Shown here: in pieces, positions 1-64,000 of the stretch
Layout of the letters: each line of letters starts with the position of its first letter
Position numbering within the stretch: position 1 is the first letter of the stretch
Assembly (NCBI RefSeq): GCF_000758585.1
Contig: NZ_CP009281.1
Location: forward strand, 3,472,001-3,536,000
Length of the DNA: 64,000 nucleotides
Direction: 5' to 3'
DNA from: Paenibacillus sp. FSL R5-0345
Lineage (GTDB): Bacteria; Bacillota; Bacilli; Paenibacillales; Paenibacillaceae
Notes under the pieces: generated by a model
Told to the model about the DNA's origin: nothing
Database searches by the model: none
Seen by the model: only the letters and a program-made list of their open reading frames with translations
Translations under genes and position numbers: made by a program

Positions 1-444
1 CTTCTTTTTACCAGGAACTGCCGTGTTGACATTTAAAAACTTAGATTGACTTTGAATATTACTAGAAACAATATTAACTGTATAATTTCTGAAGTTACCA
101 ATACTAATTTTTCTCAATCCTAGCCTTCTACAAAGCGGAGCATCACAGTAACCAGCGCCACCACAAAGTTTGAAAGCATTTTGCGGTAGAGTAAGATAGT
201 TAACACCTGACCATACAAGACTCCTATCTGTAGATTCAGCATAGTAATATATCTCTCGATTGTTGACTGCCCCACTCAATACCTCTACCGTTTGACCTGG
301 ATTTATTGTGTACCAACCTACCGCTTCATACCAGCTGGGCCAAGGTATTAAGGGGATAGAGCCCTGATTACAGCTTGCAGAGGAGTAATATGCGAAGGCA
401 ACATATACGGTTAAACTCGTATTGTTACGAAAACTAAGTCCCAT
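1..444 (-). CDS. DUF1036-like protein, 3' end beyond the window
   Basis: Open frame of 148 codons read leftwards from an ATG at 444 and still open at base 1, so the C-terminus is missing. An AAAGGAG ribosome site (454-460) lies 9 bases before the start. The protein starts MGLSFRNNTSLTVYVAFAYY and contains W-rich segments (PWPSWYEAVGWYTINPGQ), a YYYAES stretch and several cysteines. The pattern of an N-terminal 'nnt..v.va.aYy', then 'GWytI.PGqt', then 'yYYAes..r..vWsG' resembles DUF1036 proteins, small beta-rich proteins of unknown function. The family call is from motif memory. There is no signal peptide. It stands alone here: what lies to its right is gene debris on the other strand. Confidence 0.6.
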   Translation of the reverse strand, partial: MGLSFRNNTSLTVYVAFAYYSSASCNQGSIPLIPWPSWYEAVGWYTINPGQTVEVLSGAVNNREIYYYAESTDRSLVWSGVNYLTLPQNAFKLCGGAGYCDAPLCRRLGLRKISIGNFRNYTVNIVSSNIQSQSKFLNVNTAVPGKKK

Positions 445-997
445 TGCATTCAGCTCCTTTCATGTTAATAGAATAAAGTATGCAGTTTAATAGAAGAAGG
501 AAATGGACATCAAGAATACAATTTCAAATCGATTGGGCTGCTCATGAGTAAACTTACGATCTGGATTTATGAAGTTCTAGCACTACTTATTACAGTTTCA
601 TTTCACCAAACGTACCTAGATGAATATCTAAAACAAAAGACTGATTAATTCTCTTGCGGTGTCCAGAAAGCCATTTCATGGCTGTTTAGGGCACCTTTCT
701 TTTTTTATATAAGATCTAAGTAAACACCAAAATCCGTTTTTCCTTTGAATCTACTGAAGAAAATGTGATGATACATAGTCATGATATTCTTAAGGTTTAT
801 GAAGATGATGAACGCATTTATGCTGTGCAGGGGCTCGCAGGCTTTATCTATGATGCGGCTATAACTGCCTATGAATTTTCACTTACAACAAAAGAAAAAA
901 TATTTAAAGTAAGTAACTATGGGCTTAATCCATGAACAATTGCTGTCACATTTTAGGTCGAGCTCTTCGTTGTATAGAGTGAAAGGGGGGAGACAGC
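445..997. other. 553-bp stretch of debris between two genes
   Basis: No intact gene seen. It holds a 34-codon plus-strand frame (544-648, MSKLTIWIYEVL...), a terminator-like hairpin (658-706), and a short plus-strand frame ending at 935 whose readable part starts at about 724 and has a candidate ATG at 768-770 (ILKVYEDDERIYAVQ...). Neither frame is recognised and both look like gene remnants. Confidence 0.5.
658..706 (+). terminator. Terminator-like hairpin
   Basis: GGTGTCC and GGGCACC enclose a second AGCC/GGCT stem and are followed by CTTTCTTTTTTT. It follows the 34-codon frame ending at 648. Confidence 0.55.
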
Positions 998-1591
998 TTG
1001 AATGATACGGAGTTAAGTCAGATCATTGCAGATGTGTTGGATGGGGACACAGAAAGATACGAGAAAATCATGGAGGTTTATCAAAAACCGATTTTTCTCT
1101 ACTGTTATCATATGCTGGGCAATTATGCCGAAGCCGAGGAAAACGCACAGGAGGTATTTTTGAAGACATTCCGTACCTTGAAAAAATATACCCAATATCA
1201 GATGGATTTTGGCGCATGGGTATACAAGATTGCCTACCATCAATGTATCGACATCATCCGTAAGCGAAAGTTGGTGAAATATTTGCCTTTCTTTTACCAG
1301 GACGAGAAAGAAAATAATGAAGTCGATTTGCATATTGAAGCCAACTATTTTGATGAATTCGTACATCAAGCCATGGAAAAATTATCAGCTGAAGAGCGTA
1401 ATTTGTTAATCTTACGTTGTGTCGAGGATAAAAGCTACCAGGAGATCGGATTGATTCTGGGCAAAAACAGTGCCAGCCTTCGTAAAAAATACGAACGTGC
1501 ATCTGCAAAATTTCGAAAGTATTATGCTCAAGTGAAGGGAGTGGGAGTGTATGAATATGGACAGGGATCGGGATTTGAAAAAACTGTTTGA
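998..1591 (+). CDS. ECF-type RNA polymerase sigma factor
   Basis: A 197-residue sigma-70 family protein of the extracytoplasmic-function type. Region 2 spans about residues 20-90 (YCYHMLGNYAEAEENAQEVF, then FGAWVYKIAYHQCIDIIRKR). Region 4 spans about 125-175 (LSAEERNLLILRCVEDKSYQEIG). There is no room for regions 1 and 3, as usual for ECF factors. The start is a TTG at 998 preceded by AAAGGGGGGA at 982-991. The next gene starts 41 bases before this one stops, so the two are translationally coupled, and that gene encodes a one-pass membrane protein expected to act as its anti-sigma factor. The signal sensed is not evident. Family assignment is firm; ECF subgroup not determined. Confidence 0.9.
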   Translation: MNDTELSQIIADVLDGDTERYEKIMEVYQKPIFLYCYHMLGNYAEAEENAQEVFLKTFRTLKKYTQYQMDFGAWVYKIAYHQCIDIIRKRKLVKYLPFFYQDEKENNEVDLHIEANYFDEFVHQAMEKLSAEERNLLILRCVEDKSYQEIGLILGKNSASLRKKYERASAKFRKYYAQVKGVGVYEYGQGSGFEKTV

Positions 1592-2501
1592 TGACCCGCG
1601 CATTCCCGACGCCGACTTGTCAGGAAAAGTAATGAGAATATTACATGCTAAGCCACAAGAAAAGGAGAGGTTTTTTATGAAATATAAAGTTGCATTGACT
1701 GCGTGTGTAGGGATGATGTTAATGGCTTCCACAGGTTATGCGGCAGTTCAATATCATTCTTTGAAGAATAAAGATGGCAAAGTCGTATATGAAACTAAAT
1801 CGACCAAAGATTACGTAAAAACAGAATCGAAAGATGAGACAGCGCGGTTCAGGGCATTTTATGAGCTTAAGGATAAGGTGCTAAAGTACGGGGAGGCTGG
1901 GCTGTTCTATATGGTTGCCAATAACCCGAATCATGAAACAATTCTTGGAACGAAGGTGACTGTCTTCCAAGATCTTTCTCAATTACGCGAAAAGATTACG
2001 GATAAATCCATTAAGATCGCAGACAAAGTCAATGGAAATTATACATTCCAAAAGGCGGACGTAATCTTTAAAAATGCTCAGGAAGTGAATCCTCCTTCTT
2101 CGGAAGAAAAAAAGAAAATGGCAGAAAAGCTGAGAAAGCAGGCGGAAGAATCCAATCAGGGATATGCCATGATGCCGGTTGAAATGACAGATCAGTTTTT
2201 CCTTCTCTTTGCTACGTATCAAAACGGCGAAGATAAAATCGGGGTTGATATCACTAATCTGAGCGGAAAGAGCGATTCTACAATGTATATTGACGAGAAC
2301 GTTGAATTTAAGCAGGAGAAGGTTCAAGTGAAGGGAGTAGAAATGCTGCATACAGAATTTACTCCTTCGCAGACGCACGAGCTGAAATGGGTATACGAGA
2401 GTCCAGACAAAAAGGTGAAATACGCCTATACTTTACGTGGAGACATAAATAAAGTAAGCAAAGAAACCCTAATGAAACTTGCCGAAGGCTATTTGGAATA
2501 A
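1551..2501 (+). CDS. Membrane-anchored anti-sigma-like protein with C-terminal DUF4367-like part
   Basis: 316 residues. Residues 1-42 are charged and would face the cytoplasm (RDLKKLFDDPRIPDADLSGKVM). One membrane segment follows at about 43-65 (VALTACVGMMLMASTGYAAV). The remaining ~250 residues are extracytoplasmic and hydrophilic. The C-terminal part ends with a W-V-Y-E..KKVKYAYTLRGDI..S.ETLMKLAEGYLE pattern like the DUF4367/LolA-like tail common in Firmicute anti-sigma factors. It overlaps the ECF sigma gene by 41 bases, the usual arrangement for a sigma/anti-sigma pair. No zinc-binding HxxxCxxC motif of ZAS anti-sigma factors was seen. The role is inferred from topology and context. Confidence 0.7.
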   Translation: MNMDRDRDLKKLFDDPRIPDADLSGKVMRILHAKPQEKERFFMKYKVALTACVGMMLMASTGYAAVQYHSLKNKDGKVVYETKSTKDYVKTESKDETARFRAFYELKDKVLKYGEAGLFYMVANNPNHETILGTKVTVFQDLSQLREKITDKSIKIADKVNGNYTFQKADVIFKNAQEVNPPSSEEKKKMAEKLRKQAEESNQGYAMMPVEMTDQFFLLFATYQNGEDKIGVDITNLSGKSDSTMYIDENVEFKQEKVQVKGVEMLHTEFTPSQTHELKWVYESPDKKVKYAYTLRGDINKVSKETLMKLAEGYLE

Positions 2502-2550
2502 TAATTATCGTTTCAAAGCACCGATTTTAATTCCGTGGAACAATTCAAAA

Positions 2551-2595
2551 GAACGGCCGCTGTTCGCATCGTTTGCGACAGGGCCGTTTTTTTGT
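2551..2595 (+). terminator. Rho-independent terminator after the anti-sigma-like gene
   Basis: Strong stem ACGGCC...GGCCGT with inner CTGT/ACAG and CGCA/TGCG pairing, followed by seven T. It lies 50 bases after the stop at 2501 and just inside the 3' side of the convergent MBL gene. Confidence 0.85.
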
Positions 2596-2618
2596 TTTTC
2601 ATAGTTAGCTGTAAATTG

Positions 2619-3641
2619 CTATTCTTGCCAAACTCTCATAGGGTCCCATGGCTTGATCTGATTGCTATATTTCACAGCCAAAAAATCTTTCATGTCTTCC
2701 AGCTTAGCAGGCACCTCGTTCCAAACTGGAAGGGGTGGTAACCCACGTTTACTTTTCAATAGGATATCCACTGTAACATACAAGCGTTCTGGCTGAATCC
2801 AATGAAGGAAGCGGGAAATATCAATTTGCTTGGTCAGGGACAAGGAATCAATTTCGTCATTGTAATGCTTGTTGAACTCGCTGATCAGGTTCAGGAGGTA
2901 GTCTCTCTGCTCCTTCACGAATTCTAGGCCACAAATGGCGCCATGTCCTGGAACAACGATTTCGGGTTTAATTTCATCAATAATGCGATCAAGCACTTTA
3001 ACCCAATTGAGGGTTCCCTCTTCGCTGTATGCCGTACAACCGTTAAACACGACATCGCCAGCGAACAGCACTTTTTCTTTTGGCATCCATAACAGCAAGT
3101 CACTGTCAGAGTGGGCTGGAGCTACGTTGTAAATCATAACTTCCGTATCGTCAAGACGGATGTTGATATCGTCCTTTATCTCAATATTCGGGAGCACCCA
3201 TTCTACGCCTTCCAGGTCAAATCCTTCAAATTCCGCTGCAAAAAACCGCTCGCCTGGAGTCGATTCTGTAGAATCCTTTCCTCTTCTGATGACGCTGTCC
3301 ATCCAGGTGATATTTTCATTGAGACGCTCTCTGGAGGCTTCCTTGTGCATAATAATGCAAGCATCTTCAAACACTTTGTTTCCCCAGGCATGGTCGCTGT
3401 TATAGTGCGAGTTCACCACATATGCGGGAGAGCGGCCGTTGCTTACTTCCATAAAAGCCTCTCTCATTTCCCGGGCATGGAACAAATCGAAGAACGTGTC
3501 ATACACCAGCCCTTCACCCTTGTTGATGAACCCGGCATTGGCCCAACTGATCCCGCGATACGGCGAAATACCAGCAAATACGCCATCTGCGACTTCAAAA
3601 AATTTAACGCGAGGTTTTTGGATAATACGTCCATACTTCAT
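2619..3641 (-). CDS. MBL-fold metallo-hydrolase
   Basis: 340 residues, metallo-beta-lactamase superfamily. Metal-ligand motifs are visible in order: H79-Y-N-S-D83-H84, H177 in APAHSDSD, D196 in LFAGDVVF and H233 in VPGHG. The first motif reads HxNxDH instead of the usual HxHxDH, so one zinc ligand of site 1 is replaced by asparagine; the rest is intact. No signal peptide, so probably cytoplasmic. Substrate unknown. The start ATG has an AAGGAGA site. A good minus-strand promoter lies upstream: TTGCAT at 3720-3725 and TATAAT at 3697-3702 with a 17-base spacer, overlapped by a long palindrome (3711-3752) and followed by TGACTAAGTCA (3684-3694). This suggests repressor control, possibly by the divergent TetR gene. 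Confidence 0.85.
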   Translation of the reverse strand: MKYGRIIQKPRVKFFEVADGVFAGISPYRGISWANAGFINKGEGLVYDTFFDLFHAREMREAFMEVSNGRSPAYVVNSHYNSDHAWGNKVFEDACIIMHKEASRERLNENITWMDSVIRRGKDSTESTPGERFFAAEFEGFDLEGVEWVLPNIEIKDDINIRLDDTEVMIYNVAPAHSDSDLLLWMPKEKVLFAGDVVFNGCTAYSEEGTLNWVKVLDRIIDEIKPEIVVPGHGAICGLEFVKEQRDYLLNLISEFNKHYNDEIDSLSLTKQIDISRFLHWIQPERLYVTVDILLKSKRGLPPLPVWNEVPAKLEDMKDFLAVKYSNQIKPWDPMRVWQE

Positions 3642-3683
3642 AAAAATTCTCCTTTATGTATATGTTTTTAGGATAAGGCATAC

Positions 3684-3694
3684 TGACTAAGTCA
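3684..3694. promoter_or_regulatory. Palindrome TGACT-A-AGTCA next to the MBL gene -10 box
   Basis: Perfect 11-bp palindrome immediately downstream of the minus-strand -10 box TATAAT (3697-3702). The position suits a repressor operator. The binding protein is unknown. Confidence 0.45.
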
Positions 3695-3696
3695 TT

Positions 3697-3725
3697 ATTA
3701 TAGAGAATGAAAACAATAAATGCAA
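3697..3725 (-). promoter_or_regulatory. Promoter of the MBL-fold gene
   Basis: On the minus strand: -35 TTGCAT (3720-3725), 17-base spacer, -10 TATAAT (3697-3702), about 55 bases before the start codon at 3641. The -35 box lies inside the 3711-3752 palindrome. Confidence 0.6.
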
Positions 3726-3752
3726 GCGAGTACTTGCTTGCATTTATTGTTT
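3711..3752. promoter_or_regulatory. 17-bp perfect inverted repeat between the MBL and TetR genes
   Basis: Arms 3711-3727 (AAACAATAAATGCAAGC) and 3736-3752 match perfectly around an 8-base loop. There is no T-run on either side, so a terminator is less likely than an operator. The left arm covers the -35 box of the MBL gene. Confidence 0.55.
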
Positions 3753-3767
3753 GCGATATGATAGTAA

Positions 3768-3953
3768 AAGGGCACGATTATAGGAATGGGGACGGTACCG
3801 AATTGCTGCGCAATCGAGACCGAACAATGGCTGTTGCCCTCTGACCGAATCCAGATTACATTTGATAAATTAGGCACGCTCACGCAATTGGTGCCTGATC
3901 ATGTCAAGATTACGGAACCAAGCCGCTGGGAAAAAAGAAGCGATTTATCTTAA
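3768..3953 (+). pseudogene. 3' remnant of a fumarylacetoacetate-hydrolase-family gene
   Basis: An open stretch bounded on the left by TAA (3765-3767) and ending in TAA at 3951-3953. The translation reads GTIIGMGTVPNCCAIE, then QWLLPSDRIQITFDKLGTLTQ, then a short tail. This resembles the C-terminal end of FAH-family hydrolases, where a G-T-P-G-C segment is followed by a 'L.PGD.v.i....GTL.n' strand pair. Only about 60 codons remain, without a plausible start or ribosome site, so it is a fragment. The family call is from motif recognition and is moderately sure. Confidence 0.5.
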
Positions 3954-3977
3954 ATAAACGTTTATCAAAATGATAAA
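3954..3977. promoter_or_regulatory. Candidate TetR operator (overlapping palindromes)
   Basis: ATAAACGTTTAT (3954-3965) overlaps TTTATCA-AAA-TGATAAA (3961-3977). Both are perfect inverted repeats and lie 70-90 bases before the TetR start, the usual place for an autoregulatory operator. Confidence 0.55.
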
Positions 3978-4045
3978 CTCCGACTCTGCTTCATCTGCAG
4001 AACTTGTAGTAGAATAGGGTTAACATATGCAAAAGGAGAAATACA

Positions 4046-4627
4046 ATGCAAACTTCAGACAGAATCATTGAAGCCGCGACACGGCTCATCAAAAAGAATG
4101 GCTATCGGGGAGTTAGCACCAAAGCCATTGCAACGGAAGCTAAAGTCAATGAATCTACGATTTTCCGGCAATTTGGAAGTAAGCAAGGCATATTGGAAGC
4201 CATCATTGAAAGACATTCGGATATTCCGCAATTTGAGAAGCTGTTAAAAGAGGACACGACCGATAATCCGGAAGTCGATCTGTTGAATATAAGTCAGCAG
4301 TACCGTTTGTTTTTTCATAAAAATGCGGACATCATTTTGATTGGCATCCGCGACAAAGGAATGCTTCCCGAATTAGACAGAGTTCTCGCCGATCCGCCGG
4401 CGAAGCTTCACTCCTTGCTGGTTGAATATTTTGAACGCTTGCAGAAGAAAAAAGTTATCGCCAAACAGGATGAGCGTCTTGTCGCAATGTCTTTTCTCTC
4501 GATGTGCTACGGATTTCAGATGAGCGAGCTGATTCACCGGCAATATCAATCCCAATTTGTCACCGAGGAAGAGTTCTACAACCATAGTGTCTCATTGTTT
4601 GTTAAAGGAATTTCAGCTCAGCCATAA
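4046..4627 (+). CDS. TetR/AcrR-family transcriptional regulator
   Basis: 193 residues. The N-terminal helix-turn-helix domain covers about residues 5-52: RIIEAATRLIKKNGYRGVSTKAIA, then KVNESTIFRQFGSKQGIL, the classic TetR signature. The C-terminal two thirds is helical and divergent, as expected for the ligand-binding part. The start ATG follows AAAGGAGAAATACA. Upstream lie overlapping palindromes (3954-3977) likely bound by this protein, and further away the palindromes over the MBL gene promoter. The effector is unknown. Confidence 0.9.
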   Translation: MQTSDRIIEAATRLIKKNGYRGVSTKAIATEAKVNESTIFRQFGSKQGILEAIIERHSDIPQFEKLLKEDTTDNPEVDLLNISQQYRLFFHKNADIILIGIRDKGMLPELDRVLADPPAKLHSLLVEYFERLQKKKVIAKQDERLVAMSFLSMCYGFQMSELIHRQYQSQFVTEEEFYNHSVSLFVKGISAQP

Positions 4628-4659
4628 GCATTATTAATTTTTATATTGAGAAGTCTAAA

Positions 4660-4833
4660 CTTACGTGAACAGACTGAGTCTGGAAACACGGTGTTACAAT
4701 CCATTCATCAAATGGAAGAGCATGCAGCGACGGTTGATGATGTGATGCATATTAAGCATGGAACAAACGTTGCAGATGGAACATTGGAGAAGTAAAAGGT
4801 AATCCTTCCACGCTGGAGGATGCCTTTTTTGCT
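4660..4833 (+). pseudogene. Degenerate copy of the 3' part of a BcrA-like ABC ATPase gene
   Basis: About 170 bases align nearly colinearly with the ABC ATPase gene at 36725-36897 in this window. Shared stretches include TTACGTGAAC, CGGTTGATGA, ATTAAGCATGGAACAA and TGCAGATGGAACATTGGA, with scattered substitutions and small indels that break the frame. It corresponds to the region around the H-loop through the D-loop-distal end of the ATPase. It has no start and no transporter gene beside it, so it is a fragment. Confidence 0.8.
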
Positions 4834-4903
4834 CATGGATGTAGTTTTTAGTAATGGAAAATAAAATACGTGGATGCATTATAAAAACATGACTCATTAA
4901 ATT

Positions 4904-4933
4904 AAGCCCTATTTTTTCTAGGGCTTTTTTTGT
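4904..4933 (+). terminator. Rho-independent terminator
   Basis: AAGCCCTA / TAGGGCTT stem with a 7-base loop followed by a T-run. It follows the ABC ATPase fragment and precedes the sugar transporter promoter. Confidence 0.75.
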
Positions 4934-5049
4934 TTGGGACCTCAGGATTGTATTTGGTCTATACTCAAACTTTCGAGTCAGAGTTATTGTACAGCTTTAA
5001 ATCAAGACAATCATGCCTATTAGATTGGAATTATCCAAGGCTGCACTTA

Positions 5050-5113
5050 CTTAAAATCTTATAAGAAATTCTTGAAATCACAGAAATTTATCCGGGTAGT
5101 GGGATGCTATTAT
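5050..5113 (+). promoter_or_regulatory. Promoter with putative AraC-type activator element, ABC transporter operon
   Basis: A 40-base element (5050-5089) starts CTTAAAATCTTATAAG and contains AGAAATT twice, 18 bases apart. It lies 58 bases (start to start) before a TG-C-TATTAT extended -10 box (TATTAT 5108-5113). The same element, with a few changes and exactly the same 58-base distance to TATGAT, is found at 15932-15995. No good -35 box is present, as expected for an activator-dependent promoter. The likely activator is the AraC-type response regulator encoded at 10651. Confidence 0.7.
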
Positions 5114-5142
5114 ACAAATATAAATAAAGACGAGGTGATGAT

Positions 5143-6090
5143 ATGCAAGCTAAATTGGCAGCGGACGCCATTCCCCTCACCAAAAAGCGAAATTCATGGA
5201 TAAGAACGATAAAAAAGTATAAAGTGATGTACGCTCTCTTGTTCCCGGCATTACTTTACTTTGCCGTTTTCAAATACATTCCTATGGCGGGAATCATTAT
5301 TGCTTTTAAAAACTATAACCTAACATTGGGACTATGGGATAGTCCGTGGGTGGGATTTAGAAATTTTACAGATTTTATGAACGGCGTTTATTTCTGGGAC
5401 ATCATGAGAAATACGATAATCATATCGCTGTATAAGCTATTGTTCGGGTTCTCAGCTCCTATCATACTTGCTTTGCTGCTTAATGAAGTTTATACCCAAT
5501 GGTTTAAGAAAATCGTACAAACGATCACTTATTTACCCCACTTTCTATCATGGGTCATTGTTTATGGAATGATGGTGGCATTATTAGCCCCAGGCGATGG
5601 TCTTTTTAACATGATTTTGAAGGAAACCGGAGTTGAACCAATCTCATTCCTAACGGAACCTGCCTGGGGCAGACTGCTGATCATCTTATCTGAAATATGG
5701 AAGGATATTGGATGGGGAGCAATATTGTACCTTGCAGCATTAGCAGGAATCGATCCAAGCTTATATGAAGCGGCTAGAATTGATGGCGCTTCCAAATGGA
5801 GACAGCTATGGCATGTAACACTTCCCGGCATTCGAGGCGTGATGATTTTGATGCTGATCCTTAAATTAAGCCATATTCTGGATGCAGGTTTTGACCAAAT
5901 ATTCATGTTTGCCAACAGCTTTAATCAGGAGAAGATCGACATTATCGACACATGGGTATACCGTGAAGGGCTCGAGCGACTTAAGATTGGCTTGGCTACT
6001 GCTGTGGGATTGTTTAAAGCGGTCATCGGATTTGTTTTAGTGTTGGCAGCGAATAAGCTCGCCAAAAAATTCGATGGGCAAATTTGGTGA
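5143..6090 (+). CDS. Sugar ABC transporter permease, LplB type
   Basis: 315 residues, inner-membrane permease of a binding-protein-dependent carbohydrate importer. A cytoplasmic N-terminus is followed by six predicted membrane segments. The loop that docks to the ATPase is visible at about residues 205-225 (EAARIDGASKWRQLW, then LPGI). The N-terminal KYKVMYALLFPALLYFAVFKYIP pattern is typical of LplB/YteP-type permeases of oligosaccharide transporters. The start has a GAGGTGAT site. First gene of a permease-permease-binding protein operon. As usual for this family no ATPase gene is present; a shared MsmX-type ATPase elsewhere would be needed. Confidence 0.92.
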   Translation: MQAKLAADAIPLTKKRNSWIRTIKKYKVMYALLFPALLYFAVFKYIPMAGIIIAFKNYNLTLGLWDSPWVGFRNFTDFMNGVYFWDIMRNTIIISLYKLLFGFSAPIILALLLNEVYTQWFKKIVQTITYLPHFLSWVIVYGMMVALLAPGDGLFNMILKETGVEPISFLTEPAWGRLLIILSEIWKDIGWGAILYLAALAGIDPSLYEAARIDGASKWRQLWHVTLPGIRGVMILMLILKLSHILDAGFDQIFMFANSFNQEKIDIIDTWVYREGLERLKIGLATAVGLFKAVIGFVLVLAANKLAKKFDGQIW

Positions 6091-6103
6091 GGTGGTTATC
6101 AAT

Positions 6104-6973
6104 ATGATTAATTTGACAATCGGAGAAAAGGTCTGGCAAGCAGTCGTTTATTTTATTCTTATTTTGCTAGCTCTACTTTGCTTACTACCCTTTCTATATG
6201 TGGTTGCTGTTTCAGTGACGCCAGAATCGGAAGTGTTAAGAAGAGGAATTGTTATTATACCAGAATCCTTTACCTTTCTTGCCTACAAAGAAGTATTCAT
6301 TTCTCATGGTATCGGGCAAGCGTATAAAATTACATTGTTTCGAACGATAGTAGGCACTGCTCTCAATGTGTTCTTTACGGTAATAGCGGCATATCCGTTA
6401 TCCAAAAAATATTTGCCGGGTCGAAGCCCATTTTTACTATTCATTGTCTTTACCATGATGTTTGGGGGAGGATTAATTCCGACTTATTTACTAGTCCGCT
6501 CACTGGGATTGCTAAACAGTCCGTGGGTATTGATTATTCCAAATCTCATTAGTGCATTTAATCTGGTGATCATTAAAGGCTTTTTCGAGCAATTGCCTTC
6601 TGAAATCGAGGAATCAGCGAGGGTAGACGGTGCAAGTGAGCTTCAGTCGTTATGGCGGATCATTTTACCCCTGTCCTTGCCCGTCCTTTCCACAATTTCC
6701 TTATTTTACGCAGTCGGGCATTGGAATAGTTATTTCGATGCTATTGTTTATATCAATGATTCCAACTTAATGCCGCTTCAAGTGATCTTGCGCAACATCC
6801 TGCTTAACGTCGCAACACAAAGTGCTGATTCGCTTGCCAATACCGGAGCTGTTAGTACGTTCGCTATACAAATGGCAGCAGTTGTCGTGACTACTGTTCC
6901 GATTTTGATTGTTTACCCATTTATGCAAAAGCATTTTACCAAAGGTGTACTCTTGGGATCGGTTAAAGGTTAA
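6104..6973 (+). CDS. Sugar ABC transporter permease, LplC/YtcP type
   Basis: 289 residues from the ATG at 6104, preceded by GTGAGGTGG. An in-frame ATG at 6074 would overlap the upstream gene and lacks a good ribosome site. Six membrane segments and the EAA loop at about residues 180-200 (ESARVDGASELQSLW, then ILPLSLP). The N-terminal 'LLPFLYVVAVSVTPESEV' segment is typical for carbohydrate permeases of the LplC/YtcP group. It forms the heterodimeric channel with the product of 5143. 13-base gap to the upstream gene. Confidence 0.92.
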   Translation: MINLTIGEKVWQAVVYFILILLALLCLLPFLYVVAVSVTPESEVLRRGIVIIPESFTFLAYKEVFISHGIGQAYKITLFRTIVGTALNVFFTVIAAYPLSKKYLPGRSPFLLFIVFTMMFGGGLIPTYLLVRSLGLLNSPWVLIIPNLISAFNLVIIKGFFEQLPSEIEESARVDGASELQSLWRIILPLSLPVLSTISLFYAVGHWNSYFDAIVYINDSNLMPLQVILRNILLNVATQSADSLANTGAVSTFAIQMAAVVVTTVPILIVYPFMQKHFTKGVLLGSVKG

Positions 6974-7039
6974 CAAGACATTCCAACCTAAGTTGTTACG
7001 GGGAAACCGTGATAATATAGAAGCAAAGGAGAGGTCATT

Positions 7040-8626
7040 ATGCAACGTAAAGCGATTACATTTGCTATTCTGGCAGCAATGGTCGGTGTGGGAACGGTAT
7101 TGTCAGGATGTGGGGACAAAAAAGAGGTTGCATCGTCAGCTACGGGTAATTCACAAGGCCAGTCTAGTCCTTTTGAAACCAAATTGAAAATTTCGATGTT
7201 TAACCAAGGCACTTTCAATGCTGCCGCTCCGATTCCTCCCCGTGAAGAAGATATCCAACGCCAATTGTTGGAGAAAGCAGTAAATATCGACTTGGAAATG
7301 ATGATTCCTCAATCAGGTCAAGCAACGACTAAATTAAATACGCTCATAGCCGGAGGAGATATTCCAGATTTGATCTTCTTGAAGAGCCGGGCTGATCTTG
7401 CGCAATATTATGACCAAGGCGTTCTTGCGGATTTGACACCGTATCTGGATCAATTTCCTGAATTACAGAAACGTTTTAGCAACGACTCCTGGGAGGCGAT
7501 GTCCTATCAAGGAAAAACCATTGGGGTTCCAGGTTATGATAATGTAAATGGTATCAGTCGAAGCTTCTTCATTCGCAATGACTGGCTGAAAAATCTGAAT
7601 ATGGAAGTGCCAACCACACCTGACGAGTTATTCGAAGTTATGAAAGCCTTTACAGAGAAAGACCCGGACGGTAATGGCAAAAACGATACTTACGGATTCA
7701 TAGGCGGCATGAATAAAGAAGGCAATCTGCAAACCTACGGCTTCGATAGTTTGATGTGGATGTTTGGCGTCAATCCTCCATCAGCCATTGATGTGAAAGA
7801 CAATGAACCGGTGTTCCTTTATACTGACCCAAAAATGAAAGAGGCTCTCGCTTATATCAATAAAATGATGGAAGCCAAAATTGTTGATCCAGACTGGGTG
7901 ACAATGAATACTCCCGATTTGTTGGACCAAAAGTTATTTAAGGGTAAAGTTGGCTTCATGATAAGAGATGCACGCAGGCTGGAACCGGATTATCAGCAGA
8001 AAATGAAAGAAATCAGTGGAGAGGTGCCGGAATGGATCGTCATTCCTCCAATGATAGGTCCTTATGGTGATCAAATTGTTGAAAGAAAATCGTTCCAAGG
8101 CAATTCATGGGCGATATCCAAGAAAGCGGATAAGGACAAAATCATTCGGATCTTGTCCATGCTGAATTATCTCTTTACGGACAAAGAAGCATATCCGAAT
8201 TTTGCATACGGAATTAAAGGAATTCATTGGGATTTAGTGGACGGCAAGATCAAGAATAAAACCTCCGAAATATCAAAGGAAATGAAAGAAAAGTACCTAT
8301 GGGTTGACCATTATAGAATGCCGCGTCGTGGTGATGATGCTGAGTACTTCAGCTTCCAGAATCCTAAGACGGCAGAAGCTTTTGAGAATAATCAGAAATA
8401 CGTGGCGCCTACTTTGCCCGGGAATTTATTGACTGAAGACCCGAACGATACATTGGCAGCTGACCGCCAACGTTTCATTAATGAAAGTTTGGTCAAATTT
8501 ATGACAGGAAAAGATCCTCTTTCTAACTGGGAGAATTTCCTCAATACGTTGGATACCAAGTTTGACATGCAGAAATATAAGGACACAGTAATCAAACAAT
8601 TTAAAGAAGCGGGCTTAATCAAGTAA
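7040..8626 (+). CDS. Lipoprotein sugar-binding protein, LplA type
   Basis: 528 residues. A lipoprotein signal peptide ends in the lipobox L-S-G-C, with the modified cysteine near residue 24, so it is anchored outside the membrane. The mature part is an extracellular solute-binding protein of the large (about 500-residue) LplA/YtcQ type: TTKLNTLIAGGDIPDLIF near residue 95, DPDGNGKNDTYGF near 210 and a TGKDPLSNWENFLN segment near the C-terminus. The start has an AAAGGAGAGG site. Third gene of the transporter operon. The ligand cannot be told from sequence; the neighbouring enzymes point to a plant or bacterial polysaccharide fragment. Confidence 0.92.
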   Translation: MQRKAITFAILAAMVGVGTVLSGCGDKKEVASSATGNSQGQSSPFETKLKISMFNQGTFNAAAPIPPREEDIQRQLLEKAVNIDLEMMIPQSGQATTKLNTLIAGGDIPDLIFLKSRADLAQYYDQGVLADLTPYLDQFPELQKRFSNDSWEAMSYQGKTIGVPGYDNVNGISRSFFIRNDWLKNLNMEVPTTPDELFEVMKAFTEKDPDGNGKNDTYGFIGGMNKEGNLQTYGFDSLMWMFGVNPPSAIDVKDNEPVFLYTDPKMKEALAYINKMMEAKIVDPDWVTMNTPDLLDQKLFKGKVGFMIRDARRLEPDYQQKMKEISGEVPEWIVIPPMIGPYGDQIVERKSFQGNSWAISKKADKDKIIRILSMLNYLFTDKEAYPNFAYGIKGIHWDLVDGKIKNKTSEISKEMKEKYLWVDHYRMPRRGDDAEYFSFQNPKTAEAFENNQKYVAPTLPGNLLTEDPNDTLAADRQRFINESLVKFMTGKDPLSNWENFLNTLDTKFDMQKYKDTVIKQFKEAGLIK

Positions 8627-8634
8627 ATCAAGTA

Positions 8635-8673
8635 GAAACGGCTTCGGCGTCCTTTTAAAGGACGGTACCGTTT
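8635..8673. repeat. REP-like palindrome, copy 1
   Basis: GAAACGG...CCGTTTC encloses GTCCTTT-T-AAAGGAC. The same words (GGACG..., GCGTTTCTTCTT) recur inverted at 8836-8866 and in part at 15904-15930. Directly downstream of the transporter operon, so it could also work in 3'-end formation. Confidence 0.55.
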
Positions 8674-8731
8674 CAGCGAGAAAGATAAGGAACATTTATG
8701 CGCGAAGCATATAAATTCTTAACTTTTAAAC

Positions 8732-8763
8732 AAAGAGAGTGGCTATAAATAGCCCCTCTCTTT
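8732..8763 (+). terminator. Hairpin after the transporter operon
   Basis: AAAGAGAG-T-GGCTAT / ATAGCC-C-CTCTCTTT with a two-base loop. There is a short T-run only. Probable terminator or mRNA-end hairpin. Confidence 0.55.
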
Positions 8764-8817
8764 ATTGAAATATATGAGAGTGTAAGCTTTACTTTATACT
8801 TTCTCCTTCTATTTTTC

Positions 8818-8864
8818 GAAGAAACGCTTATCGTTCTTAAAAAGGACGCCGAAGGCGTTTCTTC
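8818..8864. repeat. REP-like palindrome, copy 2
   Basis: GAAGAAACGC (8818-8827) and GCGTTTCTTC (8855-8864) are perfect inverted arms around AAGGACGCCGAAG. It lies just before the sensor kinase gene. Confidence 0.5.
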
Positions 8865-8914
8865 TTATCATATGCTATTATTTGTTTAATACAGATTTAA
8901 AAGGAAGATGATAG

Positions 8915-10654
8915 ATGCGAAGAAGAATCAGCTTGCCTTTAAAATTATTTTTTATCGTTTTTGCATTTGTATTAAGCTGCATAATCTTGATAAGTCAATT
9001 GTCTTATCACTATGTCCAAAAGGAAATAAGAAAAACTGACATTTATTACACTAACCAAATACTAGACAAGGTAGATCAGTATTTCACAGTTAATTTTTCC
9101 TCCTTTCAGACGATCTTGTTCTCGGTCGAAACATCGGTGAAAGCCAACATTGACAATACAGAAGTGATTAAAAAGCAATTAAGAGAGCTGTATGAACTCA
9201 ATAGTAATTACGTCAGTAATATTTATTTGATCAAAAGCGATTTATCCATTCTAGGCGGGAGTACACCTACCCGAATATTCGATGAACCTTTAGCTGAAAG
9301 AGAACCTTTGTTTAATGCGGCTGACAAGAATAGAAGGACTACATTTGTCAGTGATCCTTACAAATCTAAATATTCCGGCTGGACAGTTACGATGGTTCGA
9401 TATCTGAACAGTGCTCCGTTTCCTATGGCCATTGCTGTAGATTTGGATCTAAATGCCATTGAAGAAACCTTGTTCAAGATTAATAAAAAAGAACAAATGG
9501 ATTTGGCTCTAATCACCGCATCGGGAAAAATCATTGCCGGATTTTCGGAAAATAAAGGACCCATGAATATTCAAGATCATACTTTTTCAATCGGTGAAAC
9601 GTCAGCGGAACAAATTCTGGATACTACAGAAACAAGCCTTCAACTACATACCAAGGATGGTATTCCAGTCTCCCTTCTGAAAAAACCCACTGAGAAATTC
9701 AACTGGACCATCATCTCGATCAACGATGAATCACGCTTGAAAGCTGCTTTGTCCAGATTGGAAACCTATTATATCGGGCTTCTAGCTGCAGGTCTTCTCT
9801 TAAGTCTGTTCATTTCCTTTTTTATTGCTAAATATATAAGGACCCCTCTCTATGCGCTCAAAACAAAAATGAAGCGGGTGGAGCAAGGCCTCCTCACAAC
9901 TACAATATCGATTAACCGAAACGATGAGTTTGGAGATCTCTCCCGAGCATTCGATCGTATGCTGCATCAAATTGTGGAACTGATACGGGGAGCAGAGCTA
10001 CATAATGAACTTGAGCGGAAGCTTGAAATCCAAGTGCTTCAGTCTCAAATAAACCCTCATTTTCTGTATAATACGCTTGGTTCTATCAGCAATGTCATAC
10101 GACTTGGACAAATAGAGAAAGTAGATGTGGTGATCGAGTCTCTCATTTCAATATTGGAATATGGGATAGCTGATGCTTCGGAGAAGGTATCACTACGTCA
10201 GGAATTGCAAAATGTATCGGACTATATCGCAATCCAGAACATCCGTTATAACAGGAACTTCCACTTGATTGAAAATATCGAAGCAGATTTAATAGATTTC
10301 CCAGTTTTTCGAATGCTGCTGCAGCCCCTTGTGGAGAATAGTATCTTCCATGGTTATAACGGAGGGGGGATCGAAGGCCCTATTACTATTCATGCGTACA
10401 AGGAGGGCGGCATCGTCATCATAGAAGTAGTGGATCAAGGCGAGGGAATTCCAACTGATAAAATAAAGCATATTTTGATATCAGAACCGAGTGATGTGGA
10501 AGTGAAAAGGAAAAGAATCGGGTTAAATAATATTCATGACCGAATCAGACTTCACTACGGTGAACAGTTCGGGCTCCAAATCATAAGCATACCTAAGGAA
10601 ATAACCCGTGTTCAAGCCTTATTCCCAGCAGGCTCGTTTAAAGGAGATGCATGA
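8915..10654 (+). CDS. Sensor histidine kinase, YesM type
   Basis: 579 residues. Two membrane segments (about 10-28 and 288-308) flank a large extracellular Cache-type sensor domain. A HAMP linker follows at about 310-362. The His_kinase domain has the phosphoacceptor in QINPHFLYNTL near residue 381. The ATPase domain shows the N-box LVENSIFHGY near 472, DQGEGIP near 507, and IGLNNIHDRIRLHYG at the end. This is the YesM/LytS-like class typical of carbohydrate two-component systems. It overlaps the response regulator gene by 4 bases. It probably senses the sugar handled by the adjacent transporter. Confidence 0.93.
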   Translation: MRRRISLPLKLFFIVFAFVLSCIILISQLSYHYVQKEIRKTDIYYTNQILDKVDQYFTVNFSSFQTILFSVETSVKANIDNTEVIKKQLRELYELNSNYVSNIYLIKSDLSILGGSTPTRIFDEPLAEREPLFNAADKNRRTTFVSDPYKSKYSGWTVTMVRYLNSAPFPMAIAVDLDLNAIEETLFKINKKEQMDLALITASGKIIAGFSENKGPMNIQDHTFSIGETSAEQILDTTETSLQLHTKDGIPVSLLKKPTEKFNWTIISINDESRLKAALSRLETYYIGLLAAGLLLSLFISFFIAKYIRTPLYALKTKMKRVEQGLLTTTISINRNDEFGDLSRAFDRMLHQIVELIRGAELHNELERKLEIQVLQSQINPHFLYNTLGSISNVIRLGQIEKVDVVIESLISILEYGIADASEKVSLRQELQNVSDYIAIQNIRYNRNFHLIENIEADLIDFPVFRMLLQPLVENSIFHGYNGGGIEGPITIHAYKEGGIVIIEVVDQGEGIPTDKIKHILISEPSDVEVKRKRIGLNNIHDRIRLHYGEQFGLQIISIPKEITRVQALFPAGSFKGDA

Positions 10655-12276
10655 TGGTGAGAGACTACACCTGCTTCATTGTTGACGACGAAGATCTAAT
10701 CATTCAGAGATTGGAATTGTTTTTTAACGAACTCTCCCATAGGGATAAGCGATTTCATTTAGTGGGAAAAGCGAATAATGGGCTGAAGGGGACAGAGGAG
10801 ATAGAGAAGCTTAAGCCGGATATCGTGATATCTGATATCGTTATGCCGCGAATGGATGGAATTTCCATGATTGAGCAGCTAAAACCAAAGCTTCCCCATA
10901 CCCAATACATTCTTTTGACCGCCTATTCATCCTTTGAATACGCCCAGAGAGCGATTCAAACCAACGTATTGGAGTACATTGTTAAGGTTCCGCTCAGGGA
11001 AGCAGATTTAGATCGCGCTTTAGATAAGGCAGCCGGGATTTTAAATGAGGTTAAGAAAAAAGAAGCGGAATTTCAATCGTTAAACGTATCCGTACTTGAA
11101 AATAAATATAGAGTCCGCAAGCAATTTTTTAACGAGCTTATCAGAGGCGAAATTCCTTCTCATCGGGCATCGGATTTTGCCAATCGCATGCAATTCCATT
11201 TCTTTGAAGCGAACTACTGCTGCTTCATTGTTGAAATGAATCTGTATGAAAGTTTCCGAAACGATTATTCAGCGTCTGATCAAAACATCTTGAAATATGC
11301 GATTACGAATATAATTGAAGAAACTGTGGTGAACGGTGGCAGAGGTGTAGCTGCGGATCTATCCGATAATCGTTTTATTGGTTTTCTTTCCTGGGAAAAT
11401 AATCGCAGCGATATGGACACGGAATTTGCTTGCCATTCATTGGGCAGTCAGATTGTTTCCCATTTACATCAATATTTGAATCAAAGGGTATCCGTAGCTT
11501 TTGGAGGTCCGCACCGAGGGTGGGAATCCATCAAACAAGCTTATATGGAAGCTAATAACGTGAGTGAGGATTTCTACTATCATGAAGAGAAAGTAGTCAA
11601 AACACCCATGCATCGGTTCCATTACCGTAATGACAAAAAGGAGGACTTTCAACTGAAACTGGCTGATTTTCTCACATGGTTACAAAGGAAAGCTTCCAAG
11701 GAAGCGCTGGAGAAAGAACTCTCTGCTTTAAAACAATTTGTGATGGATTATAAAATTCATAAGTCCATCATTGCACCTATGCTTCAAGGCTTGTACAGAG
11801 ACATAACTGCGAAATTTAAATCGGGGAACTCGTTGACCACGGATGCATCAGAGTTTCCCCTAAAATTCATGACATTTCGGGAGCAACTTGCCTATATTGG
11901 CGACTTCACATTCGAATATGTACACGCTGGCCAACTTTTACATCGTATAGAAATCATGAGTGCTATGCGGTTTATAGAGAAAAATCTGAAACAGAGATTA
12001 ACGCTCGAGGCGATTGCGGAGGAAGTGAATTTAGCTCCATCGTATTTTAGCAGCTTATTCAAAAAAACAATGAATGAGGGCGTTATCAGCTACATCAACC
12101 GCAAAAAAATTCACTTAGCTCTCGAGCTATTAAATGTTCAGGATTATTCTATATTGGAATTGTGCGAGGAAGTAGGAATTGTGAATGAAGGTTATTTTTG
12201 CAAATTATTTAAAGAATATACGGGTGATACGCCTAAGCAATATCGGATAAAAATGACACGGTATGAATCCAAATAA
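10651..12276 (+). CDS. AraC-type response regulator, YesN type
   Basis: 541 residues. The receiver domain covers about residues 5-125, with the acidic patch VDDED and the phosphorylated aspartate in PDIVISDIVMPRMDG near residue 62. The linker region carries no obvious domain. The C-terminal AraC helix-turn-helix pair covers about 440-540 (RLTLEAIAEEVNLAPSYFSS and YSILELCEEVGIVNEGYFCK, then GDTPKQYR). Cognate partner of the kinase at 8915, with overlapping genes. Probable activator of the transporter operon and of the large secreted enzyme gene through the shared element at 5050 and 15932. Confidence 0.93.
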   Translation: MMVRDYTCFIVDDEDLIIQRLELFFNELSHRDKRFHLVGKANNGLKGTEEIEKLKPDIVISDIVMPRMDGISMIEQLKPKLPHTQYILLTAYSSFEYAQRAIQTNVLEYIVKVPLREADLDRALDKAAGILNEVKKKEAEFQSLNVSVLENKYRVRKQFFNELIRGEIPSHRASDFANRMQFHFFEANYCCFIVEMNLYESFRNDYSASDQNILKYAITNIIEETVVNGGRGVAADLSDNRFIGFLSWENNRSDMDTEFACHSLGSQIVSHLHQYLNQRVSVAFGGPHRGWESIKQAYMEANNVSEDFYYHEEKVVKTPMHRFHYRNDKKEDFQLKLADFLTWLQRKASKEALEKELSALKQFVMDYKIHKSIIAPMLQGLYRDITAKFKSGNSLTTDASEFPLKFMTFREQLAYIGDFTFEYVHAGQLLHRIEIMSAMRFIEKNLKQRLTLEAIAEEVNLAPSYFSSLFKKTMNEGVISYINRKKIHLALELLNVQDYSILELCEEVGIVNEGYFCKLFKEYTGDTPKQYRIKMTRYESK

Positions 12277-12375
12277 GGTTGCAAAAAATGTATAAATTTC
12301 TCGCGAAATCGTGTAAAAAAAAGGGCATCAAAAGGCTTACCATGATAGAAGGATCTAATCATGGAGGTTATCAAA

Positions 12376-14592
12376 ATGGAGCTTATTAAAGCAGATGTAA
12401 CCGTCGTAGGCGGAGGTATTGCTGGGATATGCGCTGCCATTGCTGCCGCACGCCAAGGGCTGCAGGTTTCACTTATTAATGATCGGCCGGTTCTTGGAGG
12501 AAATGCGAGCAGCGAGGTCCGAGTTCATATCAACGGGTCAGCATATCTCGGAAACAGTCCATCCTATTATGCACGCGAGGGCGGATTGGTGGAAGAACTC
12601 AAGTTGAAGATTTTTCACTATAATCCGTTATACAACAAGAAGCTTATGCTTTCGCTTTCGGATACGGTCTTGTTGGATATGGTTTATGCTGAGCCTAACA
12701 TTTCTCTGTTTCTGAATACATGCGTGCATGAAACGGGCATGGAGAAAGGCAGAATTAAATGGGTCGAGGGCCTTCAACTGGCTTCCGAAAGAAAATTTCG
12801 TTTCGAAAGCCAAATCTACATCGATTGCTCCGGAGATGGAGTTGTCGGATATCAAGCAGGTGCTCTCTTCCGCTGGGGGAGAGAAGCGAAGCATGAATAC
12901 AAGGAAGAATTGGCTCCTGAAGTGGCGGACCATTACACCATGGGCGATACGATCCTGTTTCAAGCCCGTGACGTAGAGTATTCCGTTCCATTCAAAAGGC
13001 CTGGCTTTGCGTATGATATTACGAAGTTGGCTTTTTTCGATAGTATCAGAAAAGGCTTAAACCATCGGGCTTTACCAAGAAAAATCAATGGGCTTGGCGG
13101 ATTGTGGTGGCTGGAATATGGTGGACATATGGATATTATCAAGAATAATGAAGACATCGCATTGGAACTGCGGAAATTGGTGTACGGGATTTGGGATTAT
13201 ATCAAAAATAGCGGCGAATTTGATGATGTAGACAATCTCATCTTGGATTATGTATGCCCGATTCCTGGAAAGCGGGAGTCGAGGCGGTTCATAGGGGACC
13301 ACATGTTGTCTCAGAACGATCTTACAGCAAAGCCGCATTTCGAAGATGCAGTATCCGTCGGTGGATGGTATATGGATTTACATGCGAATAAGGGCATCTA
13401 CGATGAGGGGCCAGCTACAGCATGGAATTTCGTGCCAGGATTGTACAATATCCCTTTCCGCAGTTTATATTCACGAAATATTCCTAATCTCATGTTTGCT
13501 GGTCGCAACATAAGTGCTACCCATGTGGCTTTCGGATCTACTAGGGTAATGGCAACCTGCGGTTGTATGGGGCAGGCGGTTGGAACGGCTGCTTTTTTAT
13601 GCTTGAAATATGATATAGACCCCGCAGCCATAATCGAATCTCATATGGAGGAGCTTCAGGGGCTGCTGCTTCGAGATGGCCAAACGATTGTAGGGCTTCA
13701 AGAGGAATTGAATCCTTACTTCGCTGACGGATTAACTATTCGTGCATCGTCTCAGCGCAGCTATGATAATCTTCATCCAACCGAACAGATTTCCTTGGAG
13801 AAAGGGTTATGTTTGGTTTTGCCGATTCAGACATCCGTGGCTGAAAGTGTACGGATCAAAATTAAAAATAGGTCCGAGCATTCGGAAACTTTGCATGTGA
13901 AGCTGTTTGGCGGGGAACGTAAAGAAAACTACATTCCTACCAGCGAGTTGAAAGATTACCGCTTGGTTATTGCTGCCGGTCATGACGACTGGATTACGCT
14001 AAACTTGGGCTGCAAGAAACCGGCTGACGACAAAATCTACATCGTATTGGAAGGAACGACGAGCCTTGCCGTCTACGGCAACGAAGAAAAAATAACAGGA
14101 GCGGTCAGCTTCCATTATAGGCCGGAAGAGCCGTCCAGGCTGAAAAAATTCAATAAGAGCATTTGCTTCAAGGATCTGTTACCGTCACAGAGTATGTATA
14201 ATCCCGAGAATGTCGTCAACGGCTTCTCCAGACCTTATGGTCTACCGAACGGCTGGATTTCTGAACGTACGGAAGAACAGGAATGGTTGGAATTCTGTTT
14301 TGCAAGCCCCAAAAATGTAGACGAAATCCATCTTGTTTTCAATTCACAGTTGGATTTGGAGCATTTCAACGACCCGATCGAGTCCCTTATCCAAGATTAT
14401 GATATGAGCTTGACCTTAGAAGACGGAACCGAGAGGACAATCATAACTCGTGGGAATTATCTCACGTTGAATAAACATAAGGTGGATGCGAAACGTGTAA
14501 CCCGAATCCGGATTAATTTCTGCGCAACGTATGGTTCGCCTTATTTTGAAGTGTTTGCAGTAAAATTGTTTGCTCCTAAAATTGATAAATGA
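12376..14592 (+). CDS. FAD-dependent oxidoreductase (FAD_oxidored family)
   Basis: 738 residues from the ATG at 12376, chosen because GGAGG at 12363-12367 sits 8 bases before it; an in-frame ATG at 12361 would contain that site. The dinucleotide-binding motif VVGGGIAGICAAIAAARQG is at the N-terminus, followed by NDRPVLGGNASSEVR, typical of FAD-dependent proteins of the FAD_oxidored group found in polysaccharide-use loci. A GDGVVGYQAGALFRWGRE segment follows, and MFAGRNISATHVAFGSTRVM precedes a C-terminal beta-rich extension (about 450-738). No signal peptide, so cytoplasmic. The substrate is probably an imported sugar derivative. Next gene overlaps or abuts. Confidence 0.85.
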   Translation: MELIKADVTVVGGGIAGICAAIAAARQGLQVSLINDRPVLGGNASSEVRVHINGSAYLGNSPSYYAREGGLVEELKLKIFHYNPLYNKKLMLSLSDTVLLDMVYAEPNISLFLNTCVHETGMEKGRIKWVEGLQLASERKFRFESQIYIDCSGDGVVGYQAGALFRWGREAKHEYKEELAPEVADHYTMGDTILFQARDVEYSVPFKRPGFAYDITKLAFFDSIRKGLNHRALPRKINGLGGLWWLEYGGHMDIIKNNEDIALELRKLVYGIWDYIKNSGEFDDVDNLILDYVCPIPGKRESRRFIGDHMLSQNDLTAKPHFEDAVSVGGWYMDLHANKGIYDEGPATAWNFVPGLYNIPFRSLYSRNIPNLMFAGRNISATHVAFGSTRVMATCGCMGQAVGTAAFLCLKYDIDPAAIIESHMEELQGLLLRDGQTIVGLQEELNPYFADGLTIRASSQRSYDNLHPTEQISLEKGLCLVLPIQTSVAESVRIKIKNRSEHSETLHVKLFGGERKENYIPTSELKDYRLVIAAGHDDWITLNLGCKKPADDKIYIVLEGTTSLAVYGNEEKITGAVSFHYRPEEPSRLKKFNKSICFKDLLPSQSMYNPENVVNGFSRPYGLPNGWISERTEEQEWLEFCFASPKNVDEIHLVFNSQLDLEHFNDPIESLIQDYDMSLTLEDGTERTIITRGNYLTLNKHKVDAKRVTRIRINFCATYGSPYFEVFAVKLFAPKIDK

Positions 14593-14609
14593 GGTCAGGT
14601 GAAGTCACA

Positions 14610-15818
14610 ATGAAGGAATTATTCCCTCGTAATGGGCTCCCCAATATAATTCAGAAATTGGAAAATGGGGATACCGTAACAATCGTCTATTTCGGCGGCA
14701 GTAATACTCGTTCTGAAGGCTACAGGGTCATGACGGCGGATTGGCTTCGTGAGAAATATCCTAAGGCGGATATCCGCTCTGTGAATGCAGGCATTAATGG
14801 GACAGGATCGGATTTGGGCTGTGCCCGTTTGGAGACAGATGTACTGCGTCATCGGCCTGATCTAGTATTTGTTGAATTTGTCGGTAACGATGGCGGAGAT
14901 CCCGAATCCAAGGCGCGGATCGAAGGGATTGTCCGTCAGATCCGCAAGCGGAGCCGGTTTACCGATATCCTGTTCGTTTATACGCTGAAGGAGCGGGATG
15001 TGGCCTTATTTCAATCTGGGGAATACCAGAAGGGGGCTCTAATGCAAGAGGAAGTGGCCGACTATTATGGTATTCCTTCGATTCATCTGGGCGTAGCGGT
15101 CAGTCACTTGGTGTCGGAGGGAAAACTTGTTTTCACCTCAAGGGAAGACGTGTCCATTTCTGGAGCCGTTGTTTTTACACATGATTCGATCCATCCGACT
15201 ATTCCCGAAGGCCACCAGATTTACACGGATACGATCACCCGGTCATTTGAGGCCATTATCGAACTCAGAGTTCATCAGGGAAGGTTAGTACATCACTTAC
15301 CTCAGAATCCGTTGGTTCCGGCTAATCCTTGGGAGTATGCGACCATGCTGTCACTGGATAGTCTTACTACTTTTTCCGCAGAATGGTCTTACATGACGCC
15401 CGATGAATCTGCTTTAGTGCGCGAGTACAATTGGTTGTTCCCCGGCCTATGGCGAGCAGTCGATCCTGGAGAGGCTATCACGGTGCAGTTCGAGGGCACC
15501 CATATCGGGTTATTCGATATCGGGGGGCCTGATTCTGGCAGATTGAAGGTGTCGGTGGATGGTGGGGAACCCTTTATTATCGATCGATTCACACTACACA
15601 ACGATCATAATCGAAATCAGTATGTATTCTTGCCGGAGCTCCCGAATGGAAAACATACGGTTCGCTTTGAAATCGATACCGAGAAGACAGACAAAGCGGC
15701 CGTGTTTGAAGCATGCGGCAATGAAAGAAGTAGAGAGCACGTTAGGCAGCATCCAGATTGGTATGATCAAACGGTGATTCAGCTTGGGAAGTTGTTATTA
15801 GTGCAGCCGCCATTATAA
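14610..15818 (+). CDS. SGNH/GDSL-family hydrolase (probable carbohydrate esterase)
   Basis: 402 residues from the ATG at 14610 with AGGTGA 7 bases upstream; an ATG at 14589 overlapping the previous stop is the alternative. SGNH blocks: FGGSNT (block I serine) near residue 26, NAGINGTGS (block II glycine) near 57, VEFVGND (block III asparagine) near 88, and HPTIPEGH (block V, DxxH region) near 191. The C-terminal ~150 residues are a beta-sandwich-like domain. No signal peptide. Co-transcribed with the FAD-dependent oxidoreductase. It probably removes acyl groups from imported oligosaccharides; the substrate is inference. Confidence 0.85.
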   Translation: MKELFPRNGLPNIIQKLENGDTVTIVYFGGSNTRSEGYRVMTADWLREKYPKADIRSVNAGINGTGSDLGCARLETDVLRHRPDLVFVEFVGNDGGDPESKARIEGIVRQIRKRSRFTDILFVYTLKERDVALFQSGEYQKGALMQEEVADYYGIPSIHLGVAVSHLVSEGKLVFTSREDVSISGAVVFTHDSIHPTIPEGHQIYTDTITRSFEAIIELRVHQGRLVHHLPQNPLVPANPWEYATMLSLDSLTTFSAEWSYMTPDESALVREYNWLFPGLWRAVDPGEAITVQFEGTHIGLFDIGGPDSGRLKVSVDGGEPFIIDRFTLHNDHNRNQYVFLPELPNGKHTVRFEIDTEKTDKAAVFEACGNERSREHVRQHPDWYDQTVIQLGKLLLVQPPL

Positions 15819-15846
15819 TTAATCATTAGGATTTGTACAATTGGTA

Positions 15847-15904
15847 GACCTACATCATAACTGACTGCAGTTGAGCGGGCAGCTATGATGTAGGTCTCTT
15901 TTTT
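15847..15904 (+). terminator. Rho-independent terminator after the SGNH gene
   Basis: Stem GACCTACATCATA / TATGATGTAGGTC (13 pairs) with a long loop, followed by TCTTTTTT. Confidence 0.8.
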
Positions 15905-15930
15905 AAAGGACGACAAAGTCGTTTCTTCTT
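15904..15930. repeat. REP-like element, partial copy 3
   Basis: TAAAGGACGACAAAGTCGTTTCTTCTT repeats the layout of 8836-8866 (GGACG, small hairpin, GTTTCTTCTT) with a changed stem (ACGAC/GTCGT). Confidence 0.5.
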
Positions 15931-15931
15931 G

Positions 15932-15995
15932 CTTAAAATCTTATAAGAAATTCTTAAAATCAAAGAAATTTCACAGTTCTGTAACATGCTATGAT
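15932..15995 (+). promoter_or_regulatory. Promoter with shared AraC-type element, golvesin-domain enzyme gene
   Basis: The element at 15932-15971 matches 5050-5089 in all but a few positions. A TG-C-TATGAT extended -10 box (TATGAT 15990-15995) begins 58 bases after the element's first base, as at the transporter promoter. This is strong internal evidence for co-regulation. Confidence 0.72.
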
Positions 15996-16017
15996 AAAAC
16001 CGACAAAGCGGGCTTAA

Positions 16018-21723
<5,706 letters not shown>

Positions 21724-21730
21724 ACCTATG

Positions 21731-21768
21731 AGCTGAGTGGATGAGAACGATCCATTCGGCTTTTTTAT
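21731..21768 (+). terminator. Rho-independent terminator after the golvesin-domain gene
   Basis: AGC-GA-TGGAT / ATCCA-TC-GCT stem with a GAGAACG loop, followed by six T. Confidence 0.75.
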
Positions 21769-22117
21769 TTCTTGGAATTTAGTATTGAACTATGTTGTTG
21801 CGAACGATAAATCGAACTATTTTCGCCATGCCTAGGTGTTTGTGAATAAAATTAAAAATTAATATTCATTAATAAAAGCGTTTATACCAAACGACAGTTT
21901 CTTTATAAGATATTGATCCCCTAGCACACACAAATTGCAAACTAGGACTGTTTTTCACAAGTCAAATTTGTTCTAATTCAGTCTAAATAAGCGCTTACAT
22001 TAGGGGTTAGCTAAACTTACAATTATGTCTAACCATTTAAATTTGGAATCTTCTCCTACAACGGGGACGAATGTCACTGCCATAGGCTTTGGTTGAATTT
22101 TAGAAAAGGGGGGCGTC
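21769..22117. other. Intergenic region upstream of the SurA-like gene
   Basis: AT-rich, no gene seen. It contains a cre-like palindromic site (21986-22000) and presumably the promoter of the two-gene unit starting at 22118. Confidence 0.4.
21986..22000 (-). promoter_or_regulatory. Candidate cre-like site
   Basis: On the minus strand ATGTAAGCGCTTATT fits the CcpA consensus except for one fixed C. The AAGCGCTT core is palindromic. It lies about 120 bases upstream of the SurA-like gene. Confidence 0.45.
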
Positions 22118-23059
22118 ATGGGGATTAAAAGACGAAAACCGACAGTGGTAATCTTGTTTACCGCTCTGATTGTTTTTACATTCCTCGTGTTGGGCTTAAC
22201 AAACAAAAAGGCGGAACTGCCTGAAAGTTGGATATTTACAGTGGATGGATACGCCGTAACTGAGGAAGAATTTCAATTTTATGTAACAGAGCAAAGAGCT
22301 ATAACGACAGACTATTTCTTCAAAACTTATGGAGCCCAAGTAGATGAGAGTTTCTGGACACGTCAATACGGCGAAAATCATGAAACCCCATCTGAATACG
22401 TCAAGAAATCTGCGATGACTGCATTGCTAAAGACCAAGCAGGAGCAATTTATTGCAGACGAGCGGGGGATCGCCCCTTACAAAAGCTTTGATGAGCTAAA
22501 AACCGACATGGAAGATGAAAATGTTAAGCGAGCTAAGATGGATGATTCAGGAGAGACTTACTATGGGTTGCCTCAGTTTGATTTATATCAATATATGCAA
22601 TATATAAGTGGCGCCCGTTGGCCGGATTTGGTAGAAACCCAGGTTAAAAAAACGAAAATGAGCGAAGCCGAGCTGCAAGTTGAGTATGCATCAAGAAGTG
22701 CGGATTATGTTCGTGTTGCTGATAAATTAACGGCCGCGTTAGCGATAGCGGGACAGGCTAAGGAAGAGAAAGTGCTAAATCGATTGGATATATCCAAAGA
22801 AGATACCGAATCTCTTAAGTTCTGGGAGTCATTAGCTGCTGCTGCTATAGGTGAGACAGTAATCGGTAAATATATGGACGAGGATGTCATTGCCTCATTA
22901 ATCACAAAACCGGAAATCACCAAGCTAAAACTGGAAGAAGTGAAAGATTCCATTATATACGGATTGGCGGAATCTGACTTACGAGCGTTAATTGCAAATA
23001 CGGATAAGTTGAAGATCGTGTATAACGGTAAACAATTCAGTGAATTAGAAGTGAACTAG
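22118..23059 (+). CDS. Membrane-anchored SurA/PrsA N-terminal-like protein
   Basis: 313 residues. One membrane segment at about 10-28 (VVILFTALIVFTFLVLGL), without a lipobox, so an anchored extracytoplasmic protein. Just after it comes the WIFTVDGYAVTEEEFQFYV pattern, which matches the start of SurA/PrsA-type chaperone domains ('vngk.it..Ef...'). The helical remainder fits that fold. No PPIase (rotamase) domain is visible. The start follows AAAAGGGGGGCGTC. It precedes the giant beta-helix protein by 110 bases; a role in folding or exporting that protein is a reasonable inference from proximity only. Confidence 0.6.
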   Translation: MGIKRRKPTVVILFTALIVFTFLVLGLTNKKAELPESWIFTVDGYAVTEEEFQFYVTEQRAITTDYFFKTYGAQVDESFWTRQYGENHETPSEYVKKSAMTALLKTKQEQFIADERGIAPYKSFDELKTDMEDENVKRAKMDDSGETYYGLPQFDLYQYMQYISGARWPDLVETQVKKTKMSEAELQVEYASRSADYVRVADKLTAALAIAGQAKEEKVLNRLDISKEDTESLKFWESLAAAAIGETVIGKYMDEDVIASLITKPEITKLKLEEVKDSIIYGLAESDLRALIANTDKLKIVYNGKQFSELEVN

Positions 23060-23169
23060 AATAGTTATGTTTTTAAGTTTATAAGAATCTATGTCTATTG
23101 AGACTTTCATAGATACAGATTTTTTATAAAAGTATAAATTTATTAATTTCAAAAGGAGGAAATTTTGGG

Positions 23170-26100
23170 ATGATACGATCGAAATGGATGCAAAAAGCTT
23201 TGTCGATAGTTACGGCAACGACGTTGGCATTCCCTGGTCTGTTCGGCTTGGCACCTTCATCTGAAGTGTCAGCTGCGGGAGGGGCCGAATCTTTTGACTC
23301 TGTTGTACTAGAATTGACACAAGCGGCAGGTCAGTCAGGCAGGGTGAATCTTACCTATAAAGGTTCGCCTTTAAGCAGTCTGGTTAAAGGAGCGGTTATT
23401 GACGAGGTGAGTTATGATTCCAGCAATGCGAATCTTTTAACAGTTAATAATCAGGGGAACATTACATTAGCTAGCGATTATACATTTGCGTCGTCTGGTG
23501 CTCCGGGCATACCGGTGACAATCACAGCCACAGCGAGTTATTACCATGATTCAGATGTGTTATTCATGGAGGACTTCGAGAACAACAATGGTCCGATGAC
23601 ATCAACTGGTAAATTAGGTACGTCATACACGCTGTCCGATGCACAGTCTCGATCTGGATTGAAAGCGATTACACCATCGAGTGATACGAATAATGAAAAT
23701 GTAGCCCAAGACGTGGCATTGCCAGCAGGCAGCAATTATAAGATGACGGCATGGTATTTCGACCCGTACCCTGATGAGGAGAAGACAGCGACGGATAGAA
23801 CTCAATTTGCTATTGTAGATGGCAAAAACGCTACCTTTGCTGGGATGATCTATCAAAGTTCAGAGGCTGATGTTATTCACAATCCGACGAGATATACATG
23901 GGCATATGCACCATCATCAGCGGGTACAGCAGGCAAGCGTTGGAAAGATAGCGGGGCTTCACGCTCCACAGGCTGGCATAAATTTGAATGGCTCATTACA
24001 CCGAATGGTGCGACGTTACAAATAGACGGAACATTAATATCCGATTCAGCGCAAAGTGATATTTACAAAGCTATGAAAAGCGGTACAACCATACAGCCTA
24101 AAATAGCTGGAGGGTGGAACAACCAGTCTGGGAACAAAACTTATATTAAAAATAAACATCTAATCGACGATTTTTATGTTGTTAAAGATGTGGCTACAAC
24201 AACAGGAACCAGAACATTAACATTGAATTTGGTACCTCCTGGTGGATTGCCAAATTTAGAAATAGTCACTCAGCCAACAGCGGCAAAAGTGAAACAAGGT
24301 GAGACAGCAACATTTAGCGTTGCGGCATCAGCCGCTGCTTCATCATATCAATGGTATGCATCTGACGACGAGTCTGGCTTGAACGGCACAAAAATCAGCG
24401 GAGCTGATAAGGCGTTATTAACGCTTTCCAATGTGGACTTAGCTTCACAACAAGGTAATTTCTATTATTGCGAAGTGTCTTCGGCAGACGGAATTGTGGT
24501 GAAATCCAATGCTGTACCTTTGTTGATAACCACCAATACACAGGTGAATGCGCCAATTAACCCGACGCTTGACTCAGACACGGGCATTTATAGTGGCGCT
24601 TCCAATTACGGTGATACCCTTGTAACACTGTTCAAAGACGGTGGACCTGTTGGTTATTATTTATCGAAAAATGGGGGACCCGACCAGCCTAACAATCATG
24701 AAAGGCATCATGTTTTGCCATATGCAAGGGCACTGGGTGTGGGCAACTACACTGTTACAGCCATCGTCATTAATAATGCGGGGGACATCAGCGAAGAAGT
24801 TGCAGCATCCGGTATATTAAAGATCGAGAAATTGCCTGTACCGGTAAATGTCAGATGGAACGGCACATACGCTGCATGGGACCGCGTCGCTAACGCTTCT
24901 GCCTATTCGGTTCAACTCTACAGTAATGGAGTGGCTAAAGGAAGTCCGATTGCAGCAACAAGCAATGATGCGGCTTTGTCCCCGACTTTAAATGATACAT
25001 TTAAAGTAAAAGCAAACGGCAACGCAACGTCACGATTCTTGGACTCTGATGAATCTGGTGAGAGTGCACAATATTCAGCCAACATTGCACTAATTCGCCA
25101 GAGCGATACTTTACGGGCAGGAGATAGAACACGGTTAATCGTTGACACTGCTGATGTGTTCGTTGCTGATAACATCAGCTTCAGCCCGGCGGATCAAGAC
25201 AAGGATAAGATTGAAGTTGATGATGCCGGATTCGTGACGGTTAAGAAAGGTTATGTTCCGACAGGGAACGAAGAGGTCACTGTTCAAGTGAGCGTTGATT
25301 ACTTCAATAAGGCTGACTCTATGTTTTACGATGGATTTGAAGGGGAGAAGAAATTTTCAAATGGTGCGAACGGATATGTTCACAGTGATGTGATGTCCCG
25401 TACCGGAGGTAAGGCCGCAACATCAAGCGGCGCCGGTCAGGTGGCTACTGTTCCAGGTACCTATAATTACGCCCCTGCAACCGGTAAAACAACAATCGTT
25501 ACTGCTTGGTACTATGATGATGGCAGAGCGGCTTCCAATGACCACGCTGTCTTTGGCTTAACCCCATCGTCCAATGAACATATCGCAATAAATTATGGTA
25601 ATGGAGATGGAGACTGGGCAGCAAATCTGACCAATTATGCAGTCAGACCCGGTTCATCTGGGAGATTCTATCCTGTAGATGTCAAGCGAAGTGAAGGCTG
25701 GCATAAATTTCAATGGTTCGTTACACCAACAGGAACAACTTACAAAATCGATGGACAAGACATTCAAAGGCAATCAACAGATGGCGGAAACTTTGATACC
25801 CTAGTTAAGAACAATATTTCCAAGATCGATGCATTGCAGCTTGCTACGAACTGGGGCAACAAGCCTGGAACGGTTAAGGATATACAGAATAGGCACTTTA
25901 TCGATGACGTATATGTTGTCGATAGTGGAATAACAGCCCAAACCGGAACAGCTTCTATTACGCTAAAGCTCTTGCCTAAAGAGTATAGTCACTTGGAAGA
26001 CAGCACATACGTTATTGGTCTGGATGACTATAAAATCACCGTAAATCCTGATTTAACGGATCTAGCTGGAGTAGAGATCGGCACTGTTACTCTGCAACGG

Positions 26101-29100
26101 GATGTAGACTATACAATTAGTGGTAATGTATTGAAGATTAACAAAGATTCATTTACAAGAAATAATATTGTGCCGGGGAAATATACCGTTAGACTTAATC
26201 TGAATCCTGCCGAGATCACATTTGAGTTGAACATTGTACCCCTTGAAGTCCGTGATTATTATTTCTCCAATAACGGTGACGATCATGCAGATGGACGTAC
26301 ACCAGACACGGCGTGGAAATCAATCTCCAAAATTAATGAATATGTATTTATGCCAGGTTCAACCATTTATCTGGATGCTAATAGCGTATGGAATGAACAA
26401 ATCAGACTGCGCGGTAATGGTGAAGAAGGAAATCCGATTACGCTTACAAAATATAATACAGCCGACCCTAACCAACGCCCGGTAATTAATGGTGGAGGAA
26501 CTGGGTCTAGCCCATCAGGCATTTCCTTAAACGGAACCATTGAGTTATATGACGTTAACTATTGGGTAGTCAGTGGAATTGAAGTAACGAACATCGGCAA
26601 TTCAGCAGGTGATGGACGTTCTGGTATCGCTGTAATGTCACGGATTTCCAAGCTGGGACAAGGTCAGTTTAATATTCAAGATTATGCTGATGCTCGTATG
26701 CAAGGAATCGTCATTCGTGATAACTATGTTCATGATGTTAATGGGCTGCACCAAGCAAATGGAGCAAATAAGGTATCCGGCGGCATCATTATTAATGGTT
26801 ATGTAGATATATTGGTTGAAGGTAACAAAACCCTTCGCTGTGATAACGAAGGTATTCGCAATAATGCCTACGGGCCAAGCAATCCAGGGACTAATAACAC
26901 AGGTATTACATGGAGTAACTCAAGCTATCCTTGGGCATCCAACGCTGTGTTTAGAAACAACTGGGTTTCTAGTTCGGTTGGTGATGGCATTGTAATGTCC
27001 GGCGGGAACAACTCCCTTGTGGAACGGAATGTGGTCACAGACAACGGTTACAGCTATTTAAGCGATAAGAGCGGCAACCTGGTTACGAACTGGGGACCAA
27101 ATAATACAACACCAACATATCTAGGTTCGCAAAACTATGCGGCTGCGTGGATTATGGCAAGTAAAGGCACCATCTTCCGCTATAATGAAGCTGTGGATAA
27201 CCCTTATCATGCAAGTAATGACGGTATGGCTTGGGACATTGACAACTATTGTCAGGACAATGTGTATGAATACAATTACAGCCGAAATAACTATGGTGGT
27301 TGGTACTTACAGATGAATGCTGCCAAGGGTAATATCGTTCGCTATAACATCAGTGTGAACGACGGTCGCAGCCCGGATTTTAACAAGAGCTTTAACAGTC
27401 TTATATTACTTGCGGGAGGTTCTTCAACGAGCGAGGAATTAAGCGGCTTATACTATAACAATGTCATCGTCACGCCATTGAAGAATAGCAGTTCGTTAGT
27501 CTTTGATCCGACGGCCTCCAACTTGCATATTTATTTCCAAAATAATATTTTTGCCTACACTGGGGCAAACAACCAGGTTGGGCTGAAAGGCGGGGGGACA
27601 TCAGCTCCATTTGCAGCCGGACGGTTTACGAACAACATTGTATATCCAGCTAATCTTTTTGGCAGCATGAACGCAGGTGGTAGCGGGTATCTAGGTGCAG
27701 GTGTAACAGCAACAGACAACCGCTATGTAACGGAAGAGGAACTAAATTCTATATTAAATGATTTTAAATCTGCGCCGGAGCATTGGATTACCAACAGCGG
27801 AACAGTGGACGCCAAGCTTGATTACAGTGCGATGAACGGGTTCCGTCTTGCTGACGGTAATAACCTGGCCTATGGTGCAGGTGCCGAGATTGTGAGCCCA
27901 TATGTGGATCGCGCGAACGCTCTGCCTCATATGACGGAGAGAACAGACTTCTTCGGCAATCCACTTAGCGGCAGAACGCCTTCCATCGGCGCTCACAACC
28001 CTTATACGGTAACTTTTGATTCCAATGGCGGCAGCGAAGTTGCGATGAAGATCGCTGATATGGGCGGGACAATTACCGAGCCAACAGCGCCGGCAAAAGA
28101 AAAAGCTGTTTTCGGCGGTTGGTATCAAGATACGGGATTAAACGATGCCTGGAATTTCGTTGCTGATCCTGTTACAAGCGATATTGAATTATATGCGAAA
28201 TGGATTGATGACGCAGGTACTGCGCCAACGATTACGACGAATTCACTTGCGGATGGTAAGGTAGGACAACCTTATTCGGCAGTTCTTACCACTGACAGCG
28301 ATAAGCCGATCAAATGGGCTGTTGTAGATGGTCAATTGCCATCAGGATTGAGCTTGGATGAAGATGCAGGTGTTATCTCGGGTATACCGGATCAATGGGG
28401 TCAATTTACATTCAAAGTTCAAGCTAATAATAACGCAGAAAGTGACTCGAAATCGTTCAATATAGTGATCACTAAAGATGTCTCAGCTGACACAGCTCCG
28501 GAGATTATCACTAAGACTTTGCCGAATGGCAAAGTTGGACAATCGTATACGGTAACATTAGCGGTATACGGCAGTGATCCGATGACTTGGAAGGTCCAGG
28601 AAGGAGATTTACCAGTAGATTTGAACCTAGATGAAGCAACAGGCGTTATCTCTGGTACGCCTCAAGAGGTAGGATCTTACGAATTCACTGTTACAGCAAC
28701 GAATGATTTTGGTATAGATAAGCGAGTATTGAGCATCGAGATTAAAGAGGATATGCCAGTTGAAACAGCTCCGGAGATTATCACTAAGAATCTGCCAAGC
28801 GGAAAAATTGGAGAAACTTATACGGTAACATTAGCGGTATACGGCGACGAACCGATTACCTGGACAGTGAGTGATAATTATTTACCTGCTGGTTTGAATT
28901 TAGAAGGAGCTACGGGAGTTATTTCAGGGGCGCCTACTGAACCGGGAACATACAAATTCACCGTTATGGCTTCCAATCATGCTGGCGTGGATACGATAGA
29001 GTTAACTATCGTAATTACTGCAAATAATAACGGCGGCGATAATGGCAATAACAATGGCGGAAGTTCCGGTGGCCAAAGCAGTACACCGGTAGCGGATCGT

Positions 29101-29946
29101 ATTGATGCTACAATTAAAGAGCAGCTAAAGAAGGGTAATCCTATTGAATTGACGATGTCAACCGGAATAGACGAGCTTGAGATTCAAAGCGATACGATCG
29201 GTGCGATTATTAAAGCCGACAAACCGCTAATCGTAACGAATGACACCGTATCGTTTGAAATGTCCCCTGAATTATTGAAGCAGTTGAATACAGGAAAGCG
29301 GATGAAGGTTGTCATTAATCCTGTAGATAAAGGAGACGCAGTTATAGGGCGGGGATATGAGTTGAAGATCTTCGCGGATGACCGGGAAGTTAAGGATTAT
29401 ACAGGACTTATACCAGTAACCTTTGATCTGACAAAAGAGAAGTTGTCGACTAACGATTTTAGCATGTTATGCGGTGTCTTGCTGAGATTGAACGGTAACA
29501 TGGAACGTTTAGGTGGCAACTATGACCATGAGACAGGTAAATTTACCTTCACGGCAAAAGGGCTAGGCTATATCTTTGTTACAACCAAGCCTGAACCTGT
29601 GAAATTAGAACTTACTCTAGGGAAGAAAGGGTATAAATTAAATGGAATCGAAATGAACATGGATGTTGCGTCGATGGTAGTTAAAGGCAGAACTTTAGTG
29701 CCACTGCGCTTCGTTGCTGAGAGCTTAGGCGCAAAGGTAGGCTGGGACAACATTACGAAAACCGTAATGATAACCTTGGAAGGTCAGACTTTGTCGATTG
29801 CGATCGGTAAACTTGTACAAGGAATGGATGTACCAGCCGAACTAGTAAACGGTCGTACTATGCTTCCATTACGCTTCATTGTTGAGTATTTTGGTGCAGA
29901 TATTTTCTTCGATAATACTACGAAATCCATTAGTATCAGGAAGTAG
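23170..29946 (+). CDS. Giant secreted beta-helix protein with Ig-like, InlB-type and copper-amine-oxidase-like domains
   Basis: 2258 residues with a Sec signal peptide (cut near VSA-AGG, about residue 35). Two copies of a jelly-roll-like module (about 40-350 and 640-935) share the WHKFEW(F/L)(I/V)TP-G pattern and H-(F/L)IDD-YVV. An Ig-like module lies near 355-460. From about 1030 a right-handed beta-helix begins (DYYFSNNGDDHADGRTPDTAWKSI...), typical of secreted polysaccharide lyases and hydrolases. An InlB/Listeria-Bacteroides repeat (1613-1680), three putative Ig (He_PIG) repeats (1684-1950), an N/G-rich linker and a C-terminal copper-amine-oxidase-like surface domain (2141-2258, GRTLVPLRFVAE and GRTMLPLRFI) follow. 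The start has AAAGGAGGAAATTTTGGG upstream. Probably cell-surface polysaccharide degradation; substrate unknown. Confidence 0.85.
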   Translation: MIRSKWMQKALSIVTATTLAFPGLFGLAPSSEVSAAGGAESFDSVVLELTQAAGQSGRVNLTYKGSPLSSLVKGAVIDEVSYDSSNANLLTVNNQGNITLASDYTFASSGAPGIPVTITATASYYHDSDVLFMEDFENNNGPMTSTGKLGTSYTLSDAQSRSGLKAITPSSDTNNENVAQDVALPAGSNYKMTAWYFDPYPDEEKTATDRTQFAIVDGKNATFAGMIYQSSEADVIHNPTRYTWAYAPSSAGTAGKRWKDSGASRSTGWHKFEWLITPNGATLQIDGTLISDSAQSDIYKAMKSGTTIQPKIAGGWNNQSGNKTYIKNKHLIDDFYVVKDVATTTGTRTLTLNLVPPGGLPNLEIVTQPTAAKVKQGETATFSVAASAAASSYQWYASDDESGLNGTKISGADKALLTLSNVDLASQQGNFYYCEVSSADGIVVKSNAVPLLITTNTQVNAPINPTLDSDTGIYSGASNYGDTLVTLFKDGGPVGYYLSKNGGPDQPNNHERHHVLPYARALGVGNYTVTAIVINNAGDISEEVAASGILKIEKLPVPVNVRWNGTYAAWDRVANASAYSVQLYSNGVAKGSPIAATSNDAALSPTLNDTFKVKANGNATSRFLDSDESGESAQYSANIALIRQSDTLRAGDRTRLIVDTADVFVADNISFSPADQDKDKIEVDDAGFVTVKKGYVPTGNEEVTVQVSVDYFNKADSMFYDGFEGEKKFSNGANGYVHSDVMSRTGGKAATSSGAGQVATVPGTYNYAPATGKTTIVTAWYYDDGRAASNDHAVFGLTPSSNEHIAINYGNGDGDWAANLTNYAVRPGSSGRFYPVDVKRSEGWHKFQWFVTPTGTTYKIDGQDIQRQSTDGGNFDTLVKNNISKIDALQLATNWGNKPGTVKDIQNRHFIDDVYVVDSGITAQTGTASITLKLLPKEYSHLEDSTYVIGLDDYKITVNPDLTDLAGVEIGTVTLQRDVDYTISGNVLKINKDSFTRNNIVPGKYTVRLNLNPAEITFELNIVPLEVRDYYFSNNGDDHADGRTPDTAWKSISKINEYVFMPGSTIYLDANSVWNEQIRLRGNGEEGNPITLTKYNTADPNQRPVINGGGTGSSPSGISLNGTIELYDVNYWVVSGIEVTNIGNSAGDGRSGIAVMSRISKLGQGQFNIQDYADARMQGIVIRDNYVHDVNGLHQANGANKVSGGIIINGYVDILVEGNKTLRCDNEGIRNNAYGPSNPGTNNTGITWSNSSYPWASNAVFRNNWVSSSVGDGIVMSGGNNSLVERNVVTDNGYSYLSDKSGNLVTNWGPNNTTPTYLGSQNYAAAWIMASKGTIFRYNEAVDNPYHASNDGMAWDIDNYCQDNVYEYNYSRNNYGGWYLQMNAAKGNIVRYNISVNDGRSPDFNKSFNSLILLAGGSSTSEELSGLYYNNVIVTPLKNSSSLVFDPTASNLHIYFQNNIFAYTGANNQVGLKGGGTSAPFAAGRFTNNIVYPANLFGSMNAGGSGYLGAGVTATDNRYVTEEELNSILNDFKSAPEHWITNSGTVDAKLDYSAMNGFRLADGNNLAYGAGAEIVSPYVDRANALPHMTERTDFFGNPLSGRTPSIGAHNPYTVTFDSNGGSEVAMKIADMGGTITEPTAPAKEKAVFGGWYQDTGLNDAWNFVADPVTSDIELYAKWIDDAGTAPTITTNSLADGKVGQPYSAVLTTDSDKPIKWAVVDGQLPSGLSLDEDAGVISGIPDQWGQFTFKVQANNNAESDSKSFNIVITKDVSADTAPEIITKTLPNGKVGQSYTVTLAVYGSDPMTWKVQEGDLPVDLNLDEATGVISGTPQEVGSYEFTVTATNDFGIDKRVLSIEIKEDMPVETAPEIITKNLPSGKIGETYTVTLAVYGDEPITWTVSDNYLPAGLNLEGATGVISGAPTEPGTYKFTVMASNHAGVDTIELTIVITANNNGGDNGNNNGGSSGGQSSTPVADRIDATIKEQLKKGNPIELTMSTGIDELEIQSDTIGAIIKADKPLIVTNDTVSFEMSPELLKQLNTGKRMKVVINPVDKGDAVIGRGYELKIFADDREVKDYTGLIPVTFDLTKEKLSTNDFSMLCGVLLRLNGNMERLGGNYDHETGKFTFTAKGLGYIFVTTKPEPVKLELTLGKKGYKLNGIEMNMDVASMVVKGRTLVPLRFVAESLGAKVGWDNITKTVMITLEGQTLSIAIGKLVQGMDVPAELVNGRTMLPLRFIVEYFGADIFFDNTTKSISIRK

Positions 29947-29969
29947 TATTCGCTAACATTAGGAGCTAC

Positions 29970-30020
29970 ACACGAAACCCTCTAACATGCACTGCAATGT
30001 TAGAGGGTTTCGTGTATTTT
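29970..30020 (+). terminator. Strong Rho-independent terminator
   Basis: Perfect 19-pair stem (29970-29988 with 29997-30015) around an 8-base loop, followed by ATTTTG. Ends the beta-helix gene transcript. Confidence 0.85.
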
Positions 30021-30480
30021 GTTTCAGAAAGATATGAGTTGTCTACTATGATTCCATTACTGCCTCACCAACAACGATTATATAAGGATATTACATTCGT
30101 TTAGAAATGGGCAGAAACTGTTATTGAATGATAATAAACATTTGGTCCTCATGAAGGGATGTTCATTAGCAGAAAAAACTTAGAGAATGCACTTTACGAC
30201 TACTGCAAATCTGCTATATCTATCAGTTGCATTAGCCAAGAAACGCCCGAGTATTTATGCATAAACGCTTTTTTTGTATCACAGATCGATCATTACTCAT
30301 AGTTGAACTCCAACTTCCGCCGGTTAAAAAGATGGGTCGTATACCTTACTAGCGACGACTTCAAATATGCCAAGAGCAAATGGCTTATTCTTGATCCTAA
30401 CAATCCATCACCAATACATAAGTACCTGTCCTGTGGAAATAGGAAGAAATTACTTGCCCTTCGAAGGATTATCTGTTATT
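30021..30480. other. Intergenic region without a recognisable gene
   Basis: Short frames only, such as 30303-30485 without a convincing ribosome site. Nothing recognised before the NAD-operon promoter. Confidence 0.4.
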
Positions 30481-30488
30481 TTTGATAG

Positions 30489-30526
30489 TAACAATATGTT
30501 ATTAACAAAATGATACTAAGTATAAT
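30489..30526 (+). promoter_or_regulatory. Promoter and candidate NrtR-type operators of the NAD operon
   Basis: TAACA-ATA-TGTTA (30489-30501) covers the expected -35 region. ATACT-A-AGTAT (30513-30523) overlaps a TATAAT -10 box (30521-30526). Two palindromes laid over a promoter fit repression, most simply by the NrtR-like regulator encoded in the operon. Confidence 0.5.
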
Positions 30527-30572
30527 TTGTGTTTTTGTTATTTGAATGTGTGAAAAAACGGAGGGATGCACG

Positions 30573-31253
30573 ATGAAAAAGGTGGCAGGTGGCTGGAATC
30601 TGTTCGAAATTTCGTGGTTGGTGCTGTTTACCTCAATTGCTGTCGGGTTTACGGTGATTACAAAGGACTCTTTATTCGGATTCACGGTTTTTATTACTGG
30701 AGTGTTATGTGTGGTACTTGCAGCAAAAGGTAACTTATTGAGCTATGTTTTCGGTATGTACAATACTGTCGGTTACGCATATTTGGCCTATATTAACGGT
30801 TTGTTTGGAGAGGTAATGCTGAATCTGCTATTCTTCGTTCCTATGAATGTCATTGGTTTCTACATGTGGAAAAATAACCGTCAAGAAGACGGTAAGCTGA
30901 CCATGCGACAGATGGATCTAAAAGGACTGCTCCTCGTTGGGATGGTCTGTGTGATTGGCTGTTTATTACTCGGATTTGGGCTTTCGTTCATTCCGGGACA
31001 GAACTCGCCTTACATTGACGCCACTACGACGGTGCTGTCTGTTATTGCGACCTTCTTAATGGTTCGAAGATTCAAGGAACAATGGCTGGTCTATATCGTG
31101 TTAAATCTCTTTACAGTGCTGTTGTGGACGATTCGTACGCTGGAGGGTAGCGGAGAAGGCTTACTGATGATTGTGATGTGGAGCTCGTATCTGGTCAATG
31201 CAGTTTACGGGTACTATATTTGGAATAAAGGGGCGAAGGAGGTGGCGGTATGA
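30573..31253 (+). CDS. pnuC: Nicotinamide riboside transporter PnuC
   Basis: 226 residues from the ATG at 30573, which has GGAGGG 7 bases upstream; an in-frame ATG at 30546 lacks one. It has about seven membrane segments, and the family motif runs WNLFEISWLVLF ... KGNLLSYVFGMYNTVGYAYLAYINGLFGEVMLN. PnuC-type carriers import nicotinamide riboside by facilitated diffusion, driven by phosphorylation inside. First gene of a four-gene operon; its stop overlaps the ATG of the NadR-like gene, whose kinase domain would trap the imported substrate. Confidence 0.92.
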   Translation: MKKVAGGWNLFEISWLVLFTSIAVGFTVITKDSLFGFTVFITGVLCVVLAAKGNLLSYVFGMYNTVGYAYLAYINGLFGEVMLNLLFFVPMNVIGFYMWKNNRQEDGKLTMRQMDLKGLLLVGMVCVIGCLLLGFGLSFIPGQNSPYIDATTTVLSVIATFLMVRRFKEQWLVYIVLNLFTVLLWTIRTLEGSGEGLLMIVMWSSYLVNAVYGYYIWNKGAKEVAV

Positions 31254-32260
31254 AAACGCTTGGACTAACACTTGGAAAGTTCGCCCCGCTGCATAAAGGT
31301 CATCAGTTCATGATCGAAACGGCGCTACAAGAGGTCGATGAATTAATCGTGGTCATTTACGAAACGACGGTCACACCGATCCCGCTTCATGTCCGGGCAA
31401 ACTGGATTCGCAGGCTTTATCCGAAAGTCCGGGTAATCGAAGCTTGGGATGGCCCGGACGGGTATTCGGATGTTAGGGAGCATGAGATCCGGGAAGAACA
31501 GTATATACTCGGTCGACTGAACGGAGAGCAAGTAACGCATTTTTACTCAAGTGAGTTTTATGGCGAACATATGAGTCTCGCTTTGGGTGCGGTAGACCGG
31601 CGGGTCGATGAAGCCCGCGAGCGGGTTCCGATCTCAGCGACGATGATCCGTTCCGATCCATATAAGTGCAGAGAGTTCGTAAGTGATATCGTGTACCGCG
31701 ATTTGATCACGAAAGTGGTATTCGTTGGAGCGATGTCGACGGGTAAGTCGACGATCACCGAAACACTGGCACGGAGTTATTGCACGACGTTTGCGAGTGA
31801 ATACGGGCGCGATTATTGGACAGAGCATCAGGTGGACCGCCGAATCGGCTTGGAAGCGTTCGATGAAATCGCGGTGGGACATATGGAGCGAGAAGAACAG
31901 GCAATTCTTGCGGCGAACCGGTTTCTGTTCGTCGATACTAATGCAATTACGACGTATATGTTCGCCCTAGATTACCATGGCCGGGCCCCCGAGCTGTTAA
32001 CCCGGATCGCTCTGGAGAACGCGCAACGTTATGATCTGTTCTTCCTATGCGATGACGATATTCCTTACGACGATACATGGGACCGCAGCGGCGATCAGAA
32101 GCGGCATATTTTTCATAAACAGATTATGGCGGATTTAAAGGAGCGGCGGATTCCCTATATTACGCTGCGTGGGAGTCTGGAGGAACGTATACGCAAGGTA
32201 AACGAGGTACTGGCGAAGTTTGAGCCTTATGGAAACTTTTTTGGAACGTTGAACGATTAA
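31250..32260 (+). CDS. nadR: NadR-like bifunctional NMN adenylyltransferase / ribosylnicotinamide kinase
   Basis: 336 residues. The N-terminal nucleotidyltransferase domain starts LTLGKFAPLHKGHQFMIETAL (an HxGH-type motif in the form HKGH) and carries ISATMIRSDP near residue 125, the ISSTxIR motif. The C-terminal kinase domain has the P-loop FVGAMSTGKSTITETLA near residue 163 and FASEYGRDYW shortly after. The N-terminal helix-turn-helix of enterobacterial NadR is absent, so it is an enzyme only. It converts nicotinamide riboside to NMN and then to NAD. Translationally coupled to pnuC by ATGA overlap. Confidence 0.92.
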   Translation: MKTLGLTLGKFAPLHKGHQFMIETALQEVDELIVVIYETTVTPIPLHVRANWIRRLYPKVRVIEAWDGPDGYSDVREHEIREEQYILGRLNGEQVTHFYSSEFYGEHMSLALGAVDRRVDEARERVPISATMIRSDPYKCREFVSDIVYRDLITKVVFVGAMSTGKSTITETLARSYCTTFASEYGRDYWTEHQVDRRIGLEAFDEIAVGHMEREEQAILAANRFLFVDTNAITTYMFALDYHGRAPELLTRIALENAQRYDLFFLCDDDIPYDDTWDRSGDQKRHIFHKQIMADLKERRIPYITLRGSLEERIRKVNEVLAKFEPYGNFFGTLND

Positions 32261-32286
32261 ATCAATAATAATGGAGGCGAACCCAC

Positions 32287-33174
32287 TTGGATTTGTTGGA
32301 TAAGGATGGACTTACGGAACGCGTATTTTTGGAGCAGTACAGGGCAGGGGATTACGATCGGCCTTCGGTGGCGGTAGATATGGTAATTTTCACCGTGATA
32401 GATACAGAGGCGGATAGCTATCGCAAACTGCCAGAAAAGGAGTTGCGGATCTTGCTCATTCGCCGTGGAGCTCACCCCTTTCTGGGGAAATGGGCGCTAC
32501 CTGGCGGCTTTGTCCGGCAGAATGAGACGACTGAGCAGGCAGCAGTAAGGGAACTTGGCGAGGAAACCGGCGTGGAAGACGTTTATTTGGAGCAGCTGTA
32601 TACGTTTAGTGATATGGGGCGTGACCCACGAACGTGGGTGATTAGCTGCAGCTATATGGCTCTGATCAACAGTGACAAGATGGAGCTTAAGGCGGGAGAT
32701 GACGCCGCTGACGCCGCCTGGTTCAAGGTATCCTATAAGCCGCTGCGGGAGCAAAAAGAGCTGATTGAGGACGGATACATCAAGAGGCTGGAGTGCGAAC
32801 TCAAACTAAGCAGTGAAGATATAGAACTTTCGGCGATCGTGGCGAGGACTATGACAGCGAAGTCTACATCGACCGGCACGGATTATGAGATCGTATCGAA
32901 TGACGGATTGGCTTTCGACCATGCGAAAATCATAGCATGCGCTATTGAGCGATTGCGGGGAAAAGTGAATTATACCGATATTGCACTGCACTTAATGCCG
33001 AAGTTTTTTACCCTAACGGAACTGCAGCAGGTTTATGAGGTAGTTATGGATAAAGAGCTGTTGAAGGCGGCCTTCCGGCGTAAAGTGGCTGATCTTGTGG
33101 CGGAAACCGATCATTACACCGAAAATGCGGGGCATAGGCCTTCCCGCTTGTATCGGAGAAATTTGGAGGATTAA
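32287..33174 (+). CDS. nrtR: NrtR-like Nudix-family transcriptional regulator
   Basis: 295 residues from a TTG at 32287 with GGAGGCG upstream. The Nudix domain is at about 15-160, with an intact Nudix box (G-FVRQN-E-TTEQAAV-REL-GEE-TGV) near residues 75-97. The C-terminal third (about 190-295) is the winged-helix region of NrtR proteins (HAKIIACAIERLRGKVNYTDIALHLMPKFFTLTELQQVYE). NrtR represses NAD synthesis genes and responds to ADP-ribose. An intact Nudix box means it could also hydrolyse ADP-ribose. Its location between nadR and a NADAR gene supports the assignment. Confidence 0.88.
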   Translation: MDLLDKDGLTERVFLEQYRAGDYDRPSVAVDMVIFTVIDTEADSYRKLPEKELRILLIRRGAHPFLGKWALPGGFVRQNETTEQAAVRELGEETGVEDVYLEQLYTFSDMGRDPRTWVISCSYMALINSDKMELKAGDDAADAAWFKVSYKPLREQKELIEDGYIKRLECELKLSSEDIELSAIVARTMTAKSTSTGTDYEIVSNDGLAFDHAKIIACAIERLRGKVNYTDIALHLMPKFFTLTELQQVYEVVMDKELLKAAFRRKVADLVAETDHYTENAGHRPSRLYRRNLED

Positions 33175-33176
33175 CG

Positions 33177-33728
33177 ATGATTTACAATATCGATGAGTTA
33201 AGAAAAGCATATAACGAGGGGAAAAAGTTCAAATTCGTGTTTTTTTGGGGACATACAGCGCCTAAGAACGGGAGCATCGACAAAAGCTGCTTCAGCCAAT
33301 GGTGGATGTGCCCGTTTACGGTAGAGGGAACGCAGTACTCCTGTGCTGAGCAGTTTATGATGGCCGAGAAGGCAAGGTTGTTCAGTGATGACGAAATACT
33401 GGATTTCATCCTTAAAGCTAAACATCCAAAGGAGATGAAGGCTTTTGGACGTGCAGTCCGAAACTTTGACAAAGATATTTGGGATAAGGAATGTTACGGG
33501 ATTGTCAAAAGAGCCAGCTTGGCCAAATTTTCACAAAATCCGAAGCTTACCGATTATCTCAACTCGACGAAGAACCGTATCCTAGTCGAAGCTAGCCCGC
33601 AGGACTGTATATGGGGGATCGGCATGGGCCAGTCCAATCCAGATGCAGAGAATCCCGTGAAATGGCGAGGCAGAAATCTGCTGGGGTTCGCACTAACGGA
33701 AGCGCGAGACGAGTTGCTTCGACGTTAG
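33177..33728 (+). CDS. NADAR-domain protein (YbiA/RibX-like)
   Basis: 183 residues, full length for the family. Diagnostic motifs: FFWGH near residue 23, FSQWW near 41, YSCAEQFMMAEKARLF near 58 and LVEASPQDCIWGIGM near 140. NADAR proteins are N-glycosidases acting on ADP-ribose derivatives and riboflavin intermediates; some reverse guanine ADP-ribosylation. It starts 2 bases after the nrtR stop, so it is part of the NAD operon. This suggests a role in recycling ADP-ribose-linked compounds, or in protecting nucleic acid or NAD metabolites; the exact substrate is not shown by sequence. Confidence 0.9.
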   Translation: MIYNIDELRKAYNEGKKFKFVFFWGHTAPKNGSIDKSCFSQWWMCPFTVEGTQYSCAEQFMMAEKARLFSDDEILDFILKAKHPKEMKAFGRAVRNFDKDIWDKECYGIVKRASLAKFSQNPKLTDYLNSTKNRILVEASPQDCIWGIGMGQSNPDAENPVKWRGRNLLGFALTEARDELLRR

Positions 33729-34444
33729 ATTTTTACAAGGGCGAGCAGAGATGGCGCTTGAATTCACTTCCAAAATAATTCATATTTCCTGGTTATTATT
33801 GAGTGATGTACATTTCGGATATTAAAAAAATGTATGAGATCATTAACCGTCCCGTCATCTACAGAAAATGTCGATCATTATTGAAAATAAGCAGCTTATG
33901 CTTGTGGAAGTCATAATTACTAGCGGAGCGGACCGAATCCGTAAACTTGTTATAATTGTTAAATGAAGTCCCGGCAAATATTGCAAAAGCTTCACTCCTG
34001 CTTGATTATTATCCCCGCGTAAGTTTCTCAGAAGGAATAAATAAGCAAATTCAATGGCAACGAGGTTTTTCTCCATGACTCGCCTTTCAGTGGTCGCGTA
34101 TCAAGTCTTATAAAGCTAATAGGGGGTGTATACAACTCCGGAAGATAATAAAAATGGAAACTCATCATCTTGCTGGTATAAACAAATCAATCTTTTTAAT
34201 TATAAAAAACACTGGTCCAAGGATGCAGTGTTTTTTTACTATGGAATTTTCTTACTTTCATCTATACTGTTCTCGAAAGAGCTCGCGGATTTCTGTAATG
34301 TTCTACGGAGTGTAAAACGACCGGCTCAATCAGTATCAGGTTGTTATTAGAATGCAAGGCGAAGCCGCTATTGAAGCTCTTGGTTATTTACCTGATTGGT
34401 TAATCTGTCTGATAGTGAACTCATTTTAGAAAGAGGGATGTTAC
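33729..34444. other. 716-bp stretch of gene debris
   Basis: Contains the epimerase fragment (33956-34078), a 33-codon frame at 33865-33966, and a 74-codon frame at 34126-34350 (KKHWSKDAVFFYYGIFLLSSILFSKEL...) with no recognisable family. Minus-strand frames here look like shadows. Confidence 0.4.
33956..34078 (+). pseudogene. C-terminal remnant of an NAD-dependent sugar epimerase gene
   Basis: Reads NEVPANIAKASLLLDYYPRVSFSEGINKQIQW before a stop at 34076-34078. 'P...aniaKA..lL.Y.P.vsf.eGi...i.W' is the C-terminal pattern of NAD-dependent epimerase/dehydratases. The frame has a stop at 33953-33955 and no start, so only the tail remains. Confidence 0.55.
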
Positions 34445-35122
34445 TTGAAAAGAAAGATATTATACATTGAAGATAATGAGAAAATAGGCAGCTATCTAAA
34501 AGAAGAGTTGGAACAGCGAGGATTTTCGGTTCAGTGGCTGCTTTCTGGTGATGGAGCCGAAAAAGAAGTGAATCAGTATGGAATCGTTATTTTGGATATC
34601 ATGTTACCCGGTTTGGACGGATTTACTGTGGGGAAACGATTAAAAAAGGCAGCTCCTGCTGTACCTATTTTGCTGTTAACAGCTCGAACATCGATAGATG
34701 ATAAGGTAGAAGGTTTACAATTTGCCGATGACTATTTAACGAAACCATTCCATACGGATGAATTAGTTGCAAGATTAGAAGTACTAATCCGTCGAAGTGG
34801 CGGAACACATTCCGAACGCATTTCATTAGGAAATTATATTGAAGTAGATTCAGAAGTCCAAATGGTATTTGACAAACGCACAGGAGAAGAAATTATATTA
34901 ACAGGGAAGCAACATCATATTTTAATGTACTTCTTACGCCACCCTAATCAAGTTTTACCAAAAGAACAAATCTATGAAGCCATCTGGGAAGAAACATATA
35001 TAACTGGTGATAAAACACTAATGGTACATATCCATCGACTGCGTCAAAAGCTGGAACGTCATCCAAATTCCCCAGAGATTATTGAAACGTTGAAGGGAAT
35101 AGGCTATCGGGTGAAACTATGA
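34445..35122 (+). CDS. OmpR-family response regulator
   Basis: 225 residues from a TTG at 34445 (GAGGGATGTTAC upstream). The receiver domain covers about 3-118 with the phosphorylated aspartate in VILDIMLPGLDGF near residue 52 and the TK switch in DDYLTKPFHTDELVARL. The loop before ADDYL reads GLQFADDYL, about one residue shorter than the usual GLDAGADDYL. The winged-helix DNA-binding domain covers about 125-225 and ends GIGYRVKL. It overlaps the kinase gene by 4 bases. Base composition is clearly more AT-rich than the surrounding region. Confidence 0.92.
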   Translation: MKRKILYIEDNEKIGSYLKEELEQRGFSVQWLLSGDGAEKEVNQYGIVILDIMLPGLDGFTVGKRLKKAAPAVPILLLTARTSIDDKVEGLQFADDYLTKPFHTDELVARLEVLIRRSGGTHSERISLGNYIEVDSEVQMVFDKRTGEEIILTGKQHHILMYFLRHPNQVLPKEQIYEAIWEETYITGDKTLMVHIHRLRQKLERHPNSPEIIETLKGIGYRVKL

Positions 35123-36126
35123 AACAGACTAAATCATTATTTCGTCATTTTCTAAAAGGACATTTTCTATTTATCTTTTTGCCTCCAATTATACTTATTT
35201 TCTTATCTGCTTTCATTGAATCTCCTATTAATGGTGAAGAGCTGAAAGCGTTAAATCTATTTTACGTTGTACTACTTTTGTTTGGTTTTATTATTGTCGC
35301 ATTTGTTGTAATATCTTGGATTTTCTTCTTAAGACTTCGTAAACGCCTTACCCACTTACAGGAAGTCATGTCATTTTCAGCTAATATTAATTCATTTCCT
35401 AAACCAATATTTGTTCAAAGTGATCGTATGGATGAAATAGACCAGTTAGGGAGTTCTTTTAATTGGATGATTCAGCAGCTTGAAGACAGTCGCAAGCGAG
35501 AACATGAAGAGGAATTGTTACGACATCGACTCATAGCGAATTTATCTCACGACTTACGAACGCCACTTACCATTTTGCGAGGACATGTCACCCGATTAAA
35601 TAAAGAATCAATGAGTCAAGAAGGACAAAACTCATTAACAGAGATAAATCATACGATTACAAGAGTGGGGGATCTAATGGATGATTTACTTTCCTATACA
35701 TTGCTTACATCAGGGAAACATCCTTTTAAGCCCACTTCAACAGATATTGGACGTTTAGTAAGAGCATCTGTTGCTGCGTGGTATCCTGTATTTGAAGAAA
35801 AAGAAATCCAGATCGAGGTTGATTTACCGACAGATGAGACTTTTTATTGGGAAGCAGATCCTAAATGGATGACACGGGTTCTGGATAATTTATTTCAGAA
35901 TATTCTTCGTCATGCAGCAGAGGGGAAATATGTAAATATTGTGGTTGATGTAGAAAAAGAACAAATCATTGTTGCAGACAGAGGTCCAGGTATGAATAAC
36001 TCTTCCTATGAACGTGGAGTGGGAATTGGTTTATCGACTTCGAATTATATGTTGAAAAAAATGAAGCTGAAAGCTGATTTTATATCAAATGAAGATGGGA
36101 CAAGAGTAGCTATTGGTAGAACTTAA
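35119..36126 (+). CDS. Sensor histidine kinase of the ABC-linked two-component system
   Basis: 335 residues. Two N-terminal membrane segments (about 15-35 and 52-75) with almost no extracellular loop, as in intramembrane-sensing kinases. HisKA: IANLSHDLRTPLTILRGH with the histidine near residue 145. ATPase: N-box DNLFQNILRHA near 256, G1 VADRGPGM near 285, and GVGIGLSTSNYMLKKM near 300. Partner of the regulator at 34445. Kinases of this shape next to an ABC transporter often respond to cell-envelope antibiotics. Confidence 0.92.
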   Translation: MKQTKSLFRHFLKGHFLFIFLPPIILIFLSAFIESPINGEELKALNLFYVVLLLFGFIIVAFVVISWIFFLRLRKRLTHLQEVMSFSANINSFPKPIFVQSDRMDEIDQLGSSFNWMIQQLEDSRKREHEEELLRHRLIANLSHDLRTPLTILRGHVTRLNKESMSQEGQNSLTEINHTITRVGDLMDDLLSYTLLTSGKHPFKPTSTDIGRLVRASVAAWYPVFEEKEIQIEVDLPTDETFYWEADPKWMTRVLDNLFQNILRHAAEGKYVNIVVDVEKEQIIVADRGPGMNNSSYERGVGIGLSTSNYMLKKMKLKADFISNEDGTRVAIGRT

Positions 36127-36132
36127 CCTAAA

Positions 36133-36188
36133 GTTAACCCAGAAGTAAACAGCAGGATAACCGAGATGTAACTTTGCTTATTTATAAT
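36133..36188 (+). promoter_or_regulatory. Promoter with four direct repeats upstream of the ABC transporter
   Basis: GTTAAC (36133), GTAAAC (36145), GATAAC (36156) and TGTAAC (36167) repeat at 12, 11 and 11 bases, the helical-turn spacing typical of OmpR-family sites. A TATAAT -10 box is at 36183-36188 with no good -35 box. This fits activation by the regulator at 34445. Confidence 0.65.
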
Positions 36189-36218
36189 TAGAACCATAAC
36201 AGAAAGGAAGTGTTATGG

Positions 36219-36932
36219 TTGATTACAATTAATAACTTAGTCAAACGTCGTGGAACTGGGGAAATCTTATCAGGTATCAGTTTTAAAGCTAGACCAGGTA
36301 GAGTAACTGGTTTTTTAGGTCCAAATGGCGCAGGTAAAAGTTCTACACTTCGCATCCTGCTTGGATTAGATCGCGCCACCTCAGGGAGTGCACTAATCAA
36401 TGGAAAACCATTCGCAGAATTACATAATCCTCTAGCAACAGTAGGTGCCGCGCTTGATGGATTCGGAGCTCATCGTATGCGAACAGGACGGGCACACTTG
36501 CGTTGGATTGCTCGTGCCGCAGGATTGTCTAACTCACGTGTCGAGGAAGTTTTGGAAATAGTAGGACTAACTAATGCAGCCGGGAAAAGAGTTGGGAAGT
36601 ATTCTCTTGGTATGGGGAGAAGACTGGGAATAGCAGCTGCGCTACTTGGTGATCCAAAAATATTGATTTTAGATGAACCCGTAAATGGGCTCGACCCAGA
36701 AGGAATTCGGTGGATTCGGACATTTTTACGTGAACGTGCTGAATCTGGAAATACGGTGTTATTATCCAGTCATCTAATGGGAGAGCTTGCAGAGACGGTT
36801 GATGACGTGGTGATTATTAAGCATGGAACAATCGTTGCAGATGGAACATTGGAAGAAGTAATAGGTAACCATTCCACACTGGAGGAAGCCTTTTTTGCCC
36901 TGACATCTGATAATGCAGGTGATGTTGTATGA
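36219..36932 (+). CDS. BcrA-like ABC transporter ATPase
   Basis: 237 residues from the TTG at 36219, 10 bases after AAAGGA; the GTG at 36210 sits too close to that site. Walker A GPNGAGKSS near residue 39, signature YSLGMGRRL in place of LSGGQ (common in BcrA-type), Walker B ILILDEPVNGLDP near 152, H-loop LSSHL near 180. Energises the two permeases that follow with 4-base overlaps. Such RR-HK-ATPase-permease-permease sets usually confer resistance to peptide antibiotics or bacitracin; the substrate is inference. A damaged copy of its 3' part lies at 4660-4833. Confidence 0.9.
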   Translation: MITINNLVKRRGTGEILSGISFKARPGRVTGFLGPNGAGKSSTLRILLGLDRATSGSALINGKPFAELHNPLATVGAALDGFGAHRMRTGRAHLRWIARAAGLSNSRVEEVLEIVGLTNAAGKRVGKYSLGMGRRLGIAAALLGDPKILILDEPVNGLDPEGIRWIRTFLRERAESGNTVLLSSHLMGELAETVDDVVIIKHGTIVADGTLEEVIGNHSTLEEAFFALTSDNAGDVV

Positions 36933-37702
36933 GAGCATTTAATGCGGAACTATCTAAATTATTCTCCTTACCGGGTATTTGGCTTGCTTTTCTCATTGGA
37001 GCGTTTGCACCAGCGTTTATTGCTGCCTTGGACAGCATAGCAGAAAAAGAGGAGATTATAGCTGGAGTTAGCACACGGCTATCAGAAGTTGGCTATATCG
37101 GATTAGTTATGGGTGTGCAAGGTGTCATTATTCTTGGTGTGCTTGCTGTCAGCAGTGAGTATTTGACAGAGAGCAGTGAATCTGGTGGAGGACAACAGAT
37201 TACAACAAGTTTAACGGTTGTTTCATCCCGATTTCATTTTTTGCTGGCAAAAGCAGGCGCTGTGGCAGTGATCAGCGTACTGCTTTGTATTGTTGCTATT
37301 ATGACAACTGTGTCAGCAACGCATCTTATTCTTGGTGAATATGCCCCTGCATTTGAATGGTCTAGACTTATCGGTGCAGTTTGTTACTGGACATTCACTG
37401 CTCTTTTAGCACTTGGGATTACTATGCTAACCAAAAATGGCATCATCCCGCTTGCTGTACTTATAATAAATTCATCCGTTGTGTCCTTTAGTGTCCTGCT
37501 TTATAGGGTTACAAAGTTGGCGTTTTACTTACCGGATAGGGCTGGCGCAGAAATGTTTATGTTTACAAGCGACACGTTCACAGGCAGTTTATTAGACAGA
37601 TATCACACACCCTTCACAGGCGGTTTAGTCATGTTTGCCTGGGTAGTCGTTATTTTCATTGCTGCAGCTGTTGTATTCCATAGGAGGGATGTTGCAGCAT
37701 GA
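36929..37702 (+). CDS. ABC transporter permease, subunit 1
   Basis: 257 residues with about six membrane segments. It starts MRAFNAELSKLFSLPGIWLAFLIGAF, the usual opening of ABC-2 type efflux permeases ('E..Kl.slpg.wl'). ATGA overlap with the ATPase and with the next permease. Probably forms a heterodimeric channel with the product of 37699. Confidence 0.85.
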   Translation: MRAFNAELSKLFSLPGIWLAFLIGAFAPAFIAALDSIAEKEEIIAGVSTRLSEVGYIGLVMGVQGVIILGVLAVSSEYLTESSESGGGQQITTSLTVVSSRFHFLLAKAGAVAVISVLLCIVAIMTTVSATHLILGEYAPAFEWSRLIGAVCYWTFTALLALGITMLTKNGIIPLAVLIINSSVVSFSVLLYRVTKLAFYLPDRAGAEMFMFTSDTFTGSLLDRYHTPFTGGLVMFAWVVVIFIAAAVVFHRRDVAA

Positions 37703-38466
37703 GTGTCTCATCTAGTAGAAAATTAACACAAATCCTTGGTGCTGAACTGGAGAAATTAGTTACATTACCATTGATATGGCTCACTCTTATGATTACATTT
37801 ATTCTTAATTTGGCTTTAGCTGCAGCTTTTACTTCTGCTGGTCTACAAGGTACAGCAGGAACGCAAAGTATACTGAATATAGGACTTGCTTCTATGGGAT
37901 ATCTTCAAGCAGGGTTCATTATTCTTGGTATCTTAGCTACTTGTTCGGAGTATACTGGTGGACAAATTCGAACTACTTTAACTACGATACCTTGGCGTGG
38001 GTTTCATTTATCCACGAAGCATTTGGCATTGGCGATTATAACCTTTCCTGTGGCGTTTATTATTGCTGCATCAGGTGTACTCTATACTTTTATTATGATG
38101 AGAGACACAGCAGTAGTGATTGAAATAGACACAATGATAACAACATTAGTAGGTGCAACAGGCTATCTAACATTAACCACACTTCTCAGTGCAGCTATAG
38201 GTGCTTTATTAAGACGAACCACTCCTGCTTTAGTGGTACTGCTTGGTTATTATTTCATTGTCAGTCCATTAACGAGAGTTTTTCTACCTACTATTAAAAA
38301 TTATTTAAATTATTTTCCGGATACGGCAGGAGCTTATATGTATATGCCGTCTTCCTCTGATGAAATTAGTGTCCTTACACCAATGCAAGGGACAGGTATT
38401 TCAATGTTATGGACACTGAGCTTTATTACAGTAGCTATTGTATTTTATCGTAAACGAGATGCCTAA
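37699..38466 (+). CDS. ABC transporter permease, subunit 2
   Basis: 255 residues with about six membrane segments, starting QILGAELEKLVTLPLIWLTLMIT. It resembles subunit 1 in layout: an ELeKL..LP.iWL opening and a central SEYTGGQIRTTL segment equivalent to SEYLTESSESGGGQQITTSL in subunit 1. Last gene of the AT-rich transporter operon; no clear terminator follows. Confidence 0.85.
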   Translation: MSVSSSRKLTQILGAELEKLVTLPLIWLTLMITFILNLALAAAFTSAGLQGTAGTQSILNIGLASMGYLQAGFIILGILATCSEYTGGQIRTTLTTIPWRGFHLSTKHLALAIITFPVAFIIAASGVLYTFIMMRDTAVVIEIDTMITTLVGATGYLTLTTLLSAAIGALLRRTTPALVVLLGYYFIVSPLTRVFLPTIKNYLNYFPDTAGAYMYMPSSSDEISVLTPMQGTGISMLWTLSFITVAIVFYRKRDA

Positions 38467-38599
38467 TTTTAGGTTTTATCATTTTGGAAAAATAAGGAAG
38501 TGAATTTGCCCCTCTGGATAAGGATTGGCTTAAAGCGATTTATGAAGAGCGAAAGCGAAGAATTAAGTCAGGGAGGACCAAAATGAAACTAAGTCAGCG

Positions 38600-38890
38600 G
38601 ATAAGATAAAAGCAGCTTTACATGAAGAAAATAAAGATACTTATGCAATCTTTGCTGACTGGAAGGCTGAATATATTACTGATTTCACAACAGATTTAGC
38701 TGAAATGGACAATCTGGAGACAACGACTGAAGGGCGTTCCAACATGAACAATCCTATGTATTATGTTTCTGATTATTACGAATGTTAAAAATGTTGATTT
38801 TACAACGATCTGAGAACAGCCGCATACAACAGCTGAGCGGACTGGAGCCAGTACCGATAATTTGATTGCCTGGGTTAACGAGTGTTGAAA
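38600..38890 (+). pseudogene. Unidentified decayed coding sequence
   Basis: Readable protein-like text ADKIKAALHEENKDTYAIFADW..YITDFTTDLAEMDNL..NNPMYYVSDYYEC is cut by a stop, then resumes in other frames (NVDFTT, RTGASTDNLIAWVNE). The coherent text across frames points to a frameshifted gene. The NPMYY..DYY text recalls tannase-like alpha/beta hydrolases, but I cannot assign the family. Confidence 0.4.
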
Positions 38891-38910
38891 TAATTAATAT
38901 ACTTAACTCT

Positions 38911-38953
38911 AACACAAATATCCTTTAACCAAACGGGTTAAGGGATTTGTGTT
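38911..38953 (+). terminator. Terminator-like hairpin
   Basis: AACACAAAT-TCC-TTAACC / GGGTTAA-GGA-ATTTGTGTT stem with a four-base loop. Weak T-run. Confidence 0.45.
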
Positions 38954-39056
38954 CATTAGTTCTAGGAACAGGAAAAATAATCTTCTTATAAAATCTTACA
39001 CACCATCCTAAGAAAAAAATTACTACAAATGTTGGATTTTTTATAACCAAAGAATC

Positions 39057-39143
39057 GTTGAGCTAACAGGACACGATAGCTCAATAATGAAAGGGCTGCA
39101 GTGAGGTAGCCCTTTGTTCAACTAACGGGCAGGCTAGCGTAAA
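39057..39143. repeat. Composite dispersed repeat, copy 1
   Basis: Left unit (39057-39085, GAGCTAACAGG...GATAGCTCAAT), central hairpin AAAGGGCT/AGCCCTTT (39090-39115), right unit (39116-39143, GTTCAACTAACGGGCAGGCTAGC). The same three-part layout recurs at 39949-40034 and 40407-40504. Confidence 0.65.
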
Positions 39144-39318
39144 CAAAATGAGCAAACGTATTAAACATACGTAGTTAATTACATTTCGGGATTAGCGCAA
39201 TGCTTTTCGGCAGCTTCATTTGGTTAACGAGGGTAGTTTAAGGAAATGTAAATATTTACTTGAGAACTAGTGTTCGGTATAATAAACTTAATTCCATTAC
39301 AAAAAGGAGATGTTGGAT

Positions 39319-39822
39319 ATGTATAAACACATTAAAGATTTTGCCGCAACTTGGCAGAATGAAACGGAAGCAACAATGCGGACACTGGAGGTGCTGACCG
39401 ACGAGTCTCTTGGCCAACAGATAACAAGCGATCATAGAACGCTTGGACGTGTTGCATGGCACCTTGTACAGACGTTGCACGAAATGCCATCTCGGACGGG
39501 ACTGTCTTTCGAAGGACCGGGTGAAGATATGCCGGTGCCAGCTTCGGCAGCAGACATCGCGTCAGTCTATAAGAGGACCTCACAAGCGCTCCTTGATGCT
39601 ATACAGTCCAGTTGGAAAGATGAGAATCTGCTTATCATGAGCGATATGTATGGTGATCAATGGCCAAACGGCTTAATGCTGGATATTCTCGTAAAGCATG
39701 AGATTCATCATCGTGGTCAGATGACAGTCCTGATGCGTCAGGCAGGCCTTCGTGTGCCGGATCTTTACGGCCCGACAAAAGAGCAGTGGGCCGAGTACGG
39801 AGCGCTACCTCCAGTAATTTAG
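39319..39822 (+). CDS. DinB-family protein
   Basis: 167 residues from the ATG at 39319 (AAAAGGAGA 9 bases upstream; the ATG at 39310 abuts that site). Four-helix-bundle DinB/YfiT-like metalloprotein. The three metal-binding histidines are visible: H48 in RVAWHL, H127 and H131 in VKHEIHHRGQM. Members include bacillithiol/mycothiol-dependent enzymes and other putative transferases of unknown substrate. Stands alone between repeat-rich regions. Confidence 0.88.
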   Translation: MYKHIKDFAATWQNETEATMRTLEVLTDESLGQQITSDHRTLGRVAWHLVQTLHEMPSRTGLSFEGPGEDMPVPASAADIASVYKRTSQALLDAIQSSWKDENLLIMSDMYGDQWPNGLMLDILVKHEIHHRGQMTVLMRQAGLRVPDLYGPTKEQWAEYGALPPVI

Positions 39823-39948
39823 AGTAAGATTATATCCGCTTTCGCCCTTTGGCTACAGTGGGATTTATAAGTATTTTATCATTGGATTGAAAATGGTGGC
39901 TTGAATCATAGACAAGAGGATACCATCGGACTGAAACTGTTGATCCTA

Positions 39949-40034
39949 TTGAACTAACGGGGAACGTTAGTGGAATAGCGGTTGCTTCGGCAACCGTTTT
40001 TTATTTGTTCAACTAACGGGCAGTTTAGTGCAAT
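39949..40034. repeat. Composite dispersed repeat, copy 2, with terminator
   Basis: Left unit TTGAACTAACGGGGAACG-TTAGTGGAAT (39949-39976), central hairpin CGGTTGC-TTCG-GCAACCG plus six T (39979-40002), right unit GTTCAACTAACGGGCAG-TTTAGTGCAAT (40007-40034). Confidence 0.7.
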
Positions 40035-40090
40035 AAAACTTGATCAATTGTGGTACCATTATTAAAATAACTTCTAAAAGTGGTGATATC

Positions 40091-40398
40091 ATGAAATTTG
40101 TTTTGATATTTGGTCCGCAGGCAGTAGGTAAAATGACAGTGGGGCATGAACTGGAAATGATATCTGATTTGAAATTGTTCCATAACCATATGACGATAGA
40201 ACTGCTGGCTCCTTATTTTGGCTTCAGTCGTGAAATGTGGGGATTATCGAATAAATTCCGTCAGGATATATTTGAAGCGACCGCCGCCAGTAATATGTAT
40301 GGAATGATATAAAAAAAGAAAACTATTTGAGAATAAACAATACGAAAATCAACGCTCGTGAAGTTGCTGAAATCATAAAAAATACATTCGCTTTATAA
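40091..40398 (+). pseudogene. P-loop kinase-like gene with internal deletion
   Basis: ATG at 40091 after GGTGATATC. The first 74 codons read MKFVLIFGPQAVGKMTVGHEL (P-loop GPQAVGKM), then FHNHMTIELLAPYFGF, the start of a shikimate-kinase/AAA-like nucleoside kinase, and stop at 40310-40312. From 40324 to a stop at 40396-40398 another frame gives YLRINNTKINAREVAEIIKNTFAL, the expected C-terminal end of the same family. The middle of a normal-sized protein is missing, so this is a deletion pseudogene. Confidence 0.65.
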
Positions 40399-40406
40399 CA
40401 ATTCTT

Positions 40407-40504
40407 GTTAAATTAACGGGAACGATAGTTCAATCAATACACGAAGGCAGCCGACCAAATGATCGGCTGCCTTTTCATTAAGCTAATGAGCAGTTTACAG
40501 TAAC
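40407..40504. repeat. Composite dispersed repeat, copy 3
   Basis: Left unit GTTAAATTAACGGGAACG-ATAGTTCAAT (40407-40434), central hairpin AAGGCAGCCGA/TCGGCTGCCTT (40444-40473), diverged right unit AAGCTAATGAGCAGTTTACAG (40480-40500). Confidence 0.65.
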
Positions 40505-40565
40505 GAGACTGATACATTTTGGATTCAGAAAGCGTCTTTATACTGAAGCAGCAAAAGGAGGGGGG

Positions 40566-40580
40566 TTAGGTTAGGTTAGG
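40566..40580. repeat. Short TTAGG tandem repeat
   Basis: TTAGG three times in a row after a run of G, just upstream of the alpha/beta hydrolase gene. Probably simple-sequence noise. Confidence 0.5.
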
Positions 40581-40641
40581 CTAGCCAGGCAGGAAAGATT
40601 GGAACAAATGAAGATGAAAGCTTTCTCAAAGGAGACTTGAG

Positions 40642-42144
40642 ATGAGATTGTTTGAATTATTGCTATATTTGTCAAACATCAGTTTGTTTGTATTAACAGT
40701 TGTATAAAAAAAAGGGCAGCGTATAATTCCAGTATGCGTTGCAAGCGGGATCGCCGCAGTTTTTCTGGTCATTCATTGGACGGTGGAAGGATACAGAGTT
40801 CAGCTGTTTTTCCCATATTGCATAACGGTCATTTTTTTAGCCATTTCAGGTTATAGTTATTTTAAAAAAAGCAGTTTCCAAAAAATCCCTCGATTCCTGT
40901 TAGGTTCAGCTTATACCGCTATAGCGATCATGCTGGTCGGAACAGCGGTCCTCATGTATGCTTTTCCTGTATTTAAACTCCCTGAACTGTCAGGCAAATT
41001 CAAGGTAGGAACGCAAACGTTTCATTTTGTGGATACCAATAGAGAAGAGATTTTTGATAAAGCAAGAGATGGTAAAAGAGAGTTAATGGTTCAGGTATGG
41101 TATCCGAGTCAAGCTGGAAGTGGCAAGCGAACTTCTTTTATTCCCGATACGCGGATTTTAAGTTATATGGCCGCGAACTATGGTCTTCCCGGGTTTACTT
41201 TTCAACACCTGAAGTACGTATCCAGTCATGCATATTCGGAGGCGGCAATCTCTACGGCACAGACTTCATACCCACTGATCCTTGCGAATCCCGGCAACGG
41301 TTCTTCCAGGCTCCTCCACACGTCGCAAGCCGAATCTCTCGCGAGTCACGGATATATCGTGGCAATGATCGACCACACCTACAACACATTTGCAACCGAG
41401 TTTCCGGACGGTCGAATCACGACCAGCACAACCAACGACTTATTCTCGCCTGACCATGATTATCGGACGGAAAGCAGAAATCGCGACAAGTTAGGGAAAG
41501 TTTTAACCGACGATGTGGTGTTTGTGCTGGACCAATTCGAGCTTATCCAATCGGGGCAGATTCCAAGTCATTTAAAAGGCTGGATTGATCTCGACCATGT
41601 CGGGGTGTTCGGTCATTCTATCGGCGGAGCAACGGCTTATGACGCTGCTTACGATCCGCGAATCGCGGTTGGCATAGACCTGGATGGAGGGCTTTATCGT
41701 CTGCGTGAAAGAGAGGGTCTGCGAAAACCGTTTTTGTTCCTCAACTCGGAAAGCTATTTCGAAAAATTAAAAATGGTGATGGATAACCGTGTCTACACGG
41801 ATGCAGAAATTAACCGTATGGGCTCAACCAGAGAGTGGGAGGATCAAGTAACGGAAGATAAAAAGTTGGAGCTTGAACGGATGCGCAAAACGGTCGACGA
41901 AGGGGGTCAAGTCCTCTATATCGAAAATACGGAGCATTTAAATTTTACCGACGTACAGTTCATTTCTCCGATTTTCAAAATGCTGGGCATTACGGGAAAG
42001 ATTGAGCCCAATAGAGCGGACTCCATTACCAATACCTATATGCTGAATTTCTTCGATATGTATCTGAAAAATCAAGACGGAATCTTAATGAAAGGACCAG
42101 ATAGCCGCTTTCCGGAGGTGAAGTTCGTAACTTCACTATTTTAA
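40642..42144 (+). pseudogene. Alpha/beta hydrolase (PAF-acetylhydrolase-like) gene with an in-frame stop at codon 22
   Basis: The natural start is the ATG at 40642 with AAAGGAG upstream. The frame reads MRLFELLLYLSNISLFVLTVV, then TAA (40705-40707), and goes on in the same frame as KKGQRIIPVCVASGIAAVF... to 42144, giving 501 codons in all. Four N-terminal membrane segments are followed by a hydrolase domain with GVFGHSIGG (nucleophile serine), IDLDGG (acid) and TEHLNF (histidine). The domain matches the platelet-activating-factor acetylhydrolase-like group of Paenibacillus. Everything after the stop is intact, so the lesion is recent, is read through, or translation restarts downstream (first in-frame ATG is well inside). 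Confidence 0.7.
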
Positions 42145-42171
42145 ATTACTGAACAGCCTACCGAAATTGAT

Positions 42172-42226
42172 AACCCCCTTCATGTAGACAGGTTTTATAT
42201 AAACCGTTACTGAGGGGGAGTTTTTA
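42172..42226 (+). terminator. Terminator-like hairpin after the alpha/beta hydrolase
   Basis: CCCCCT...AGGGGG outer stem with an inner GGTTT/AAACC stem, followed by AGTTTTTA. Confidence 0.5.
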
Positions 42227-42278
42227 TTTTGTCCAAGAGGATTAAGTTCGTTTTATGTGCAAAAGAGGGTTCTTCTAA

Positions 42279-42638
42279 GTTGCGATTATATCCGCCTTTA
42301 TAGTCGGAATCGTTTCAGGTTTTGGAGGCGCTGGAGGCGCTTTTATTCTGATTCCGGTCATACTCACTCTGCTCCACATTCCAGCACGGACGACCATTGC
42401 TTCCTCACTGGCGATAGTCTTTATTTCAGCCATTGGCGGAGTGGTTGGTAAAATTTCGGGAGGAACTATACCTTTATGGCCGACACTATTTACAGTCATT
42501 GGCAGCTTGATCAATGCGCCATTGGGATCAAAAATCAGCGCTAAAATAAATGTAAAGGTACTGAGATATGCTTTAATCATGGATCTTTTAGGTGTATATT
42601 TAATTGTTTTGCTCTATACTATACCTATCCAGGTATAG
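42279..42638 (+). pseudogene. 5'-truncated TauE/SafE-family sulfite exporter gene
   Basis: The frame opens right after TAA (42276-42278) and reads VAIISAFIVGIVSGFGGAGGAF, then ARTTIASSLAIVFISAIGGVVGKISGG, then LGSKISAKINVKVLRYAL, up to TAG at 42636-42638. This is TauE/SafE membrane-exporter sequence, but only about half of a usual ~250-residue protein remains and there is no start. The stop codon lies inside the CstR operator (42616-42641). With the CstR-like gene and the broken rhodanese gene downstream it is part of a decayed sulfide/sulfite-handling cluster. Confidence 0.75.
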
Positions 42639-42641
42639 TAT
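42616..42641. promoter_or_regulatory. CstR/CsoR-type operator
   Basis: ATACTATACC-TATCCA-GGTATAGTAT, perfect 10-base arms, 20 bases before the CstR-like start. It matches the ATACC/GGTAT core of CsoR/CstR operators, so autoregulation is likely. Confidence 0.75.
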
Positions 42642-42660
42642 ATATGAGGAGATGACAGTT

Positions 42661-42930
42661 ATGGATTACAATTATCCAAATGAGATCAAAACCCGTTTGC
42701 GCAGAATCGAAGGACAGATTCGCGGCGTACTGCGGTTAATGGAAGAAGGCAAGTCTTGTAAAGAGGTCGTTTCACAGTTGTCCGCGGTTCGTAACGCTTC
42801 CGACAGAGCGCTTGCTCAAATTGTGGCGGAGAATTTGCAGCAGTGTATTTTAGAAGAACAAGCCAACGGTAATCCCGATCCAGGTAAAATGGTCAAAGAA
42901 GCCGTGGAATTACTTGTAAAAAGCAGATAA
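42661..42930 (+). CDS. cstR: CstR-like persulfide-sensing repressor (CsoR family)
   Basis: 89 residues from the ATG at 42661 (GAGGAGATGACAGTT upstream). All-helical CsoR/RcnR family: NEIKTRLRRIEGQIRGVLRLME opening, Cys33 in GKSCKEVVSQL and Cys62 in AENLQQCI. The copper ligand histidine of CsoR, expected four residues before the second cysteine, is asparagine here (N58), which fits a sulfur-species sensor (CstR) and not a copper sensor. Intact, with its operator upstream, while the TauE and rhodanese genes it would control on either side are broken. Confidence 0.82.
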   Translation: MDYNYPNEIKTRLRRIEGQIRGVLRLMEEGKSCKEVVSQLSAVRNASDRALAQIVAENLQQCILEEQANGNPDPGKMVKEAVELLVKSR

Positions 42931-42977
42931 ACACGGGAAGACTAAAGATAATCAAACACCAGAAGGATGAATACAGC

Positions 42978-43285
42978 ATGACTTTTAAAGAAATAAACTC
43001 TAGTGACTAGCCAAGCGTCTTAATCAAGGGGAGTCGTTCTCGATGCTCGATGTTCGTGAACTCGAAGAATGAGAGGAAGGCCATGTTGCAGGTGCTAAGC
43101 ATATTCCGCTCGGTGAACTGACTTTGAGACTGAACGAACTTGACCCTGCACGTGAGACAATCGTGATCTGCCGCAGCGGTAATCGCAGCGGAATGGCTTG
43201 TGAGCTTTTAAACGCTAAGGGATATAAAGTTATTAATATGACCGGCGGTCTCCTTGCATGGGCTGACAAATTGGTTCGTGAATAA
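42978..43285 (+). pseudogene. Broken rhodanese-domain gene
   Basis: ATG at 42978 gives MTFKEINSSD then a stop; after a frameshift the text continues FSMLDVRELEE-stop-EEGHVAGAKHIPLGELTLRL, with TGA where rhodaneses have tryptophan, and then ETIVICRSGNRSGMACELL (active-site cysteine in CRSGNRS) to a stop at 43283-43285. At least one frameshift and two stops, so non-functional. It lies directly downstream of cstR. Confidence 0.8.
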
Positions 43286-43373
43286 ATAATAACAATCACC
43301 AGCAATGAGCAAATACAGAACCCCGTGCCCAGCGCGAGGCTCTGTTTTTAAGCATTTCATTTTGTAGAACAGC

Positions 43374-43497
43374 GAGCCATTTATCCATGAAGCAGCTCGT
43401 CAGCTTGCCGAGCTGCTTCCTCTGGCTGAAATCGATACCCTGCCCGGTCAGGATCATTCGGCGGTTGTAATGGCTCCGGATGTCCTGGGTAGAAAAT
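43374..43497 (+). pseudogene. C-terminal remnant of an alpha/beta hydrolase gene
   Basis: In-frame text HEAARQLAELLPLAEIDTL, then PGQDHSAVVMAPDVLGRKL. The 'L.gqdH.aVv.aP..l' ending with the catalytic histidine is typical of small alpha/beta hydrolases. Only this end remains. Confidence 0.5.
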
Positions 43498-43656
43498 TAT
43501 CGATCGCGAGCTGTAATAACCACAAGAAGATAAATGGAAGGGGATCCGCTCAGACGGAAACTCCGGTAATACTTAATTTGTTTGGATTTCAATCATTTTT
43601 TTGCCTTTCTCATGACCTACTATGTTAGATTATTCTAAGTGAGTATAGTTCATGTT

Positions 43657-43709
43657 CTGATTCTCCTTGTGTAGGTATGAGGTGATAACCTTCAATCTAC
43701 ACGAATCAG
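43657..43709. promoter_or_regulatory. Compound inverted repeat in the exporter leader region
   Basis: CTGATTC-N5-GTGTAG...CTACAC-GAATCAG with an inner AGGT/ACCT pair; can form a long hairpin. No T-run follows. Position 220 bases upstream of the ABC gene. Function unknown. Confidence 0.45.
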
Positions 43710-43930
43710 TCATGGGCTATTATTTTTGATCAAAATCAGCTTTCTCACTTCATATTACAATCCTTCACATACAATAAATGATATATATTACATACATTAT
43801 CATGTTTTATATTATATACATTAATAGTTATTTTTATTAATATATGAGAGGAGGTTGAATGTAAACGTCAAACAAGTGGCGATGTGTGAATCATTGAACC
43901 TCTTAAATATGAAAATAGACAGGAGTAACA

Positions 43931-45715
43931 TTGATGATTGGTCAAATTAACCCAGAAACTAAAAATGAAACCGCTATCAATAAATCTTATTCGCAAATGT
44001 ACAGATGGGTTCTATCGTATTTAAGCTCATACCGTATTACGTTTACCCTGACTGTATTGTTGGGAATCATTATTGCAATCATTGAGCTATTATTACCAAA
44101 ATCCCTACAGATCTTCATTGATAAGGTGTTGCCTGTACGAAATCCGCATTTTATTATCTACGCTATCTTCAGCTTGGTGATATTGGTCTTCGTCAGCATT
44201 CTTCTATCATATAAAAAAAATACCATGGAAAGAAGCATGCAAGAGTATATTGCAAGAGATATTCAGTACAGTGTCTATCAAAAAATAAAGGGCATGGGAT
44301 TTTCTTATTTTGAGGAACATCCGGTTGGAGAAAGTATAGGTTTATTACAGACGGAGGTAGATTCCCTTCAAAAATACTACAGGGAGCTGCTCCCAAAATA
44401 CATACGTACTGGACTGTTCAGCGCCGTTTCGATCTTCTTAATGAGCACGATGAGTGTTCGCCTTACACTTATTCTTATCCCAACGATTCTTATTTACCAT
44501 TTGTTCGGTTCCAAATTGGATCAGAAAGTATCCGATTACGGGAAACAGTGGGGAGACCAGAGGGTTCATTTGTATCAGACCGTTTATGAGACATTGTCTT
44601 CTCAGTTGGAACTCAAGATTAATTCAGCTGAACTGTGGGGCAACCGTCGGAGTGAATCTGCGGTTCTCCTGCATAACCAAACATTGCTACGCTCATTTTC
44701 TTACCAAAACCTCCGGACGTCACTCCGACGCTTAGCACAATATGCCGGAGCTATCGGAACTATGCTCTATGCCGTTTACCTTCATAACTCCAACATCTTG
44801 ACCGTAGGTGAAATTTCTGCTTTTTTGCTTTACTTTTTTATAGCTATGCAGAATATGACCTCCTTTATTGTTTTGACATCCGAACAGCGAACCATGCTGA
44901 AGCAAATCGAACGTTTATATTCTCTTCATCAGCTGGAACCTGAAATTTCAGAGGACAAGAGTCCCACTGTGATCGAACAAGTTGCAGGGAATGTAACATT
45001 TCACAATGTTGGTTTTGCGTATAAAGGTAAAGCCGACGTGTTACAAGAGATTTCAATGGACATTAAAGCCGGGCAACGAGTTGCTATTATTGGTCCTAGC
45101 GGAGAAGGAAAATCTACCTTATTGAAATTGATTCCTCGGTTTTATGACGTTAAAGAAGGCTCAATTACCATTGATCAGGTCGACATCAAAAGGTGGCCAC
45201 TTTGGAAGCTGCGAGAAGAGGTGGGTATTATTTTTCAAGAAACTTACCTGTTCGGCTCGACGATCAAAGAGAATATATTGGTCGGAAAACCTCAAGCTAG
45301 TGACGAGGAGGTGGTAACTGCTGCAAAAGCGGCTGCTGCCCACAATTTTATCATGAGCTTGCCGCAAGGCTATGACACCCTGGTAAAGGAAAGAGGAGTC
45401 ATACTCTCAGGAGGGCAAAAACAAAGAATATCCCTTGCCCGTTTATTTTTAAAAAGCCCTTCGATTTTGCTGATGGATGAAGCCACTGCCGCTTTGGATA
45501 ATATTAATGAAGTAGAAGTAACGGATGCCATAGGGCGCTTGATGAAGAACCGAACCATGATTACAGTTGCCCATCGAATCTCAACGATTAAAGATTATGA
45601 TGTTATTGTTTATCTAAGGGGCGGAAAGATCGTTGAATCAGGAACCTATCAAGAATTGATAGATGCGTGTGGTGAATTCTTCCAACTTGTTAAGGGGCAG
45701 GGGGACATGGCATGA
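43931..45715 (+). CDS. ABC exporter half-transporter, subunit A
   Basis: 594 residues: fused membrane domain (about 30-330, six segments) and ATPase domain (about 350-590). Walker A GPSGEGKST near residue 390, signature LSGGQKQRISLARL, Walker B ILLMDEATAALD, H-loop VAHRIST. Start ATG with AGGAGTAACATTG upstream. The next gene overlaps by 4 bases and encodes a second half-transporter, so the two form a heterodimeric exporter (lipid, drug or peptide). There is no peptidase C39 domain. Substrate unknown; no biosynthetic genes are nearby. Confidence 0.88.
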   Translation: MMIGQINPETKNETAINKSYSQMYRWVLSYLSSYRITFTLTVLLGIIIAIIELLLPKSLQIFIDKVLPVRNPHFIIYAIFSLVILVFVSILLSYKKNTMERSMQEYIARDIQYSVYQKIKGMGFSYFEEHPVGESIGLLQTEVDSLQKYYRELLPKYIRTGLFSAVSIFLMSTMSVRLTLILIPTILIYHLFGSKLDQKVSDYGKQWGDQRVHLYQTVYETLSSQLELKINSAELWGNRRSESAVLLHNQTLLRSFSYQNLRTSLRRLAQYAGAIGTMLYAVYLHNSNILTVGEISAFLLYFFIAMQNMTSFIVLTSEQRTMLKQIERLYSLHQLEPEISEDKSPTVIEQVAGNVTFHNVGFAYKGKADVLQEISMDIKAGQRVAIIGPSGEGKSTLLKLIPRFYDVKEGSITIDQVDIKRWPLWKLREEVGIIFQETYLFGSTIKENILVGKPQASDEEVVTAAKAAAAHNFIMSLPQGYDTLVKERGVILSGGQKQRISLARLFLKSPSILLMDEATAALDNINEVEVTDAIGRLMKNRTMITVAHRISTIKDYDVIVYLRGGKIVESGTYQELIDACGEFFQLVKGQGDMA

Positions 45716-47433
45716 AATACTTCAAATGGACATGGGCATATCTAAAGCGGCAGAAGCTATTGTTGGTCCTAATACTGATTCTAACCGTTATCCAGATCAT
45801 CACTCAGTTTGGGGGAAATTTTTACCAAAAGCAGTTAATTGACGATGTAATTGTTAAGGGAGATATGAATCTCCTCCGTTCAACAATCTTGATTATCGGT
45901 GCGTGCTATATTCTGCATGCCTCATTGACATTTCTAAGTCCCTACGTATCCCTTCAAAATTATTCTAGACTTCGTCTGGACATGTCTCGATGGCTCCTGC
46001 GTTATATCAATCAGGTGTCAATCCTGAGAATCCAACGAGAACGTATTAATGATATGGTGAGTTTGTTTTTATGGCAACTTCATCTGGTTCCATTCGCTTT
46101 ATCAGATCGTCTCTGGAATTTTATTCAAAATTTGACGTTAAGCCTTGCATTGATTATTTTCATTGCCTGGGTTAGCCCCAAAATGCTATTCATCTGTATT
46201 CTTACTGCGATTATTTATGTATGGCTGGGATACTTATATGGAATTAAAACAAAAGAAGCCCGGAAGAAGGTTTGGGATGCCCGTTATAAATTAGGGGTCT
46301 GTTTGGAAGAGGGGGTATCTGCTACCAGAGAAATTACAGCCTATAATCTGGATGAATGGGACTCGTCACGATACAATAGCCTATTTAAAGAATACTACGA
46401 TCATAGCATGCAAGAAGTCCGGACTAATAATAAAAAGCTCATATGGAGTAAGGGACTGGAATGGGTCACGTTACTCTTCATATTTTTCTATGGCGCTTAT
46501 ATGGTCTATAATGGCCAAATGTCGATAGGTGTCTTTGTAGTCACTTATATTTTTGGAACGCAATATTTATCAACGGTCCTTGCTTTATTCGATTCGGGAA
46601 CCGATATAATAGGTCATTTAACGCATGTGGAACGAATTATGAAATTTACCGAACAACCCATTGAGAAATCGGGGGAGCGGCGTCTTAAAAGCGGTGTACA
46701 AACAATATATCTTGATAAGATTACATTCCGCTATCCGGAACAGGAATCAGATGCTTTGCACGAGATTGAGTGCGAATTGCCTATAGGGAAGACCATCGGA
46801 ATCGTCGGCGGAAGCGGATCCGGAAAATCAACCCTGGCTGGTATCCTCTTCGGGCTGCATGACCCTGGGGAAGGCAACGTTCTTGTAAACGGTATTCCTC
46901 TGAAAGAATGGGATTATGATGATTGGAAAATGAATACGGCCATCGTACTTCAAGAGCCCTATCTGTTCCATGACACCCTCCGCCAAAACCTGCTAATGGG
47001 GCAAGAAATAAGTGATGAAGCCATTATGCGGGTGCTAAAAATAGTTCAACTGGAATCTTTTATCCACTCTCTATTGAATGGGCTCGATACTATTATTGGT
47101 GAGAGAGGGATTACACTCTCAGGTGGACAGCGCCAAAGAGTGGCTCTAGCTAGGGCATTGCTGAGACCTTCAGAAGTCTTAATTCTGGACGAAGCGACAT
47201 CCGCTTTGGATTTGGAAACGGAAAGAAAATTTCAAGCTGCATTGAGACAAGAAAGGCTCGGAAAAACCACAGTCATTGTTGCACATCGTTTATCCACGAT
47301 TCGAGATGCCGATCTTATATTGGTTATGGATAATGGGCATGTGGTCGAACAAGGTGGACATAGTGTGTTAATGGCTTTGGGGGGATATTATCGGAAGCTT
47401 GTGGACACTCAAGAGAATATCTATCAAGATTAA
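45712..47433 (+). CDS. ABC exporter half-transporter, subunit B
   Basis: 573 residues with membrane domain (about 15-305) and ATPase domain (about 335-573). Walker A GGSGSGKST near residue 365, LSGGQRQRVALARALL, Walker B VLILDEATSALD, H-loop VAHRLST. ATGA overlap with subunit A. Both catalytic sites look complete in the two subunits. Followed by an unrelated T-box-controlled gene. Confidence 0.88.
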   Translation: MKYFKWTWAYLKRQKLLLVLILILTVIQIITQFGGNFYQKQLIDDVIVKGDMNLLRSTILIIGACYILHASLTFLSPYVSLQNYSRLRLDMSRWLLRYINQVSILRIQRERINDMVSLFLWQLHLVPFALSDRLWNFIQNLTLSLALIIFIAWVSPKMLFICILTAIIYVWLGYLYGIKTKEARKKVWDARYKLGVCLEEGVSATREITAYNLDEWDSSRYNSLFKEYYDHSMQEVRTNNKKLIWSKGLEWVTLLFIFFYGAYMVYNGQMSIGVFVVTYIFGTQYLSTVLALFDSGTDIIGHLTHVERIMKFTEQPIEKSGERRLKSGVQTIYLDKITFRYPEQESDALHEIECELPIGKTIGIVGGSGSGKSTLAGILFGLHDPGEGNVLVNGIPLKEWDYDDWKMNTAIVLQEPYLFHDTLRQNLLMGQEISDEAIMRVLKIVQLESFIHSLLNGLDTIIGERGITLSGGQRQRVALARALLRPSEVLILDEATSALDLETERKFQAALRQERLGKTTVIVAHRLSTIRDADLILVMDNGHVVEQGGHSVLMALGGYYRKLVDTQENIYQD

Positions 47434-47558
47434 TGCCAAGTCGACAGATAAAAATATGTTAAGCGCATTAAACTATCGCCTCATAGATCGAGTCAAACAG
47501 CGCTACATTTAGTTAACTAAGGTTGGACATCAACCGAAAGAAAAAGATCGAAGGGTTA

Positions 47559-47586
47559 TTGACAGGAAGATATTGTTAACTATAAG
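47559..47586 (+). promoter_or_regulatory. Promoter of the T-box leader
   Basis: TTGACA (47559-47564), 16-base spacer, TATAAG (47581-47586). Predicted RNA start near 47593. Confidence 0.65.
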
Positions 47587-47592
47587 CTTGAA

Positions 47593-47850
47593 TAAATATT
47601 ATCAAAACGCAAAGATTGGGAGTATTAAGGGATATACCTGTTGCTCAGAGAACTTTCGGGAGGTGTGAGACAGTGTACAGGTTCCTCAACTCACCCATGA
47701 GTGATAAGACTGAATATTATTAAGTCTTATCGGCTAACCCCGTTATCGGGTCCAAAGATGATTCGTTTTATTCAAGCACGAATCAAGAAGAGTGGTACCG
47801 CGCTTGGTAAAACCTAACGCCTCTTTGTAGGCAATAGGTTTTTTTCTTTG
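47593..47850 (+). ncRNA. T-box leader riboswitch
   Basis: The T-box core AGTGGTACCGCG is at 47791-47802, followed by a terminator (AACCTA...TAGGTT with an inner GCCT/AGGC pair, then T-run, about 47811-47846). Upstream hairpins typical of T-boxes are present: TGATTCGT/ACGAATCA (47759-47785), ATAAGACT/AGTCTTAT (near 47703-47730) and a Stem I with GCTCA/TGAGT closing a specifier region that reads AACTCACC. The triplet before ACC is CTC, pointing to tRNA-Leu sensing. The gene controlled is a HIT-family protein, an unusual T-box target. Confidence 0.82.
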
Positions 47851-47885
47851 GATTTTAAATTGAGAATAAGGGAGCGTATACTAAA

Positions 47886-48341
47886 ATGATGTCTTCAAAT
47901 GATTGTTTTATATGCCGCAAACATAATGGTGAACTTAAAGTGAATGGTGGGTGCATTTATGAAGATGAATTTGTGTATGTGGGACACATTGGATCTAATG
48001 AACCTTTGATTTATTTGGGTTACCTTATAGTAGATTTAAAGCGGCATGCAGCTGGCTATGGTGATATGAACGATGATGAAGCACGTGCTATTGGCTTTAT
48101 TTTAAATAAGTTAGGTAGAGGATTAAGAGACTCAGAAAACGCTGAACATGTATATAGCTTTGTACAAGGTGATGCTTTTCCTCATTTTCATATTCACCTT
48201 ATCCCAAGGTACCCTGGCACACCCAAAGAATTATGGCATCCAACAAATATCAGAAACTATAAAGAAGTACATGGTACAGTTAATCAAGTAGAAGAAGTCT
48301 GTTCCCGATTGAGAGGTGTTCTTCAACGTGAAATCGAATAG
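47886..48341 (+). CDS. HIT-family protein under T-box control
   Basis: 151 residues. Histidine-triad domain with H100-F-H102-I-H104 (HFHIHL) near the C-terminal third and a zinc-type C7-x-x-C10 pair at the start. Nucleotide-binding hydrolase or transferase of the HIT superfamily; no closer subgroup can be given. An AAGGGAG-type site precedes the ATG. It is the first gene after a T-box leader, so its expression should rise when a tRNA (probably tRNA-Leu) is uncharged. The following small gene overlaps its 3' end. Confidence 0.82.
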   Translation: MMSSNDCFICRKHNGELKVNGGCIYEDEFVYVGHIGSNEPLIYLGYLIVDLKRHAAGYGDMNDDEARAIGFILNKLGRGLRDSENAEHVYSFVQGDAFPHFHIHLIPRYPGTPKELWHPTNIRNYKEVHGTVNQVEEVCSRLRGVLQREIE

Positions 48342-48636
48342 TTTAACAGATTTAAACTGGATTGGTTCTGAACAAGCATATCTCAATTGGCCATCAGTAG
48401 AGAAATTTCAACACATAACTATCGGTAGGTATGGTGGAAACATTGAGAGTGGAGCACATAAAAATGAGGATGGTTTATTAGTTTGGCAAAGCATTTCATG
48501 GGAGTTTGTAACATTAATTGATGCACATAACTCTTGTGATAGTGCAGAATTGATTATTGCCACGCTAAAGGAAGTAGAAAATTCGATTAAAGAGATTCTC
48601 GATTCAAAAATCGATGTTTTTTTTGATCAGATTTAA
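48328..48636 (+). CDS. Small protein of unknown function, coupled to the HIT gene
   Basis: 102 residues from a GTG at 48328 (GAGAGG 11 bases upstream; the GTG at 48316 is too close to that site). Soluble, no membrane segment, W-rich first half (LNWIGSEQAYLNWPSVEKF ... WQSISWEFV), helical second half. Not recognised. It overlaps the 3' end of the HIT gene by 14 bases, so both are under the same T-box. Confidence 0.65.
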   Translation: MKSNSLTDLNWIGSEQAYLNWPSVEKFQHITIGRYGGNIESGAHKNEDGLLVWQSISWEFVTLIDAHNSCDSAELIIATLKEVENSIKEILDSKIDVFFDQI

Positions 48637-48969
48637 ATATTACTACTCCAAATATTTAAATCGGATAGGTTTATTGATAAATGTCGTTCCTTAAAATAGT
48701 GAAGCATCTTGCTTAATCTGTATTCGAAAAGAGAACGTTCTATGGTGCTTTTCCGTTGGTGATTGTCAGTTGTTTCTAATTCATGATGATTTAGAAAAAT
48801 GGGGTCAAGTGAGTTTAAACCAAAGAAATTTTCAAAGATACTGCGCTTAATTCTATTAATAAATTAATGAATTCTGCTGAACAAAATAATTTAATTAAGA
48901 GTACTGAAATTAAATTTTACTTAATAGGGATATATACACTTATTTCTTCCAAAAATCTTCAATTAATTT

Positions 48970-49016
48970 ATAAAAGCCACTGTGACTCTCAAAAGAGGGA
49001 TCGACAGTGGCTTTTA
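48970..49016. terminator. Bidirectional terminator-like hairpin
   Basis: ATAAAAGCCACTGT / ACAGTGGCTTTTAT with an inner CTCT/AGAG stem; A- and T-rich on either side. It could serve convergent transcripts. Confidence 0.7.
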
Positions 49017-49162
49017 TATTGGTAAGTTAACGGAACGTTTTAAACCGATAGACTATCAACAACAGTTGCATTTCGCTAACATTTACATGTATACGATTCC
49101 CTAGACTATAGGAGATAGAGATAACTTGAAACGATAAGTGCTACTCAATTGATCCCTTAGCC

Positions 49163-49199
49163 GTTAATGGACAGAAACATGGTTTTATTACCGATTTAA
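49163..49199. repeat. Diverged copy of the palindromic repeat family
   Basis: GCCGTTAATGGACAGAAACATGG... matches GCCGATAATGGACAAGAACATGG at 52741, both continuing TATTRCCGATT. Confidence 0.55.
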
Positions 49200-49314
49200 T
49201 ATTCATCAATTAAACTTAGAAATAATTACCTATTTCCTAAGGGACAAGTATATATTCGCATTGACGATTAAATGGATGTCTAATGAAAGGTTATACTTAA
49301 CGTTGGGGCAACTT

Positions 49315-50031
49315 TTACTCCTTGATTTCTTTGTCCTTGCCGCCGATATTAAATCCTAACTTTCCATTATATTTGCCTACCTGTCCGGCAACTCCTAAGC
49401 CTGCTCCTTGACCGCCGCCGAATTGTGCCTTGGCCTGGGCGCCGAGACCATTTTCGCCACCAAGCTGTAAATGGGTTTGCAGTCCCGCGCCTTGACTGAA
49501 ACCCAAGTGTCCATCGGCATCAGCACTCAAACCGTACTCTCCTCCGACCTGCGCCCCCGTATAAAAACCAGGCTCTTTACCGCCACCTATTTGGGTTTTT
49601 GCCTGAGCCGCAATCCCGTACTTGCCGAAGGACTGGGCTTCGGCAATGAGCCCTAGACCCTCGCTGCTGTTCAGATGAGTATTGCCTTGCGCATGGATCC
49701 CATATGAAGGAGTGCCCATATGGCCGCCTGCATACATACTCATGCTACCTAAGGCTAAATTTCCGCCAGCATTTAAACCAATGCCGTGTTTACCACCTAC
49801 TTTTCCTCCGGTATTTAGCTCAATTCCCTGTCCGCTGCATACATTTTTGTTCTTATAACCATTTAAAAGTTCTTTTTTGGTGTTTTCGCTGTCTGAGGGT
49901 AGATCTGCCAGAATGCTTTCTGAACGGAAGAGATGGTAGTAATGAGAGTAGGGGAAAGGATTGTAACGGGTAAAGTAAGGGGATACGGATGGATTAGCCT
50001 GGCTGTTTGGATATTCGTTCCCAAAGGTCAT
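49315..50031 (-). CDS. Glycine-rich repeat protein of unknown function
   Basis: 238 residues from the minus-strand ATG at 50031, which has GGAGG 8 bases upstream; an in-frame ATG 15 bases earlier contains that site. Residues 1-70 are unique and tyrosine/proline-rich (PYFTRYNPFPYSHYYHLF). Residues 75-235 are a glycine-rich repeat with units of the form GGxxGLxAxAxxxxGxxxGxGL, period about 20. Such periodic sequence may form a beta-solenoid or fibre. No signal peptide or membrane segment. Not recognised; exosporium, spore-coat or intracellular structural roles are possible but unsupported. Confidence 0.75.
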   Translation of the reverse strand: MTFGNEYPNSQANPSVSPYFTRYNPFPYSHYYHLFRSESILADLPSDSENTKKELLNGYKNKNVCSGQGIELNTGGKVGGKHGIGLNAGGNLALGSMSMYAGGHMGTPSYGIHAQGNTHLNSSEGLGLIAEAQSFGKYGIAAQAKTQIGGGKEPGFYTGAQVGGEYGLSADADGHLGFSQGAGLQTHLQLGGENGLGAQAKAQFGGGQGAGLGVAGQVGKYNGKLGFNIGGKDKEIKE

Positions 50032-50099
50032 CTGGGATACCTCCATTATTCAATTTATTACAACAGCCTATTCATGGATGAGTTGAAGTGATACCCTTC

Positions 50100-50524
50100 C
50101 TAAGTAAAACGTACGAATTCAAGGTTCGCAGCCGATGTACAATGAGCCGAAAAGTTATAGCGATACCGATTACAAAGGCTCATGACATGATTTTACGTGT
50201 AATGGAGGAACATGGTGTAAAACGTTCTATTAAACTTGCTACGCCTACACTTAAATCAGCAGATGACAAAAAACAAGCGATACAATGATGCCTAACATAA
50301 TGGCGAAAATACTGTATCCAACTGGTTTCGCAGAAATGAAAGCTATTGAACAGATCATTCATATGAGCAAAGTGGATTGGTCCGTCGTACGAATCATTAA
50401 TCCAAATGTAAATAAAGAAGGGAATGGTTATGCGACTTCATTCGGTGATACATCGGGCAAATTTAACGTTTCACGTAAAAACGTAGCAGCTTGCATGTTT
50501 GAAGCATTACGAAAAGATAAATAG
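50100..50524 (+). pseudogene. Broken NAD(P)H-binding (NmrA-like) protein gene
   Basis: One frame reads ITKAHDMILRVMEEHGVKR, then ATPTLKSADDKKQAIQ, up to 50288; a second frame takes over as PNIMAKILYPTGFAEMKAIEQ, then VDWSVVRIINPNV and FNVSRKNVAACMFEALRKDK to 50524. Together they form the C-terminal two thirds of an NAD(P)-binding, NmrA-like protein interrupted by a frameshift; the Rossmann N-terminus (GxxGxxG) is missing. Confidence 0.7.
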
Positions 50525-50569
50525 ATTAGCAAAATGCCAATTGTCTATATCAAATAGGAGGAAATGAAT

Positions 50570-50772
50570 TTGACAATTTTAGCGTGGATTATACAAGGCT
50601 TTTAGCCATAATGTTAGGGGCAGGTATAGGAAAGGTTTTTGGTTCAAAAATGCATATTGAAGCTTTTAAACAATGGCGTCTGCCACAATGGTTCCGTGTT
50701 GTCACAGGAATTATTGAATTAGGTGCTGCAATTCTTTTAATTATTGGTTTTTGGAACAATACAGCAGCTATG
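50570..50772 (+). pseudogene. Broken DoxX-like membrane protein gene
   Basis: TTG start after GGAGGAAATGAA gives LTILAWIIQGF then stops; a one-base shift continues LLAIMLGAGIGKVFGSK, then FKQWRLPQWFRVVTGIIELGAAILLIIGFW, the core of DoxX-like proteins. The text breaks off after NTAAM, where unrelated sequence follows. Frameshifted and truncated. Confidence 0.7.
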
Positions 50773-50930
50773 TGTTTGCACCTGAGGCCCAGGTGAAGCG
50801 GGCTGACTTTCTGTACAATATCATGAAGCAGTTTGTAGATGCGGGAATACTCACGGACTTGGGTAAGGAACTGAGCCCAAGGGCTGCCGCACCCAGGAAG
50901 AGGCAGCACAGATTGTATATAATTAAATTA
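50772..50930 (+). pseudogene. Unidentified protein fragment joined to the DoxX remnant
   Basis: In frame: FAPEAQVKRADFLYNIMKQF, then VDAGILTDLGKELSPRAAA. It abuts the DoxX remnant without spacer. Possibly part of a solute-binding protein; not assigned with confidence. Confidence 0.3.
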
Positions 50931-50942
50931 AATAACAAGCTG

Positions 50943-50981
50943 AATATCCGTCCGCCAGGAATCTGCTGGAGGACGGATATT
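50943..50981 (+). terminator. Terminator-like hairpin
   Basis: AATATCCGTCC / GGACGGATATT with an inner CCAG/CTGG stem. Little T-run. From here to 51275 nothing else is seen except the presumed promoter of the next gene. Confidence 0.6.
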
Positions 50982-51275
50982 TGTGAGAGCTGATCAGAAT
51001 AGACCCGGACGTAAAACCGATCCTTTTATGAGTATGACAATGCCGGAAACCGGACGAAGATGGCTGCCCCTTTTCCATTTATGGAATAAATAAGTTAAAG
51101 AGGGTACCCCGAAATGGGAAGATAACCCAAAAAAATAAGACAATTATTCCTGCTAAGTTATATAATATAAGAGGAAAGTAATATGCTGCTTTTGCTACCT
51201 GCGACCTATTCATGAAATGTTTTAGCAAAATTGGTAGATGCTTTACTATTAATAATTAAGCGGGGATAAGGCTAT

Positions 51276-52106
51276 ATGAAACGAAAGAGTTGGATTTATT
51301 CGCTAATGCTAGCAATTATAGTATCGGTTGTATTTGGGGCTGGCAGTATTTATGCGGCTGCACGGAACATCACCGACATTGTCAAAGTGACCAAACCTGC
51401 TGAGATAAGAGTTGGGGAGTGGAAGTCATACGAAATAGCCATCACCGACTGGACCGATGCAGACGTTACGGAACATGACTTCACTCCAATCTCTTCAGAT
51501 GAGAATGTTGTCAAGGTCGTACGAAAAACGCAATGGGTTTCTGAACTTCATGCAATAAATAAAGGGAATGCTACCTTAACTGTCAATATTGGAGAAAAGT
51601 TTGAACCTTATGTATTTACTGTTCAAGTGGTGGATGATTATACAGTCATTCCTGAACCAACTAAGCCGGTAGTTATAAAGGAACCTACACACGAAGAAAT
51701 TATGTTACAGGATCTGGAAGATTACATTGAGCAGTTGCAGCCATTAGGAAGCTATGAAAAGAAAGCCATAACTACGTTAAATCAAAATAGACTCCTGAAC
51801 GATTCAACCAGAAAAACACTCTTTCTTACTTTAAACAATACTGTATTGCCCAATTATACTAAATTTGTATCCGGGTTGAAAAACCTCAAAGCTAATAATG
51901 TAGAGTTGAAAGAAATACATACCTACTTTCTTGCAGGAGCAAAACTCCAACTGGAAGGGCTCACTATAATGCGGGACAGCTTGAAGACGACCAAAATAAA
52001 TTGGTCCAAATTTAATGCAGGTGAAAAAAAGAAGGCAGAAGGAATTAAGCAATTGAACAAATCCGAAATGCTTCTTGACAAGTATGCAATTAAATATGTC
52101 AAATAA
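51276..52106 (+). CDS. Secreted protein of unknown function with a Big-like domain
   Basis: 276 residues with a Sec signal peptide (MKRKSWIYSLMLAIIVSVVFGAGSIYA). Residues about 30-125 look like a bacterial Ig-like (Big_2) beta domain (IRVGEWKSYEIAI ... ATLTVNIGEKFEPYVFTVQVVD). A proline/valine linker (VIPEPTKPVVIKEPTHEE) leads to a helical second half. AAGCGGGGATAAGG precedes the ATG. A strong terminator follows. Alone in its transcript. Function unknown. Confidence 0.8.
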   Translation: MKRKSWIYSLMLAIIVSVVFGAGSIYAAARNITDIVKVTKPAEIRVGEWKSYEIAITDWTDADVTEHDFTPISSDENVVKVVRKTQWVSELHAINKGNATLTVNIGEKFEPYVFTVQVVDDYTVIPEPTKPVVIKEPTHEEIMLQDLEDYIEQLQPLGSYEKKAITTLNQNRLLNDSTRKTLFLTLNNTVLPNYTKFVSGLKNLKANNVELKEIHTYFLAGAKLQLEGLTIMRDSLKTTKINWSKFNAGEKKKAEGIKQLNKSEMLLDKYAIKYVK

Positions 52107-52118
52107 ATAAAATAATAA

Positions 52119-52165
52119 ACAGAACCCTTAAAGTGCTTTAAGTTAAGGGTTCTGTTATTTTTTTT
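52119..52165 (+). terminator. Rho-independent terminator
   Basis: ACAGAACCCTTAA / TTAAGGGTTCTGT stem (13 pairs) with a 12-base loop and a long T-run. Confidence 0.9.
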
Positions 52166-52587
52166 GAGGGGCCTGTGCCAAATATATAGACCATTAAGGC
52201 ATGCCGGCAGTGAGCTGGGCCACGAATGCTTCAATTCTCACAACAGCACAAAAACTAACTTCAAAATGGCTTTTAAATACCAAGAGGTTAAAGGTAAGAG
52301 CGCTGAAAGTATAAACTTTAAGATGTATTATGAGAATACAATCAACACAAGAATCACTGAATATCAATGCCCCAATCATAGCTTAAGAAAAAAGAAAGCT
52401 ATTTCAAAAATGAAATCCTATGTACCAGCACGGATATCCATTGATTATCCAAAAAATTATGAACTGATTAATTACGTAAGTTCTTATACAAAGAAGCATG
52501 ATTATTGAAAACTGCTCCAGTTGAGTTGTTTTTTTATGGCCAGAATAAGGGCTTTGTCGGCAAAGGGACTAAGTTCTTGTCCTACAA

Positions 52588-52655
52588 GGGACTATGTTTT
52601 TGTCCACCGACAACAATAGACTTGTAGTGTTGTCGGTGGACAAGAACATAGTCCC
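52588..52655. repeat. Long palindrome 1 of the GGACAAGAAC repeat family
   Basis: Arms 52588-52614 and 52629-52655 (27 bases) pair with one mismatch around a 14-base loop. The arms carry GGGACTATGTT and GTCCACCGACAAC. Confidence 0.8.
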
Positions 52656-52692
52656 ATAAGAGCCCGCGCCCAACGCGGGTTTTCTGTTTTAA

Positions 52693-52736
52693 GGGATCAA
52701 GTTCTTGTCCTTTGCTCAGGACAAGAACTTGATCCC
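52693..52736. repeat. Long palindrome 2 of the GGACAAGAAC repeat family
   Basis: Perfect 19-base arms (52693-52711, 52718-52736) around a 6-base loop, built from GGGATCAAGTTCTTGTCCT. A further half-copy follows at 52741-52778 and a related half precedes palindrome 1 at 52565-52583. Confidence 0.8.
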
Positions 52737-53363
52737 ATTGCCGATAATGGACAAGAACATGGTACTATTGCCGATTCAATGATTATCTAAATATGTCTTT
52801 ATAAGACAACTAAATCGCTTTGTGGTGAATTCAAAACAACAGGTAATTGTCTTAAGCAGGATATTACTTAAAATCAACATGATCCAGTGCTTTGTAGCTC
52901 CCAATAGGGTTCCCGAGCTGTGCTGGCTGACCCTAGTTTGGCGGAAATTCCCTGAAGAGGAACCTATAGAGTTCAATTAATTCTTTCCTTTCGCCTGAAG
53001 GCGAAGCTGACGAACAAAAAGTAAGAATTTATACATATATAGTCGATGAGTTTGTTTCTTTGTATCTTCCAGTATAGTTAATTCACAACAGTTCCTTTTT
53101 ATTAGCTATTTAGTCTTTATAAATACGCATTTCTGGTAAATGCCGCAGATGCAAACTGGACGGCAGTTAAAGTCATTCCAATGTAGCTGATGGATAATTC
53201 GGACTTAGTTTGATATTTTCGATAAAGTTTTAGAATTAAAGGTCTCAGCTTGTTATACAGGATTTCAAGTCTCACGGTTAGGATAGTGAAATAGACACAG
53301 GAAAGCATACGGCCAACGCGATCTGCTTTTTTATGCTAATGGGAAGTATATTTTATTCTTTAC

Positions 53364-53376
53364 CGATCGTTCTCAA
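53364..53376. promoter_or_regulatory. Operator half-site upstream of the TetR gene
   Basis: CGATCGTTCTCAA shares the GATCGTTCTCA half with the palindromes at 54022, 54075 and 54101. It lies 35-45 bases before the TetR start. Confidence 0.5.
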
Positions 53377-53408
53377 TATGTTACATTGACTATTAGGGAG
53401 GGAATAGA

Positions 53409-53987
53409 ATGGCAAGAAGCAAAGAATTCGAAGAGAACGAAGTATTAGATAAGGCGATGAAGCTTTTTTGGGAGCAGGGTTACGAGAAAACATCTTTGAC
53501 AGATCTGGTCGAGCATATGGGAGTTCATCGAAGAAGTTTATATGACACATTTGGTGACAAGCATACGCTGTTTTTAAAAGCAATGGACCGTTTTCGCGAT
53601 AAAGTGAATGCTGAGCTTACTGGAGAAGTTAAACGCTCTAAGACTGCTACAGAGGCTCTTCAGCTTATCTTTAGTTCCATAATAAATGGTGAAGAAGATT
53701 CGCCTTCAGGCTGTTTGATGGTAAATTCAGCGGTGGAGTTGGCAATGCGTGATACAGATGTGGATTTGAAGTCTACTGAATCGTTCACATTATCAGAGCA
53801 GCTGTTCAAAGATATTATTCTGTGGGGGCAGCAGGATGGAGAATTTAGCTCGGATTACAAAGCCGACGATCTAGCGGAACATCTGCATTCTGTTTGTGTG
53901 GGGTTAAGGGTAATGACAAGGACCTCCATGCCTAAAGAAAAATTACATCGTATAGCAGATTTATCTATTAAACTTTTGTATAAGTAA
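53409..53987 (+). CDS. TetR-family regulator of the oxidoreductase cluster
   Basis: 192 residues. N-terminal helix-turn-helix at about 8-55 (EVLDKAMKLFWEQGYEKTSLTDLVEHMGVHRRSLYDTFGDKHTLF). C-terminal ligand domain resembles the AcrR/YxaF-type with SGCLMVNSAVE. AGGGAGGGAATAG precedes the ATG. Palindromes of the AGAATGATCGTTCT type stand on both sides of the gene, so it most likely represses itself and the SDR-OYE-MDR genes and is released by an electrophilic or quinone-like compound (the last point is inference from the enzymes). Confidence 0.88.
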   Translation: MARSKEFEENEVLDKAMKLFWEQGYEKTSLTDLVEHMGVHRRSLYDTFGDKHTLFLKAMDRFRDKVNAELTGEVKRSKTATEALQLIFSSIINGEEDSPSGCLMVNSAVELAMRDTDVDLKSTESFTLSEQLFKDIILWGQQDGEFSSDYKADDLAEHLHSVCVGLRVMTRTSMPKEKLHRIADLSIKLLYK

Positions 53988-54021
53988 TTATTATTCACAT
54001 ATAATTACTTATGCATATTCT

Positions 54022-54115
54022 AGAATGATCGTTCTCAAAATGCATTTCTTCCCTTGCTTATAGTTTACTTTCTTGAATGATCCATTCTTATGTGCTTTCG
54101 AGAATGATCATTCTT
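54022..54115. promoter_or_regulatory. Array of three TetR operator-like palindromes
   Basis: AGAATGATCGTTCT (54022-54035), GAATGATCCATTC (54075-54087) and AGAATGATCATTCTT (54101-54115) share one palindromic consensus and lie upstream of the SDR gene. A matching half-site lies before the TetR gene. Confidence 0.75.
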
Positions 54116-54220
54116 AAATGGTAAGACCTTTCTATACCTAGAACTTATCAAAAAGTGAGTCACTATTTGCTCAGATTATGAGGAATTGTACTCAAAAAAT
54201 GGATAAAAGGAGCTAATAAA

Positions 54221-54919
54221 ATGAAAATTTCCGAACAAGTGGCATTTGTGACTGGAGCAAACCGAGGTTTTGGGCGCCATCTTACCCTTGAACTTCTATC
54301 CAGAGGGGCCAAAGTTTATGTTAGTGCAAGAAATCCTGAGACCATTGATATTCCAGGCGTTATACCTGTAAAGCTTGATATTACCAACCCTCAAGAAGTT
54401 GCAGAAGCTGCTATCCTCGCAAAGGATGTTACGCTTTTAATCAATAATGCAGGATCATCTACTGGTGCCTCTTTACTGGACGATGATGTAGAAAAAATAC
54501 ATTTGGAGTTTGATACGCATTTCTTCGGTACATTATCCATGGTGCGTACTTTTGCACCGATACTCGAAAAAAACGGGGGAGGATCCATTTTGAACGTTCT
54601 TTCCGCATTATCTTGGTTTAGTTCTGGAACTGTAGGTGCTTATTCAGCTGCAAAGGCTGCAGAGTGGGCATTGACGAACGATTTACGTTTAAATCTGTAT
54701 CCTCATAATATTAGAGTAGCAGGATTACATGTGGGTTTTATGGATACTGACATGACAACCACCTTAGAAGTTCCCAAAGTAAACCCTGCAGATATCGCAA
54801 AAATAGCTATTGATGGCATAGAATCTGGAAGCTTTGAAATTATTGCTGATGATGACAGCCGTAAGATACAAGGTGCACTTGCAGTAGGCGTTCCTGCACT
54901 ATATCCAAATCTTTCTTAG
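54221..54919 (+). CDS. Short-chain dehydrogenase/reductase (SDR)
   Basis: 232 residues, classical SDR. Cofactor motif T11-G-A-N-R-G-F-G, INNAG near residue 74, catalytic S128 in LNVLSAL, Y141-S-A-A-K145. The basic residue after the second glycine region (ARNP) suggests NADP. AAAAGGAGCT precedes the ATG. First gene of the TetR-controlled set, with the operator array directly upstream. Confidence 0.9.
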   Translation: MKISEQVAFVTGANRGFGRHLTLELLSRGAKVYVSARNPETIDIPGVIPVKLDITNPQEVAEAAILAKDVTLLINNAGSSTGASLLDDDVEKIHLEFDTHFFGTLSMVRTFAPILEKNGGGSILNVLSALSWFSSGTVGAYSAAKAAEWALTNDLRLNLYPHNIRVAGLHVGFMDTDMTTTLEVPKVNPADIAKIAIDGIESGSFEIIADDDSRKIQGALAVGVPALYPNLS

Positions 54920-54961
54920 TAACAATTTCGTTGTAACTTAATTCAAAGAGGAGTGTACAAA

Positions 54962-56044
54962 ATGAACAAATTGTGGAGTAAAACGAAAATTGGAAATATA
55001 GAATTACCTCATCGTTTAGCAATGGCACCTATGACACGTAGCAGAGCGGAAAAGGACGGTACGCCGGGGGAATTAAGCTCCCTTTATTATGCTCAAAGAG
55101 CATCTATGGGATTAATAATTAGTGAAGGTACACAACCATCTGATGATGGACAAGGTTATTTAAAATCACCTGGTATCTATACTGAAAAGCAGATAGAAGG
55201 TTGGAAAAAGGTTACGAATGCAGTGCATGAAGCAGGTGGGTTTATGTATATACAATTAATGCATGTGGGTCGCATGTCCCACCCCGACAATACTCCGCAT
55301 CATCGTCAAGCCGTTGCACCTTCTGCGATCGCACCTGGTGTAGAAATGTTTACTGCTAAAGGAATGCAGGAAATACCCGTCCCACGTGAGCTAAGTGAAG
55401 AAGACATTCAAAATACTATTGCAGACTTCCGTAAAGCAGCCGCAGCAGCTATTAAAGCAGGTGCTGATGGAGTTGAAATTCATGGAGCCAACGGTTACCT
55501 AATCAATCAATTTATTGGTGAAAATTCTAATACACGAATCGACAAATACGGTGGCTCTGTGGAGAACCGAGCTCGCTTTGCAATCGAAGTAACGAAAGCA
55601 GTCATTGATGAAATTGGAGCAGAAAGAACTGGCTTCCGTATTTCACCTGGAACACCTCTTGGTGGGATCAATGAGGGTGAACAAGGACCTGAGGTTTATC
55701 GCTATCTTGTTAAAGAATTGGCTAAGTATAATTTAGCATACCTCCATGTAATGCATTTAGGGAACGAAACACTGCTCCAAGAAATCCGTTCGATTTGGAC
55801 AAATCCATTATTGGTCAATCGAGCAGGACGAGCACTTGAAGATATAAGTGTAGATATTGAGAATGGTATTGCTGATGTGGTACCAATCGGTGTCTGGTCA
55901 TTAGCTAATCCCGATTTAGTAGACCGTCTAAAAAAAGGATTTTCTTTAAATGAGGTTGATCCTAAAACATTATACGCAGGTAACGGAAGCTTAGGTTATA
56001 CAGACTATCCAAAAATGGAAGAATTAAAATCTCAACAGCAATAA
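54962..56044 (+). CDS. Old Yellow Enzyme-family alkene reductase
   Basis: 360 residues from the ATG at 54962, 8 bases after AGAGGAG; the GTG at 54953 is less likely. FMN-binding TIM-barrel protein: LAMAPMTRSRA near residue 20, GLIISEGTQPSDDGQGY near 55, substrate-binding H-G-A-N pair in EIHGANGYLINQF near 172, NTRIDKYGGSVENRARF. It reduces activated C=C bonds such as those of enones, maleimides or nitroesters with NAD(P)H. Likely co-transcribed with the SDR (42-base gap). Confidence 0.92.
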   Translation: MNKLWSKTKIGNIELPHRLAMAPMTRSRAEKDGTPGELSSLYYAQRASMGLIISEGTQPSDDGQGYLKSPGIYTEKQIEGWKKVTNAVHEAGGFMYIQLMHVGRMSHPDNTPHHRQAVAPSAIAPGVEMFTAKGMQEIPVPRELSEEDIQNTIADFRKAAAAAIKAGADGVEIHGANGYLINQFIGENSNTRIDKYGGSVENRARFAIEVTKAVIDEIGAERTGFRISPGTPLGGINEGEQGPEVYRYLVKELAKYNLAYLHVMHLGNETLLQEIRSIWTNPLLVNRAGRALEDISVDIENGIADVVPIGVWSLANPDLVDRLKKGFSLNEVDPKTLYAGNGSLGYTDYPKMEELKSQQQ

Positions 56045-56062
56045 GGATATGTGAAACCACAA

Positions 56063-56091
56063 ATGGCGTACAACTAAAATTTGTACGCCAT
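56063..56091 (+). terminator. Hairpin between the OYE and MDR genes
   Basis: ATGGCGTACAA / TTGTACGCCAT, perfect 11-pair stem, 7-base loop, followed by AAGATTTTC. Attenuator or weak terminator. Confidence 0.6.
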
Positions 56092-56124
56092 AAGATTTTC
56101 TAGTGGATAGGAGGTTGGCAGAAC

Positions 56125-57123
56125 ATGAGAGCTGCTCAAATGCAGAAATACTCAAAAGAAATTAAGTTGGTCATAAATAATGTGGAAATACCGGAAATCA
56201 ATAATCGTGAGGTACTCGTTAAAGTAAAAGCTGCAGGTGTAAATCCATTAGATCTTCTTATTTTAAATGGCAGTATCCGAATGATTGCTGATTATGATTT
56301 CCCATTAACATTAGGCAATGAACTATCTGGTGTTATTGAGGCAGTTGGTAAAGATGTTGCTGATTTTCAGGTTGGTGACCAAGTGTATACAAGGTTACCG
56401 GTGAATAAAATAGGAGCTTTTGCTGAATATGTGGCGGTCAAAGATGACGCTATAGCTAAAATCCCTAGAAATCTATCCTTTATTGAAGCGGCTGCAGTCC
56501 CCCTTACTGCATTAACAGCTTATCAAGCATTGAAGGATGTACTAAATGCTCAGCCTAATGCAAAGTTATTTATTCCTGGCGGAACCGGCGGTTTCGGTGC
56601 AATGGCGATCCCTATTGCTAAATCAATGGGGTTATGCGTTATTACAAGTGGTAGTGAAAGAGGGAGATCACGCACACTTTCGATTGGAGCAGATAGATTT
56701 ATAAATTATAAAGAGGAACACTATGCTGAGGTTCTATCCAATATAGATTATGTGATAGACACCTTGGGTACAGACGAAATAAAAACGGAACTTGATATTC
56801 TAAGACCTCAAGGAAAATTAGTATCATTGAAGGGATTACCAAATTATCGCTTTGCCGCCCAAAATAATTTTCCAATCTGGAAGAAAATGTTGTTTGGTTT
56901 AGTGGGTGCTCGTTTAGACCGTTTATCAGCAAGAGATAATAAAGAATATCACTTTTTATTTGTGCAAGCCAATGGGAGACAGTTACAAGAGATTACTAGT
57001 CTTATTGAAAATGAGAATATTACGGCTTCAATTGATTCAATTTACAAATTTAATGATATTAATAAGGCATTACATCAAGTTTCTACTGGTCACTCACAAG
57101 GCAAAGTTATTGTAACTTTCTAA
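56125..57123 (+). CDS. NADP-dependent medium-chain oxidoreductase (quinone-reductase type)
   Basis: 332 residues, MDR superfamily. N-terminal GroES-like part with GVNPLDLLILNG and TLGNELSGVIEAVG; Rossmann motif FIPGGTGGFGAMAIPIAKSMG near residue 150. The zinc-binding cysteines and histidine of alcohol dehydrogenases are missing, so a zinc-free quinone or enone reductase. ATAGGAGGTTGGCAGAAC precedes the ATG. Third enzyme of the same reductive-detoxification set as the SDR and OYE. Confidence 0.9.
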   Translation: MRAAQMQKYSKEIKLVINNVEIPEINNREVLVKVKAAGVNPLDLLILNGSIRMIADYDFPLTLGNELSGVIEAVGKDVADFQVGDQVYTRLPVNKIGAFAEYVAVKDDAIAKIPRNLSFIEAAAVPLTALTAYQALKDVLNAQPNAKLFIPGGTGGFGAMAIPIAKSMGLCVITSGSERGRSRTLSIGADRFINYKEEHYAEVLSNIDYVIDTLGTDEIKTELDILRPQGKLVSLKGLPNYRFAAQNNFPIWKKMLFGLVGARLDRLSARDNKEYHFLFVQANGRQLQEITSLIENENITASIDSIYKFNDINKALHQVSTGHSQGKVIVTF

Positions 57124-57257
57124 GGAAGGAGTGAATATAATATCTATCAAGAGAAAATAAATGAGCCAAATACATTAACTGATTGTAAATGTTACTTCTG
57201 AGATTTCGATGGTTTATGCCTGAATGAATCAAAAAAATGGATTAAATAATAACTAAG

Positions 57258-57287
57258 AGCTGATCTTGTTGAAGATCAGCTTTTTTG
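57258..57287 (+). terminator. Rho-independent terminator after the MDR gene
   Basis: AGCTGATCTT-GTTG-AAGATCAGCT followed by TTTTTTG. Perfect 10-pair stem. Confidence 0.85.
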
Positions 57288-57357
57288 TCATCCTAAGAGA
57301 GGGCATAGATACAAGTTCTTGTCTTTTAACGGTATAATAATAAACGAGCATTGTCCA

Positions 57358-57443
57358 GTGACACAAAGTTGCCTACATAATTCATTTGAAGAAAAGCCCA
57401 GTTTCCGGGCTTTTCTTTTTTTATGTAGGCATTTTTTTGTCAC
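57358..57443. repeat. Nested inverted repeat enclosing a terminator hairpin
   Basis: Outer arms GTGACA/TGTCAC and TTGCCTACATAA/TTATGTAGGCA flank GAAAAGCCC/GGGCTTTTC plus a T-run. A further CACAAAGGTGCCTACAT copy lies at 57453-57470. It may be a short mobile or repetitive element (MITE-like) or a remnant end. Confidence 0.65.
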
Positions 57444-57739
57444 AGAATATTGCACAAAGGTGCCTACATTGTGGTTTTTTGACACTAATTAACCCACATA
57501 ATGATGGATTTAGGTTATTTCAAATATTTAATCACACAATCAATACATGATTTAGCGAAATTGTAATAAATAAGAGCAAGAAAAGAATTCAAATACTAAT
57601 AAGTATAATACGGGCGGTTGGTATAAAATTAAACCCGTCTTTCAATTCGATTGCCTTATGTAAATGAATAATTATAGAGAAAATTGGTGAATTTTAGGTT
57701 ATTATAAAGGAAACAAATCGTTCTTCGAGGAGAGTGTAT

Positions 57740-59902
57740 ATGTATATTGATAAAGTGAAGATTAAAAACTTTAGGCTATTAAATGAAGTTGAACTCACAC
57801 TTGAAGAAACAACTACATTAATAGTAGGGCGTAATAATTCTGGTAAAACATCTTTTACAGAGATATTTAGACGTTTGCTATCAGATAATACTGCTAAATT
57901 TAATCTTGAGGACTTCTCCATACCCATACAAGAGGATTTTTGGAATGCATTTATGTTATTGAAAGAGGATAAAGAAGATAATGAAATTCGACAAACCCTG
58001 CCCTATATAGAAATAACACTTACACTTATTTATGATATAGAGACTGACAATCTAGGAGCGTTAGGAGACTTTATTATTGATCTTGATGTGTCATCCACAC
58101 AAGTAATAATAAACATAAAGTACCAATTAAAAGATGGAAAGATTAGTTCACTTTTTGATAACCTCGAATATACGGGTGATCCAAAAAAAATTGTGCAAGA
58201 AAAAAAAGCCTTCTTTAGAGAAATAAAAGAACGAGTGCCTCAGTATTTTGCTGCCTATGTTCACGCAATTGATCCAAAAGATAGCACTAATCAAAAGTTA
58301 TTAGATATATCAGTTTTTCGTTCTCTAATACAAACTGGATTCATTAATGCCCAAAGAGGATTGGACGATACGACACATAAAACTAGTGACGTCCTCGGCA
58401 AAGTCGTAGAGCGTATGTTGGACATAGCTAAAAAAGATAATTCGTTACCTGATGATAATAATACAGCTTCATTACTAGAGGACGCTGTTAAAGAAATACA
58501 GTCTAAACTAGACACTGATTTCAATGAGCACTTAAACAAGTTACTTCCGGCACTATCACTTTTCGGATATCCAGGTCTTAACAACGTACCACTTCATACT
58601 GAGACAATATTAGACGTAAAAAGGCTTCTGGAGAACCACACTAAAGTACATTATCCTGGTATGAATGGTATCAATCTTCCAGAAACATACAACGGATTGG
58701 GTTCTAGAAATTTAATTTACATACTATTCCAATTGTTCGAGTTTTTTAAAACATATAAATCAAATAAAATCGCACCAAACTTTCATCTGGTTTTTATTGA
58801 AGAGCCGGAAGCTCATTTACATCCTCAAATGCAGGAGGTTTTTATTCGCAAAATCACTGAGATAATTAATGACTTTTCACAACGTTTTAATAGTGGGGTA
58901 CCATGGCCAATTCAATTTATTATTACAACTCATTCTACTCATATTGCTAACGAAGCCCCTTTTGAAGCTATCAGGTATTTTTTAAGTAATAAATCTAGAG
59001 GGATTTATACACGGGTAAAAGATTTAAAAGTGGGATTTTCAGGAGAAACTCATAAGGAAGACAAAGAATTCTTACATAAATATTTAACTTTAACAAGATG
59101 TGATTTATTTTTCGCAGATAAAGTCATATTAATCGAAGGTCCAACCGAACGAATTTTAATGCCTAAGATAATTCAAAAAATCGATAAAAACAAGACACCT
59201 GAAGAGTCGTTATCGAGTAAATATCTAACAGTAATAGAAGTTGGCGGGGCATATGCACACCATTTCTTTTCATTTTTAGATTTTTTAGAACTACAATCCC
59301 TTATTATAACTGATATAGATTCAGTTAAAGCTGATAATGGATCTTACAGAAAAAAATGCATAGTAGCAGAAGGGACATATACCAGTAATACCTGTTTGAA
59401 ACGATGGTTTAGCAATGATAATATTTCACCAGCAGACCTACTAATAAAATCAAAGCAAGAAAAAATTCATAGACTAATACGTATAGCGTATCAAGTGCCA
59501 GATGGAACAGAACCAGGATCGCAGGAGATGGTAGCTGCATTGGAGGAAGCTGCAGCAACAAATTCTGCTGATGCTCCTCAGAAAACAGATGTTGTAGATA
59601 TTTTAGAATACCAGACATTACCTTGTGGCAGAAGTTTCGAAGACGCATTCATGTTAGCAAATAAAGATTTATTTGAGAATCTAGTCGGTACTACCAGTCT
59701 AGAAATAGCGAAAGCCGCATGGGATGAAGCAAAAAAAGTTGATAAGACAAACTTTGCTCTAGATTACGCAATAAACAAAACCGATTGGGATGTTCCCAGA
59801 TACATCAAGGAAGGATTATTTTGGTTGGCGGAAAATCTCGAAGAAAATCTTATCGATGCACCAATTGAAATCCCATGCGCGGAGGTATTAACCAATGCAT
59901 GA
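57740..59902 (+). CDS. OLD-family ATPase-TOPRIM nuclease, GajA-like
   Basis: 720 residues from the ATG at 57740 (GAGGAGA upstream; GTG at 57734 is the alternative). N-terminal ABC/SMC-type ATPase: IDKVKIKNFRLLNEVELTL, Walker A GRNNSGKTSF at residue 30, signature-like YNGLGSRNLIYILFQLFEF near 315, Walker B FIEEPEAHLHPQMQEVF near 355. C-terminal TOPRIM: FADKVILIEGPTERILMPKII near 460 and IITDIDSV near 525. This is the class 2 OLD layout; with the helicase gene directly behind it matches Gabija GajA. It is longer than the roughly 580-residue reference GajA. Cuts or nicks DNA; ATP-regulated in the known system. Confidence 0.88.
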   Translation: MYIDKVKIKNFRLLNEVELTLEETTTLIVGRNNSGKTSFTEIFRRLLSDNTAKFNLEDFSIPIQEDFWNAFMLLKEDKEDNEIRQTLPYIEITLTLIYDIETDNLGALGDFIIDLDVSSTQVIINIKYQLKDGKISSLFDNLEYTGDPKKIVQEKKAFFREIKERVPQYFAAYVHAIDPKDSTNQKLLDISVFRSLIQTGFINAQRGLDDTTHKTSDVLGKVVERMLDIAKKDNSLPDDNNTASLLEDAVKEIQSKLDTDFNEHLNKLLPALSLFGYPGLNNVPLHTETILDVKRLLENHTKVHYPGMNGINLPETYNGLGSRNLIYILFQLFEFFKTYKSNKIAPNFHLVFIEEPEAHLHPQMQEVFIRKITEIINDFSQRFNSGVPWPIQFIITTHSTHIANEAPFEAIRYFLSNKSRGIYTRVKDLKVGFSGETHKEDKEFLHKYLTLTRCDLFFADKVILIEGPTERILMPKIIQKIDKNKTPEESLSSKYLTVIEVGGAYAHHFFSFLDFLELQSLIITDIDSVKADNGSYRKKCIVAEGTYTSNTCLKRWFSNDNISPADLLIKSKQEKIHRLIRIAYQVPDGTEPGSQEMVAALEEAAATNSADAPQKTDVVDILEYQTLPCGRSFEDAFMLANKDLFENLVGTTSLEIAKAAWDEAKKVDKTNFALDYAINKTDWDVPRYIKEGLFWLAENLEENLIDAPIEIPCAEVLTNA

Positions 59903-61628
59903 AGGATTTATGATTAATCCCGCTGAATTAGCAGCTAAAGAATCTCTTGATCGTGTCTATGAATGTATCACTGGAAGAAGAAGTTTTGTATTAGAAGCAG
60001 GTGCAGGTGCAGGTAAAACCTATACATTAATTCATTCTCTAAAACACATAATTAAGAACGAAGGTCCCGAACTAATTCGAAAAAATCAAAAGGTTGCATG
60101 TATAACCTATACTAATGTAGCTAGAGACGAGATAGAGTCTCGGACTGACCGTCATCCTGCGATTTTCACAGCGACAATTCATGCATTCTGTTGGTCAATA
60201 ATCAAAGATTTTCAAACTAGACTACGCGAAAAATTACAACAACTAGACAAATGGTCAGAACGATTAAAAGAAATTACCGATATTAAAAACTATTCCATTC
60301 AATATGAGTTAGGCTATCCCAGAGTCACTAATAATCAAATCATGCTTGGTCATAATGATGTTCTTTCATTAACTGTTTGCTTACTGGATGATATTAAATT
60401 CCGTAAATTATTCCTAATGCGATACCCAATCATACTGATAGATGAATACCAGGATACAGATAAGCTTTTTGTAAAATCTTTAAAGCAACATTTTCTTAAT
60501 AAACCAGATGGTCCACTCATTGGATTCTTTGGAGACCATTGGCAGAAGATTTACAATACAGGGTGCGGAAAAATCGAGCATGACGATTTAGAAGTAATTG
60601 GTAAAAGGGCAAATTTTCGTTCTAGTAAAGCAATTATTGATGGCCTCAATAAAATGCGACCGGAATTACCTCAAGAAATTAGTGATCCTCTAAGTATAGG
60701 ATCTATAAACATCTATCATACCAATCAATGGGAAGGGGTACGTCGAACGGAGGGCCATTGGAGAGATGATCTTCCATCTGATGTTGCACACAACTATCTT
60801 GAAAAGACTAAAGCTAAACTTATAATCAGTGGATGGGACTTTTCCCCAGATAAGACTAAAATACTAATGTTAACTCATAACGTTCTTGCCAATGAACAAG
60901 GATATCAAAATTTAGCAAGTGTTTTTTCACGCAATGAATCATACATTAAGAAAGAAAACCCATATATGGCTTTTTTCATGGATGTATTAGAGCCTGTTTG
61001 CATAGCTTATGAGAATCGGAAATATGGTGAAATGTTCTCCATACTCGAAGGCAACACCCCTCTTATTCGTTCTCATAGTGATAAAAAAAATTTAGCAAGT
61101 CAAATGGACAAACTTTTATCCTATCGGAAAAGTGAAAGTATAGATAAGGTTATCAATCATCTTCTCCTTACAAAATATCCGTTATTACCAGAGAATATCA
61201 TGAAAATTGAAAATGATCTTTTAAATAATTATAAAGATGACTTTACTGAACACCAAAAAGAAATATGTGAACAGACACTGAAACTTAAGGCGGTTTCTTA
61301 TCAAGAAGTAATTGCTGTAAACAAATTCATAGAAGAAAAAACACCCTTTGCTACAAAACATGGCGTAAAAGGGGCCGAATTTGAGAATGTATTAGTAGTC
61401 TTTGGTCGAGGCTGGGCAATGTACAATTTCTCTCAAATGCTAGAATACGCATTAAATGATATTCCCCCGGAAAAGCTTGAGTTTTTTGAACGAAATAGAA
61501 ATCTTTTTTATGTTGCTGTTTCAAGGCCAAAAAAGCGGTTAGCATTACTTTTCACTCAAAAGCTATCTGATCCAGCAATTGAAACTCTGTCTACCTGGTT
61601 CGGAAAAGATTCAATCGAATTTTTATAA
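59895..61628 (+). CDS. UvrD/PcrA-like helicase, GajB-like
   Basis: 577 residues, superfamily 1 helicase. Walker A LEAGAGAGKTYTL near residue 35, motif Ia VACITYTNVARDEIE near 70, motif II IILIDEYQDTD near 190, motif III IGFFGDHWQKIY near 212, motif V KHGVKGAEFENVLVVFGRG near 485, motif VI NLFYVAVSRPKKRLALLF near 540. It overlaps the OLD-family gene by 8 bases, with GGAGG before its ATG. All helicase motifs look complete. In Gabija, GajB partners GajA to sense nucleotide depletion and activate the nuclease during phage infection. Confidence 0.88.
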   Translation: MHEGFMINPAELAAKESLDRVYECITGRRSFVLEAGAGAGKTYTLIHSLKHIIKNEGPELIRKNQKVACITYTNVARDEIESRTDRHPAIFTATIHAFCWSIIKDFQTRLREKLQQLDKWSERLKEITDIKNYSIQYELGYPRVTNNQIMLGHNDVLSLTVCLLDDIKFRKLFLMRYPIILIDEYQDTDKLFVKSLKQHFLNKPDGPLIGFFGDHWQKIYNTGCGKIEHDDLEVIGKRANFRSSKAIIDGLNKMRPELPQEISDPLSIGSINIYHTNQWEGVRRTEGHWRDDLPSDVAHNYLEKTKAKLIISGWDFSPDKTKILMLTHNVLANEQGYQNLASVFSRNESYIKKENPYMAFFMDVLEPVCIAYENRKYGEMFSILEGNTPLIRSHSDKKNLASQMDKLLSYRKSESIDKVINHLLLTKYPLLPENIMKIENDLLNNYKDDFTEHQKEICEQTLKLKAVSYQEVIAVNKFIEEKTPFATKHGVKGAEFENVLVVFGRGWAMYNFSQMLEYALNDIPPEKLEFFERNRNLFYVAVSRPKKRLALLFTQKLSDPAIETLSTWFGKDSIEFL

Positions 61629-62160
61629 AAATGATTTGGCTAGCTTTAACAGTGTCAATTAGGTTTCTAATAAATAATGGTCATAAAAATACCTTATATG
61701 AAAAAATAGTAAAGAACTCGTCTATTCAAGGTAGGAGATTTAGAGCAAGATAATTTTTCTATATAACACTTACGAAACCATAACCTTTTTCTGTTTACCT
61801 TTAGGCTTTTCGTTGATGAGCTGTTTTTCACCTTCAACATTTTCACACTTAATTGGAGCGCCTCTATTAAGTCAATAACAACCGTGGAATCTTCATTCAC
61901 GTTTTGGATGTAAATTTGCTGACCAGTAATCTTAGACTGAATTGCAGGCAGTAAACGTTCCTGCTCTCGATTTTCAGGATTGATAGGTCAGTGGAATTAG
62001 AAAGTGATTTTAAGCTGGGCAGGATCAACGGAAAACTTGCTTGCCAAGTTGGGAACATTTTGGATTTAAAGAAAGGGTAGTGCATCGTTTAACGTTGATG
62101 ATCTCTTTTAATAAGTATTTAATCGTGATAAAGATTAGGAAGGGAATATGAATCTCTAAA
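61629..62160. other. 530-bp region with a minus-strand remnant
   Basis: On the minus strand text across two frames reads NPENREQERLLPAIQSKITG, then QQIYIQNVNEDSTVVIDLIEALQL (about 61800-61980), coherent but not identified; a frameshift splits it from further text toward 62085. Looks like a decayed gene. Nothing else seen. Confidence 0.4.
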
Positions 62161-62373
62161 ATGAAAACTAAGAATTCTAAAGCTGTTAGGTTTGACGAGA
62201 TAGAGACTGCGAGTCGCTATATAAGAAAAAAATATCATGTTGGATTAATGGGATTAGGCTTTTTTAAACTTGTAGAAATAAAAAAAATGAAAGATAGTAT
62301 AGTTGATGATCATACAGAATCAGAAATCGTTACTATTAAAACTAGCATTGATGCTCAGTTTGAACACTTTTAA
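62161..62373 (+). CDS. Small protein of unknown function next to the Gabija-like pair
   Basis: 70 residues, ATG at 62161 with a weak, distant GGAAGGGA site. Basic first half (KTKNSKAVRFDEIETASRYIRKKYHVGLMGLGFFKLVEI) and acidic second half. No family recognised. It ends 2 bases before the ATG of the next small gene, suggesting an operon. Confidence 0.45.
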   Translation: MKTKNSKAVRFDEIETASRYIRKKYHVGLMGLGFFKLVEIKKMKDSIVDDHTESEIVTIKTSIDAQFEHF

Positions 62374-62375
62374 CG

Positions 62376-62747
62376 ATGAAGCCAATTGATTGGATTTACA
62401 ATCTTAATCAAGCTTTAAATAATGAAACAGTAAAAGGAATGAAGTTTGATGAGAAAACTACCAAATTAACAGAACAAACTAACCAAATGACTACAGAATA
62501 TTTGGGTCTTCTCAAAGCATCTTCTCATGCATTACAAGTGAATATATATACTATAGCAATCTTTCTTTTTCTATTAATTTATATTTATTTTGGTAGATTT
62601 CGCTGGATAGTTTTAGTAAAGAATATAATCGAAGAGGCACTAAAGGAGAAAAAACGGCAAACTGAAGAAATAACAAAGGTTCAAATTAAAAGGGAAGCTG
62701 ATATTAAATTTAGGATTGAAGTGAGAAATCAAAGATTAATGAAATAA
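62376..62747 (+). CDS. Small membrane protein of unknown function
   Basis: 123 residues. Predicted membrane segment at about 55-75 (NIYTIAIFLFLLIYIYFGRF) between a polar N-terminal region and a highly charged C-terminal helix (EEALKEKKRQTEEITKVQIKREADIKF), probably coiled coil. The start lacks a good ribosome site, so it may be translated by coupling to the upstream gene. Not recognised. A membrane protein beside a defence pair might be an effector, or unrelated. Confidence 0.5.
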   Translation: MKPIDWIYNLNQALNNETVKGMKFDEKTTKLTEQTNQMTTEYLGLLKASSHALQVNIYTIAIFLFLLIYIYFGRFRWIVLVKNIIEEALKEKKRQTEEITKVQIKREADIKFRIEVRNQRLMK

Positions 62748-62955
62748 ATAAAGCATTTGTCAATTGAAGTAGAGTTTAACTTTTCTAATGTAAGTTAGTT
62801 ATTCAAAAAATGATGAAATTGAATAATTCTAATGGGATCGATATCAATTTATATGGATTCTTCAACTTTTAACTATTAGTTTTTCGTATCACTTCGAGAT
62901 TCTGGCAGCGAACAGCTCATAAAATTCAGAAAATACGGTTTTTAGGGAGTATACT

Positions 62956-64000
62956 ATGTTGCGTTCACGAACAAGCTCTGGCTTTGAATTGCATTCCACC
63001 ATTTGTGATGAAAAGGAGACTCGTCGGCTTTCTAGTTCCAACGAATTACACTGTCCTAATTGTAACAATCTGGTAAGGTATAAAAACGGGCCAAAAACTA
63101 TTGCTCACTTTGCTCATAAACCCAACACTGAATGTGTTATTTCCAACTATGAGAGAGAAACAGATGATCACCTTAAAGGTAAGAATATCCTTTTTAATTG
63201 GCTGACTTCAAAATTCCCCGATGCTATTGTGAAGCTGGAAGTATTCATTCAAGAAACAGATCAAATAGCTGATGTCCTATTAGTCCACGTTTCGGGAGAA
63301 ATGAAGGGTCAGAAGTGGGCCTTTGAATTTCAACATAGCCCCCTTTCCGAAGTAGAGTGGAAAAAACGACATTTTCTTTATCAGCAAGCAGGCATCCTTG
63401 ATTTCTGGATATTTGATGCAAACGTGTTTCTGCAGTACTCCAGAGCCCAGAATGTTGAACAGGCCCGGCTTTTTCGAGATCCGATTAAAGCTGTCTTTTC
63501 TGAGACTGGATTTACATATTTTTTTTATTTGGAATCTCAAAATCTGACCATAGATTGCAACTTTTATGTTCGAACCATCGAGCGCAAAATTAATAGTCGT
63601 AAAGGAACAGTGGATAACGAATACATATTTCATGATCCCATTGATCATACTGAAATACTCGATCTCGTTGATTTCCACTCTGATATCGAAGAACAATATA
63701 CAGCTCTGGTTTTTTCAAAAATCAAAGACCAGTTCGATCTTAAATTCAATAAGCGAATCCAGAAAATCAAATCAGATAAAGATCAGGTACTTGTGGAAAA
63801 AAGGCGTTATCGATTGAAGGAAATATTCCAATATTGTTCAGAACATTTTACACCGAGACATGCTAATGTTCTAAACTCTTTTTGTTTAAAAAATAAACCT
63901 CTAGTAGTGGAAGATATACTAGGCTTAGAGATCCCCAACTTTATCGAGAAATACAGAGCCTATATGGAAAATATTATTCAATACTTAGGAGAGTTTGAAC
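62956..64000 (+). CDS. CoiA-like competence protein, 3' end beyond the window
   Basis: 348 codons from the ATG at 62956 (AGGGAG 6 bases upstream) and still open at 64000. Features of the CoiA family: CPNC zinc-type pair at residues 33-36, IAHFAHKPN near 49, then the PD-(D/E)xK-like nuclease core with ADVLL and AFEFQHSPLS, followed by YQQAGILDFWIFD. CoiA acts in DNA uptake and recombination in competent Firmicutes; many distant family members, as here, are uncharacterised nucleases. Whether it belongs with the defence pair or starts another unit cannot be judged from this end. Confidence 0.75.
   Translation, partial: MLRSRTSSGFELHSTICDEKETRRLSSSNELHCPNCNNLVRYKNGPKTIAHFAHKPNTECVISNYERETDDHLKGKNILFNWLTSKFPDAIVKLEVFIQETDQIADVLLVHVSGEMKGQKWAFEFQHSPLSEVEWKKRHFLYQQAGILDFWIFDANVFLQYSRAQNVEQARLFRDPIKAVFSETGFTYFFYLESQNLTIDCNFYVRTIERKINSRKGTVDNEYIFHDPIDHTEILDLVDFHSDIEEQYTALVFSKIKDQFDLKFNKRIQKIKSDKDQVLVEKRRYRLKEIFQYCSEHFTPRHANVLNSFCLKNKPLVVEDILGLEIPNFIEKYRAYMENIIQYLGEFE

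Follow-up and report, generated by a model that had tools for sequence, protein, structure and literature searches.

A mobile leucine T-box unit with a HIT-superfamily hydrolase gene in Paenibacillus and its possible role in inducible detoxification

The window, a 64-kb stretch of Paenibacillus DNA, contains a HIT-superfamily hydrolase gene preceded by a leucine-type T-box leader. Covariation among related leaders indicates that the leader is a real RNA, conserved as a switch, and comparison with other genomes indicates that the T-box/HIT unit is patchy and mobile. We consider the best explanation, with a probability of roughly 40%, to be that of a mobile, accessory and self-sensing detoxification gene, in which uncharged tRNA-Leu from a poisoned LeuRS would turn on the detoxifying enzyme.

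The leader RNA and its genes

The Rfam T-box model RF00230 matches the leader over its full length (E 7.5e-22; cut-off 93 bits, score in Table 1), and this is the sole Rfam match across the window. The specifier region reads AACTCACCC, in which the alignment to the model places CTC as the specifier codon. Two tRNA-Leu(GAG) genes are present in the host genome, and the one that was read has a discriminator A, which fits the UGGU of the bulge. For the analysis of covariation, we aligned ten leaders linked to HIT genes in Paenibacillaceae, Fictibacillus and other Bacilli. In the antiterminator, AGAG (47789-47792) and GCG (47800-47802) pair with CGCCTCT (47818-47824), while the terminator (fold -14.4 kcal/mol) displays compensatory changes in three of its 12 pairs; as both hairpins have bases in common, only one of them can form. 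The 30 pairs of stems I/II/III are 88% paired across the ten leaders, with 20 pairs altered on both sides. Their covariation score was reached by none of 500 shuffles, and the signal was lost when the pairs were slid. Function of the leader as a leucine switch is well supported by these alignments, from which a response to the tRNA is predicted.

The likely promoter was overlooked by a generic promoter scan, the -10 rule of which demands a final T; the GACA of its -35 box is invariant across the aligned HIT leaders. Directly upstream of the cassette, which has its own promoter, the forward strand carries two genes for ABC exporter half-transporters whose ends overlap (43931-47433). Further downstream follow a gene for a 243-aa glycine-rich repetitive protein with neither a Pfam nor an NCBIfam match (49315-50046, reverse strand) and a Gabija-type anti-phage pair recognised by PADLOC (57734-61628, forward strand; GajA 927 bits, GajB 843 bits). 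Elsewhere in the same genome (1086071-1086701; L006, L018) tandem T-boxes, both with CTC-type specifiers, precede leuA.

The HIT reading frame is intact, and H100, H102 and H104 as well as both cysteines of the CxxC motif (7-10) are invariant among 13 aligned HIT sequences. With the Pfam HIT profile the window protein scores 16.4 bits (E 0.014), which is under the cut-off of 21.5, and a relative (L033) scores 36.4 bits (E 8.7e-9), which is above it. The nearest solved proteins of the window HIT in phmmer are the PDB HIT proteins 2eo4 and 1y23 (E 6.5e-5). Low dN/dS values of 0.10-0.16 between the three closest species indicate purifying selection on the HIT gene, despite the broken state of its partner gene in the window. 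The structure model of the protein (mean pLDDT 53) was too poor for use. In P. xerothermodurans (L041, 5001-5051), 17 residues are identical to HIT 129-145 and nothing else of the protein is found, which is perhaps the remnant of a lost copy.

The partner gene starts with GTG and overlaps the end of the HIT gene by 14 nt, but is interrupted by an in-frame stop codon (48634-48636) and a frameshift further on, and homology to the intact gene is absent after its end in Table 1. Intact copies of 260-272 aa follow the HIT gene in relatives, and in P. paridis (L029) the copy overlaps the HIT stop codon. The P. paridis protein matches PF13672 (PP2C_2) at E 2.4e-13, its AlphaFold model (mean pLDDT 83) has PPM1K, RsbX and PstP as fold matches in the PDB, and the acidic metal ligands D48, D65, D145, D204 and D240 are invariant in the intact relatives. 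By profile, modelled fold and metal ligands, the partner in these relatives is a PP2C/PPM phosphatase. As PP2C was lost in the window and the HIT gene kept, the phosphatase is not needed for retention of the HIT gene. In another genome (G232; L134, L146) a PP2C gene follows the same Leu T-box on its own, in two copies, of which one is broken.

The coupled small gene of unknown function that the original prediction had placed behind the HIT gene is consequently not a genuine short gene: the reading frame ending at 48636 is the 5' part of a truncated PP2C pseudogene, as recognised by tblastn and blastn against the P. paridis gene. The other elements of that prediction, namely a T-box core with terminator, CTC (Leu) as the specifier and a histidine-triad protein, are upheld by the covariance model, the structural alignment with its covarying hairpins, and the HFHIH motif together with the PDB matches.

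Table 1. Features of the T-box/HIT unit in the window
Feature	Position	Strand	Evidence
Remnant of a tyrosine-recombinase cluster (its last gene)	47459..47521	+	80% identical to L029 4450-4514
Likely promoter (TTGACA, 16 nt, TATAAG)	47559..47586	+	read directly
T-box leader RNA	47603..47827	+	Rfam RF00230, 103.9 bits; covariation
Specifier codon CTC (Leu)	47690..47692	+	position in Rfam alignment
Antiterminator with T-box bulge UGGUACC (47793-47799)	47789..47824	+	7 pairs, 100% paired, 10 sequences
Intrinsic terminator (47811-47822 with 47829-47840, then T run)	47811..47846	+	12 pairs, 95% paired
HIT-superfamily hydrolase, 151 aa (C7xxC10, HFHIH 100-104)	47886..48341	+	Pfam, phmmer, dN/dS
Broken PP2C-type phosphatase gene	48328..48832	+	tblastn/blastn against intact L029 gene

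Recurrence, cargo and mobility of the unit

The link between T-box and HIT gene is not confined to the window but is seen again in Paenibacillaceae, in Fictibacillus and in other Bacilli. A T-box lies upstream of HIT-PP2C in Paenibacillus (L029, L030, L047, L049), Fictibacillus (L036, L037, L040) and other Bacilli (L064, L066, L068, L070), and the specifier of every HIT-linked T-box found is a leucine codon, either CTC or, in two Fictibacillus loci, CTT. Many HIT-PP2C operons of other Bacilli have no T-box, and presence of the T-box switches at least seven times along the HIT tree. In one locus (L059) the Leu T-box is followed by a SAM methyltransferase (MT) gene and then by the HIT gene, and a search with the MT recovered more copies sitting directly under Leu T-boxes. 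A T-box with a HIT gene was not described in the literature covered by our search, outside of which lay two older T-box surveys, and the main text of the T-box gene survey PMC2494555 does not mention a HIT-family gene.

A whole-genome search for the compact Leu T-box pattern yielded matches in 13 of 399 class genomes and 27 of 400 family genomes, and the reversed-pattern control gave none in any genome. Among the 40 distinct loci, 29 are located before HIT, PP2C, MT or GNAT+MT genes and 11 before leuA or a YvbW-type permease gene, a ratio that is biased upwards by the derivation of the pattern from HIT and MT leaders; this derivation did not predetermine the recovery of the loci with PP2C alone, the permease or leuA. 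The 29 comprise MT (17), MT then HIT (1), GNAT then MT (2), HIT with or without PP2C (7, including the window) and PP2C alone (2), and the 11 comprise the YvbW-type permease (8) and leuA (3). Decayed Leu T-boxes with a retained antiterminator core precede the HIT gene in L060 and the MT gene in L084, L086, L088 and L090. They seem to have lost the specifier arm and may have become constitutive or dead.

At E <= 1e-20, 19 of 400 genomes of the family and 16 of 399 genomes of the class contain the HIT gene. The window segment 47524-48832 has 93.9% DNA identity with P. paridis, where a cluster of genes matching tyrosine recombinases sits just upstream of the HIT copy. The 63 bases of the recombinase remnant in the window read ..LIDRVKQRYI.. 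in translation and resemble in this the intact reading frame of P. paridis (4140-4607), within which the matching stretch lies. The gene order in P. paridis led us to expect a Tn554-type element, but profile searches gave tyrosine recombinases only, and we therefore refrain from naming the element.

In the T-box tree the window leader clusters with other close HIT leaders (support 100/100), far from the host's own leaders of leuS, leuA and ilvB. On this ground a local duplication of a host Leu T-box was rejected; T-box and HIT gene most likely arrived together. As far as comparison of leaders and genes can tell, movement of the unit between species together with its T-box is shown. Carriage as phage or plasmid cargo was rejected, because no relative was matched in the phage collection and plasmids gave just distant HITs of about 30% identity.

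Resistance-type genes neighbour the unit in two cases, which serve as examples rather than as a statistical test. In L035 (5440-7365), HIT-PP2C is directly followed by a gene for an Mph-type macrolide 2'-phosphotransferase, which scores 532 bits to MphM against a curated cut-off of 610; in the neighbourhood of L030, an APH-fold kinase and a DHA2 drug efflux pump are encoded. No natural-product cluster beside the locus was recognised in the list of window reading frames.

Proposed function and rival readings

By established T-box logic, uncharged tRNA-Leu favours the antiterminator and thereby allows transcription of the gene. Charged tRNA-Leu runs short either under leucine starvation or under inhibition of LeuRS, and published facts on MccH, GNAT enzymes and N-methylated compounds favour inhibition over starvation as the relevant signal. 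HIT hydrolases confer resistance to peptide-nucleotide antibiotics, and one of them, MccH, cleaves processed microcin C, an aminoacyl-nucleotide that inhibits a synthetase (PMC7157772). Many aminoacyl-nucleotides are substrates for acetylation by the GNAT enzymes MccE/RimL, and aminoacyl-sulfamoyladenosines lose their effectiveness as synthetase inhibitors once they are N-methylated, which holds for the leucyl compound as well (PMC3817062). Hydrolase, acetyltransferase and plausibly methyltransferase are therefore three ways to disarm one kind of molecule. Among natural compounds, TM84 from agrocin 84 inhibits LeuRS and carries an N-acyl phosphoramidate (PMC5059758).

We propose that inhibition of LeuRS would cause uncharged tRNA-Leu(GAG) to accumulate, and that pairing of this tRNA with the specifier and the antiterminator bulge would let transcription go on. 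The HIT enzyme would then hydrolyse the toxic leucyl-nucleotide at a P-N or mixed-anhydride bond, for which the action of MccH on processed microcin C and the TM84 part of agrocin 84 provide models. With the charging of tRNA-Leu restored, the terminator would shut the gene off again. Where the same T-box type precedes MT, GNAT+MT or PP2C genes, these would represent alternative cargoes for the same compound class. The assignment of leucyl-nucleotides as substrate class of the HIT enzyme is drawn by analogy and tentative.

Action of the HIT protein on aminoacyl-adenylate-like compounds was already suggested in the original prediction, and on the same analogy we rate this idea as probably right; the T-box, the CTC (Leu) specifier and the HIT assignment of that prediction are confirmed. 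Apart from the small gene, that reading was incomplete with regard to mobility and cargoes, and its alternative of charged-tRNA quality control suits a patchy, mobile unit with varied cargo less well than accessory detoxification.

Several observations count against the best explanation. PP2C does not fit obviously into the scheme and is its least clear part, a T-box is absent from several HIT-PP2C relatives, and the third His of the triad is kept, as opposed to the Lys needed by MccH. We also know of no LeuRS-targeting antibiotic from this niche.

The main rival is housekeeping under leucine starvation, in which no drug is involved: the HIT enzyme would clear by-products of the starved synthetase (leucyl-AMP, Ap4A and other adenylylated metabolites) and PP2C would reset a phospho-protein within that stress response. 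Hint/HIT enzymes do act on aminoacyl-adenylates and dinucleotides, the same T-box type drives leucine supply genes (leuA, YvbW-type permease), and the overlapping frames of HIT and PP2C in relatives suggest translational coupling. However, the large majority of genomes do without the HIT unit, mobility is unusual for housekeeping, PP2C was lost from the window while HIT was retained, and the cargo is swapped for MT and GNAT+MT elsewhere. Patchiness and mobility fit resistance better, and we regard the housekeeping alternative as unlikely.

Rather improbable is a reading in which the cassette responds not to a LeuRS inhibitor but to some different threat or signal, for instance a phage or a toxin that is a leucine analogue or is directed at tRNA-Leu, with PP2C in signalling and HIT as a hydrolase of a nucleotide signal. 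The mobile accessory nature of the cassette and the occurrence of PP2C alone under a Leu T-box would be consistent with it, but no relative is present in the phage collection and neither HIT nor PP2C has any match among the defence models of PADLOC, by which a known anti-phage defence system was rejected; furthermore, a tRNA cut in its anticodon loop should fail as a T-box ligand. That the Leu T-box is a promoter-proximal passenger, repeatedly captured and lost with little adaptive meaning for leucine sensing, as its changing presence on the HIT tree and the decayed copies before HIT and MT genes might suggest, is very improbable in view of its specifier, bulge and both alternative hairpins, which are kept with covariation in distant copies, and of its association with four enzyme classes.

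With the detoxification reading preferred, the occurrence of mobile enzymes of drug-modifying type under this kind of T-box in dozens of related soil bacteria suggests a built-in resistance to poisons that block the loading of tRNA with leucine.

Known systems and significance

The Leu T-boxes of B. subtilis leuS, ilv-leu and yvbW share with the window leader the CUC specifier, the AGAGA and GNUG motifs of stem I, the bulge and the antiterminator/terminator switch, and the YvbW-type permease loci also have the compact form in common with it. By contrast, the known members of this class drive synthetase, biosynthesis and transport genes, whereas HIT, PP2C, MT or GNAT genes are found here.

MccH is likewise a HIT hydrolase encoded by a standalone or accessory gene, and the target proposed here is also an aminoacyl-nucleotide synthetase inhibitor, although with Leu instead of Asp as the amino acid. 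MccH has an essential Lys replacing the third catalytic His (PMC7157772), in contrast to the window protein with its HFHIH motif; membership in the MccH clade by this Lys mark was rejected, since His occupies the position in 13 of 13 aligned sequences. The MccE/RimL GNATs belong to a class inactivating aminoacyl-nucleotides, and a GNAT occurs under the same Leu T-box type, though in no more than two related genomes (L111, L112), in both accompanied by MT, and with no specific family above cut-off, RimI and ArsN1 being its best weak matches. Self-immunity to agrocin 84 by AgnB2 parallels the proposed defence against a leucyl-nucleotide blocking LeuRS, but AgnB2 is a resistant LeuRS copy and not, as proposed here, a T-box-controlled degrading enzyme. 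In erm-type attenuation the damage of the drug to translation itself is the inducing signal, which we likewise propose for the window unit. The sensor there is a stalled ribosome, whereas here it would be RNA alone, reading uncharged tRNA.

The window unit combines elements of known kinds, a T-box and a HIT resistance enzyme, and detoxification is the most likely of the readings considered. It is possible, though doubtful, that Bacilli carry a whole mobile Leu-T-box detoxification family (HIT, MT, GNAT, PP2C), in which the riboswitch senses poisoned LeuRS and the poison is broken down or altered by the cargo. If true, this family would constitute a class of T-box-induced antibiotic resistance and point to an undiscovered leucyl-nucleotide antibiotic in the environment of Bacilli. 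It would also provide a sequence handle on new resistance genes against synthetase inhibitors, and thence on unknown natural products that target synthetases, with leucyl-nucleotides as a testable substrate class for HIT, MT and GNAT families still lacking one. The usual view of T-boxes is that of nutrient sensors ahead of genes for amino-acid supply; a Leu T-box that is mobile and recurs on several unrelated small modifying enzymes would mean that T-boxes also sense poisoned synthetases.
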